Shown here piece after piece: positions 1-39,843 of a stretch of DNA of 39,843 nt (positions within the stretch are counted from its first letter, which is position 1; the number at the start of each line of letters is the position of its first letter). The notes beneath the pieces were generated by a model. That model did no database searches. It was not told the origin of the DNA and saw only the letters and a list, made by a program, of their open reading frames with translations. The DNA is taken from positions 1-39,843 of the forward strand of contig JAJRQY010000175.1 of assembly GCA_024280015.1 (NCBI GenBank). The letters are read 5' to 3'. A program made the translations under genes and the position numbers. Origin of the DNA: Actinomycetes bacterium. Lineage in GTDB: Bacteria > Actinomycetota > Acidimicrobiia > Acidimicrobiales > SZUA-35.

Positions 1-1020
1 AAGGACATGTCCTTTCCCGACATGGACAATTCCGATCAGGAGATTCTCGGAGGGGCCAAGACCGTCGATCACCCATTCTGGGATCTGGACGGCGTGCATG
101 AGATCATCCGAGATTGGCGGATAATTCTTGATGAGTATTCCGAGGTCGGGGCCGAGCGCATGATGGTGGCTGAAGCGTGGGTGGCCACACCAGAACGCCT
201 GGCTAACTACTTGCGACCAGATGAGTATCAGCAGTCATTCAACTTCGATCTGCTGGCTTCGGAGTGGGATGCGTCGGCAATGCAAACCATCATCGTCGAA
301 GCCTGCGCCCAGGCGGCGGCCGTTGGCTCAACCCCGACCTGGGTCCTGTCCAACCATGACGTTGTCCGCCACGCCACCCGCTATGGGCTTCCGATCGGCA
401 CGGACTGGCGGCGCTGGCTATTGGAAGGGCCTCACGATGTGCTCGATATTGAGCTGGGGCAACGGCGCGCTCGGGCCGCAACCCTGCTCCTGCTCGGCCT
501 ACCCGGCTCCTCCTATATCTATCAGGGCGACGAGCTTGGCTTGGATGAGGTTTGGGACCTCCCAGTCGATGTCTTGGACGATCCGGTTTGGGAGCAGTCC
601 GGACACACCCGCAAGGGCCGAGATGGCTGCCGGGTTCCGCTGCCTTGGACGTCCAGTGGTCCTTCATTCGGGTTTGGCGATGGCACCGGTTGGTTGCCTC
701 AACCCGAACGGTTCGGCTCCATGTCCGCCGCCTCACAACAGGGCGATCCCCAGTCAATGTTGGAGCTCTACCGACTGGCCTTGTCGGTGCGTCGCCAGCA
801 CCTCGTCAACGACGAGAGTATCCAGATGCTGGATGTTGGAACTTCCGTGGTGGCCTTTAGGCGTGGCTCAGGCGTGCAGTGTTGGTTGAATCTGGGTCAA
901 GATCCCGTCAACCTCCCAGCAGACCTCACAACCCCAGAAACGATTCTGGTTCGTAGCTTCCCTAGCAACGACGACTCGGTCTTGCCCGGCAACTCTGCCA
1001 TCTGGCTCCAAAGGGACTAG
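1..1020 (+). CDS. GH13 alpha-glucosidase / alpha-amylase family, C-terminal part (5' end outside window)
   Basis: Hydrolase of alpha-glucosidic bonds in oligosaccharides such as maltose or isomaltose. The reading frame is open from base 1, so the gene begins upstream; the ATG at 7 is internal. Visible are the end of the (beta/alpha)8 barrel with the general-acid Glu58 in VAEAW, the third carboxylate Asp120 in SNHD, the YIYQGDELGL segment after the barrel, and a short C-terminal beta domain. The nucleophile Asp region is missing because it lies before the window. The segment from GRDGCRVPLPW resembles actinobacterial GH13 alpha-glucosidases. It is followed after 111 bp by an ABC exporter pair with which I see no functional link. 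The family is certain; the substrate is not. Confidence 0.93.
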   Translation, partial: KDMSFPDMDNSDQEILGGAKTVDHPFWDLDGVHEIIRDWRIILDEYSEVGAERMMVAEAWVATPERLANYLRPDEYQQSFNFDLLASEWDASAMQTIIVEACAQAAAVGSTPTWVLSNHDVVRHATRYGLPIGTDWRRWLLEGPHDVLDIELGQRRARAATLLLLGLPGSSYIYQGDELGLDEVWDLPVDVLDDPVWEQSGHTRKGRDGCRVPLPWTSSGPSFGFGDGTGWLPQPERFGSMSAASQQGDPQSMLELYRLALSVRRQHLVNDESIQMLDVGTSVVAFRRGSGVQCWLNLGQDPVNLPADLTTPETILVRSFPSNDDSVLPGNSAIWLQRD

Positions 1021-1081
1021 ACAGGGACTGGGCAGGTACCAGATGCCAGCTCCAACCGTCAGCCAAAGGGATGAACCCAAT

Positions 1082-1098
1082 CATCCTTCTGGAGGATG
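1082..1098 (+). other. short hairpin between GH13 gene and ABC genes
   Basis: Perfect 6-bp inverted repeat CATCCT / AGGATG with a 5-nt loop. Its right arm covers a purine-rich stretch and the ATG at 1096. A start at 1096 would have GGAGG directly against the ATG and inside this stem, which argues that translation of the ABC ATPase begins instead at 1132. It lies 62 bp after the GH13 stop; there is no T-tract, so a terminator role is weak. Confidence 0.4.
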
Positions 1099-1118
1099 GC
1101 GAGGAATCTGCATAGGCT

Positions 1119-1124
1119 TAGGGT
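1119..1124 (+). promoter_or_regulatory. candidate -10 box for leaderless ABC ATPase mRNA
   Basis: TAGGGT ends 7 nt before the ATG at 1132 and there is no Shine-Dalgarno sequence at a normal distance. This is the same geometry seen before several other first-in-unit genes in the window. No good -35 is visible. Confidence 0.45.
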
Positions 1125-1131
1125 CAGTCGC

Positions 1132-1917
1132 ATGACAGTCCTACCTCCCGACACACCAGCCCCCATCCCACCACAAATCCCCGCAAGTGGTGTTGCCATG
1201 GCGGCACGATCCGACCAGGCAAGCAAGGTCTACGGCCTTGGCGACACCGAAGTCCACGCCCTACGCAGCGTGAGCGTCGGCTTCCAAGCCGGAGTGTTCA
1301 CCTCGATCATGGGACCGTCTGGCTCAGGCAAATCAACCCTCATGCAATGCATGGCCGGACTTGATCGCCTCAGCAGCGGTGAGGCATATATCGGAGATAT
1401 CCCGATCTCGTCTCTGACCGACAAGCAGCTCACCCTGCTTCGACGGGACAAGATTGGATTTGTCTTCCAGTCCTTCAACCTGATCCCAACGCTCAATGCT
1501 CTGGAGAACATCACCCTCCCCATGGATCTTGCCGGAGTCAAGGGTGATACCGAGTGGGTCAATAGTGTGATCGCAACGGTGGGACTCGCCGACCGAGTCG
1601 GTCACCGACCCAACGAGCTTTCCGGCGGGCAGCAACAGCGAGTGGCTGTGGCTCGCGCTCTGGCCAGTCGACCCGACATCATTTTCGCCGATGAGCCGAC
1701 TGGAAACCTCGACTCCAAGACGGGCGCGGAGATTCTCAGCTTCATGCGCTCCGCAGTGAACGAATTGGGGCAAACGATTGTCATGGTCACCCACGATCCG
1801 GTTTCCGCTTCCTATTCCGACCGCGTTCTCTTTCTGGCTGACGGTTCCATCGTTGATGAGATGCATCAACCGACGGCCGACAGTGTGTACGACAAAATCC
1901 GTCACCTCGGAGACTGA
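1132..1917 (+). CDS. ABC transporter ATP-binding protein, MacB/LolD type
   Basis: ATPase subunit that powers the permease encoded 2 bp downstream. From the ATG at 1132 it is 261 aa, the usual size. Walker [10 protein letters not shown] is at residues 61-69, the LSGGQQQR signature near 163-170, Walker B FADEPTG near 184-190, followed by the D-loop NLDS and the switch His in VTHD. The GDTEV segment after KVYG and the CMAGLDR after Walker A are typical of the LolD/MacB/FtsE-like class. An in-frame ATG at 1096 exists but lies in a hairpin with GGAGG directly abutting it, whereas TAGGGT 7 nt before 1132 fits a leaderless start. The substrate of such actinobacterial pairs (lipid, peptide or drug) cannot be told from sequence. 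Confidence 0.93.
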
Positions 1918-1919
1918 AC

Positions 1920-4694
1920 ATGGGCCACATTCTGAAGCTTGCTGTACGGGGCATCCGCGCCCACCTGGGACGCCTAGCCCTCACATTTGTCGCAATCTCT
2001 CTTGGTGTCGGCTTCGTCTCCGGCTCATTCATCATCAAGGATTCACTGGCTGAAGTCTTCGATGGGATTGTTAGCAAGGCCAACGCCGACGTTGACGCCC
2101 GCGTCCAGCTGGCTGACATTGAGTTTGGCGAAGTGGCAACCACCATTCCTGACACGCTGGTCGCCGAACTTGAAGCCCTGCCCGAGGTCGGGTTTGCTGA
2201 AGGCGGAGTCGGGCTTGAGCAGGTCAATGCATTTGTTCCCTTGGATGAGGATGGAGAGCAACAGCTCCCCAAGGGTCCGCCAATCCTGACCTTCAGTTGG
2301 GACGGAACTCGTGAGGGTGCGACTGAGGTGTTTACGCTCGATGAGGGAACCAACCCAGGTCCCGGCCAAGTCGCCATCGACAATGCCCAGGCCGAGGCGA
2401 TCGGCGCCCACGCCGGCGACGTTGTTACCTTTACCACTCCAACCGGATTGCAGGACTTCGAAATCTCCGGAATCACCCGATTCGATGGTGCCGCTGGCGC
2501 CTGGTTCGTCTTGTTTGATCTGGAAACTGCGCAAGCCCAATTCGACAAGGTCGGTCTGATCGACTCGATCTCGCTTGGTGCCGCAATCGGAACTACCGAG
2601 CAAGAGCTGCTGTCTGCAATTGAGCCTTCTCTGCCCACTGGAGTCGAGGTCCTTGGCAACTCCGCCATCATCGAAGAGGACTCAGCCGATTTCAACGAGG
2701 TCATCAACATCATTGGCAACCTATTGCTGGCGTTCGCCCTAGTCGCCTTGTTCGTCAGCCTCTTCATTATCTACAACACCTTCGCCATCTTGGTCAGTCA
2801 GCGCATCCAGGAGATTGGCATGTTGCGGGCAATTGGGGCCACATCGAATCAGGTTCTCAGTTCCATCATCTTTGAGGCGCTCATCGTCGGGATCCTTGGC
2901 TCAATCGCTGGAATCGTCACCGGTGTTGGTGTAGCCGCAGCCATCAAGGGACTGTTCGAGAGTGTTGGAGGGTTCCCCGAAACCGGAACGGTTATCGGTG
3001 CTCGCACCATCATTGTCTCACTCGTCGTCGGACTGGTGGCCACCCTCGTGTCCGCCCTCCTCCCGGCCTTCCGAGCAAGCCGGATCTCGCCGATTGCCGC
3101 CATGCGCAACGAGGCGCCAAACGAAGGCCGGACCAAGCTCCGCACCATCATCGGAGCAGTGACTACCGGATTGGGATTGGCGGCAATTCTCGCCGGCTTG
3201 TTCGGTGGCTTGAGCACCTCCCTGCTTCTTACCCTCCTCGGCGTCGGGGCCGTGTTTACCTTTGTTGGGGTGTCCATGTTGAGCGCATTGTTTGCTGGCC
3301 CTGTCGCCAATGCCATTGGCCGGGCACCAATCATGGCGGTACTGAGCCTGCTCGGTGGAGTCATTCTGACCCTCCTAGGAGTGGCTGCGGCTATCGGGGG
3401 GGTCGCCGGGCCTTCCCTCCTGCTGATCAGAGATGGGATGTCTAGCTCAGCCATCGGGGCGGTCTTTGGTGGCGTACTTTTCGCCCTTATCGGTGTCACC
3501 ATGATTCGCTCGGGCATCCCCGCTATCGGGCGAGCCATGGTCTTGTTTGCTCACCTGCCTGGTTCTGGCCCGGAGACGAAACTGGTCCGCCTCGCTCGAC
3601 AAAATGTCGCTCGGAATCCCCAACGTACTGCTGCTACTGCCACCGCCCTGATGATCGGGCTGGCATTGGTGACCACTGTTGGAGTTCTTGGACAGTCACT
3701 CAAGTCCACCTTCTCCAACACCCTGGACACCGCCATCAGCGCCGACCTCTTCATCTACAGTGCCAACGGTGAGGACATTCCTGTGTCCTTGGCCAACGAG
3801 ATCAATCAGGTCGAGGGCATTGATCTTCTGGCTCGGTTCCGGGGCGAAAACATGAAGATCGGTGAGGACATCGTGGACATCGTCGCTTTCGAGACAGCGA
3901 CAACCGATCGGATTCTCAATATCGATGTCACGTCCGGTGAACCACGAGAACTTGGGGCTGGTGAGGTGTACGTCTTCGCCGACCGCATGGAAGCGCTCGG
4001 CGCCAGCATTGGCGACACGTTCAACGCACAGTTTGCCGACGGTTCGGAGACAACCTTCACCATTGCTGGGGTCTATGCCGACAAGTCGGTAGTTGGCGCC
4101 GAGTACCTCATTGACCTGGCGACCTTCGAGCAATTCTACCCCGAGGTCGAAGATGGTTTCCTTGGAGCAACCATTGCCGAGGGGGCTGACAACGACGCGG
4201 TGAAAGCTCAAGCCATCGAGATCTCATCGGCTTACTCACAAGTTGAGGCCAAGGACAGTCAGGAATTCCGAGATGCCCAAGAAAGTCAGGTGAACAGCCT
4301 GCTTGCTCTGGTGAACGGATTACTTGGCCTGGCCCTCATCGTTGCCTTCTTCGGAATTGTCAACACCATTGTCTTGTCGGTACTGGAACGGACAAGAGAG
4401 ATTGGCCTGATGCGAGCCATCGGTATGACCCGAGGTCAGCTCATGACCACCATCCGGTTGGAGGCCCTGATCGTCTGCATCTTTGGGGCCGCCCTTGGGT
4501 TGGCTCTGGGTGTGCTGTTTGCTTGGGCTGCAATCTCAGCCATTCCTGGCGAGATCATCAGCACCGTCAGTATCCCGTGGATGTTGATGGCCATGATCAT
4601 GGCTGTCTCTGCTGTGATCGGAGTGCTTGCCGCCTTCCTGCCTGCACGTCGGGCCGCACAGTTGGATGTGTTGGAAGCAATCAGTACCACCTGA
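1920..4694 (+). CDS. ABC transporter permease, FtsX/MacB type, duplicated
   Basis: Membrane subunit of the exporter, 924 aa, starting 2 bp after the ATPase stop and so translationally coupled to it. A first helix (about 20-40) is followed by an extracytoplasmic MacB-like domain (about 45-255) and three FtsX helices (about 260-390, containing IQEIGMLRAIGAT). A run of four or more additional hydrophobic segments (about 410-545) precedes a second set: helix (about 575-600), a second extracytoplasmic domain, and a closing FtsX block (about 795-924, with REIGLMRAIGMTRGQL). The two copies mean one chain may supply both halves of the transporter. The hydrophobic insert in the middle is typical of the long actinobacterial permeases of this class. 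Cargo is unknown. Confidence 0.93.
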   Translation: MGHILKLAVRGIRAHLGRLALTFVAISLGVGFVSGSFIIKDSLAEVFDGIVSKANADVDARVQLADIEFGEVATTIPDTLVAELEALPEVGFAEGGVGLEQVNAFVPLDEDGEQQLPKGPPILTFSWDGTREGATEVFTLDEGTNPGPGQVAIDNAQAEAIGAHAGDVVTFTTPTGLQDFEISGITRFDGAAGAWFVLFDLETAQAQFDKVGLIDSISLGAAIGTTEQELLSAIEPSLPTGVEVLGNSAIIEEDSADFNEVINIIGNLLLAFALVALFVSLFIIYNTFAILVSQRIQEIGMLRAIGATSNQVLSSIIFEALIVGILGSIAGIVTGVGVAAAIKGLFESVGGFPETGTVIGARTIIVSLVVGLVATLVSALLPAFRASRISPIAAMRNEAPNEGRTKLRTIIGAVTTGLGLAAILAGLFGGLSTSLLLTLLGVGAVFTFVGVSMLSALFAGPVANAIGRAPIMAVLSLLGGVILTLLGVAAAIGGVAGPSLLLIRDGMSSSAIGAVFGGVLFALIGVTMIRSGIPAIGRAMVLFAHLPGSGPETKLVRLARQNVARNPQRTAATATALMIGLALVTTVGVLGQSLKSTFSNTLDTAISADLFIYSANGEDIPVSLANEINQVEGIDLLARFRGENMKIGEDIVDIVAFETATTDRILNIDVTSGEPRELGAGEVYVFADRMEALGASIGDTFNAQFADGSETTFTIAGVYADKSVVGAEYLIDLATFEQFYPEVEDGFLGATIAEGADNDAVKAQAIEISSAYSQVEAKDSQEFRDAQESQVNSLLALVNGLLGLALIVAFFGIVNTIVLSVLERTREIGLMRAIGMTRGQLMTTIRLEALIVCIFGAALGLALGVLFAWAAISAIPGEIISTVSIPWMLMAMIMAVSAVIGVLAAFLPARRAAQLDVLEAISTT

Positions 4695-4747
4695 TCAGAA
4701 GTCAGCAGGGCTGAGACAATCGCAATCACGTCTTCCCAATTGACTCG

Positions 4748-5410
4748 TCAGTGCGACGGTTCTTCTGCTACTGCCTTCGACTTGGTCGGGACAAAGCCGG
4801 TGTCTTTTGCGGGGGCGGCGGCTGGGGCCTTCTCGACGACGGTATCGATCAGGCCGTACTCCACCGCTTCTTGGCCCCGCACGATGTAGTCACGCTCGAT
4901 GTCTGAAGCTATTCGCTCCAGCGGCTGACCAGTGTGCTCAGACAGAATCTCCTCGATGCGACGGCGTGAGTACTGGATCTCGGTTACCTGGATCTCTAGA
5001 TCAGTGGCCTGCCCCTGCGCTCCGCCGTGAGGCTGATGGATCAGGACACGGGCATTGGGTAGAGCCATACGCTTGCCCGCTGCTCCCCCGGCTAACAGAA
5101 CGGCGGCCCAACTGGCGGCCTGCCCAACACAGATGGTGCTGACATCGGGCTGGATGTACTGCATGGTGTCATAGATCCCAAACCCGGCCGAAACCTCGCC
5201 GCCGGGTGAGTTGATGTAGAGCTGGATGTCTCGCTCGGGGTCTTCGGCCGCCAGGTGCAAGAGCTGGCCAATAACCAGGTTGGCCGAGGTGGCATCAATC
5301 TGGGTGCCCAGAAATACCACCCTGTCCGCCAGCAAGCGCGAGTAGAGATCGAATGACCGCTCCCCTCGACTGGTTTGCTCAAGAACTGTTGGCACCAAGT
5401 AGCCGCTCAT
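4748..5410 (-). CDS. clpP: ATP-dependent Clp protease proteolytic subunit ClpP
   Basis: Serine peptidase forming the chamber of Clp proteases. Counting from the TTG at 5413, which directly precedes the ATG at 5410 that I take as the start, the triad is Ser101 (GQAAS), His126 (IHQP) and Asp175 (ERD). The substrate-handle signature INSPGGEV, the [11 protein letters not shown] block and the EAVEYGLID end are all intact, so it should be active. Trp follows the catalytic Ser where Met or Ala is usual. The C-terminal tail of about 25 residues, rich in Ala, Lys and Pro, is longer than in E. coli ClpP. It stands alone here, without a second clpP or clpX, and is convergent with the ABC permease (53 bp gap). 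Its upstream region carries two palindromes that suggest specific repression. Confidence 0.95.
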
Positions 5411-5459
5411 CAATACTCACTCTCGTCCGTTTCGCGTCAATCGAAGCTGGTTCGATCAG

Positions 5460-5477
5460 TGCAACTTAGTAGTTGCA
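5460..5477. repeat. palindromic operator-like site 2 upstream of clpP
   Basis: TGCAACT and AGTTGCA arms (7 bp, perfect) around TAGT, repeating the core of site 1. The copy continues as ATAT on one side, as in site 1, but the outer symmetry is lost. Confidence 0.7.
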
Positions 5478-5484
5478 TATAGCG

Positions 5485-5513
5485 AGTATCGGCCAGATGA
5501 ATCCAATATGCAA
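5485..5513 (-). promoter_or_regulatory. candidate clpP promoter
   Basis: On the minus strand TTGCAT (5513-5508) is followed after exactly 17 nt by GATACT (5490-5485), a fair sigma-70-like pair about 75 nt upstream of the clpP start. The -35 lies inside the right-hand palindrome (5504-5531); the other palindrome (5460-5477) lies just downstream of the -10, covering the expected transcription start. A dimeric repressor binding both would block transcription. Confidence 0.5.
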
Positions 5514-5531
5514 CTTGATAGTTGCATATTG
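5504..5531. repeat. palindromic operator-like site 1 upstream of clpP
   Basis: Perfect 12-bp arms (CAATATGCAACT and AGTTGCATATTG) around a TGAT spacer. The core TGCAACT-N4-AGTTGCA recurs at 5460-5477, 49 bp away centre to centre. Symmetric AT-rich sites of this kind are typical of dimeric regulators; the regulator is not identified in this window. Confidence 0.75.
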
Positions 5532-5574
5532 ATTCGATCGGCTCAGTAGGACCACCAGCCTCTGGGTGTGACCC

Positions 5575-8500
5575 TCAGGCGCGGAGGACGGGGCCCTTGT
5601 AGCCGGGGGCGAAGCCGTTGGCCAGCAGGAGATCACGAGCTTGGGACTGCTCAGCCGGGGGTTGACCGTTGATTTTCTGGATCTCGATCCGCTTCACCCG
5701 TTTCCGGCGCAGCAGGGAGGCCAGGCCTTCGATCCACGATGGGTCTTCGAGAGCACCGCTGAACAAGGTCAGGCTGCGAGCTCCTCGATCCAGAAAGGCC
5801 AGAGGCAAGCCGTCTCGCAGAACCACGTACGCACCAACCGAACGCGACGGACGGCCAGTGGTTTCTGGCCAAGCCAGGGCCGCGCCATAGGGCTGAGCCG
5901 GGTCACAAGCCGCCAGGGTGAGCAGGCCGGTAATCTCGCTACTTCCATTTCCTTGCACAACAGCCGAGCTGGGTAATGCTGGCTGGCCAGACGGACGTAG
6001 GTCTCGCAATCGGTCGACAGCTCCGGGCAGCGCGAACTGTGCTGCCCCAAGTCCGGCAACGAAATAGCCTCGACGCACCTGGCCTCGATCCTCCAGTTCC
6101 TTCAATACCGGATAGACCCCAGCGAAGCCACCCTCGGCCCCTTCAGCCAACGCCATCTCCCGGGTCAATACCCCGTAGCGCTCCAACAGTTGTAGGGCCC
6201 GAGTAGCGATGATCTCCGTCGACAAGGGTGCCGGTTCGCGCAGCGGCGCAACCAGTGACCATCGACCGGTTCCCGCCGGTGGGCCAAGCCGGGAGATGGA
6301 ACGCAGGTTCGGCCGCCGGGAGCCTCGACGACTGTTTGACGATGCCTTCTTGGGCGATGCTCCGCCGATGACGGCACGAAGAGGAGTCAGCGAGTCGTTG
6401 GTGACCTCGCCGGCCCAGACCAGGTCCCACAAGGCATTCAGGATCGCCGCGTCGTCATAGGCGAGGCTGACGGCCTGGGTTGCCGCCACTAGGTCAGACC
6501 AGAACACCGCCCCACGTTCACCCAGGAAGTCTCGGAGGATCTGGTGCAGCTCTACTTCCGGTGCATCATTGGGCTCGGGCAACAACATGGGAGCCTGATC
6601 ACGCCATACCAGTCGAATCCGGCCATCGCCCGATCCCAACGAACCAGCCCCGGCCCAGACCACTTCTCCCGCGGTCAACAAGGTGTCGAGGTCGGCCTGG
6701 GAATATGACGAAACTCGGGCAGCCAAGATGTCTGCCTCCAGCGCCGACGCCGGTAGGGCCGCCCCCTGCAAAGCGGTAATCACCTCAGACAGGCCATCAA
6801 CACCGTGCAACCGGCGTGAACCTTGGGAGGCAACGTGTTGCCAGGCGGGAAGAAAGCGGGCCAAGACATCTTGTTCAACTGGTTCCACCTCACGTCGAAG
6901 GGCAGCCAAGGAACGACGCCGGAGCTGACGCAAGACCTCGTTGTGACACCACTCTCGCTCCACACCATCGGGACGGAACTCGCCACGGACAATTCGGCCC
7001 TGCCGTTCCAGCTCTTCCAGTCCGGCTCGGGTTCGCTCGGCCTCCAGGCCGTAGCGACGGGCGACCTCGACGGTGAGGAACGGCCCATGGGTTCGCGCGT
7101 ATCGGGTGAGCAGGTCACCAAAGGGATCGGCAACTGAATCGGTGAACGCCTGGGGCAAACCCGGTGGCAGCGCAACACCCAGGGCGTCACGAAGGCGCGA
7201 GGCGTCCTCACTAGCAGCCATTCGCCGCTCACCGGCGACGACAACTTCAATCAGGCGACGATCTCTCAAGAGGGCAGCCACCGACTCGGTGGCATCGATG
7301 CCTCCATCATTCACCGACAAGACCCGATCGGCGATCTCGGCTTGGGTAAGCGGGCCAAGCCAGCGCAGGAGATCTTCCACATGATCGACCGTCTTGGCTT
7401 GCCAACTCTGGACCGTCCGCTGCAACTCGGCTTCAATGGAAGCCAGAACCTCGGGGTCCAACAGCTCGCGCAGTTCCTCCGCTCCAAGCAGATCTCGAAG
7501 GAGTTCTCGATCCAGCGACAAAGCAGCAGCCCGGCGCTCGGCCAGCGGGGCATCACCCTCATACATGTACTGGGCAATCCAGCCAAACAAAAGCGAAGCC
7601 GCCATGGGTGATGCCGAGTCGGTGTCGACGGCCACCACCTTGATCTTGCGACTACGAAGATCGCCCAACACCTGGCGCAGCCCGGGGATGTCAAACACGT
7701 CGTTGACACACTCGCGAGTTGTTTCCAACAGCATGGGGAAGGTGGGGTACTTGGCTGCCACCGCCAAAAGATCAGCCGCCTTCTGACGCTGTTGCCACAA
7801 GGGAGTGCGACGATCGGGTCGACGGCGAGGAAGAAGCAAAGCCCGAGCCGAGGCCTCACGGAAGCGGGAAGCAAACAGGGCAGTGTTGGGAAGCCGACTG
7901 ATGAGAAGCTCATCCAAATCATCCGGATCGATCAGCAGCTCATCGTTGGGCAACCGGTCGATGGCTTCGGGCAGGCGAAGGACTATGCCATCGTCACTCC
8001 ACATGAGTTCGACGTCCCAGCCCCACTGGTCGGCCATGCGATGTTGAAGAGCCATGCCCCAGGGGGCGTGAACTTGAGCGCCAAAGGGCGTGAGAATACA
8101 GATTCGCCAGTCGCCAATCTCGTCTCGGAACCGTTCGACGATGACGGTTCGATCATCGGGTAGTCGGCCGGTGGATTCCACTTGCTCATCCAGGTAACCC
8201 AACAGGTTATTGGCAGCCAGAGAATCCAGCGAGCTTCGCTCCCGTAGCCGAGTGATGGCCTCATCCCGAGGAAGATTGCTGATCTCTCGGGTGAAGGTGG
8301 CAATGGCGCGACCCAACTCCAGAGGGCGACCCGGACCATCACCATGCCAGAAGGGCATCTTGCCCGGCTGGCCAGGAGCGGGAATGACGACCACTCGTTC
8401 GTGGGTGATGTCCTCGATCCGCCAGGTGCTGGCCCCCAGCAGGAAGGTCTCGCCCGCGCGAGACTCATAGACCATCTCCTCATCCAGCTCACCCACTCGG

Positions 8501-10197
8501 GTTCCGTCGGGCAAGAAGACTCCATAGAGGCCCCGGTCCGGGATGGTGCCACCGGAAGTAACGGCAAGGCGTTGGGCTCCGGGACGGCCACGCACGACTC
8601 CTTCCACCCGGTCCCAATTGACTCGAGGCCGCAGCTCGGCGAACTCATCAGATGGGTATCGGCCCGCCAACATGTCCAGAGTGTTGTTGAAGGCCTCGTC
8701 GGAGATGTCGGCGAAATTGGCGGCACCCCGCATCATCGAAAGCAGTTCGTCAACCGGCCAGTCATCCATGGCGCAGGCGGCAACGATCTGTTGGGCCAAT
8801 ACGTCCAGTGGATTGCGGGGATAGCGGGTTTCCTCTATGAGGCCGGTCTTCATCCGTTCAACGACGACGGCAGCTTCCAGCAGGTCGGCACGATGCTTGG
8901 GGAAGAGCTTGCCGACACTGGGTGCACCAACCTGGTGTCCGGCGCGGCCAATTCGTTGCAGTCCTCGACTGACGGCACCCGGCGACTCAACCTGGATGAC
9001 CAGGTCCACCGCTCCCATGTCAATACCAAGTTCCAACGAAGAGGTGGCGACGATGCCCTTGAGTACCCCTCGTTTGAGTTCGTCTTCGATCTGGAGTCGC
9101 TGGGTTCGACTGAGGGAGCCGTGGTGGGCCTTGACCAGTTCTTCGCCGGGCATTGGTGGGCGGCCTTCGGCTTCGGCCGAGCGGTTCTCACCAGTCATTG
9201 CCAGCTCGTTCAAGCGGGTGGCGAGGCGTTCGGCCAGGCGTCGAGCATTGACGAAGATGATGGTCGACTGGTGTTCTTGAATCAGTTCCAGGAGGCGGGG
9301 GTGCATGGACGGCCAGATGGATCGACGAGGCATGGAGCCGTCGTCCAACGGCACGACATCCGTGCCGCTTTCTCGCTCTCCCAGGTTGGCCATGTCTTCA
9401 ACGGGGATGATGACCTCGACGTCCAACTCTTTGGAGATGCCGGTGTCGATGATGGTGACCGGCCGGAGCTGGCGAGGTCCGGCAAGACCGTTCTTGTTGT
9501 CTGGGTCGACGGTCGCTTCGGTCCCTCCCAGGAATCGGGCGATCTCTTCTAACGGTCGCTGGGTGGCCGAAAGCCCGATGCGTTGGGGAGGTCGATCGGT
9601 GATGGCTTCCAGGCGTTCCAGGGTGATAGCCATGTGAGCGCCGCGTTTGGTGGCAGCCAGGGCGTGGATCTCGTCGATGATGACGGTTTCGACCCCAACC
9701 AAGGTCCGGCGGATCTTGCTGGTCAGCATGAGATAGAGCGACTCAGGGGTGGTGATGAGTAGATCTGGTGGATTGGTGGCCAACTTGCGCCGCTCGGAGG
9801 CGGGAGTATCACCGGAACGGATGGCCACCTGGGGTTCGGTGAAGGGTTCACCTAGACGTTCGGCCGCCAAGCGGATGCCCTGCAACGGTCCACGCAGGTT
9901 CTTCTCAACGTCGACGGCCAGGGCACGCAGAGGTGAGATGTAGAGGATGCGGGTGCGGTGATTCTTGTCGACTGGTATCGGCCGACTGGTCAGTTGATCC
10001 AGACCCCAGAAGAAGGCCGACAGGGTTTTTCCCGAGCCGGTCGGGGCCAGAATCAGGGTGTGCTCACCACGGGCAATGGCAGGCCAGCCTTCTACCTGGG
10101 GTGGGGTCGGCTCGACAAAAGTGGTACTGAACCACTCAGCCGCGGAGCGACTAAACCCGTCCAGGGCAGGGTGGATGGTCGGTGACAGCTCCGGCAT
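5575..10197 (-). CDS. lhr: Lhr-like ATP-dependent helicase
   Basis: Large superfamily 2 3'-5' DNA helicase, 1540 aa, the length of actinobacterial Lhr, which is damage-inducible in mycobacteria. Motifs in order: Q motif around TPPQ (31-34), Walker A APTGSGKT (51-58), DEIH box (about 172-175), SAT (about 203), the TSSLELGIDMG block and QRIGRAGH (motif VI, about 415). These are followed by the winged-helix and Lhr core domains and the long C-terminal Lhr extension, which carries further winged-helix-like segments. The start at 10197 agrees with the N-terminal Q-motif position. TAGCTT (10212-10207, minus) lies 9 nt upstream and could be its -10. It is divergent from the sulfurtransferase gene. 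Confidence 0.96.
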   Translation of the reverse strand: MPELSPTIHPALDGFSRSAAEWFSTTFVEPTPPQVEGWPAIARGEHTLILAPTGSGKTLSAFFWGLDQLTSRPIPVDKNHRTRILYISPLRALAVDVEKNLRGPLQGIRLAAERLGEPFTEPQVAIRSGDTPASERRKLATNPPDLLITTPESLYLMLTSKIRRTLVGVETVIIDEIHALAATKRGAHMAITLERLEAITDRPPQRIGLSATQRPLEEIARFLGGTEATVDPDNKNGLAGPRQLRPVTIIDTGISKELDVEVIIPVEDMANLGERESGTDVVPLDDGSMPRRSIWPSMHPRLLELIQEHQSTIIFVNARRLAERLATRLNELAMTGENRSAEAEGRPPMPGEELVKAHHGSLSRTQRLQIEDELKRGVLKGIVATSSLELGIDMGAVDLVIQVESPGAVSRGLQRIGRAGHQVGAPSVGKLFPKHRADLLEAAVVVERMKTGLIEETRYPRNPLDVLAQQIVAACAMDDWPVDELLSMMRGAANFADISDEAFNNTLDMLAGRYPSDEFAELRPRVNWDRVEGVVRGRPGAQRLAVTSGGTIPDRGLYGVFLPDGTRVGELDEEMVYESRAGETFLLGASTWRIEDITHERVVVIPAPGQPGKMPFWHGDGPGRPLELGRAIATFTREISNLPRDEAITRLRERSSLDSLAANNLLGYLDEQVESTGRLPDDRTVIVERFRDEIGDWRICILTPFGAQVHAPWGMALQHRMADQWGWDVELMWSDDGIVLRLPEAIDRLPNDELLIDPDDLDELLISRLPNTALFASRFREASARALLLPRRRPDRRTPLWQQRQKAADLLAVAAKYPTFPMLLETTRECVNDVFDIPGLRQVLGDLRSRKIKVVAVDTDSASPMAASLLFGWIAQYMYEGDAPLAERRAAALSLDRELLRDLLGAEELRELLDPEVLASIEAELQRTVQSWQAKTVDHVEDLLRWLGPLTQAEIADRVLSVNDGGIDATESVAALLRDRRLIEVVVAGERRMAASEDASRLRDALGVALPPGLPQAFTDSVADPFGDLLTRYARTHGPFLTVEVARRYGLEAERTRAGLEELERQGRIVRGEFRPDGVEREWCHNEVLRQLRRRSLAALRREVEPVEQDVLARFLPAWQHVASQGSRRLHGVDGLSEVITALQGAALPASALEADILAARVSSYSQADLDTLLTAGEVVWAGAGSLGSGDGRIRLVWRDQAPMLLPEPNDAPEVELHQILRDFLGERGAVFWSDLVAATQAVSLAYDDAAILNALWDLVWAGEVTNDSLTPLRAVIGGASPKKASSNSRRGSRRPNLRSISRLGPPAGTGRWSLVAPLREPAPLSTEIIATRALQLLERYGVLTREMALAEGAEGGFAGVYPVLKELEDRGQVRRGYFVAGLGAAQFALPGAVDRLRDLRPSGQPALPSSAVVQGNGSSEITGLLTLAACDPAQPYGAALAWPETTGRPSRSVGAYVVLRDGLPLAFLDRGARSLTLFSGALEDPSWIEGLASLLRRKRVKRIEIQKINGQPPAEQSQARDLLLANGFAPGYKGPVLRA

Positions 10198-10287
10198 GAT
10201 CCCATCAAGCTACAGAGTTAGACGAAAGACCACGGCCAAGTGTGACCAGCTTCGTGGACACAATTGAAGACAAAGACCACCCCATTG

Positions 10288-10293
10288 TATGGT
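10288..10293 (+). promoter_or_regulatory. candidate -10 of leaderless sulfurtransferase mRNA
   Basis: TATGGT ends 8 nt before the ATG at 10302, with TTGAAG at 10264-10269 as -35 (18-nt spacer). No Shine-Dalgarno sequence is seen before the ATG. Confidence 0.5.
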
Positions 10294-10301
10294 TCGTCGC
10301 C

Positions 10302-11195
10302 ATGCAGGCTGAAACAACCGGATACGCCCATCCCGAAGCGCTAGTAACACCGAAATGGCTACTGGAGCGCCTCAGCGACCCCAAGGTACGAGTCGTCGAT
10401 GGCCGATTTGGGCTGCAAAGCGATGACGACGGCTCCATCCGGTCCTACGCCAAAATTGACGACTATCGGGAAGGCCACGTCCCTGGCGCAGTCTTTCTTG
10501 ACGTCATGAGCGACCTCTCAGATGCCGAGAATCCAACCTCAGTAGTTGACGCCGCAACGTTCGAGGCGTTGATGGCACGATTCGGGATCGACAATGACAC
10601 GATGGTTGTCATCTATGACGATGACGGTGGAACCTGGGCCGCCCGGCTCTGGTGGGCTCTGCGGTACTACGGACACGATCAGATTGCCATGCTTGACGGT
10701 GGGTTTGACCACTGGATCGCAGAAGATCAGCCAATCGAGCCAGGCATGACAGAGGTTCCCGTCGGTGAGTTCAAGGCAACGATTCGCCCGGAGCTGCGAG
10801 TTAGTGCCGATGAGGTGGAACAGTCACTCGGAGACGGTTCGACCTGCATTGTCGATGCACTACCCGAGGTGTTCTATTCCGGAGAAATGTCGCTCTATCC
10901 GACCCACCGGGCGGGCCACATACCCGGCGCACTCAATGTGGCCGCCCCGTCTAATCTTGACCGAACGACGTCAAGAATGCTCCCACCCGATCAGTTGATG
11001 CAGCTCTGGGAACCCCTCAAGATAAGCGCCGACCAGCGAGTTATTACCTACTGCGGAGGAGGGATCTATGCCTCGTTCGCTCTGTTCGCCCTGTACCTTC
11101 TGGGCCACGAGAACGCCGCCCTATACGACGCGTCCTGGTCCGAATGGGGAGCGGACAACAACCGGCCGGTAGAGATCTCTCGCCCCCGGGACTGA
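10302..11195 (+). CDS. thiosulfate / 3-mercaptopyruvate sulfurtransferase (two-domain rhodanese)
   Basis: Transfers sulfane sulfur from thiosulfate or 3-mercaptopyruvate to cyanide or thiols. Two rhodanese domains are visible: an N-terminal inactive one (about 15-140, with the GHVPGAVFLDV block) and a C-terminal one with RAGHIPGAL and the active-site Cys251 in TYCGGGIYAS. The active loop CGGGIYAS differs from the bovine rhodanese loop (CRKGVT) and the SseA loop (CGSGVT), so donor preference is open. An in-frame GTG at 10242 would add 20 residues, but those lack family similarity; the ATG at 10302 sits 8 nt after a -10-like box, so I prefer it. Confidence 0.92.
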   Translation: MQAETTGYAHPEALVTPKWLLERLSDPKVRVVDGRFGLQSDDDGSIRSYAKIDDYREGHVPGAVFLDVMSDLSDAENPTSVVDAATFEALMARFGIDNDTMVVIYDDDGGTWAARLWWALRYYGHDQIAMLDGGFDHWIAEDQPIEPGMTEVPVGEFKATIRPELRVSADEVEQSLGDGSTCIVDALPEVFYSGEMSLYPTHRAGHIPGALNVAAPSNLDRTTSRMLPPDQLMQLWEPLKISADQRVITYCGGGIYASFALFALYLLGHENAALYDASWSEWGADNNRPVEISRPRD

Positions 11196-11249
11196 CGAAT
11201 ACCGGCGAGCAAGGGCTCTGGGCTCGTGACGAGAACGGTCATGTTGGTC

Positions 11250-11255
11250 TAACTT
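11250..11255 (+). promoter_or_regulatory. candidate -10 before the methyltransferase gene
   Basis: TAACTT ends 6 nt before the ATG at 11262; GTGACG at 11226-11231 could be the -35 (18-nt spacer). It fits the leaderless pattern. Confidence 0.45.
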
Positions 11256-11261
11256 GACTCG

Positions 11262-12078
11262 ATGGCAATTGATCCGCTCGAAGGTGACCGAATCGATTTG
11301 CGCCAGACCTTCGATGGTGAAGCCCTGCGATACCGGCGAGCTCGACCCGGATATCCGGAAGAGATCTTTGATCTGATCGCCGATGCCAGCGAACTCGCCC
11401 GCGGATCAACCGTGTTAGAGGTTGGGGCAGGAACAGGCCAAGCCACTCGGTCGATGGCCGTTCGGGAATGGCAGGTCACGGCGGTCGAGCTTGGAGCGTC
11501 TCTGGCCGACGTTGGCCGCAGTTCTGGCAGGTTTCGACAATGTCGAATTCATCAAGGGCGACATTGAAACCATCGACCTAGCAACGGACAGCTTTGATGC
11601 GGTGGCGGCCTTCACCTGTTTCCATTGGTTGAACCCCGAGACTCGGGCAGGACGCCTTGCTTCCTTCTTGAAACCCGGAGGCCTCCTAGCCGTGGTGGAT
11701 ACCCATCACATTGCCAACCAGCCAAACGAACCCAGCGCGCAGTTTTTCGTCGAAAGCCAGACCATTCATGACCAGTGGATGCCAAGTAAGCGGGCCAGCT
11801 TCCAGCTTCCGGCTACTGATCAGATCAAGCCACGGCTTCCACTCTTGATACACGACACCCTCACGCCAATGGTCGAACATCGACTCGAGCTCGACATCAC
11901 CTACAGCGCGGCCAGCTATGTCGATGTTCTGGAGACCTATTCATCTCATCTTGCCCTCAACTCCGACACCCGCAGAAACCTGCTGGGGGAAATCGCTGCC
12001 TGTATCGACAACAACTATGGCGGTTCAATTGTGAAGCGCTATCTCTACACCCTGTCACTTGCCAAACGGTCTGGCTAG
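11262..12078 (+). pseudogene. class I SAM-dependent methyltransferase, frameshifted
   Basis: The first frame (11262-11567) encodes RARPGYPEEIFDL and motif I LEVGAGTGQAT, then AVELGASLADV. The rest of the same protein continues in the next frame, from LAGFDNVEFIKGDIETIDL (about 11522) through DAVAAFTCFHWL and FLKPGGLLAVVDTHH to the stop at 12078. The two parts join without overlap or loss around 11512-11521, where removing one base (for example the A at 11520) restores one protein of about 270 aa. Either the gene is inactivated by a one-base insertion or the read/assembly has an error there. The downstream half shows no decay, which favours a recent mutation or sequencing error. The methyl acceptor is unknown. 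Confidence 0.82.
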
Positions 12079-12081
12079 ATT
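12076..12081 (+). promoter_or_regulatory. candidate -10 overlapping the methyltransferase stop codon
   Basis: TAGATT, whose first three bases are the stop codon of the preceding gene, ends 6 nt before the GTG at 12088. CTGTCA at 12052-12057 could be a -35 (18-nt spacer). Confidence 0.4.
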
Positions 12082-12087
12082 GCCAAG

Positions 12088-12570
12088 GTGACATCCGGGG
12101 CCGCAAAATCAGACAATGGCGGTTCGGCGGCTAGGAAGGGCAAGCGAGCATCAAACGATGCGGTGATCCGCAGCTTTCAGAATATGCGGTTCAGTTCGGC
12201 ACTCATGGTGAGCCTTGGTTGGGCCGCCATTCTGACTATCAGCCTCGTTCGCCTGTACGGCCAGGCCAAGGATTGGGACGGGACCGGTACCGACCCGCTG
12301 GATGGTGTTCCCGTGGTGTGGATTGCTTTGGTCTTCGCTGTCGCCTACGTGCCGCTGGCTCTGTACTACGGCAAGAAGAAGCCAACCTCCATCGGCTCCA
12401 CCTTCGTGATTGTCCTGGCCTTCGTGCCCATGGTCATGATGTCCTTCGCTCTTGCCGCCGACCACACCTTGGGTTCCGCAATGGGCGACCTGATCGCGGT
12501 CACCAGTGGCGTCTTGAACCTCGCCGTCATCGTTACTTCGCTGATGATCTCGGCCAGGTCCCGCCACTAG
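12088..12570 (+). CDS. uncharacterised four-helix membrane protein
   Basis: 160 aa with a GTG start. A basic, Ser/Gly-rich cytoplasmic tail (1-34) is followed by four predicted helices: about 36-56 (ALMVSLGWAAILTISLVRLY), 74-92, 105-123 (FVIVLAFVPMVMMSFALAA) and 133-153 (LIAVTSGVLNLAVIVTSLMI). Helices 2 and 3 are separated by the basic YYGKKKP loop. I do not recognise the family and see no catalytic motif. It starts 9 bp after the methyltransferase stop and has its own leaderless-type -10. The hydrophobic pattern and codon use suggest a real gene. Confidence 0.75.
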   Translation: MTSGAAKSDNGGSAARKGKRASNDAVIRSFQNMRFSSALMVSLGWAAILTISLVRLYGQAKDWDGTGTDPLDGVPVVWIALVFAVAYVPLALYYGKKKPTSIGSTFVIVLAFVPMVMMSFALAADHTLGSAMGDLIAVTSGVLNLAVIVTSLMISARSRH

Positions 12571-12609
12571 CTTCTAGCCTGGCACGCCGAGAACCCAACA
12601 CTAGAGATG

Positions 12610-13257
12610 TCACGAACCTCGTCCCCCAAGACGAGCGATGACTTCTTCGTCGCTGGTCTGGGAGAAATCCCGGTAGGCGTGACCAACACCGAAGAAGTCT
12701 CGTGGTGTGGTGAGACTGACGAATCGATCTGCGACACCAACGAAGTGATCTTCCCAGCCCTCCGGAGCCACTGGTACCGCCAGTATCACCCGACTGGCTC
12801 CTCCTTCTCGAGCCACCTCACAAGCCGCCTTGGCGGTCGCCCCGGTAGCCAGACCATCATCCACAATCACCACGATCTTGCCCTCCAAGGAGGCTGGAGT
12901 CCGAGCGGCGGCGTAGCGCTCGGCTCGGCGCTCCAGCTCCACCCGTTCACGGGCTTCCACCTCGGCAAAGTCAGCCGGGGACACTTGTGCCAATCGAACA
13001 ATCTCGCGGTTTACCACCCGTACGCCGCGTTCGCCAATGGAGCCCATGGCCACCTCGGGTTGTCCCGGAACTCCGAGCTTGCGAACCAGAATCAGATCGA
13101 GCGGTACACCGAGGGCAGTGGCTACTTGGGAGGCCACCGGCACTCCACCGCGAGGCAACCCAACAACCACCACCTTGTCTGAGTCCGATTGCTCTCCCAG
13201 CACTTCTCTCAGCCTCTCGGCCAGTTGTTTCCCGGCATCTGCTCGGTCTGCGAACAT
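12610..13257 (-). CDS. phosphoribosyltransferase-domain protein
   Basis: 215 aa with a type I PRTase fold. The PRPP-binding signature VVIVDDGLATGATA is at 129-142 and the N-terminal glycine/arginine loop GLPRGGVPVA is at 33-42. The central RERVELERRAERY helix and the C-terminal ISLTTPRDFFGVGHAYRDF-like region (here VSLTTPRDFFGVG) match a widespread bacterial group annotated simply as phosphoribosyltransferase, sometimes fused to a hydrolase. The nucleobase acceptor is not known. It is divergent from the small membrane protein at 13313 (55 bp), with AAAGGA close to the ATG as ribosome-binding site. Confidence 0.9.
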   Translation of the reverse strand: MFADRADAGKQLAERLREVLGEQSDSDKVVVVGLPRGGVPVASQVATALGVPLDLILVRKLGVPGQPEVAMGSIGERGVRVVNREIVRLAQVSPADFAEVEARERVELERRAERYAAARTPASLEGKIVVIVDDGLATGATAKAACEVAREGGASRVILAVPVAPEGWEDHFVGVADRFVSLTTPRDFFGVGHAYRDFSQTSDEEVIARLGGRGS

Positions 13258-13312
13258 GATCCTTTCCCACCCCTATTCCTCAGTCGATTCGGCGAACTCT
13301 TGCTCTAGATAG

Positions 13313-13621
13313 ATGACTCAGTTGTTGTCTGCTGACGAGAGTCCAAGGTCCAGACTCGCGGTCCGACTCAGATCCCTCATCAACGGGCCCACTAGCTTGT
13401 TGTGGATGAGACCACTTGTTTGGACCAGCTGGGTTGCTGCCTCGGTTGCTGCCGTGCCATTCCTATGGTTGCTGTCAATCGAGCTCGGCACATCTCGCCG
13501 GGCCTCACGCAAGCCTGACCCCGGCGATCTCGAGCTGGAAACCCGAACTGGCAAGCTGGTTGATCTCGGCGCAGGTATCGCCATGGTTGGGGGATTGGCC
13601 TCATCTCTTTGGCTTACCTGA
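13313..13621 (+). CDS. small hypothetical membrane protein
   Basis: 102 aa. An Arg/Ser-rich N-terminal tail is followed by one clear helix (about 33-56, LVWTSWVAASVAAVPFLWLL), then a charged stretch (RRASRKPDPGDLELETR) and a second weaker helix at the C-terminus (LGAGIAMVGGLASSLWL). I do not recognise the family. Support is the hydrophobic pattern and its position filling the gap between two real genes; there is no clear ribosome-binding site or -10, so the start is uncertain. Confidence 0.45.
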   Translation: MTQLLSADESPRSRLAVRLRSLINGPTSLLWMRPLVWTSWVAASVAAVPFLWLLSIELGTSRRASRKPDPGDLELETRTGKLVDLGAGIAMVGGLASSLWLT

Positions 13622-13741
13622 ACCGAGCGCTCGGAAACCAGTATCAGGACTACGCCAAACGAACGGCCCGGCTCCTTCCCCGAATCTGGTAAGACTTCGG
13701 GGCACAGCATTGCTCACAGACCGACAGAACCGAGGCGCACT

Positions 13742-15142
13742 ATGAATAGCGAAACGTCCCTTGACTCCAACGAGATTGGTGAATTCCTGCAAGCGAGCGC
13801 CGAGCAGCACCGCATTACCGGAGTAAGCATGGCGATCGCTCAAGGCGACCAGCTGGTCGAGGCCGCCGCTGGTCTTGTAAATAGCGGTGCTGGCATCGAA
13901 GCCTCCCCCGATTCGGTGTTCCAGATCGGTTCGATCACCAAGCTGCTTACCGCCACCCTGGTCATGCAACTCATTGATGATGGCCTGCTCGGACTGGGCA
14001 CTCCCCTCTCTGAGGCTCTGCCCGAACTGGACCTGGCAGACTCAACCATCACCGAGTCCGTCAACATCTCCCATTTGTTGAGCCATACCAGCGGAATCGA
14101 AGGCGATCATTTCCTCGACACTGGACCCGGTGATGACTGTGTCGAACGATTCGTAGTCAGCTGCTCGGCCCTCCCCCAGATCCACCAGCCTGGACAGTTC
14201 TTCTCCTACTGCAATACCGGATTCATCCTCCTGGGTCGAATCATCGAGAACCTACGAGGCGCACCCTGGCCCAAGGTTCTGAAGGACCGGATCATCGAGC
14301 CCCTTGGCCTCTCAGCCATGGGATCCGAAGCTCACGAAGCCATCCTTCACCGAGCGGCAGTTGGTCACATGGATGCACCGAATGATCCAGCAGCCAGTCC
14401 GGTGGTAATCCCGCGGTGGAATCTCCCACGCTCCAATGGGCCAGCGGGGGCAACACCATTCGGTCGGGCCCGTGACCTCATTCCTTTCGTTCAAGCCCAT
14501 CTGGGGGCAGGTCGTTCTCCCAATGGTCAGCAACTGCTGTCGAAGGAGTCGACCGAGGCAATGGTCCAACAGCGAGTGAAACTTCCGCAGTATTCCGCCG
14601 CTTCGGGGTGGGGTCTCGGCTGGATGCTCTTTGACCTGGACGGAGGCAAGCTCATCGGTCACAACGGGGCAACCTTGGGGCAAACCTCTTGCCTTCGGGT
14701 CGAGCCGGAGTCTGGCCTCGTCATGTCCATTCTCACCACCGGTGGAGGTAGCCGGGTTGCCCCCTTCTTTCGCCAGATCACTGACCAGATATTCGGTGAG
14801 TACTGCGGCATCACTACCCCGCCAACCGTGGATGAATTGCACACCGCCGACCTCGCCCAGACCGACCTCAAACGCTACTGCGGCATCTATCGTCGACTAG
14901 CCGTCGAGTTCGAGGTCGCCGTCGACGCAGACCACCTAACACTTGTTGCTCGAGGTCTGAAATCACCTTGGAATGAGGCCCCCGAGCAGCGAAGCGTTCT
15001 GCGTCCAGTGAGCGATCGTGCCTTCGCCGTGGATGCTCCTGGCCCACTTGCCGGCTCACCCATCCTGTTCGAGGACTTCGATCCGCAAGGCCGACCGCAG
15101 CTCATCGGTGTCGGTGCCCGTCTTACACCACGAGTCGGGTAG
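13742..15142 (+). CDS. serine hydrolase of the beta-lactamase / class C PBP family
   Basis: 466 aa beta-lactamase-fold hydrolase, probably an esterase or D-amino peptidase rather than a true antibiotic hydrolase. The active-site SxxK is Ser64-Ile-Thr-Lys67, the YxN motif is YCN near 156-158, and the third motif is HNG near 306-308 in place of KTG, as in many class C-type esterases. LLSHTSGI is a further family hallmark. A beta-rich C-terminal domain of about 100 residues (from DLKRYCGIYRR) corresponds to the lipocalin-like tail seen in this family. No signal peptide is apparent, so it is probably cytoplasmic. GAGG 7 nt before the ATG is the ribosome-binding site. Confidence 0.92.
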   Translation: MNSETSLDSNEIGEFLQASAEQHRITGVSMAIAQGDQLVEAAAGLVNSGAGIEASPDSVFQIGSITKLLTATLVMQLIDDGLLGLGTPLSEALPELDLADSTITESVNISHLLSHTSGIEGDHFLDTGPGDDCVERFVVSCSALPQIHQPGQFFSYCNTGFILLGRIIENLRGAPWPKVLKDRIIEPLGLSAMGSEAHEAILHRAAVGHMDAPNDPAASPVVIPRWNLPRSNGPAGATPFGRARDLIPFVQAHLGAGRSPNGQQLLSKESTEAMVQQRVKLPQYSAASGWGLGWMLFDLDGGKLIGHNGATLGQTSCLRVEPESGLVMSILTTGGGSRVAPFFRQITDQIFGEYCGITTPPTVDELHTADLAQTDLKRYCGIYRRLAVEFEVAVDADHLTLVARGLKSPWNEAPEQRSVLRPVSDRAFAVDAPGPLAGSPILFEDFDPQGRPQLIGVGARLTPRVG

Positions 15143-15231
15143 CTCCAGCATGTAGGTCCGAACCCGTTTACCCTCCTGGGCACCCTCATCTTCGGGTCTG
15201 CTTGACTAGCAACAGCCCGCACGACCGGGAG

Positions 15232-15237
15232 TAAGCT
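15232..15237 (+). promoter_or_regulatory. candidate -10 for the PemK-like gene
   Basis: TAAGCT ends 7 nt before the ATG at 15245. TTGACT at 15202-15207 is 24 nt upstream, too far for a standard -35. Confidence 0.4.
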
Positions 15238-15244
15238 CGCACCA

Positions 15245-15736
15245 ATGTCGAACTTGGTCAATATCGCTCTCAAGCTGGTCAAACAGGTTCAAGCAGCGCA
15301 GCAAGAACGCGAGCGAGGAACCGGCAAGCTAAAGAAGAAGTCCGCCCCACGAACCAGGCGGGTCGAGCATGGCGTTCGGGTCGAGTACACGCCTGAACTC
15401 GATGGCGACCCCGACCCCGGAGAAGTGGTCTGGACCTGGGTTCCCTATCAAGAAGACCCAAATAGAGGCAAGGACCGACCGGTGGTCATCATCGGTCGTG
15501 TTGGCGACGATCTAGCTGGTGTTCCTCTCACGTCGAAGAACAAGGGCCGCAACGACCACGTCTCGGTTGGCACCGGTGCCTGGGACCCCCGACATCGCCA
15601 GAGTTGGGCCAAGGTCGATCGACTTCTCACCATTGACCCCGATGATGTCCGTCGCGAAGGGGCGATTCTGAACAAGGACCGCTTCGACGTCGTGATCAAC
15701 AAGCTGGCCAAGTACCACAGGCTCATCCGCCCGTAG
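15245..15736 (+). CDS. PemK/MazF-type toxin-like protein with N-terminal extension
   Basis: 163 aa. Residues about 58-160 form a PemK/MazF-like domain: GEVVWTWVPY opens the barrel, GKDRPVVIIGR is the conserved loop and strand, VPLTSK the following strand, and a helix at FDVVINKLAKY closes it. MazF-family proteins are endoribonucleases. The first 55 residues (a helical start, then the very basic ERGTGKLKKKSAPRTRR) are extra to a typical MazF of about 110 aa. No antitoxin gene overlaps or directly precedes it, so it may be a solitary member with another role, or the downstream vapB could be shared. It has its own leaderless-type promoter. Confidence 0.82.
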   Translation: MSNLVNIALKLVKQVQAAQQERERGTGKLKKKSAPRTRRVEHGVRVEYTPELDGDPDPGEVVWTWVPYQEDPNRGKDRPVVIIGRVGDDLAGVPLTSKNKGRNDHVSVGTGAWDPRHRQSWAKVDRLLTIDPDDVRREGAILNKDRFDVVINKLAKYHRLIRP

Positions 15737-15829
15737 CTAGTCCAGAAATGCTCGATGTGGAGTTTGTTCATTTTAGAGCGGCGTTTACTGTATTTATTAG
15801 TGTTTTGAAGTAAATGTAAGTCTATCTTC

Positions 15830-15835
15830 TACGAT
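15830..15835 (+). promoter_or_regulatory. candidate -10 of the vapBC operon
   Basis: TACGAT ends 6 nt before the ATG at 15842; TTGAAG at 15805-15810 may be the -35 (19-nt spacer). The surrounding 15765-15835 is strikingly AT-rich compared with its neighbours. Confidence 0.5.
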
Positions 15836-15841
15836 GATTCC

Positions 15842-16117
15842 ATGAATCATCCAGACCTTGCCCAGGCGAGTATGAAGAAGTATGATCCAGCCATGACCGT
15901 CGAACGCATGACCGTATCCCTAGCCAGCGAACTCGCTTCTGTTGTTCGAGAAGCTGCCGCTGCTGACGGACAGAGCGTCTCGTCCTGGATCGCCAGAGCA
16001 GCCGAGCGCCAACTGTCGATTCGGGGACTCAACGATGTCGTATCCGAGTGGGAAGCACTTCACGGATCCTTCTCCGCTGAGGAACTGACACTTGCCCGTA
16101 AGCGGCTTGCCCGATGA
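15842..16117 (+). CDS. vapB: antitoxin of a VapBC-type module
   Basis: 91 aa. Residues 20-60 (ERMTVSLASELASVVREAAAADGQSVSSWIARAAERQL) have the strand-helix-helix pattern of a ribbon-helix-helix DNA-binding dimer; the C-terminal part (SEWEALHGSFSAEELTLARKRL) would wrap around the toxin. The gene overlaps the PIN-domain toxin by 4 bp (ATGA), as usual for such pairs. Autoregulation at the AT-rich upstream region is expected from the family but not shown. Internal ATGs at codons 11, 18 and 23 are alternatives; the first is favoured by the -10 box 6 nt upstream. Confidence 0.82.
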   Translation: MNHPDLAQASMKKYDPAMTVERMTVSLASELASVVREAAAADGQSVSSWIARAAERQLSIRGLNDVVSEWEALHGSFSAEELTLARKRLAR

Positions 16118-16509
16118 CCACCCTGGTCCTGGACACCGGTGCACTCATTGCCCTGGATCACAACCAACGTGAGGTCTGGGCACTGCTAAGAATCGCTGTG
16201 CAAGACAGCAGTCTCATCCAGGTCCCAGCCGGCGTGATTGCCCAAGCTTGGCGAGACGGAAGCCGGCAAGCACTCTTGTCCCAGGCCATCAGCCGTTGTG
16301 ATGAGGTGGCCCTCGACGGCCCCACAGCAAGAACTGCTGGCCTGATCTGTGGGCGAACTGCTACCAGCGACGTCATCGACGCATCCGTAGCAATCACCGC
16401 GGCCGGAGCTTCCCGTCGAAGCAAGACCACGGTCCTGACCTCTGACCCCCAAGACATTGGCCTCCTACTCCAGGAGCTTGGCGCCAAGGTCTCCCTCGTG
16501 ACCGTTTAG
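16114..16509 (+). CDS. vapC: PIN-domain ribonuclease toxin (VapC-like)
   Basis: 131 aa. The PIN fold begins LVLDTGALIAL with Asp7; further acidic residues are Asp86 and Asp89 (TSDVIDA) and Asp111 and Asp114 (LTSDPQD). At the position where most VapC proteins have a metal-binding Glu there is Gln44 (VIAQAW); this AQ-W variant occurs, from memory, in an actinobacterial PIN subgroup. VapC toxins cut tRNA or rRNA. Co-translated with the antitoxin upstream. High confidence in the family; cellular target unknown. Confidence 0.88.
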   Translation: MTTLVLDTGALIALDHNQREVWALLRIAVQDSSLIQVPAGVIAQAWRDGSRQALLSQAISRCDEVALDGPTARTAGLICGRTATSDVIDASVAITAAGASRRSKTTVLTSDPQDIGLLLQELGAKVSLVTV

Positions 16510-16571
16510 AAACCACGCCTACCACCCACACCGCGTAGCCAGAGTTTTCGCTTCGGAGGAGGCATCGCTAT

Positions 16572-16577
16572 TAGGCT
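16572..16577 (+). promoter_or_regulatory. candidate -10 for the LLM oxidoreductase
   Basis: TAGGCT ends 7 nt before the ATG at 16585. GGAGGAGG at 16556-16563 is 21 nt upstream of the ATG, too far to act as its ribosome-binding site. Confidence 0.45.
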
Positions 16578-16584
16578 CGCCAAG

Positions 16585-17517
16585 ATGACTCGACCCTTCC
16601 GATTCGGAATCCAAGCTCAGAACGCCTCAACTCGCAAGGAGTGGGTCGACCTGGTCAAGAAATCTGAGGATCTTGGCTACTCGTCCATGACCCTGCCCGA
16701 CCACTTCGATGGGCAACTGGCCCCAGCGATAGCTCTCCAGGTCGCAGCCGATGTCACCACCAAGCTTCGGGTTGGAGCCTTAGTTTGGTGCAATGACTAC
16801 CGACACCCGGTCGTCTTCGCCAACGAGATGGCGACCCTGGACATCATGTCTGAAGGCAGGCTCGAGCTTGGTATCGGAGCAGGTTGGATGAAAACCGACT
16901 ACGACGCCGCTGGTCTCACCTACGATCGTCCAGGTATCCGGATCGAACGCCTGGTCGAGTCAGTCACCATTCTCAAGGGGCTCTTCGGAGACGGCCCGTT
17001 CTCCTTTGATGGTGAGTACTACACCATCACCGACCTCGACCTCCAGCCAAAGCCGGTACAGAAACCTCACCCGCCCATCCTCATTGGCGGTGGCGGCAAG
17101 CGAATGCTGCGAAATGCTGGTCGCCTAGCTGACATTGTTGGCATCAACCCCAATCTCAAGGCAGGCCTCGTCGATGCCACCACCGCGTCCGATGCCACGG
17201 CTGCCCGATTCAACGAGAAAATCGGATGGGTCAAGGAAGGGGCCGGAGATCGGTTCGGTGACATCGAACTGAACGTACGGGTCTTCGTCATGGTGCATAC
17301 CGATGACCGCACCGGGACCGCCGAGGCCCTGGCTCCGGCCATGGGTATGTCTGGCGCCGATGCGTTGGAGTCTCCCTTGGCGCTGGTCGGCGACACCAAG
17401 TCCATGGTCGAGGATCTGCAGGCCCGAAGAGAGAGCTTTGGGTTCAGCTATATCGGGATTGGTGTTGAAGAAATGGACCAGTTCGCTCCAGTCGTCGCGG
17501 CGCTGGCCGGGACCTAG
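16585..17517 (+). CDS. F420-dependent LLM-class oxidoreductase
   Basis: 310 aa, bacterial luciferase-like barrel. The N-terminus RPFRFGIQAQNASTRKEW, the SMTLPDHFDGQLAPAIAL segment, the GALVWCNDYRHPVVFANE block and GRLELGIGAGW match the group of coenzyme-F420-dependent enzymes typified by mycobacterial MSMEG_2516-like proteins. Such enzymes carry out hydride transfer with F420H2 on unknown substrates. It implies the host makes F420. Monocistronic by spacing, in its own leaderless-type unit, upstream of the PGPGW pair (42 bp). Confidence 0.9.
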   Translation: MTRPFRFGIQAQNASTRKEWVDLVKKSEDLGYSSMTLPDHFDGQLAPAIALQVAADVTTKLRVGALVWCNDYRHPVVFANEMATLDIMSEGRLELGIGAGWMKTDYDAAGLTYDRPGIRIERLVESVTILKGLFGDGPFSFDGEYYTITDLDLQPKPVQKPHPPILIGGGGKRMLRNAGRLADIVGINPNLKAGLVDATTASDATAARFNEKIGWVKEGAGDRFGDIELNVRVFVMVHTDDRTGTAEALAPAMGMSGADALESPLALVGDTKSMVEDLQARRESFGFSYIGIGVEEMDQFAPVVAALAGT

Positions 17518-17559
17518 CACCAACTAGTCTGGTCAGCCTCAAGTCTTCAAGGGACGCAG

Positions 17560-17883
17560 ATGCCAAACGATCAGTACGGCCCACCAACAAACCCGCCGCC
17601 ACCAGTTCCAGCTCCACCGAGCTCAGTTTCAGCAGCCCCACTTTCAGCAGTCGGCCCGTTGCGCCGCCTAGTAAATATCGTGTTGGGCAGCTTCTTGATG
17701 CTCATTGGCATACTGATGATCTTCATACCTGGCCCCGGAATCGCCGCAATTCTCGCTGGACTCAACCTCATCAAGCCCGATAATCGAATCTCGCAGTACA
17801 TTCGTGATCGAATGGCAAAACGGAATCAAGCGCGGGCCGGGACACATCCTCCACCATCCCCTCTTGGAGACCCAACCCAATGA
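17560..17883 (+). CDS. PGPGW-type small membrane protein (copy 1)
   Basis: 107 aa. A Pro-rich N-terminal tail (1-35) is followed by a hydrophobic hairpin at about 43-75 containing the diagnostic IPGPG motif and the GLNLIKPDN that follows, then a basic C-terminal tail (RDRMAKRNQAR). This matches the putative transmembrane PGPGW family, whose function is unknown. It overlaps the next gene, a close relative, by 4 bp (ATGA), so the two are translated together. A purine-rich AAGGGA lies 7 nt upstream of the ATG. Confidence 0.85.
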   Translation: MPNDQYGPPTNPPPPVPAPPSSVSAAPLSAVGPLRRLVNIVLGSFLMLIGILMIFIPGPGIAAILAGLNLIKPDNRISQYIRDRMAKRNQARAGTHPPPSPLGDPTQ

Positions 17884-18293
17884 AACTGGACTACGAAGAC
17901 CTTCAGCCTGGCATCAGCGAGAGCGAAGACGTCCACGGGATTCGTCGTTTCCAGAACATCATCATCGGTGTCTTCGTCGTGATCATTGGCATCATTCTGA
18001 TGCCCCTACCTGGTCCCGGTATCGCCATTGTTCTCGTTGGCCTCAATCTGATCAAGCCGGACAACAAACTCGTTCGCTATATCCGAGCCCGCACCCCTGG
18101 CATCCCCGAAGAAGGGAGCATTCCCCGCAACACAATCATCTTTGCGGTGGTGATGATGATTGGCGCATCCCTCATCTCCTACTTCTACGGAGACATCATC
18201 TTCGGCCCGATGAAGGAGTTCGCTGCTCCAGTTCTCGATCCAGTTAAGGGGTTCTTCGCCAACATCTGGAGTGGGCTTACGGGCTGGTTCTAG
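17880..18293 (+). CDS. PGPGW-type small membrane protein (copy 2)
   Basis: 137 aa. Residues 25-70 repeat copy 1 closely: IIIGVFVVIIGIILMPLPGPGIA and the same GLNLIKPDN continuation. It has an acidic N-terminal tail (ESEDVHG) instead of a Pro-rich one, and an extra C-terminal helix (about 82-101, IIFAVVMMIGASLISYFYG) followed by an amphipathic tail. The pair probably arose by tandem duplication and may form a heteromer. Function unknown. Confidence 0.85.
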   Translation: MKLDYEDLQPGISESEDVHGIRRFQNIIIGVFVVIIGIILMPLPGPGIAIVLVGLNLIKPDNKLVRYIRARTPGIPEEGSIPRNTIIFAVVMMIGASLISYFYGDIIFGPMKEFAAPVLDPVKGFFANIWSGLTGWF

Positions 18294-18310
18294 CAAGAAT
18301 CAGGATGGAT

Positions 18311-20542
18311 CTAGAGCGGGCCGAGGATGTCATCCAACGACATCTGAGTGGGCGCAGCTTGATGCTGGGCGGCACTGGCCTCAACCGCGGCGGCGTCATC
18401 GCTCACCAAGAATTCCGGCAATGGTCGCGAATGCACGATAACCAAGCGTTTGGTCGAGCGAGTCATCGCGACATAAAGCGAGCGAGCACCTTGAGGTTCC
18501 TGATCAACCATGTCGGCTGGTTCGACCACAATGGTGCTGTCCACCTCTAAACCCTTCACCAGGCTTACCGGCACCAGAGTGACCGGATGATCAAAACCAT
18601 CTCGTCGCGCCCGCCCGTAGTCAACCCCAGCGGCTTCGAATGCGGCCGACATCGCCTCATAGTCACCAGTGGCACACACCACCGCAACATTGCCTTGGCC
18701 GAGGCTGGCTTGTTCGGCTTGAGCTTCAGCAATCACTGATGCAAACAATGAGCCAGACGCCGGAGCCTTCACGAAACGCGGCTCATCACCATCGGAACGA
18801 ACCGCTTGCGGTGACGTCAACTCAGGAGCTGCAACCTTCAACACCCTGGCAGCTAACTCCATGGTCGGGCCAGGAATCCGATAGCCGACCGTTAGCTCGG
18901 CCCGACGCGGAGGCCGACGATCTGGCAAGTGTTCAAGAATCTCCGACCAGTTGGCGTGAGCCCACGATCCGGTCGACTGAGCAATATCACCAACAATGGT
19001 CATGGACCCATTTAGCGAGCGTCGGGTCAGCATTCGCAGCTGCATCGGGGAAAGATCCTGAGCCTCGTCGACCACAATGTGGCCATAGGTTCGAACATCA
19101 TCCAATTCCTGATGCTTCGGTCGGGGGCCAAGCCGTTCGAAGGCTTCATCCAGGACCGGGACATCGTCAATCGTCCAGATTCGCCCGGCGACGTCGTACT
19201 CGTCTTCCCACTCTTGATAGAGGGCTTCGTACTCATCACTGCTGAGCCGTTGACCACCAGCAGACCGCACCAGCGCCTTTGATCCGTACAGGTCATGGAC
19301 AAGCTGTGCCGGAGAAAGCACCGGCCACATTCGCAACAATATGGAGCGGATTCCTTCTTGTCCGGCCAACGCCTCGCGCACCGCATCAGGATCAGCTGGA
19401 CCATCAGGGTGAGATTCGGCCAGGGTCTCAAATACCGCTCGGACGACAAAGCCGCGTGCTGCGTTATGGCCACGGAATCGACGACGCGCCTGGCGAATGA
19501 TCTCTGCGGATTGTGCCACCGACATCCGCAGAAAGCGATGCCCATAGCCGACTCGCAAGTCTTCCTGCATCGGTCGCTGTCGGTCAGCAACCGCTCGCCT
19601 GATGAGGTTGACCATACGAAGGTCACCCTTGATCCTGCCACCACTTTGCGAGCTAAAGCCCTGCACCCGAACACCGGGGATGAGGTCGGCGAGAACAGAC
19701 ATCTGCACCCCGGCTTCGCCCAGCGAAGGCAGGACTTGTTCGATATAGCCCAAAAACAACCGGTTCGGTCCGACGACAAGAAGGCCTTGTCCTTCGAGGG
19801 GGAAACGGTGGCTGTACAGCAGGTAAGCGGCACGATGGAGGGCAACAACGGTCTTGCCGGTGCCCGGTCCCCCCTGCACGACGAGCACGCCGGGAAGCGG
19901 GGCCCGAATGATCTCATCCTGTTCGGCCTGGATGGTGCCGACAATGTCAGACAGTTGACCGGTCCGAGAAGTCTCCAGCGCGGCAATCAACGCACCTTCA
20001 CCGCGCAGCTCGCGTCCATTGACCATGACTCGCTTCGCCCCGGCAGCCTCACCAAAGAACTCATCCTCTAAGCCAAGCAATTCGCGGCCGCGGGAAATGA
20101 AGTGTCGGCGGCGAACGAGTCCCTGAGATTCGCGACCCGTTGCGCGGTAGAACGACTCTGCGATTGGCGCACGCCAGTCAACAATCAGGGGTTCCTTGTC
20201 GGCGTCAGAAATCGCAATTCGACCGATGTGATAGCTCTCGCCGCCAGCCTCTTCGGTCTGATCAATCCGGCCAAAACAAAGTGACCGGGTGCCGATATCG
20301 AGGTTGGCTAGCCGGGTGGCAATATTGCCAATGATGACCTCTCGCTCATAGCGAGCCTGGGTCGTTCCACCACGCCCGACCTCGACCATCGACTGCAACC
20401 GAAGGGCTTCAGCCCGGGTCTCCTCCAGTCGGTCATAAGACAGATCGAGGTGGGCTTGTTCGGCCGCCAACTCGAGATCAATGGACTGAGCACCAACAGA
20501 ACTATCCGAGCCATTCGTCGATCCTGAGTTTGATCCGGACAC
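18311..20542 (-). CDS. helD: HelD-like RNA polymerase-recycling helicase (actinobacterial type)
   Basis: UvrD/SF1-like ATPase, about 743 aa. Known HelD proteins insert into RNA polymerase, pry off nucleic acids and recycle the enzyme; some actinobacterial forms influence rifampicin sensitivity. Residues about 15-60 form the N-terminal coiled coil (QAHLDLSYDRLEETRAEALR). The FGRID and DWRAP blocks precede Walker A GGPGTGKT (about 222-229), and VVDEAQDLSP (Walker B) is near 493. The C-terminus has VKGLEVDSTIVVEP and LYVAMTRSTKRL. I choose the GTG at 20542, which has AGGAG just upstream; a TTG at 20626 would add 28 residues unlike the family. Confidence 0.92.
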   Translation of the reverse strand: MSGSNSGSTNGSDSSVGAQSIDLELAAEQAHLDLSYDRLEETRAEALRLQSMVEVGRGGTTQARYEREVIIGNIATRLANLDIGTRSLCFGRIDQTEEAGGESYHIGRIAISDADKEPLIVDWRAPIAESFYRATGRESQGLVRRRHFISRGRELLGLEDEFFGEAAGAKRVMVNGRELRGEGALIAALETSRTGQLSDIVGTIQAEQDEIIRAPLPGVLVVQGGPGTGKTVVALHRAAYLLYSHRFPLEGQGLLVVGPNRLFLGYIEQVLPSLGEAGVQMSVLADLIPGVRVQGFSSQSGGRIKGDLRMVNLIRRAVADRQRPMQEDLRVGYGHRFLRMSVAQSAEIIRQARRRFRGHNAARGFVVRAVFETLAESHPDGPADPDAVREALAGQEGIRSILLRMWPVLSPAQLVHDLYGSKALVRSAGGQRLSSDEYEALYQEWEDEYDVAGRIWTIDDVPVLDEAFERLGPRPKHQELDDVRTYGHIVVDEAQDLSPMQLRMLTRRSLNGSMTIVGDIAQSTGSWAHANWSEILEHLPDRRPPRRAELTVGYRIPGPTMELAARVLKVAAPELTSPQAVRSDGDEPRFVKAPASGSLFASVIAEAQAEQASLGQGNVAVVCATGDYEAMSAAFEAAGVDYGRARRDGFDHPVTLVPVSLVKGLEVDSTIVVEPADMVDQEPQGARSLYVAMTRSTKRLVIVHSRPLPEFLVSDDAAAVEASAAQHQAAPTQMSLDDILGPL

Positions 20543-20759
20543 ACCACTCCTGTACTGGTTGACAACTAATTCGGGACGACGACTCTGGGCACACAAGCCC
20601 ATGGATGCGAACACCGAAGCCGTCAAATAGGGTACGTAAGGCTATTGGTAGAACAAGGCTGCTCCCCCCACGCGACTCACTTCTCAACATCGAAGGATGT
20701 TCCTCCAATCCAGAGCGCTAGCGTCTTCAGACGGCAATACGAGTTTCTGGGAGTCAGCG

Positions 20760-22118
20760 GTGACAACAACGAAGGTGGTGATCATAGGAGGTGGCATTGC
20801 CGGGCTCTGTGCTGCCTATGACCTCCACAAAGCTGGCTGTGACGTCACTCTTCACGAGGCCAGCAGCCGCTTCGGTGGCAAGATCTACTCCTCCAAGGTC
20901 GGCCATCGCATCGTCGACGCCGGTCCAGATAGTTTCCCCGCTCGACTCCCCCAAGGACGTCAGCTCTGTGAGGACCTGGGCCTTGACTCTGAACTCACCA
21001 GCCCAATTGCTCCCATTCCGTCGTTGATACATCGCGACGGCAAGCTTTTCACTCCTCCAAAGGGGACCGTACTTGGTATCCCTACCGATCTGGAAGCTCT
21101 GGCAGAATCCGGATTGATCTCGTCTGACGGGGTGGCTCGCGCCGCCGAGGACCTCAATCTGCCAAGCACAACCATTGGCGATGACGCATCCGTCGGTACC
21201 TACTTTCGAGCCCGACTCGGTGACGAGGTAACCGACTGGCTCATTGAACCGACCATTGGTGCCTCCCATGCCTCCGACATCAATCGCCTGAGCCTCCGCG
21301 CCAGCTCACCGGTGTTGTGGGACATCGCAACATCGAATCGTTCGATCATCAAGGGCCTGCGAGAAGCGCGCGGTGGGGTCGGATCAACTCAAGGATCGGC
21401 CGGAGTGAACGAGCCTGTGTTCTCCGGTTTACCTGGTGGCATCTATCGGATTGTGGAACGACTGCTGGAAGAACTATCAGGAGCCGACCTTCGCCTTGAC
21501 TCCCCCATTGAGGACCTTGAGTCCTTGGAATATGACCACCTGATCATCGCGACGCCTACCCCGGTGACCGCACGACTCATGCAGTCGGTTTCCCCCGATG
21601 GTGCCAAGCTGTTGGCCGATATCGAGTACTCATCGTTGGCCCAGGTCACCGTTGAGTTTTCCAAGTCTGCGCTGAGTTCAATCCCCGAAACATCCATGCT
21701 CTTCTTCCCAGCCATTGGTGGCGGGGTATTGTCCAATGCGACCTGGCTGAGCAATAAGTGGGCGCACTACGCCGAGACGTCTGGCCACCGCGACACCGTT
21801 CTCATCCGCCTCACATCAGGCCGCTCCGGAGACGGACGAGCCATTGGCCTTGATGACGACACACTTACCAGCCGACTGATCAGTGACTTTCGTACCGCAA
21901 TCCAGGTTGATCAAGAGCCGCTGAATTCTCGGGTGGTTCGATGGCCCGAAGCTCTCCCCCACTATGCACCCGGTCATGCCACCCGCGTTGAGCAGATTCT
22001 GGCCTCAGTAGCCAAGGACGCACCTCAAGTCCAGCTAGTTGGAGCAGCCTATGAGGGCACCCAACTGCCGGTCTGCATCGGCAGCGGGCGAGATGCGGCC
22101 GCCCGTATCCTGGCTTGA
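20760..22118 (+). CDS. hemY: protoporphyrinogen oxidase (oxygen-dependent type)
   Basis: Flavoprotein that oxidises protoporphyrinogen (or coproporphyrinogen, as in Gram-positives) in haem synthesis. From the GTG at 20760 (GGGAG ribosome-binding site 6 nt upstream) it is 452 aa, with the FAD-binding Rossmann motif VIIGGGIAGLCAAYDL at once and the second FAD strand GRKIYS-like FGGKIYSS. AGPDSFPARLPQGRQLCEDLGL, EPTIGASHASD and the GLPGGIYRIVERL block are characteristic, and the C-terminal VGAAYEGTQLPVCIGSGRDAA is the FAD-closing motif. A TTG at 20697 would give a longer protein without family support. Other haem genes are not present. It abuts the Lnt-like gene by a TGATG overlap. Confidence 0.92.
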   Translation: MTTTKVVIIGGGIAGLCAAYDLHKAGCDVTLHEASSRFGGKIYSSKVGHRIVDAGPDSFPARLPQGRQLCEDLGLDSELTSPIAPIPSLIHRDGKLFTPPKGTVLGIPTDLEALAESGLISSDGVARAAEDLNLPSTTIGDDASVGTYFRARLGDEVTDWLIEPTIGASHASDINRLSLRASSPVLWDIATSNRSIIKGLREARGGVGSTQGSAGVNEPVFSGLPGGIYRIVERLLEELSGADLRLDSPIEDLESLEYDHLIIATPTPVTARLMQSVSPDGAKLLADIEYSSLAQVTVEFSKSALSSIPETSMLFFPAIGGGVLSNATWLSNKWAHYAETSGHRDTVLIRLTSGRSGDGRAIGLDDDTLTSRLISDFRTAIQVDQEPLNSRVVRWPEALPHYAPGHATRVEQILASVAKDAPQVQLVGAAYEGTQLPVCIGSGRDAAARILA

Positions 22119-23626
22119 TGCCATCCACCAAAGGGCGACTGACCGACACCTTGACTGGTTCGGGCTCTCTGTCGGTTTCCATTCGCTGTGCTGTCGCCGG
22201 CATCTGTATTGCGGGGGCCGTCCCTCCCTGGGGATGGTGGCCTCTGGCCTTCGTCGGCTTCGCCATATTTGACCAGCTCTTGGCCAACACAACTTGGAAG
22301 CAGCGATTCCGACGGGGTTGGTTGATTGCAGCTTGGTGGTTGTATCCAGCCATGTTGTGGATGTTCGATCTCACGGCGCCCGGGTACTTCGCCGTTGTAG
22401 CAATTTTTGGCCTCTACTTCGGGGTCGCCGCTGCCCTCACTCCGCCAGACCCAAGAATCAGGCGTCTGGTGTTTCCCGGGATCTTTGCTCTGGCCGAGCT
22501 GACACGCTGGTATGTGCCCTTCGGCGGCGTTCCCGTGGCCAACGTTGCCTTGGGCCAGGTTGATTCTCCGCTAGGACAAACAGCAAGACTGGCGGGAGCT
22601 CTTCTGGTCGTCGTTCTGGTTGTCGTGGTCGGACAAGCCCTCTCGGCCGCGCTCACTCACGACTACCGGGCAGCAGGCATCGGCGGCGCAGTTGTCGCGG
22701 TGTTCTTGGCCGCGACAGCCTTGCACCCATCGGCGACCGTCGAACGGGCCGCCGACGTTGCCGTCATCCAGGGCGGTGGTCCAACACGAACCCGGGCATC
22801 ACGTTCCCAAGAACCCGTGGTCCTGGCCCGTCATTTGGAAGCGACCAAGCAGCTGGACCAGCCCGTCGACCTGATCTTGTGGCCGGAGAATGTGGTCAAC
22901 CCTGGAGGCATTCTCAGTATTGAGGACGCGCGAGACCGGGTCAGCAATGTGGCTATCCAACAGCAGGCCACCCTGCTTCCCGGCTGGTTCCATTCGGCCC
23001 CAAACGGAGAAAACACCGTCAACTACCAGACCTCAATTGATCCTGATGGTGAGGTGGTTGACCGCTACGACAAGGTCCAGATTGTCCCCTTCGGTGAGTA
23101 CGTTCCCTTTCGGAGCCTGGTGGAACTGCTCAACGACGAGATCCCCAACCGTGATGTGATTCGAGGTACTGAGGCACCTGTCTTGGACACGCCGATTGGA
23201 CCGGTCGGTGTCGCCATTTCCTGGGAGGCATATTTTGACCATCGCTCTCGTCACGCGGTTCGCGAGGGAGCCCAGCTTCTGACCAACCCAACAAATGGTG
23301 CAACCTATTGGCTGACCCAGGTTCATACCCAGCAGGTGGCTTCAAACCAGTTGCGGGCCATCGAGAATGACCGCTGGCTCCTCATGGCAGGGCCAACTGG
23401 TATGTCGGCCATCATTGCCCCGGACGGTGAGGTCACCCAACGCACTGGTATTGGCGAACGACGCAGTCTTGTCGGCACAATTCAGATGCGCTCAGGGCGA
23501 ACTCTGGCCAGCCGCGTTGGGGCCTGGCCCGGCTTACTGTATGGGCTGGCAGCTGTTGCCCTCGGGCTCTGGACTCTGGGTCGTGGGAATCGATCGGCCA
23601 CCATGCCAGCCCCCGACTCAGCCTGA
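22118..23626 (+). CDS. lnt: apolipoprotein N-acyltransferase-like protein (Lnt), catalytic Cys replaced
   Basis: 502 aa. An N-terminal membrane domain of about six helices (about 20-205) with GAVPPWGWWPL precedes a C-terminal nitrilase-fold domain. Lnt adds a third acyl chain to lipoproteins through a Glu-Lys-Cys triad. Glu257 (LWPENV) and Lys319 (YDKVQIVPFGEYVPF) are present, but the Cys position is Ser368 in VAISWEAYF. The end of the nitrilase domain (NPTNGATYW, QLRAIENDRW) is intact. A closing helix is at about 460-485. The ATG at 22118 overlaps the hemY stop as TGATG. It may be a non-acyltransferring or altered homologue. Confidence 0.88.
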   Translation: MPSTKGRLTDTLTGSGSLSVSIRCAVAGICIAGAVPPWGWWPLAFVGFAIFDQLLANTTWKQRFRRGWLIAAWWLYPAMLWMFDLTAPGYFAVVAIFGLYFGVAAALTPPDPRIRRLVFPGIFALAELTRWYVPFGGVPVANVALGQVDSPLGQTARLAGALLVVVLVVVVGQALSAALTHDYRAAGIGGAVVAVFLAATALHPSATVERAADVAVIQGGGPTRTRASRSQEPVVLARHLEATKQLDQPVDLILWPENVVNPGGILSIEDARDRVSNVAIQQQATLLPGWFHSAPNGENTVNYQTSIDPDGEVVDRYDKVQIVPFGEYVPFRSLVELLNDEIPNRDVIRGTEAPVLDTPIGPVGVAISWEAYFDHRSRHAVREGAQLLTNPTNGATYWLTQVHTQQVASNQLRAIENDRWLLMAGPTGMSAIIAPDGEVTQRTGIGERRSLVGTIQMRSGRTLASRVGAWPGLLYGLAAVALGLWTLGRGNRSATMPAPDSA

Positions 23627-23667
23627 CACAAGCGCCGGTCCTCGGATGCTTCGTCACTGCCGGACTG

Positions 23668-24813
23668 CTAATTAGCCACCGGTTCTGAATGCTCAATGGT
23701 GTCGGTTGGATCAGTCAGGTTCCGGATCGAGAAGACGGCAAATCCCATCGTGATCATCAGGCTGCCGCCCACCCAGCCCAGCATGGTCGAACCCGAACCT
23801 TGGAGGATGAGTCCTCCAAGCAGTGGACCAAAAACGCGGCCGATCGCCATCACCGCTTGAGCATCTCCCGCTCGCTCTTGGGGATACTCTGACCGTTCCG
23901 CCAGGATGGTGAATACACCCGGCACCCCCATCCAGAAGGCGAAGCCCCACCAGGCTGCCGCCGCGGCAAAGACCCAGGTCGAGTTAGCGGTTGCCAGCAA
24001 GATCGCCATTACTCCGGCGCTCATAAGCCAGGGGCCAGGAATCCCTCTCTTGCCGGTACGCCCAGCACTCAGGGTGGAACACAATGCGTTCAAGCTGAAA
24101 ACCCAGGCCACTTGTGAGGCGGACAATTCAAGTCGTTGAGCCCCAATGACTACGGCATAGGTGAAGACTGAGGACCCTCCGAGGGTGAAGAGTCCAAGAA
24201 AGAGCAGCAGAATCTGGGCCACGAATACTGCCTGGTGCCGTTCGGTGGTAGGCCTCGGAGGATCGGTGACACCGGTTGTTCGGTTGAAGATCAGGGGGCC
24301 GATTGCCAATAGTCCAAGGAAGAAGAAGATAGAGGATGCCCCACCCCTGGTCGCGACTAGCGCAATCAATGGAGAAGTCAAGACACCAACGATTGGTCCG
24401 ACAACGGCAATCTCCCCCATCCTCGCCTCGTCACCAAATACTTGAACCCAGCCAAACCAACTGATCATTCCCATGGAGATTCCGGACAGAAACCGTAGGC
24501 CAATGAGGATTGGGTAGGCGGGCAGGAGGGCCGATATCAGGTTGGCAACCACCGCCAGCACCAGGGCAACAAAGAAGACCCTGCGAGTTGGGCTGAGGCG
24601 GCGCCCGGCACCCCAGCTGCCAATCACGAAACCACCAAGCTGAAAGGTTCCGATGAAGGATGTAAGTCCAAGGCCAATGCCGTAGTGCTCAGAAATCAGC
24701 GGAAACAGAAAGGGAGTCGAGACAAACACCAGGGTGCCGAAGCCAGTGGCCAACAAGATGCCGACCGAAACCGTTGGATTGAGGAGGAGGCTGACTCGAA
24801 CCGGGAGCTGCAT
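23668..24813 (-). CDS. MFS transporter
   Basis: 381 aa with about eleven to twelve hydrophobic segments across the chain and the major-facilitator loop between helices 2 and 3 (GSWGAGRRLSPTRR). The helix 4-5 region LIGLRFLSGISMGMISWFG is typical. Substrate cannot be inferred. It is convergent with lnt (41 bp). The start ATG at 24813 has TAGCCT 9 nt upstream on the minus strand as a possible -10, and a perfect 7-bp palindrome lies farther upstream (24857-24871). Confidence 0.9.
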   Translation of the reverse strand: MQLPVRVSLLLNPTVSVGILLATGFGTLVFVSTPFLFPLISEHYGIGLGLTSFIGTFQLGGFVIGSWGAGRRLSPTRRVFFVALVLAVVANLISALLPAYPILIGLRFLSGISMGMISWFGWVQVFGDEARMGEIAVVGPIVGVLTSPLIALVATRGGASSIFFFLGLLAIGPLIFNRTTGVTDPPRPTTERHQAVFVAQILLLFLGLFTLGGSSVFTYAVVIGAQRLELSASQVAWVFSLNALCSTLSAGRTGKRGIPGPWLMSAGVMAILLATANSTWVFAAAAAWWGFAFWMGVPGVFTILAERSEYPQERAGDAQAVMAIGRVFGPLLGGLILQGSGSTMLGWVGGSLMITMGFAVFSIRNLTDPTDTIEHSEPVAN

Positions 24814-24856
24814 AGAACGCCCAGGCTAGACAATCCATCCAGGGCTGGGACCCGAG

Positions 24857-24871
24857 TTTTGGTCACCAAAA
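24857..24871. promoter_or_regulatory. operator-like palindrome upstream of the MFS gene
   Basis: TTTTGGT and ACCAAAA arms around one central C, about 45 nt upstream of the MFS start. It could bind a dimeric regulator. Part of its T/A run also provides the T-rich stretch after the hairpin at 24881-24915 when read on the minus strand. Confidence 0.4.
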
Positions 24872-24880
24872 ACGCGTCTT

Positions 24881-24915
24881 GCTGGCCAGACCGATTGATG
24901 GGCGGTCTGGCCAGC
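24881..24915 (-). terminator. strong hairpin terminating the 25023-27976 unit
   Basis: Perfect 13-bp inverted repeat (GCTGGCCAGACCG and its complement) with a 9-nt loop, 107 nt after the stop of the membrane protein at 25023. On the minus strand it is followed by AAGACGCGTTTTTGG, a short T-run 8 nt past the stem, so it is an imperfect intrinsic terminator. Confidence 0.7.
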
Positions 24916-24927
24916 GGGTAGGGAGTT

Positions 24928-24963
24928 GGTCGGCTCTGCGCCGTGGAAGAGCCGTCACCGACC
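24928..24963 (-). other. second hairpin in the same 3' region
   Basis: GGTC-GGCTCT pairs with AGAGCC...GACC, with an unpaired GTCACC-type bulge on one side. Weaker than the neighbouring terminator hairpin; possibly part of the same 3'-end structure. Confidence 0.35.
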
Positions 24964-25022
24964 ATCTCGGGTTAGCGGGAACGGGACTATCTGTGAACAA
25001 GATGAATGGGACGTCGTCGTGC

Positions 25023-25724
25023 CTAGGCCTCGTGACGGTGTCCGTTGCTGGCTGCGACCTCCCGAATGCGAGTGGCCTGGAATCGGATTACTTCACTGAT
25101 GGTGGCCAGACCAAAGGTGATGCCAACGAGATAGGTCACGGTGCCAAGGCGCCGCAAGGCAGAACCGATTGCTCCGTACTGCGCACTGCTCACAATGTCA
25201 GCGGCTGTAGTCCCGTCAAAGCTGCCAGCAGCAACGAAGTTGGTGATGATTCCAGCCCCCATAATCATCATCCCCATCATCATCAGGCCAAGCATGATCT
25301 TGGCCGTCGTCAGCATCTTGAGTGTCTGAACCGGAGAGCCTGCTGCTTCCTGAACCTCACCGCCACCCTTGCGGAACTCACCAAGAATTCTGGCCACAGC
25401 AAAGGTGATGGCACTGAAGACACCTAGGAAACCAACAAACATGAAGGCTGGAACCAGATGACCCAAGGTCTGGAGATCATCGACATTGGCCCGGTCTGTC
25501 CCTGCCTCAGTAATGGCCAGGATAAGCCCAGCCGTCCAGCCCATGAGGGCCATGGCGAACATTGGGAGCCAGAGCTTGCGTCCTACCCGTTGGGGGAGGT
25601 TGTAGCCCAGCGACTTCTCGCTGGTGACGACCTGGAAGCCGTCATTCCTGGTGGTTCCCCGAGATCCCTTTGTCGTATTGATCCGAGGAGTTGTGGTGGT
25701 AGTAGTTGTCGTAGTCGTAGTCAT
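25023..25724 (-). CDS. uncharacterised four-helix membrane protein, paralogue A
   Basis: 233 aa. It starts with a run of eleven Thr codons, then a hydrophilic segment (to about 50) and four predicted helices: about 53-72 (LPMFAMALMGWTAGLILAI), 88-110, 146-168 (GLMMMGMMIMGAGIITNFV) and 198-215. Between helices 2 and 3 is GGGEVQEAAGSPVQTLKMLTTAK, strongly matching GGEVQSSLGLPVTTLKM in the neighbouring gene; the Met-rich GLMMMG helix is also shared. I do not recognise a named family. AGAGG 9 nt before the ATG is its ribosome-binding site; it lies 30 nt behind paralogue B and ends before a strong hairpin. Confidence 0.85.
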   Translation of the reverse strand: MTTTTTTTTTTTPRINTTKGSRGTTRNDGFQVVTSEKSLGYNLPQRVGRKLWLPMFAMALMGWTAGLILAITEAGTDRANVDDLQTLGHLVPAFMFVGFLGVFSAITFAVARILGEFRKGGGEVQEAAGSPVQTLKMLTTAKIMLGLMMMGMMIMGAGIITNFVAAGSFDGTTAADIVSSAQYGAIGSALRRLGTVTYLVGITFGLATISEVIRFQATRIREVAASNGHRHEA

Positions 25725-25754
25725 GATTCGTTACCTCTCGATTGGTGTTGGAGC

Positions 25755-26594
25755 TCAGGCGCCGGTTCGGATGATTGAGTTGACACGGTTGAATTGGAAG
25801 GCAAGCACATTGCCGATGGTGACGAGGGCCAGAACAATGCCAGCCAGGATGAGCCCTAGAGAGAGCTCACGGAACGGTCCGAGCCAATTGAGCCAAGACG
25901 AGAATGAAGCAGCGTCATTGGCGTTGCCAAGGGCCACCAGGTAGAGGACGAATTGGACCATGCCGATCATCAGTCCCATCATCATCAGACCAATGAAGGC
26001 CTTGCCAGCTAGCGGCATCTTGAGGGTGGTAACGGGAAGACCGAGGCTGGATTGCACCTCACCGCCTGCGGTTCGCAAGCTGGCCATGATCGAGCCCAGC
26101 AAGAACGCTATGCCTGACAACAGGAAGGCTTCTCCCATGAACTCGATGCCCTGGGTGAAAGCTGCGGCCTGGCGAAAACTCTCGGTTCCTGGGACTTGAT
26201 CGGCCCACACAAATGAGCTGATGAGGCCAGCAGCGAGTGCCATGAAGCCCATGGCAAGCATGGGACGCCACATGAAGAGTGCCATCCGGTGAATGAAGAG
26301 GGGCTTTGGTGGAGCATCGGTGACATTTGCCGGTCCCCATTGGGTCTTGATTGTTCCCCGGGCTATTGATGGTTCATCACTGTGACCATGCAGGAGCACA
26401 AGCGCATCCTTGATGGCGTCAGCTCGACCCCAGAGTCGAACGATGATTCCCATCAGGGTGATGGCGATGGCGATCTTGACCACTCCAAAGGAGAAGATCG
26501 AGAGGCCGAATGTCCAGGCAAGTGTTTCCTTGTACCCGGTGGTGGCGTTGACTCCTGGTGCTGGCCGAGCGGCTAGCTGGCTGACTCCTGACAT
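25755..26594 (-). CDS. uncharacterised membrane protein, paralogue B
   Basis: 279 aa from the ATG at 26594, which has AAGGAAGG upstream; a longer frame to 26696 would run through the palindrome and is rejected. An extra N-terminal helix (about 28-50, FSFGVVKIAIAITLMGIIVRLW) and a linker with a His-containing HGHSDEP segment precede the four-helix core shared with paralogue A (about 110-275). The core has the same order of helices, the GGEVQ-PV-TLKM loop and the GLMMMGLMI helix. No enzyme motif is seen; conserved Met residues in helix 3 are notable. Position directly after a Crp/Fnr regulator suggests it is a target. Confidence 0.83.
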   Translation of the reverse strand: MSGVSQLAARPAPGVNATTGYKETLAWTFGLSIFSFGVVKIAIAITLMGIIVRLWGRADAIKDALVLLHGHSDEPSIARGTIKTQWGPANVTDAPPKPLFIHRMALFMWRPMLAMGFMALAAGLISSFVWADQVPGTESFRQAAAFTQGIEFMGEAFLLSGIAFLLGSIMASLRTAGGEVQSSLGLPVTTLKMPLAGKAFIGLMMMGLMIGMVQFVLYLVALGNANDAASFSSWLNWLGPFRELSLGLILAGIVLALVTIGNVLAFQFNRVNSIIRTGA

Positions 26595-26663
26595 GATGTT
26601 TCCCTTCCTTATTGCTCCACACGGTTCGGGAGCGTTGGAAGAGGAAACCGCCGGATCAGGCTC

Positions 26664-26695
26664 TGAATCCGCAATTGTCGCAATTGCGAGATTCA
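26664..26695. promoter_or_regulatory. long imperfect palindrome between the Crp/Fnr gene and the membrane pair
   Basis: TGAATC-CGCAATTG, loop TCG, CAATTGCG-A-GATTCA: 14 complementary pairs with one bulged base, including the regulator's stop codon (26693-26695). There is no T-run after it on the minus strand, so it is not a classical terminator. It may be an operator, an RNA-processing site or a transcription-attenuating hairpin 70 nt before paralogue B. Confidence 0.55.
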
Positions 26696-27445
26696 ATTCT
26701 GAGACTCTGTTTCCTGGCTGTCCACCCCGATCAGTGCCTGAAGCGCCTCCTGGTCCAGCAAGATGATTCTCCGGTACTTCAACTCAATGACCTTCGAGGC
26801 CTCCAATGCCTTAAGAACACGCTGGACACTGGTGCGAGCGGCTCCGAGCATCTCGGCCAGTTGGTCTTGAGTAAATCGGACATCGCCAGATTCCGATCCT
26901 TCTCGAAGCAAGATCGAAGCGAGCTGCGCCTCCAGTCCACCGGCGAGCAGATCAACAAGGCGTTCTTGCAGCCCAGCCATTCGCTCGGCCAGTGAGATGA
27001 ACCAGCGCTGTGCCAGCAAGGGACGGGTCTGCAAGAGGCTAAACAAAGCAGCAGCATCGAGGGACAGCACAGTGCAATCCTCCAGTGCTCGCGCGTCGAA
27101 GGGTTCTGGCTCACCAAGGAAGGCGGGAACGTCGCCAAACACATCACCAGGCCGAAGGATCTGCAACGCCACCTGCCGGCCGCTCACCTCTCGAGACAGC
27201 TCAAGAGTTCCCGTTCGAAGGATGTGGATCTGCGCCGATGGGTCACCTCGCCGGAAGACGAATGTTCCTCCTGCGTAAGACTGTTCCCCAACCTGGTCGA
27301 CCAGCAACTCGACGTCATGTTCACCCATAGGGGCTCGCTGGCCGCGACCAAGGCAACAGGCGATCCATGAGCTGTAGTGCGAAAGACGGGTTCCAACCCG
27401 GGCAAGGTGTCGCCGCGGAGCAATGGGAGGGGCGTGGCGCTTCAT
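26693..27445 (-). CDS. Crp/Fnr-family transcriptional regulator
   Basis: 250 aa. An N-terminal extension of about 40 residues containing WIACCLGRGQ, with paired Cys, precedes the cyclic-nucleotide-binding beta-roll (about 50-150: YAGGTFVFRRGDPSAQIHILRTGTLEL and LRPGDVFGDVPAFL), the long dimerisation helix (about 150-180) and a C-terminal winged helix-turn-helix (RFTQDQLAEMLGAARTSVQRVLKALE, about 195-225). Ligand unknown: the pocket lacks the exact GE-RSA signature for cAMP, and no Fnr-like four-Cys cluster is present. A TTG at 27454 could start 3 residues earlier. It follows the 27485-27976 gene by 39 nt and precedes the membrane-protein pair in the same direction. Confidence 0.9.
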   Translation of the reverse strand: MKRHAPPIAPRRHLARVGTRLSHYSSWIACCLGRGQRAPMGEHDVELLVDQVGEQSYAGGTFVFRRGDPSAQIHILRTGTLELSREVSGRQVALQILRPGDVFGDVPAFLGEPEPFDARALEDCTVLSLDAAALFSLLQTRPLLAQRWFISLAERMAGLQERLVDLLAGGLEAQLASILLREGSESGDVRFTQDQLAEMLGAARTSVQRVLKALEASKVIELKYRRIILLDQEALQALIGVDSQETESQN

Positions 27446-27484
27446 GGCACACAAACCCGAACGGCCGGATGGAGATTCCCGTCC

Positions 27485-27976
27485 CTAGTGCCAGTGCTCT
27501 TCGAGACCCGGAAGTGGGCTGAATCCTTCGGCTGGGCCAACCTGGATGGTGGCGATGGCAGCCAACGCTGGGTCGACATACTTCAAGGCTTCAGCCATGG
27601 TAGTGCACTTCTTCTTGATGGCCTTCCGTGAGATCGACCGAACGGCCCGCAACTCGACCTCTTCACCCGTTGCCAGTCGTAAGACCGGAAACCACCACTT
27701 GACGCCTTTGGAACGAACGAATCCCATGCCAAGGTCAGCGATGTTCTCGACCAGGAACTCACTGCGTCGGTCGATCCGTACGTAAACCAGACGGCCAGGG
27801 GTGAGCTCAATAAAGGCGAGCACTTTGGCGAAGCTGAGAACCATGAACAGGTTGAACCCGGCCAAAATCGGTTTGCCGTTCACCATGTTCGGGTAGATGG
27901 ACACCAACCCGAAGAGGCCCATGAACGTCATGCTCAACGTGAAGTAGATCCCTGGCAAGATCCGCATCTTATTCAT
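27485..27976 (-). CDS. uncharacterised small membrane protein with C-terminal cytoplasmic domain
   Basis: 163 aa from the ATG at 27976 (a GTG at 27985 is an alternative; AGGGG lies 11 nt before the ATG). Two helices (about 6-25 and 37-57) form a hairpin; the rest is a soluble domain with alternating strands (RLVYVRIDRRSEFLVEN, GVKWWFPVLRLATGEEVELRAV) and a helix (AIKKKCTTMAEALKYV), resembling bacterial membrane-anchored PH-like domains, although this is by pattern only. First gene of the unit that continues with the Crp/Fnr regulator. A hairpin (28044-28073) separates it from dtd. Confidence 0.75.
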   Translation of the reverse strand: MNKMRILPGIYFTLSMTFMGLFGLVSIYPNMVNGKPILAGFNLFMVLSFAKVLAFIELTPGRLVYVRIDRRSEFLVENIADLGMGFVRSKGVKWWFPVLRLATGEEVELRAVRSISRKAIKKKCTTMAEALKYVDPALAAIATIQVGPAEGFSPLPGLEEHWH

Positions 27977-28043
27977 GGGGTACACGGCCCCTGGTTGTGC
28001 GCATTCTTCTTCGATGCATGCCAGGTGGATCGGCCAGTTGACC

Positions 28044-28073
28044 GGTCGCCTTTAGCAAGAGGTCAAGGCGACC
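28044..28073 (-). terminator. hairpin after dtd
   Basis: Perfect 9-bp arms (GGTCGCCTT and AAGGCGACC) around a 12-nt loop, 16 nt past the dtd stop. No T-tract follows on the minus strand, so termination may be partial or factor-dependent. It marks the upstream boundary of the 25023-27976 gene group. Confidence 0.55.
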
Positions 28074-28089
28074 TAGGCGCCGGTATTTC

Positions 28090-28527
28090 CTACAACTCGA
28101 TACTGATGGTTACCGGACCATCATTGAGGATTTCGACTTCCATGTCGGCTCCAAACACTCCGGTGGGAACAGCCAGCCCTTTGGCTCGAAGATTGCGAAC
28201 GAGAGCCTCGATCAGGGGTTCGGCAACCTCGGGTCTGGCGGCTTGAATGTAGGACGGTCGGTTGCCCTTTCTCGCATCGCCATAAAGGGTGAATTGACTG
28301 ATGATCAGGATGTCACCACCAATGTCGGCTACCGACAGATTCATCTTGTCATCCGCATCAGAGAAGATGCGCAACTTGAACAACTTGTCCGCCATCTTGT
28401 TGACCTGGTCGAGGGAGTCCTCATGCGTCATACCAATGAACACGCAGAGCCCTTGCTCAATTGATCCGGCGATGGCACCCTCAACAGACACACTCGCTCG
28501 ACTCACTCGCTGGACTAAGGCTCTCAT
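28090..28527 (-). CDS. dtd: D-aminoacyl-tRNA deacylase
   Basis: 145 aa, the normal length. Removes D-amino acids (and Gly from mischarged tRNA-Ala) from tRNA. The N-terminus MRALVQRVSRASV, the SQFTLYGD motif (about 78-85), the RPSYIQAARPE segment and the NDGPVT Gly-Pro motif near the C-terminus, all needed for chiral proofreading, are present. The start at 28527 overlaps the GH20 gene stop by 4 bp (ATGA), so the two are co-transcribed despite unrelated functions. Confidence 0.96.
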   Translation of the reverse strand: MRALVQRVSRASVSVEGAIAGSIEQGLCVFIGMTHEDSLDQVNKMADKLFKLRIFSDADDKMNLSVADIGGDILIISQFTLYGDARKGNRPSYIQAARPEVAEPLIEALVRNLRAKGLAVPTGVFGADMEVEILNDGPVTISIEL

Positions 28528-30350
28528 GTGTTGACTTCGTAGGACAATACTGTCGCCGCGAGGATATGGATGCTGTGACCCAATCCGCCGGGACGGCTGC
28601 GTCCTAGCCAAGCACGGCGTTGGAGAGCAATCGCCTTCGTCAGATCTTCGTGCATTGAAGCATCTGATCGACCTTCCAGGCCTGAGGCCTTGCCGGTCCG
28701 CCACAAACCATGGCGGGCCAGACGAATGGCAGCAAGGAGCTCCAGCTTGATCTCGTCGGTCTGACCACAGGTTGGAGTCGAGTTAACAATGTGGGCAGCC
28801 GAAATCTCCAGAGTCTCAAGCAGCTCATCCATTTCGTTTCTGGTTGTTGCCCCTGTGGCAGGAAACGGTGGCTTGCGGAGCAGGTCAAAGAAGAGGCCGC
28901 TGCCATTCAGGCCCTTTCGGCTGAGCCGTTCGCTGATCCCTCCCAGTGCTTCTAGTGCGGGACCAATCAATTCGGTTTCGTCCCCAAGAATCTGGTTACA
29001 AACCGAGGCAATAGGCAGATCGCGGTTTGCCCCGGCGCACCAGGTGATGGCGCCACCAAAGATGATGGGAAGCACACTGATGGATAGGGGTTGCATATGG
29101 CCGGTGTCGCCCCAGTCGGTGACAATGACTCCGGTCGCCCCCGCCGGAAGAGCAACATCCACCGCATCGAGCAAGTTGGCTTTGGCGTGGGGCCAGCGAC
29201 CAATGAGGGAATTCCAGGTTCCGGTACCGGGAGCAGCCCAGAACGGGTAACCGGCGGCTACAAGCTGACGGGTCTGGCTCTCGAACCCCAGGTACATGTC
29301 TGCGGGAAACCCGAACATCTCTGCCAGTTCGGGAGTGGACGCTAGAGACGACAAGCCAGTCCCTGGTTCAGAAGGAGGGTCGTACTGCCAGGCCAACGCC
29401 GTCGCCCTTTCTTTGGGGACCCTGGCCAATGGTTCGGGGTGGATTCGGAACATGTCGCCCCAAAACATCACCTCGTACCCATCGTCGATAAGTGGTTCCA
29501 TGAGTCGAAGAAGGTGATCAACAAAGACGTCACCCTTCGTGCGTTCTTCTACGGCTTGCCGGCTCCGACCCAGCCCGAGCTCCATTGGCTCATCACAACA
29601 GATGTTGACCTTCTTGCTTCTCACCGTGCTGGTCAGTTCACGCACAAGGGCAAGAGCGAAGTCGGCATTGGCCTGGGTTGGTTGCAGCGTTAAGGGCTTG
29701 ACGTGGTTTCCATGAACCGGCATCTCAAAGCCCTCGGGACATTCGGCCCGGTCCTGGTAGTCCTCGTGGCGAAGCCAAGGTCCCATGTGCCCAAATACGT
29801 TGAGACAGGGAACGAGTTCGATACCGCTCGCCGCGCAGAGGTCGTCCAACTCGGTCATTTCTGCTGCCGTCATCGGTGATGCGTCACGCCAGACTACTTC
29901 ATGGTCACCGAAGGCAAAGGTGTGTTCGGTGTAGAGCTGGAGTTCGGTGTAGCGACACGTGGCCAAGATCTGTACCAGCCAGGCCAGGGTTCGCATTGTT
30001 GGCACCCGGTCTCGGCTGATGTCCAGCATGAACGCCCGGTTCTGTGTATCGGGCCAGTCGGAGATGGTTAGATCGGGCAGGCCTGTCGGATACTGCTGTC
30101 GCAACTGGTCCAAGGTGTCCTTGGCGTACCGCAGTCCTAACTCGTCGCTGTGGCGGATCTCGATCGAACCGTCGACTACCGATAGCTCATATCCCTGAGA
30201 AGCAATACTGGCGTCGACAACGATACCGAGCCCGGAGTCACCCGGAGTTGCGAAGCTCTCCGCATCACCGATGAGTGCACCGGCTACTTGTTCCTCACCT
30301 TGTTCGTGGCCCAGAATACTGACCCGTTGGGGTCGAGGGAAAAGTTGCAT
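28524..30350 (-). CDS. GH20-type beta-N-acetylhexosaminidase-like protein
   Basis: 608 aa. Residues 1-110 look like the zincin-like domain 2 of family 20 enzymes (the DTQNRAFMLDISRDRVPTMR linker follows), then a TIM barrel with LQLYTEHTFAF, ELVPCLNVFGHMGPW and the catalytic Asp-Glu pair Asp253-Glu254 in NICCDEPMELG. GH20 enzymes remove terminal GlcNAc or GalNAc by substrate-assisted catalysis with this pair. No signal peptide is visible, so it may act inside the cell on imported chitin or peptidoglycan fragments. Start chosen at 30350, 7 nt after TACGGT; the frame is open to 30470 but lacks family similarity. Confidence 0.87.
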   Translation of the reverse strand: MQLFPRPQRVSILGHEQGEEQVAGALIGDAESFATPGDSGLGIVVDASIASQGYELSVVDGSIEIRHSDELGLRYAKDTLDQLRQQYPTGLPDLTISDWPDTQNRAFMLDISRDRVPTMRTLAWLVQILATCRYTELQLYTEHTFAFGDHEVVWRDASPMTAAEMTELDDLCAASGIELVPCLNVFGHMGPWLRHEDYQDRAECPEGFEMPVHGNHVKPLTLQPTQANADFALALVRELTSTVRSKKVNICCDEPMELGLGRSRQAVEERTKGDVFVDHLLRLMEPLIDDGYEVMFWGDMFRIHPEPLARVPKERATALAWQYDPPSEPGTGLSSLASTPELAEMFGFPADMYLGFESQTRQLVAAGYPFWAAPGTGTWNSLIGRWPHAKANLLDAVDVALPAGATGVIVTDWGDTGHMQPLSISVLPIIFGGAITWCAGANRDLPIASVCNQILGDETELIGPALEALGGISERLSRKGLNGSGLFFDLLRKPPFPATGATTRNEMDELLETLEISAAHIVNSTPTCGQTDEIKLELLAAIRLARHGLWRTGKASGLEGRSDASMHEDLTKAIALQRRAWLGRSRPGGLGHSIHILAATVLSYEVNT

Positions 30351-30357
30351 CCTTCTG

Positions 30358-30363
30358 ACCGTA
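30358..30363 (-). promoter_or_regulatory. candidate -10 of the GH20-dtd unit
   Basis: TACGGT on the minus strand ends 7 nt before the ATG at 30350; same leaderless spacing as elsewhere. No convincing -35. Confidence 0.45.
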
Positions 30364-30506
30364 ACAGAGAGCCGATTCGGCCGGAGCCCAGAAAGATGGT
30401 CAGGCCGAACGAGAGCCATCAAAGCCAACCGTGACCGACAGAAGCTCGCTGAGCTGGTAGCCCAGACCAAACAATCCTTAGTTGGCCTTCACACCTATGC
30501 TGGGTG

Positions 30507-30540
30507 TCGATCCGTAGTGTGACATACTGAAGGTTGCCGG
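30507..30540. repeat. left terminal inverted repeat of the IS
   Basis: Imperfect complement of 32001-32033; matches are GATC near the tip and TTGCCGG at the inner end, with two small length differences. Confidence 0.6.
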
Positions 30541-30568
30541 TCAGAGATAGCTCTTGAAAGGAGCCATC

Positions 30569-30946
30569 ATGACAACCAACCCAACCATCCAATCCACCCG
30601 GGTCGAACCCGCTCAACGACGCAGATTCACCAAGGCTGAGAAACACCAAATCGTCGCGGAGTACGATGCCGCTAGCACCCCAACTGAGAAAGGGATCGTT
30701 CTACGATCCTGGGGCACCTACCAACAGAACGTATCCCGCTGGAAACGCGAGAACCAAATGACCAAACCCAAACAGCCAGCCAAACCCTCCCAGGCCGAGA
30801 CTCGACTCGCCAAACAGTTGGCCACTGCGGAGAAGAAACTCAACGCATCCCAAGACCGGGTCAATCTTCTTGAGGAACTGGTAGAAGCCCAGGGAAAAGT
30901 ACTCGGGCTGCACGCAAAAAACACGGGCAGCCCCTCTCAGGCATAG
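30569..30946 (+). CDS. IS3-family OrfA (DNA-binding part of transposase)
   Basis: 125 aa from the ATG at 30569, preceded by a strong AAAGGAG ribosome-binding site 5 nt away. The N-terminal helix-turn-helix (FTKAEKHQIVAEYDAA to VSRWKREN) would bind the IS ends; a long Leu-heptad coiled coil (about 65-105, AETRLAKQLATAEKKL and VNLLEELVEAQGKV) would dimerise it. Near its end the gene contains the A_AAA_AAC site that allows ribosomes to enter orfB. Confidence 0.88.
   Translation: MTTNPTIQSTRVEPAQRRRFTKAEKHQIVAEYDAASTPTEKGIVLRSWGTYQQNVSRWKRENQMTKPKQPAKPSQAETRLAKQLATAEKKLNASQDRVNLLEELVEAQGKVLGLHAKNTGSPSQA
30916..30922 (+). promoter_or_regulatory. programmed -1 ribosomal frameshift site A_AAA_AAC
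   Basis: The heptamer is in the canonical X_XXY_YYZ phase of orfA (codons GCA AAA AAC). After a -1 slip the frame stays open for 13 codons into the ATG of orfB at 30961 and onward, producing an OrfAB fusion. Family knowledge: IS3 elements make their active transposase this way. Confidence 0.85.
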
Positions 30947-30960
30947 GCCATGAACCCTCC

Positions 30961-31977
30961 ATGAACGGTGTCATTACTTGGGAACCCCGCATCGGCGTGA
31001 CCCAAGCCTGTCGAGCATTCGGAATCGCGGAGCGAACGTGGCGCCATCACTGCCAAAGCCTGCGAGGCGAGGCCAGGGAACGGCCTTCACGGGCGAGGTG
31101 CGGGCCACCAAAACCTCACCCAGCGTCCTTAACCAAAGCCGAGAAACAGGTAGTACTGGATGTGTTGTGCTCACCGCGTTTCTGTGATGTTGGTGTGCTC
31201 GAAGCGTGGGCCACATTGTTGGATGAAGGCACCTATCTTTGCTCAGCTAGAACCATGCACAGGGTGCTCCAAGAGCACGATCTGACTGGGGAACGACGCC
31301 AATCCGCATATCGGGAACGAGCCGGGCGGCCCAGGGTTGTGGCTACTGCACCGAACATGGTTTGGTGCTGGGACATAACCCGTCTGAAGGGCCCAGCCAA
31401 GGGCATCTGGTTCTATATGTATGTGATCTATGATTTGTGGTCACGCAAGATCGTGGGCTGGACCATCGACAAGACTGAGACGGGTGAGATAGCCAAGAAT
31501 TTGATCACAGTCACCGCCGGTCGTGAGCAGGTTGAGCAGCATCAGTTGACTATTCATTCTGATCGTGGTGCACAGATGGTTTCGGGGACTTTGACTGACC
31601 TTTACGATTCTTTGGGGGTCCGTCGATCCCTGTCGCGGCCGAGGGTGAGCAATGACAATCCCCACGCTGAATCAGGGTTCAAAACCATGAAGTATCGGCC
31701 GGATTGGCCGGGAGCATTCGACACGATTGAGGATGCTTTCGAGCATTGTGAGAGTTTCGTGGATTGGTACAATTTTGAGCATCATCACACTGGGATTGGG
31801 TTACTAACCCCGGCGGATCGTCACGCTGGCCGTGGCCAGGCTGTTGAGTCTGCTCGTCAATCGACTTTGGATGAGGCGTTTGAGGCACATCCGGAGAGGT
31901 TCACTTATGGGCGTCCTCGACCACCGTCCCAGCCGTCTCGAGTGTGGATTAATCCGCCGTCGGTCAGAGCTAAGTAG
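30961..31977 (+). CDS. IS3-family OrfB (integrase-fold catalytic part of transposase)
   Basis: 338 aa if read from the ATG at 30961; the functional product is probably the OrfAB fusion. An N-terminal HTH_21-like region (ACRAFGIAERTWRHHC) is followed by the rve catalytic core with Asp138 (WDIT), Asp201 (HSDRG) and Glu237 (HAESGFKTMK), a 35-residue Asp-Glu spacing. YNFEHHHTGIGLLTPADRH is the usual C-terminal block. Complete, with no frameshift or stop apart from the programmed one. Confidence 0.92.
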   Translation: MNGVITWEPRIGVTQACRAFGIAERTWRHHCQSLRGEARERPSRARCGPPKPHPASLTKAEKQVVLDVLCSPRFCDVGVLEAWATLLDEGTYLCSARTMHRVLQEHDLTGERRQSAYRERAGRPRVVATAPNMVWCWDITRLKGPAKGIWFYMYVIYDLWSRKIVGWTIDKTETGEIAKNLITVTAGREQVEQHQLTIHSDRGAQMVSGTLTDLYDSLGVRRSLSRPRVSNDNPHAESGFKTMKYRPDWPGAFDTIEDAFEHCESFVDWYNFEHHHTGIGLLTPADRHAGRGQAVESARQSTLDEAFEAHPERFTYGRPRPPSQPSRVWINPPSVRAK

Positions 31978-32000
31978 CTAAGCATTTTTCATCAACAAAT

Positions 32001-32033
32001 CCGGCAATCGGCTATTGACACATTCCGATCCAC
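32001..32033. repeat. right terminal inverted repeat of the IS
   Basis: Imperfect complement of 30507-30540, 24 bp after the orfB stop region; begins CCGGCAATC and ends GATCCA. Confidence 0.6.
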
Positions 32034-32061
32034 CTGACAAAGCAGAAGCTAAGGCACCGAC

Positions 32062-32856
32062 ATGAACAAGAACGAAACCGGGCGGTTCAACGACAAGGTC
32101 GTCGTCGTGACAGGATCGGCCACCGGCATCGGCGAAGCCACCATGGCCCGCTTCGCCAATGAAGGCGCGGCCGTGGTTGGGATGGACAACAACACGGTCG
32201 AGAACGAAGGAACTGCTACTTCTATCAATGCTGCTGGTGGCCTGGCGCTAGCCATCGAGTGTGATGTGCGATCTGAGGATTCACAGGTCGCAGCATTTGC
32301 CACCGTTGTTGAGCAGTATGGCCGGATCGACGTTCTTGTGACCAGCGCTGGAATCTACTGCGGTTCGGCTCTAGTCGATGTACCCATGGAACGATGGCAC
32401 AATATCGAAGCCACCAACCTGACTGGTGTTCTTCTCTCCAACAAGCTGGTCGCTCCGACCATGGTGGAACAAGGCTCCGGCTCGATCATCAATATTGCCT
32501 CCATGGCGGCCAAGACCAGCTGGCCGTATTCGGCCGAATACTCCGCTACCAAAAGTGGGGTTGTCGGCATTACTCGCTCGGTGGCCATGGAACTTGGCCC
32601 GAGTGGAATCACCGCCAACGCGGTGTGTCCGGGCAATACGGTGACCGCCATGGTTCGCGGAGTTGCCGAAGAAATTGGTGCCACCATGGACATGACCGGA
32701 GAGGAATGGCTGGACATGCGGGCTAACGACACTGCCCTGAAACGCCTGGCCGAGCCGTGGGAAGTAGCTGGTCTCATCGCCTTCTTGGCATCAGATGATG
32801 CTCGCTACATCACCGGCCAATCCATCGAAGTCGACGGTGGCCTCATCCTTTCGTAG
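32062..32856 (+). CDS. short-chain dehydrogenase/reductase
   Basis: 264 aa classical SDR. Cofactor motif TGSATGIG (near 17-24), the VTSAGIY strand (NNAG position altered to TSAG), and catalytic Tyr160-xxx-Lys164 (YSATK) with the Ser in NIASMAAK. An acidic residue after beta-2 (VVGMDNN) favours NAD(H). The C-terminal DGGLILS is typical. Sits just after the right end of the IS (29 bp), so its native promoter may be altered by the insertion. Substrate unknown; a sugar or polyol is possible. Confidence 0.9.
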   Translation: MNKNETGRFNDKVVVVTGSATGIGEATMARFANEGAAVVGMDNNTVENEGTATSINAAGGLALAIECDVRSEDSQVAAFATVVEQYGRIDVLVTSAGIYCGSALVDVPMERWHNIEATNLTGVLLSNKLVAPTMVEQGSGSIINIASMAAKTSWPYSAEYSATKSGVVGITRSVAMELGPSGITANAVCPGNTVTAMVRGVAEEIGATMDMTGEEWLDMRANDTALKRLAEPWEVAGLIAFLASDDARYITGQSIEVDGGLILS

Positions 32857-33005
32857 GGCTAACTGGTCAACCACCGGCACCGCTTATCGCCAGCAATGCG
32901 GGCTCAACGGCCCTCTACTGGTCGCGTTCCCCGCAATGTTGACGCACCCCATTGATCAATTAGCAGCAGAACTGGCAGAAGTCTGACTACCTGGACAAAC
33001 CAAGC

Positions 33006-33896
33006 TCACCCATTGAGGATCTGGTCCAGCGCGTTGCTGGCCTGGCGGATCATTCCGGGATTGCTGTCCCAGTAGTACGACAAAGCCGACACCGCTTGAT
33101 ACAGAGCCCAACCGCGACCGCGCAACCAGGAGGCGTCGTCAACGCCGAGTTCGAAACGGAAGCGAAGGCGACTCGAACCGGCGAAGCTGTTCCATGCCGG
33201 TTGCAGATCACAGGCAGGGTCACCAACATTCAGCCCCCCAAAGTCGATCACCGCCGAAAGCCGACCCTCGACCACCAATAGGTTCCCCGGCAACAGGTCA
33301 CCGTGAACCCACACCTCCTTGTCGTCCCATGAGGGAGCGGCCAACGACTCTTCCCACAGTTGGGTGGCCGCGGCCCCATCGATCCGGTCACCAAGTTCGA
33401 CGATGGAGCGCCGGACCTGTCGGTCACACTCGACCAACGGACCACCCCGAGCCCCGATCGGGCGGACATGGGCTCCTTCCACCTCCACCAGCCGAAGGGC
33501 TCGTATGAACGCCGCTAAGTCAATGGCTGCCTGGTCGAGGTCATCAATTGTGCCGTTGGCATTGTCGCCCGGTAGCCATTCATAGATCGACCAATCGAAC
33601 GGATAACCCTCACCAGGCTTACCCATCCCCACCTGTACCGGAACATCCAGCGGTACGTGCGGCGCAATCTTTTGCAGCCACTCCCGCTCTTTCTCAGCCT
33701 GCTTGGTTGCCCATTCGATACGAGGCATGCGGATGGACAGCCCGTCCCCTAGCCGATAGATGTCGTGATCGGTTCCGTATGAATCAACAAACTCGACCGA
33801 CAGCCCCACCCACTCAGGGAACTGGGTCTTGAGTAGTCGATGCACCAGAGCAGCGTCTGTTTGCACCTCATCGGCATGCATCTTCACCCTGGCCAT
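33006..33896 (-). CDS. aminoglycoside phosphotransferase-fold kinase
   Basis: 296 aa. Kinase fold of the APH superfamily: N-lobe with YRLGDGLSIRMPRIEWATKQAEKEREWL, hinge YEWLPGDNA, catalytic loop VHGDLLPGNLL (near 198-208) and the metal-binding IDFGGLNVGDPACDL. The strict resemblance is to the actinobacterial group beginning KMHADEV-TD-ALV, of unknown substrate, annotated as phosphotransferases. Genuine antibiotic resistance is not implied. The ATG at 33896 or at 33881 (MHADEV) could be the start. Confidence 0.9.
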   Translation of the reverse strand: MARVKMHADEVQTDAALVHRLLKTQFPEWVGLSVEFVDSYGTDHDIYRLGDGLSIRMPRIEWATKQAEKEREWLQKIAPHVPLDVPVQVGMGKPGEGYPFDWSIYEWLPGDNANGTIDDLDQAAIDLAAFIRALRLVEVEGAHVRPIGARGGPLVECDRQVRRSIVELGDRIDGAAATQLWEESLAAPSWDDKEVWVHGDLLPGNLLVVEGRLSAVIDFGGLNVGDPACDLQPAWNSFAGSSRLRFRFELGVDDASWLRGRGWALYQAVSALSYYWDSNPGMIRQASNALDQILNG

Positions 33897-33985
33897 TGCG
33901 ACATGCTCGCTAACTCAAGCGCCGTCGTCAACCCAATATGTCTGACGCCAAAGCACAGAACTAGCTGACTAGTTTCGCTCAAGAG

Positions 33986-34780
33986 CTAGGGGCCAAGCTC
34001 CCAGAGCAGGCGGTAGTACGACATCCGCTCAGCATCCGCTTCGATTCCATAGGCATCGAAGAAGGTGTCCTGCCAGCCGTTTCCGTAGTTCCAGTCCAGG
34101 CTCCAGCTGGCAATAGCCAGATCAGCCCAACGGTCGGCGATTCCTAAGGATCCCATATCAACGTGGCCTGCCCAGGAGCCGCTCTCATCCAGAAGAGTGT
34201 TGGGGGCACAAGCATCACCATGACATACAACTAGGTGATCCACCTCGGGCACCTCCAACACAACGGCGAGAGCATCGGCCACCGACAGATCACGGAACTC
34301 CGGGTGCCAGTTGGCTGGCTCCAGCTCAGACCCGCGACGAGCAATGTCGCCAAGGCGATCCTCGACCTGCCAGCTGAACGGACACTGCTGAATCGGCAGG
34401 GAGTCGTGAAGCTGCCTGAGCCCAGTGGCAATAGCGAAAACTGCTTCACCAGGTGATGCCCGCCATCGCTCAGCGACGGCGTTCTCACCGCCAAGACCAC
34501 GAGTGGCAATCCACTGGCCGTCTGAGTCTGAACCCTGGTCGATGACCTCAGGAACGGTCGTGAATGCCACAGCCCACCGAAGGCGCTTCACCTCTTGGAA
34601 GAGGTCGATGCTCGAGGCCCGGGGGTTCCACTTCACGAAGTCACGATGTGGCTTGCCGTCGATCTCAAACGTCAGTCCACCCAACTCGTTCAACCAAACC
34701 GGCGTGAGTTTCCGGCCAGCGGCGTAGGCCAAAACAGCACTTGGAACCTCAATACTCTCTGGCGGCAGACCGGCGATCAC
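33986..34780 (-). CDS. APH(3')-like phosphotransferase
   Basis: 264 aa, GTG start, the length of aminoglycoside 3'-phosphotransferases. The catalytic loop CHGDACAPNTLLD and the metal-binding HVDMGSLGIADRWADLA match the family signature of APH(3') (HGDACLPN and DCGRLGVADRYQDIA), and the middle FSWQVEDRLGDIARR parallels the CPFD-x-R region. The end YGIEADAERMSYYRLLWEL also fits (it corresponds to YGI...R..FYRLLDE). All catalytic residues are present. Whether it phosphorylates aminoglycosides is unproven. AGGA 7 nt before the GTG serves as ribosome-binding site. Confidence 0.88.
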   Translation of the reverse strand: MIAGLPPESIEVPSAVLAYAAGRKLTPVWLNELGGLTFEIDGKPHRDFVKWNPRASSIDLFQEVKRLRWAVAFTTVPEVIDQGSDSDGQWIATRGLGGENAVAERWRASPGEAVFAIATGLRQLHDSLPIQQCPFSWQVEDRLGDIARRGSELEPANWHPEFRDLSVADALAVVLEVPEVDHLVVCHGDACAPNTLLDESGSWAGHVDMGSLGIADRWADLAIASWSLDWNYGNGWQDTFFDAYGIEADAERMSYYRLLWELGP

Positions 34781-34814
34781 CAGGACATCCTGTCATCCGC
34801 ACCACTGTGATGCC

Positions 34815-35630
34815 TCAAGTTGGCTTGGATGCCAACGTCAAATAGTGGGAGGACGCCCCAAGCATGCTTGGCTCGGACTCGACTGAACGAAGCTGGTTAA
34901 GCAGCGCTTCGCTCTCGGACGTAGATCCGAGTATTCGATCCAAGTCGTTGAGCATCCAGGCAAAGCCCTCAACGCCGACCATCCTGGAGCCGACAAAACC
35001 AGCATCAACAATCTCGGCCTCAAGTTCTTCGGGTCGATGCAGGTAAGCCTGGAATGAAGTTGGTTCTGGGTCCTTGGTGCTGCGACCTGTTTCTACACTG
35101 AAGGAGATACTGGTCTGAACTTCTCCGACCTGGGCCATGCTTTGACGATAGGCGTCCATCAGCCAGGAGAATCGGGAGATCCCGGCGGCGACCAACAAGC
35201 CTCCGGGCTTCAACAGTCGATGAGCTTCCTCCAGGCATTCCTCTCGTTCAGGTCGGTCCAACAAGTGGTAAAGCGGACCGAGCAACAGAACCACATCGGC
35301 CGACAGGTCTTCTCGCGGTATTGACCGAGCATCAGCAAGCTCAATTGAGAACCTCTGACCAGCATCCAGCTGCTCCGCCGCAGCGGTGGCCTGGTCAATA
35401 TGCAATGACACTGGCTCGAACAGTTGAACCTCAAATCCATGACCGGCCAACCAAACAGCGTGCACCCCGGCTCCGCCGCCAATGTCATAGACCACACCCG
35501 ACGGCGGCAAGAATCGTTCGAAAATGTCCCAAGTCCTCAACCGCTCAAGCACACCAACCGCTCGACTCGTCAAGCGTTCCTTCTCGTTGGCCTCCGAGTA
35601 GTGCAGCAGAACTGGATCATGGTCGTTCAT
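34815..35630 (-). CDS. class I SAM-dependent methyltransferase
   Basis: 271 aa from the ATG at 35630 (an open frame to 35741 lacks family support). Motif I VYDIGGGAGVHAVWLA, acidic end of beta-2 LFEPV, ADARSIP, and VVLLLGPLYHLLDRPEREECLEEAHRLLKPGGLLV are clear. Small-molecule methyltransferases have this form; the acceptor is unknown. It runs in the same direction as the two phosphotransferase genes (34 nt gap), so a shared transcript is possible. Confidence 0.9.
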   Translation of the reverse strand: MNDHDPVLLHYSEANEKERLTSRAVGVLERLRTWDIFERFLPPSGVVYDIGGGAGVHAVWLAGHGFEVQLFEPVSLHIDQATAAAEQLDAGQRFSIELADARSIPREDLSADVVLLLGPLYHLLDRPEREECLEEAHRLLKPGGLLVAAGISRFSWLMDAYRQSMAQVGEVQTSISFSVETGRSTKDPEPTSFQAYLHRPEELEAEIVDAGFVGSRMVGVEGFAWMLNDLDRILGSTSESEALLNQLRSVESEPSMLGASSHYLTLASKPT

Positions 35631-35764
35631 GCCTGCATCTTGGTCGTCATCGCCAACTCGATCAACCGCATTTGTCGATGTCACCAACCTAGGACCGCTT
35701 GACGACCTTCTTGACTGGTTCTTCTGACGAAGGACATCCATCGAACCCTACGCGGTTGAGGGGG

Positions 35765-36787
35765 CTAGGAAATTCTGGCGTACATGTCGAGAGTGATTTG
35801 ATAGACGGGATCCTCGCCAGAGAAGAAACGTCGCAGCTCTTCCACTGCCAGCTTACCCATCCGGTTGCAGTTCTCGATACAGCCCGCCGTGTGCGGAGTC
35901 AGCACCACATTCTCCAACGTCCTCAGCGGACTACTGGGGTCAGAAGGCTCGGGATCACTCACGTCCAAGAAGGCAAAGAATCGACCTGCGGACAGTTCGG
36001 CGATTAGTGCCTCCTCGTCAATCAGCTCACCCCGAGCGGTATTGATCAACAAGGCATCATCCTTCATCAGGGCGAACCCTTCGGCATTGAGGATGTGATG
36101 GGTTGCCTCATTAGATGGGCAATGCAATGACACCGTGTCCGAGCGACGAAGCAGCTCATCCAACTCCACCTTGGTGACACCTAACTCAGCGGCCTCTTCT
36201 GCTTCCAGGAACGGATCCGATACCAGGATTTCCGTCTCGAACGGAGCCAGAAGCGAGATGACGTGACGCCCAACATTGGAAGCCCCAATCAGACCGACCG
36301 TCGAACGAGTGAGTTCGCGAGAGTCCCACTTATCCCAGGTTGGTGAGTCTCGCCAACCGCCATCTCGAAGGTGTTGACTGAGCGGGAACACTCGTTGTCG
36401 ACCAATGATCATGTAGCCGAGGGTGGCCTCAGCGACATCTTGCGCCAACGTGATACCCGCGCTCGTCAACCGGATCTCTCGGCTCCAGAATTCCTCTGAC
36501 ACATACTTGCGAATACTGCTGCCCATGTGGGCCATGGCCTTCAGGTCCGGTGCCCCGGCCAAAACCTCAGCGTCCAACTGATGCACCCCCCACGAGGTGA
36601 TGCAGGCATCGACCCCAGCCAACAAGCTGGACAGTTCGTCCTTGCCTGCTGGCTGCTCTCCAGCATGAACAACATCAGCGAACTCGGCCAGATCAGTCAG
36701 GGCCTGCTCGGAGAACATGCGGGCATAGTTGGTGCGCCCAATGGTGATAGCCACCCGTGGTCGAGAAGTGGTTGATTCGGTGTTCAC
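35765..36787 (-). CDS. D-2-hydroxyacid dehydrogenase (phosphoglycerate-dehydrogenase-like)
   Basis: 340 aa, NAD-dependent oxidation of a D-2-hydroxyacid. The Rossmann motif VGLIGASNVGRHV (near 155-167) has an Asn variation; the catalytic Arg is in INTARGELIDEEAL (near 250), the Glu follows in the DPEPSD segment region, and the His is in LTPHTAG (near 299). The GTG start overlaps the FGGY kinase stop by 4 bp, and AGGAG lies 8 nt upstream. Last gene of the operon. Its place after a kinase and an aldolase points to oxidation of a sugar acid or of the kinase product. Confidence 0.9.
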   Translation of the reverse strand: MNTESTTSRPRVAITIGRTNYARMFSEQALTDLAEFADVVHAGEQPAGKDELSSLLAGVDACITSWGVHQLDAEVLAGAPDLKAMAHMGSSIRKYVSEEFWSREIRLTSAGITLAQDVAEATLGYMIIGRQRVFPLSQHLRDGGWRDSPTWDKWDSRELTRSTVGLIGASNVGRHVISLLAPFETEILVSDPFLEAEEAAELGVTKVELDELLRRSDTVSLHCPSNEATHHILNAEGFALMKDDALLINTARGELIDEEALIAELSAGRFFAFLDVSDPEPSDPSSPLRTLENVVLTPHTAGCIENCNRMGKLAVEELRRFFSGEDPVYQITLDMYARIS

Positions 36788-38274
36788 AGTTGGGACTCCT
36801 GTTGAAGGTGTTGTTGGTATCGGCGCACAAAGAGCTCGGCCATTTGTGTGTTGGCCAAGAATTGTGTTCGATCGATGGTCAGAGTTGCTGCGCCAGTCTG
36901 GACATTGGGAAAGACTCCGGTGGCTGCTCCTGCGAGCACAGCCGCACCCAACGCTGGCAGGTTTTGTGTAGCGACCGCAATGACCGGAAGGTCACAGACA
37001 TCGGCAATCATCTGGCTCCAACCCGGTAGCCGTGTGGCCCCGCCGACAATGGTGAGACTGGTCGGTTGCTGACCTGCGGGTAGGGCAAGGAGGGCGGTGC
37101 GAACCTGGAAGGCAGCATATTCCATGATGGCCCGAGCCCTATCGGTGTCGGATGAGTCCGAAGAAGACTCGACGAAGGTCCCCGCCCCAGGCGGGATTCG
37201 CTCGGGCGAATCAGTATCTCCGGGACTGGCCGAAGCGAGATGAAAAAACGGGCTCTCTAAGGTGGTTGTTGCCCCGGCAAGGTCTTGAATCAGGTCGGCG
37301 AATCGAGCATCGTTTGACACACCGGGCTGGCAAACTTCAAGCCACCATTCAAGACAAACACCCATGCCCCCGAGATACGTCGACGCCGTCAACAGGCCAG
37401 GCACGACATGGTGGCTGACATTCATCTCTTCCGGAATACCTTGGGCCGCATCGGGACGGATCACCGTGGTGAGGACCCAGGCGGTCCCGCCAGCCAGTAC
37501 CGCTTGAGCCGGTTCGGTGATACCCAGGGCAAGAGCGGCACAGGCCTGGTCGTGACCACCATTGATGACGGGTAACCCTGCCACCAGCCCCGTGGCCTGC
37601 TCCACTTCCGAACCAAGCTTTCCGATCGCAGATCCACATGGTTGCAGTACAGAAAGCTGCGACACCTCCACTCCAGCAAGGTCGCACAAACTGGAGTCCC
37701 ATTGTTCAGTCGTGATATCCATCAGGGCCATGCCGGCAGCATTGGACGGGTTCGTAACCCACTCACCCATCAGCCAATAGGTAACCAGGTCATCCGCAGA
37801 TGCTGCTCGGCCGGTCAACAAGTCTGGGACGTTGGCCCGAGTCCAGGCGAGCTGGGGCAAGCCCTGTCCGGCATGAACAGTCCACCCGGTGATTGATCGG
37901 ATGGTGTCCGCTGTGCCGTCGACCTGCCAGTTCTGAACCAGAGACGAACAGCGTGTGTCCATCCAGGTAGTGAGATCGTCGGCTATGAGGCCAGAAGCGT
38001 CAATCAAGACCATTGAGCCGCTCTGGACAGCGGAGGCCAAACCGGTCAATTCCAGGTCTTGTCGATCCGACTCCGAGAGTGAAGCAACAACCATCTGGAG
38101 GCATTGCATCACCGCATCGTGAATTGCTGCGGTTGGTTGTGTCGCCCAACCAGGGTGGGGTGCACCCATCGGCAAAGCATCCGAGGTGCCTTCGGCCAGG
38201 ACTTGTCCGTCCTGGCCAAGCACGACGGCCTTCACCGATGTTGTGCCTACATCCAGACCAAGTGTTGCTTTCAC
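36784..38274 (-). CDS. FGGY-family carbohydrate kinase
   Basis: 496 aa, xylulokinase-like length. Phosphorylates a sugar or polyol with ATP. The N-terminal phosphate loop [15 protein letters not shown], the catalytic Asp242 in [11 protein letters not shown], the second loop LAGGTAWVL and the C-terminal adenosine motif [22 protein letters not shown] with ALGAAVLAG are all present. The GTG start overlaps the aldolase stop (GTGA) and GGGGA abuts it. Xylulokinase, LsrK, erythritol or glycerol kinase are possible by fold. Confidence 0.92.
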
Positions 38275-39059
38275 TCCCCAGTTGAGATGGCGAAGGCCTC
38301 ATCAACCGAAGCACCACCGTGCACGATGGCAACAATCGCTCTGGTCATGGCCGTCGGGTCCTCACATTGGAAGACGTTACGACCAATGGCAACGCCAATA
38401 CCGCCTGCGGCTACCGCATCAGCGATGTTGGACAGCATGGCCCGCTCATCCCCCTTGGATCCACCAAGTATCACCACGGGAGCGAACGTCTTGGAAGTGA
38501 CCTCGCCGTAGTTGTCAGCGTAGGGAGCCTTAATGAAGTCGGCACCAAGCTCGGCACCCAGACGAGCGGCGAAAGCCACGGCCTCGGTGCCACGAGTTTC
38601 CGGCGGCCCATTAAACCCACCGGGCACCATTTCACCTAGTACCGGCATGCCCCACTTGTGGGCTTCTCGCACCATGTGGGCCAGGTTGGTCAGGGTTGAT
38701 TCTTCCTTCTCACAACCCGGCATGGCGGTAACGACAATGGCATCTGCTCCAAGTCGCAGGGCTTCTTCGACCTCGAAGAACGGAGTGGTGGCCGAACCAT
38801 CACTGGGGGTTCCCAGATTGGTTGCGGCGCCATCTCCTCGAAGGATCAGACCAACGCGGCTCAGTTCGGTTGCAAACTTGTTGGCGATGCCATAAGAAGT
38901 GAGGATGGCATCGGCACCACCGGCAATAACCTTCTTGATGGTGTCGGCAGGGTCGGTGAATCCTTCAATTGGCCCGTCCAGTAGGCCGTGATCTAGCGCG
39001 ACTATGACAGCGCGGCCGTCGGCCGCGATGATGTTGTTCAAACGACGGATGGTTGACAT
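38271..39059 (-). CDS. class I aldolase, LsrF / DhnA-type
   Basis: 262 aa (beta/alpha)8 aldolase forming a Schiff base; Lys177 in [13 protein letters not shown] is the expected active residue. [14 protein letters not shown] near the start and [13 protein letters not shown] are family blocks shared with LsrF and DhnA-type fructose-bisphosphate aldolases. GGAG 7 nt before the ATG. Together with the kinase it would cleave or thiolyse a phosphorylated sugar. Follows the LLM gene by 39 nt and overlaps the kinase by 4 bp. Confidence 0.9.
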
Positions 39060-39098
39060 GAGATATCTCCATGGGTTCCAGTCGGCGTGCCAGCAGGC

Positions 39099-39843
39099 TT
39101 ACCGCCGGCCATCCGTGATTATGTTGTATGTCGTGTGAAGCAGCTCGAGGTTTACATCGAGGTCCTGCGACAGCACGTCGGCCATCACTATATCCAGCTT
39201 CTGGTCCGAAGCCAGGGTTGAAAGCTGGTCGGCGCACTCATCCGGGGTCCCGTTGATCTGGTACTGATCAAGTAACTCATCGCTCATCAGGTCATCCAGG
39301 TCTGAGGCATCGGACTGTTGGATTCGTTCGATCTCCGATGGGGTGAATCCGAGGGAGATCAGCACGCGCTCGGGTGAGTCCTTGAGGATGTAGGGCATGG
39401 TCGCCCGCTGCTCACTGAACATCTCTGGGGTGTAGCAGATCCGCCCAAGGTAGATCCGTTCCAGATCTGCGCCCCGGTCCGATGCCGAGTTCACAATCTC
39501 AAAGGCCGCATCCAGATCGGGCTTGACCGTGAGGAGAACCCCATCGGCTTCACGCCCGGTGAGCCGCAACAGCAGTGGCCCCCGGCTACTAATCCAGATG
39601 GGGATCGCATGGGGCCCCGAGCTGAGTTTGGCATCGTGGAGTTGGTGGGTGTCGCCTTGCCAGGTCACCGCTTCTCCAGACCACAAGGCCTTCATCACCT
39701 GGACGGTGTCACGTACTACCCGGTACGGCTTAGCTCGTTCGATTCCCATCGGGGTCAGCACCATCGAGCCACCGGCTACCAGGGTTACAAAAGCTCGCCC
39801 CTCGGACAGGTCGTTGAGGGTGGCAACCGCAGCGGCGGTGACC
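39099..39843 (-). CDS. LLM-class F420/flavin-dependent oxidoreductase (5' end outside window)
   Basis: The frame is open to the last base, so the start lies beyond; the visible 247 residues begin VTAAAVATLNDLSEGRAF. GSMVLTPMGIERAKPYRV, MKALWSGEAVTWQG and LLRLTGREADGVLL are signatures of the luciferase-like family related to tetrahydromethanopterin reductase. First visible gene of the operon with aldolase, kinase and dehydrogenase. It differs from the LLM protein at 16585 in the family branch. Confidence 0.88.
   Translation of the reverse strand, partial: VTAAAVATLNDLSEGRAFVTLVAGGSMVLTPMGIERAKPYRVVRDTVQVMKALWSGEAVTWQGDTHQLHDAKLSSGPHAIPIWISSRGPLLLRLTGREADGVLLTVKPDLDAAFEIVNSASDRGADLERIYLGRICYTPEMFSEQRATMPYILKDSPERVLISLGFTPSEIERIQQSDASDLDDLMSDELLDQYQINGTPDECADQLSTLASDQKLDIVMADVLSQDLDVNLELLHTTYNIITDGRR

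Follow-up and report, generated by a model that had tools for sequence, protein, structure and literature searches.

Does a Crp/Fnr regulator that lies beside membrane proteins of no named family belong with them to a conserved unit, and what might such a unit do? We addressed this question for a locus on actinobacterial contig JAJRQY010000175.1, of which a stretch of 39,843 nucleotides (the window) was analyzed. A reading made from the sequence alone had taken the genes for an undescribed unit, with a sensor-type regulator placed directly before the genes that it likely controls, and the crp-B-A loci described below support that proposal.

Locus layout

The genes concerned (D, crp, B, and A) are co-directional ORFs on the minus strand, as the sequence-only reading had stated. 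The features are as follows.

28044-28073, minus strand: weaker hairpin between dtd and D, from folding energy
27485-27985, minus strand: D, a small protein of 166 aa upstream of crp, from which it is separated by about 30 bases
26693-27454, minus strand: crp, a Crp/Fnr regulator of the Cmr type by sequence comparison, 253 aa from TTG (in-frame ATG possible at 27445)
27341-27367, minus strand: WIACCLGRG segment of the regulator, from the alignment with Cmr
26676-26691, no strand assigned: candidate regulator site between crp and B, reading TCTCGCAATTGCGACA on the minus strand
25755-26594, minus strand: B, a membrane protein of 279 aa from ATG
25023-25724, minus strand: A, a membrane protein of 233 aa
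24881-24915, minus strand: hairpin 3' of A, from a repeat finder and folding energy

Genes were called with a simple ORF caller, and start codons are uncertain. The ATG of B is preceded by the ribosome-site-like AAGGAAGGG, and an alternative TTG start at 26696 would give a protein of 313 aa. Both flanking inverted repeats noted earlier are present, but nothing connects them with the unit. The one after A has a perfect 13-bp stem (−27.7 kcal/mol; z, −5.8) and perhaps marks the end of transcription after A. The one upstream of D is weaker (−17.9 kcal/mol; z, −3.1), did not come up in the repeat search with its 12-bp minimum, and perhaps marks the end of the dtd transcript. Neither is among the terminator-like sites listed for the window, and an Rfam search of the window gave no match at the gathering score.

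B and A form a conserved membrane-protein pair

A and B are paralogues (32 to 34% identity; E, 3e-18). Relatives of B have six helices, built as 2+4; B of the window has five, lacking the first (∼37 residues). A has four helices and is a paralogue of the last four of B. Neither protein matched a Pfam or NCBIfam profile above cut-off, nor did the relatives of A and B that were tried in Pfam, and the best PHROGs match, in a collection without a cut-off, had an E value of 0.014. The earlier description of two paralogous membrane proteins without a nameable family thus held. Weak Pfam matches to Rv2743c (E, 0.024), Wntless (E, 0.049), and a PspC region (E, 0.015) were taken as chance. Foldseek searches with A and B gave no match at an E value of 0.001; the weak-score structural matches were long-helix bundles, BAR domains, rhodopsins, and oxidase subunits, and the VIA rows for B were generic helical bundles. 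Four residues of B (K77, E193, Q252, and R280) are invariant in all 41 sequences and sit within predicted long helices. A literature search, judged by titles and the starts of abstracts, returned no paper on the pair.

Of the 395 genomes sampled from the class, 40 had a match to the B profile, a count inflated by relatedness among genomes and including three weak matches (G198, G364, and G394; E, 3e-5 or worse); B and A were also found in other classes. No relative turned up in plasmid records searched with the B protein of L010. We tabulated 51 loci, one of which (L126) had no called B or A. L013, L045, and L138 lie on the same contigs as L116, L014, and L012, respectively, and were left out of the count, as were the weak fragments L127 to L129 and the fragment contig L140; L061 and L078 belong to one genome. 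Of the 50 loci, 44 have A immediately after B (40 in the gene calls and 4 from direct matches).

The unit consists of crp, B, and A

In 12 of the 50 loci, no more than ∼220 bases separate B-A from a Cmr-like crp, and the genes take four arrangements. Whether the order crp-B-A is conserved had been raised as a check: it occurs in six of the 50 loci, two of them from other classes, and six more have other arrangements. Beyond crp, some neighbors recur, and none is universal across loci. In raw neighborhoods, uncorrected for background, genes of thiol-disulfide chemistry turn up close to B-A in a number of loci, and many loci show none.

The sequence-only reading had also counted D as a member, so that four genes, D-crp-B-A, would lie between the two hairpins. 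The co-directional arrangement and the gap of ∼30 bases from D to crp are what this reading has in its favor. It is contradicted by tblastn of D against 221 loci, which, apart from the window's own copies, found just two distant relatives (L136 and L137) in genomes without B-A, these being among the 3 of 39 genomes of the family with a D relative. D, which by eye has two helices, reached no Pfam or NCBIfam cut-off. Because its matches are confined in this way, D falls outside the conserved unit. We rejected the four-gene version as very improbable; by sequence comparison, the conserved unit is crp-B-A.

The regulator resembles Cmr

The window regulator belongs to the Crp/Fnr superfamily by domain test, with a cNMP-binding domain (PF00027; E, 1e-20) and a Crp-type helix-turn-helix (HTH_Crp_2, PF13545; E, 1e-14), both above Pfam cut-offs; the genome (4.8 Mb) has 15 HTH_Crp_2 matches, 6 of them above cut-off. 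Its best solved relative is Cmr of Mycobacterium tuberculosis (5w5a/5w5b; E, 2e-38 to 4e-38; residues 27 to 240), and the next is the CRP Rv3676 (E, 7e-17). In this comparison, which covers solved structures only, the window regulator is of the Cmr type, N-terminal segment included. Regulators of the window branch have Gln in the recognition helix where nearly all others have Asn.

The CCLGRG segment noted earlier at the N terminus is real and kept in relatives. Window cysteines occur only at positions 2, 33, 34, and 127 of the ORF. C34, the second Cys of WIACCLGRG, aligns with Cys36 of the redox/nitrosation switch of Cmr. Cmr Cys131 has no counterpart: the window has V129 there, and the nearest Cys, C127, is two residues off and absent from L010 and L011. 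ACCLxRG is found in 5 of the 12 regulators linked with B-A; in another five (L047, L052, L055, L074, and L118) the segment has no Cys, and L047 has none anywhere. Because of these five, a thiol switch cannot hold for all regulators, and we rejected the Cys pair as a redox switch for the whole group; L122 lacks the segment itself.

Redox, gas, or nucleotide signals had been suggested for this regulator. In Rv3676, an Arg-Thr-Ser-Ser stretch forms part of the cAMP pocket, and it aligns with E-P-F-D in the window regulator. By the title of an earlier paper, Cmr is reportedly cAMP responsive. The picture of Cmr used here rests on one paper, which reports that Cmr answers to redox and nitrosation but not to cAMP (PMC5499769). 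The redox part of the suggestion agrees with what is reported for the type, but a nucleotide is not favored, because of the replaced stretch and this unresponsiveness. One paper on a nonmycobacterial bacterium cites Cmr solely in the reference list.

A candidate operator precedes B

In the stretches upstream of B, an unsupervised motif search picked out TGTCR-N6-YGACA at about −80; it scored 168, compared with 24 to 32 for six shuffled sets searched with fewer restarts. Among the 38 loci with upstream stretches of at least 120 bases, the motif was exact in 18, had at most one mismatch in 25, and had at most two in 30; the means of 200 dinucleotide shuffles were 0.025, 0.46, and 5.0, respectively. 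One locus (L122), whose exact copy at −45 falls outside the counted stretch, was entered with 4 mismatches. The window copy has one mismatch and lies 82 to 97 bases before the ATG of B, the same position as in relatives. The site is degenerate in the window branch (1 mismatch in the window, 2 in L010, 3 in L009 and L011, and 4 in L012), and the window alone would not reveal the site, with 9 one-mismatch copies against 5.5 expected (12 of 100 shuffles reach 9). The arms are identical to the arms of the site published for Cmr, where changes abolished binding (PMC5499769). We infer from the sequences that the regulator binds the candidate site, and likewise the direction of control; through this conserved site, the regulator probably controls B-A.

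Elsewhere in the genomes, the strict pattern was commoner than its control in 7 of 8 genomes, the exception being G407 (1 versus 2). Apart from the B-A promoter, G380 and G295 together have 17 exact TGTCG-N6-CGACA sites; all were placed, and 16 fall within called genes. Three further stretches were taken from G326 and G430, among six other genomes. Exact sites precede a TlpA-like redoxin and a DsbD/CcdA-like gene, both flanking crp, in G457, and a TlpA-like redoxin in G299. For G457, 12 stretches covered all 14 remaining unplaced sites. The stretches examined in G474 (5 of 16), G299 (2 of 12), and G392 (1 of 15) were partly picked for strong palindromes, and two of these eight (L216 and L219) fall inside a called gene. 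The sites placed in these genomes are to be read as leads, not a tally.

The crp orthologue group is present in 32 of the 40 B-A genomes (4 of the other 8 have a Cmr-like type) and in 37 of the 355 that lack B-A; of the 7 genomes with the CC-type regulator, 3 have no B-A. These regulators therefore have other duties as well. The regulator might then be global and its adjacency an operon coincidence, with B-A an ordinary regulon member or not regulated by it. Besides those 37 genomes, such a reading can draw on five genomes in which a relaxed site occurs 9 to 17 times versus 1 to 7 for the control pattern, sometimes before htpX-, htrA-, or fumC-like genes. However, coincidence sits poorly with a crp beside B-A in 12 of 50 loci in four arrangements and with a site before B whether or not crp adjoins, and we consider this reading quite improbable. 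A broad regulon remains compatible with the explanation that follows.

A proposed role in envelope thiol stress

The explanation that we favor, and think rather likely, is a small regulated membrane module in which a Cmr-type regulator controls B-A, serving envelope thiol or nitrosative stress. The regulator, by analogy a dimer, would bind the palindrome ∼80 to 100 bases before the start of B and in this way control B and A jointly; in some relatives it would probably act on its own gene too. B, with its six helices, and A, with four, would probably assemble into one hetero-oligomeric membrane complex serving the response of the cell envelope to thiol-oxidizing or nitrosative stress. For the window branch, the trigger would probably be oxidation or nitrosation of the neighboring Cys33 and Cys34. 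The regulation is well supported: computation shows the families, the conserved B-A pair, its linkage to the regulator, and the conserved site. The signal and the role of B-A are inferred.

Alternatively, B-A could be a transporter or channel for one specific solute or ion, with a local regulator that senses this same ligand in its cNMP-type pocket and has no redox role. The conserved charged residues in predicted helices (K77, E193, R280, and E281), the Cys-free segments of five linked regulators, and the placement of 16 of 17 exact sites inside genes, as for a local regulon, all agree with this. The sites before TlpA/CcdA-like genes and the closeness to Cmr point instead to thiol stress, and no common substrate pathway emerged among the neighbors of B-A. 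We regard a transporter as possible but fairly unlikely.

Taken further, B-A might be a new kind of membrane-embedded redox or proton-coupled relay, with the conserved Lys, Glu, Gln, and Arg in its helices, that maintains envelope thiols under nitrosative stress. The Cmr regulator-operator pair would be an ancient actinobacterial stress circuit and the Cmr-DosR link of Mycobacterium tuberculosis a late reuse. We hold this extension to be unlikely. What the locus adds is a conserved, undescribed membrane-protein pair in uncultured actinobacteria together with a probable regulator and operator, which makes the function of B-A testable. It also suggests that a Cmr-type circuit, so far studied in a pathogen, is older and wider than the mycobacteria and linked with thiol-disulfide genes.

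Comparison with known systems

FNR-type iron-sulfur oxygen sensors share the superfamily and the presence of N-terminal cysteines with the window regulator, but the FNR set that binds a 4Fe-4S cluster is not matched by its four cysteines. The CRP Rv3676 of M. tuberculosis has the same two-domain architecture; similarity to it is much weaker than to Cmr, the pocket stretch is replaced, and the N terminus differs. DoxX and the mycobacterial membrane oxidoreductase complex are small actinobacterial membrane proteins tied to thiol homeostasis, and DoxX-like genes (one of them tested in Pfam) lie within ∼5 kb of B-A in six loci, whereas A and B match neither PF07681 nor any other Pfam family.

The closest known system is Cmr (Rv1675c), from which the window unit differs in several respects. 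The window regulator lacks Cys131, linked regulators carry two adjacent Cys, a single Cys, or no Cys at the switch position, and the recognition-helix Asn of Cmr is Gln in the window branch. In the available part of PMC5499769, no such membrane pair is described beside Cmr. The likeness to Cmr nevertheless runs the whole length of the protein, with the N-terminal WIAxC(V/L)GRG segment included, and extends to a palindromic site with TGTC/GACA arms. Thiol-redox genes adjoin the regulator in some relatives of the window unit. In L052 and L055, one site lies between divergent genes, as reported for cmr-rv1676 (PMC5499769).

Gene content and extent of the conserved unit

We examined a cluster of minus-strand genes in the window, here called D, crp, B, and A, together with a candidate regulatory site.

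27485-27985, minus strand: D, small protein gene
26693-27454, minus strand: crp, Crp/Fnr regulator with cNMP-binding and Crp HTH domains
26676-26691: candidate operator, TCTCGCAATTGCGACA, immediately downstream of the crp stop codon and 82-97 bases upstream of B
25755-26594, minus strand: B, membrane protein
25023-25724, minus strand: A, membrane protein

A and B are paralogues by sequence comparison, as the sequence-only reading had proposed, and its view that the membrane proteins match no nameable family was borne out, with A, B, and D all below every cut-off in Pfam and NCBIfam searches. The same reading proposed a candidate undescribed four-gene unit bounded by two stable hairpins. The hairpin downstream of A is strong and that upstream of D is moderate; neither is included in the list of terminator-like sites. 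When D was compared by tblastn with 221 loci, no relative was found next to B-A; apart from the window's own copies, the only matches were two distant relatives, both in genomes lacking B-A. D was therefore ruled out as a member, and the conserved unit is crp-B-A. By eye, two successive ORFs ∼2.6 kb past D (30554-31977) resemble an IS3-type transposase pair.

With A as the query against named genome contigs, we recovered six loci, each with B directly before A, from metagenome-assembled genomes titled Acidimicrobiia, Acidimicrobiales, Acidimicrobiaceae, Actinomycetes, or Actinomycetota. Of 395 genomes sampled from the class Acidimicrobiia, 40 matched a profile of B (three of these only at E 3e-5 or worse), while query A matched 3 of 198 genomes in the window's own order, one weakly; in its family, 3/39 genomes had a match. 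Among 396 genomes sampled across the phylum, a joint B and A profile matched 17; of these, 13 lie outside the class (G791 and G860 among them weak).

We compared the B-A arrangement in 50 loci (L-numbers; genomes are G-numbers) using a simple gene caller, and the two genes were called adjacent on one strand in 40. In L009, L054, L065, and L117, A was missed by the caller and found by direct match; L075 and L077 reach a contig end; and L073, L123, and L125 hold diverged forms. L124 (G610) has a single fused ORF in place of both genes (7506-9203), an apparent B/A chimera, as though the paralogues had recombined.

Linkage and distribution of the regulator

A Cmr-like gene adjoins B-A in 12 of the 50 loci, just 29 of which extend 700 bases or more to each side. 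It precedes B-A in the same orientation in the window, L010, L011, L047, L119, and L122, is divergent from it in L048, L052, and L055, follows it in the same orientation in L074 and L139, and is convergent with it in L118. The crp-B-A order of the window recurs elsewhere, and L118, L119, and L122 are from other classes. Chance poorly explains this linkage, because the 4.8-Mb window genome has 15 HTH_Crp_2 matches, 6 above cut-off.

In 7 of 395 class genomes, a profile of the CC-type regulator reached E 1e-40. Four of these genomes carry B-A (G000, G108, G222, and G342), and three do not (G358, G370, and G377). A second profile, for a crp orthologue group (at least 230 bits; next matches reach 160), identified members in 69 of 395 class genomes: 32 of 40 with B-A versus 37 of 355 without (Fisher P value of 1e-20, relatedness ignored). 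Among the eight B-A genomes lacking this group, G000, G108, G222, and G342 have a Cmr-like type, and G373, G443, G461, and G474 showed no Cmr-like regulator at E 1e-20. In one genus, Cmr-like regulators of genomes without B-A (L089, L090, and L093 in G358 and G370; L091 in G377) lie near genes that, by eye, are molybdenum-hydroxylase-like or 2Fe-2S-subunit-like.

A conserved, probable operator upstream of B

In 38 loci, we searched the region before B (250 bases at most) for any palindrome by expectation-maximisation. The search returned TGTCGgCtaGcCGACA, with a posterior of >0.8 in 31 loci, mostly 73-104 bases before B. Its score was 168, versus 24-32 in six shuffled sets, which were given fewer restarts. 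We then counted TGTCR-N6-YGACA at site starts from -130 to -56 before B in the same number of loci: 18 were exact, 25 had at most one mismatch, and 30 at most two, versus means of 0.025, 0.46, and 5.0 and maxima of 1, 3, and 11 in 200 dinucleotide shuffles. The site was found with or without an adjacent crp. For Cmr, the site reported in the literature is TGTCAGCGTGCTGACA; altering its arms abolished binding (PMC5499769). One-mismatch copies number 9 in the window versus 5.5 expected, and the weight therefore rests on the position of TCTCGCAATTGCGACA. The site is degenerate in the window's branch (two mismatches in L010, three in L009 and L011, four in L012), and regulators of this branch have Gln in the recognition helix, versus Asn in nearly all others; these two features may co-vary.

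Membrane proteins and their neighbours

The model of A has four long helices (mean pLDDT, 78.8) and that of L010 B has six (mean pLDDT, 81.5); a structure search with A and B models gave no informative match. Within the libraries searched, the B-A pair is an undescribed family. By the positive-inside rule, we read both ends of each protein as cytoplasmic. In L010 B numbering, K77, E193, Q252, and R280 are invariant in 41 B sequences and E281 is kept in 40. In L073 and L123, a four-helix ORF is preceded by a short ORF containing two hydrophobic segments, which suggests that a fusion gave rise to B and a duplication of the four-helix part to A. Window B lacks the first helix (∼37 residues) present in 7/7 aligned relatives, through either an in-frame deletion or an error in the assembly.

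Some neighbours of B-A recur, none universally (Pfam searches covered selected members). They include DoxX-like proteins (6 loci, three at 4.6-5.1 kb), pyridine nucleotide-disulfide oxidoreductases (6 loci, three only at 3.4-7.3 kb), YjeF_N-like proteins (3 loci), and an unnamed ∼240-residue family within ∼5 kb in 7 loci (including L061:7138-7959 and L122:3097-3864), two members of which matched no Pfam family. Rhodanese, cupredoxin, thioredoxin, AhpC/TSA, glutaredoxin, DsbD_TM, cytochrome c, and molybdopterin oxidoreductase occur in single or few loci, some 4-7 kb away. In L118 (150-2174), a mercuric-reductase-like flavoprotein with a heavy-metal domain and an ArsR-type regulator adjoin crp and B-A.

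Other candidate sites and comparison with Cmr

Outside the B-A promoter in G380 and G295, 16 of 17 exact TGTCG-N6-CGACA copies fell within called genes. G457 has 17 relaxed sites versus 4 for a control pattern. Three precede B, a TlpA-like redoxin, and a DsbD/CcdA-like gene; in L185 (812-3157) of this genome the latter two flank crp, with an exact operator copy before each. Six of the other 14 are within genes, and a few precede fumC-, M48-protease (htpX-like), or response-regulator-like genes. Picked from longer lists are a site 70 bases before a TlpA-like redoxin (G299) and one before an HtrA-like protease (G392). Overall, a regulator-operator-B-A circuit is very probably real; a role for it in envelope thiol or nitrosative stress is a tentative reading, to which we give slightly less than an even chance.

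The closest solved relative of the window regulator is Cmr (Rv1675c) of Mycobacterium tuberculosis (E 2e-38). The alignment starts from residue 27; therefore, the CCLGRG segment picked out in the sequence-only reading corresponds to the Cmr N-terminal segment. ACCLxRG occurs in the regulators of the window, L010, L011, L048, and L119; those of L139 and L073 have one Cys there, those of L047, L052, L055, L074, and L118 have another residue at the Cys position, and that of L122 lacks the segment. In the window regulator, Cys34 aligns with Cmr Cys36, whereas V129 stands where Cmr has Cys131 (Cmr numbering, PMC5499769), and the protein is a new Cmr-type member with an altered switch. One-mismatch sites lie immediately upstream of crp in L184 and L186; M. 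tuberculosis Cmr acts on its own gene and on rv1676, a divergent gene near dsbF that is described with a peroxiredoxin-like domain (PMC5499769).
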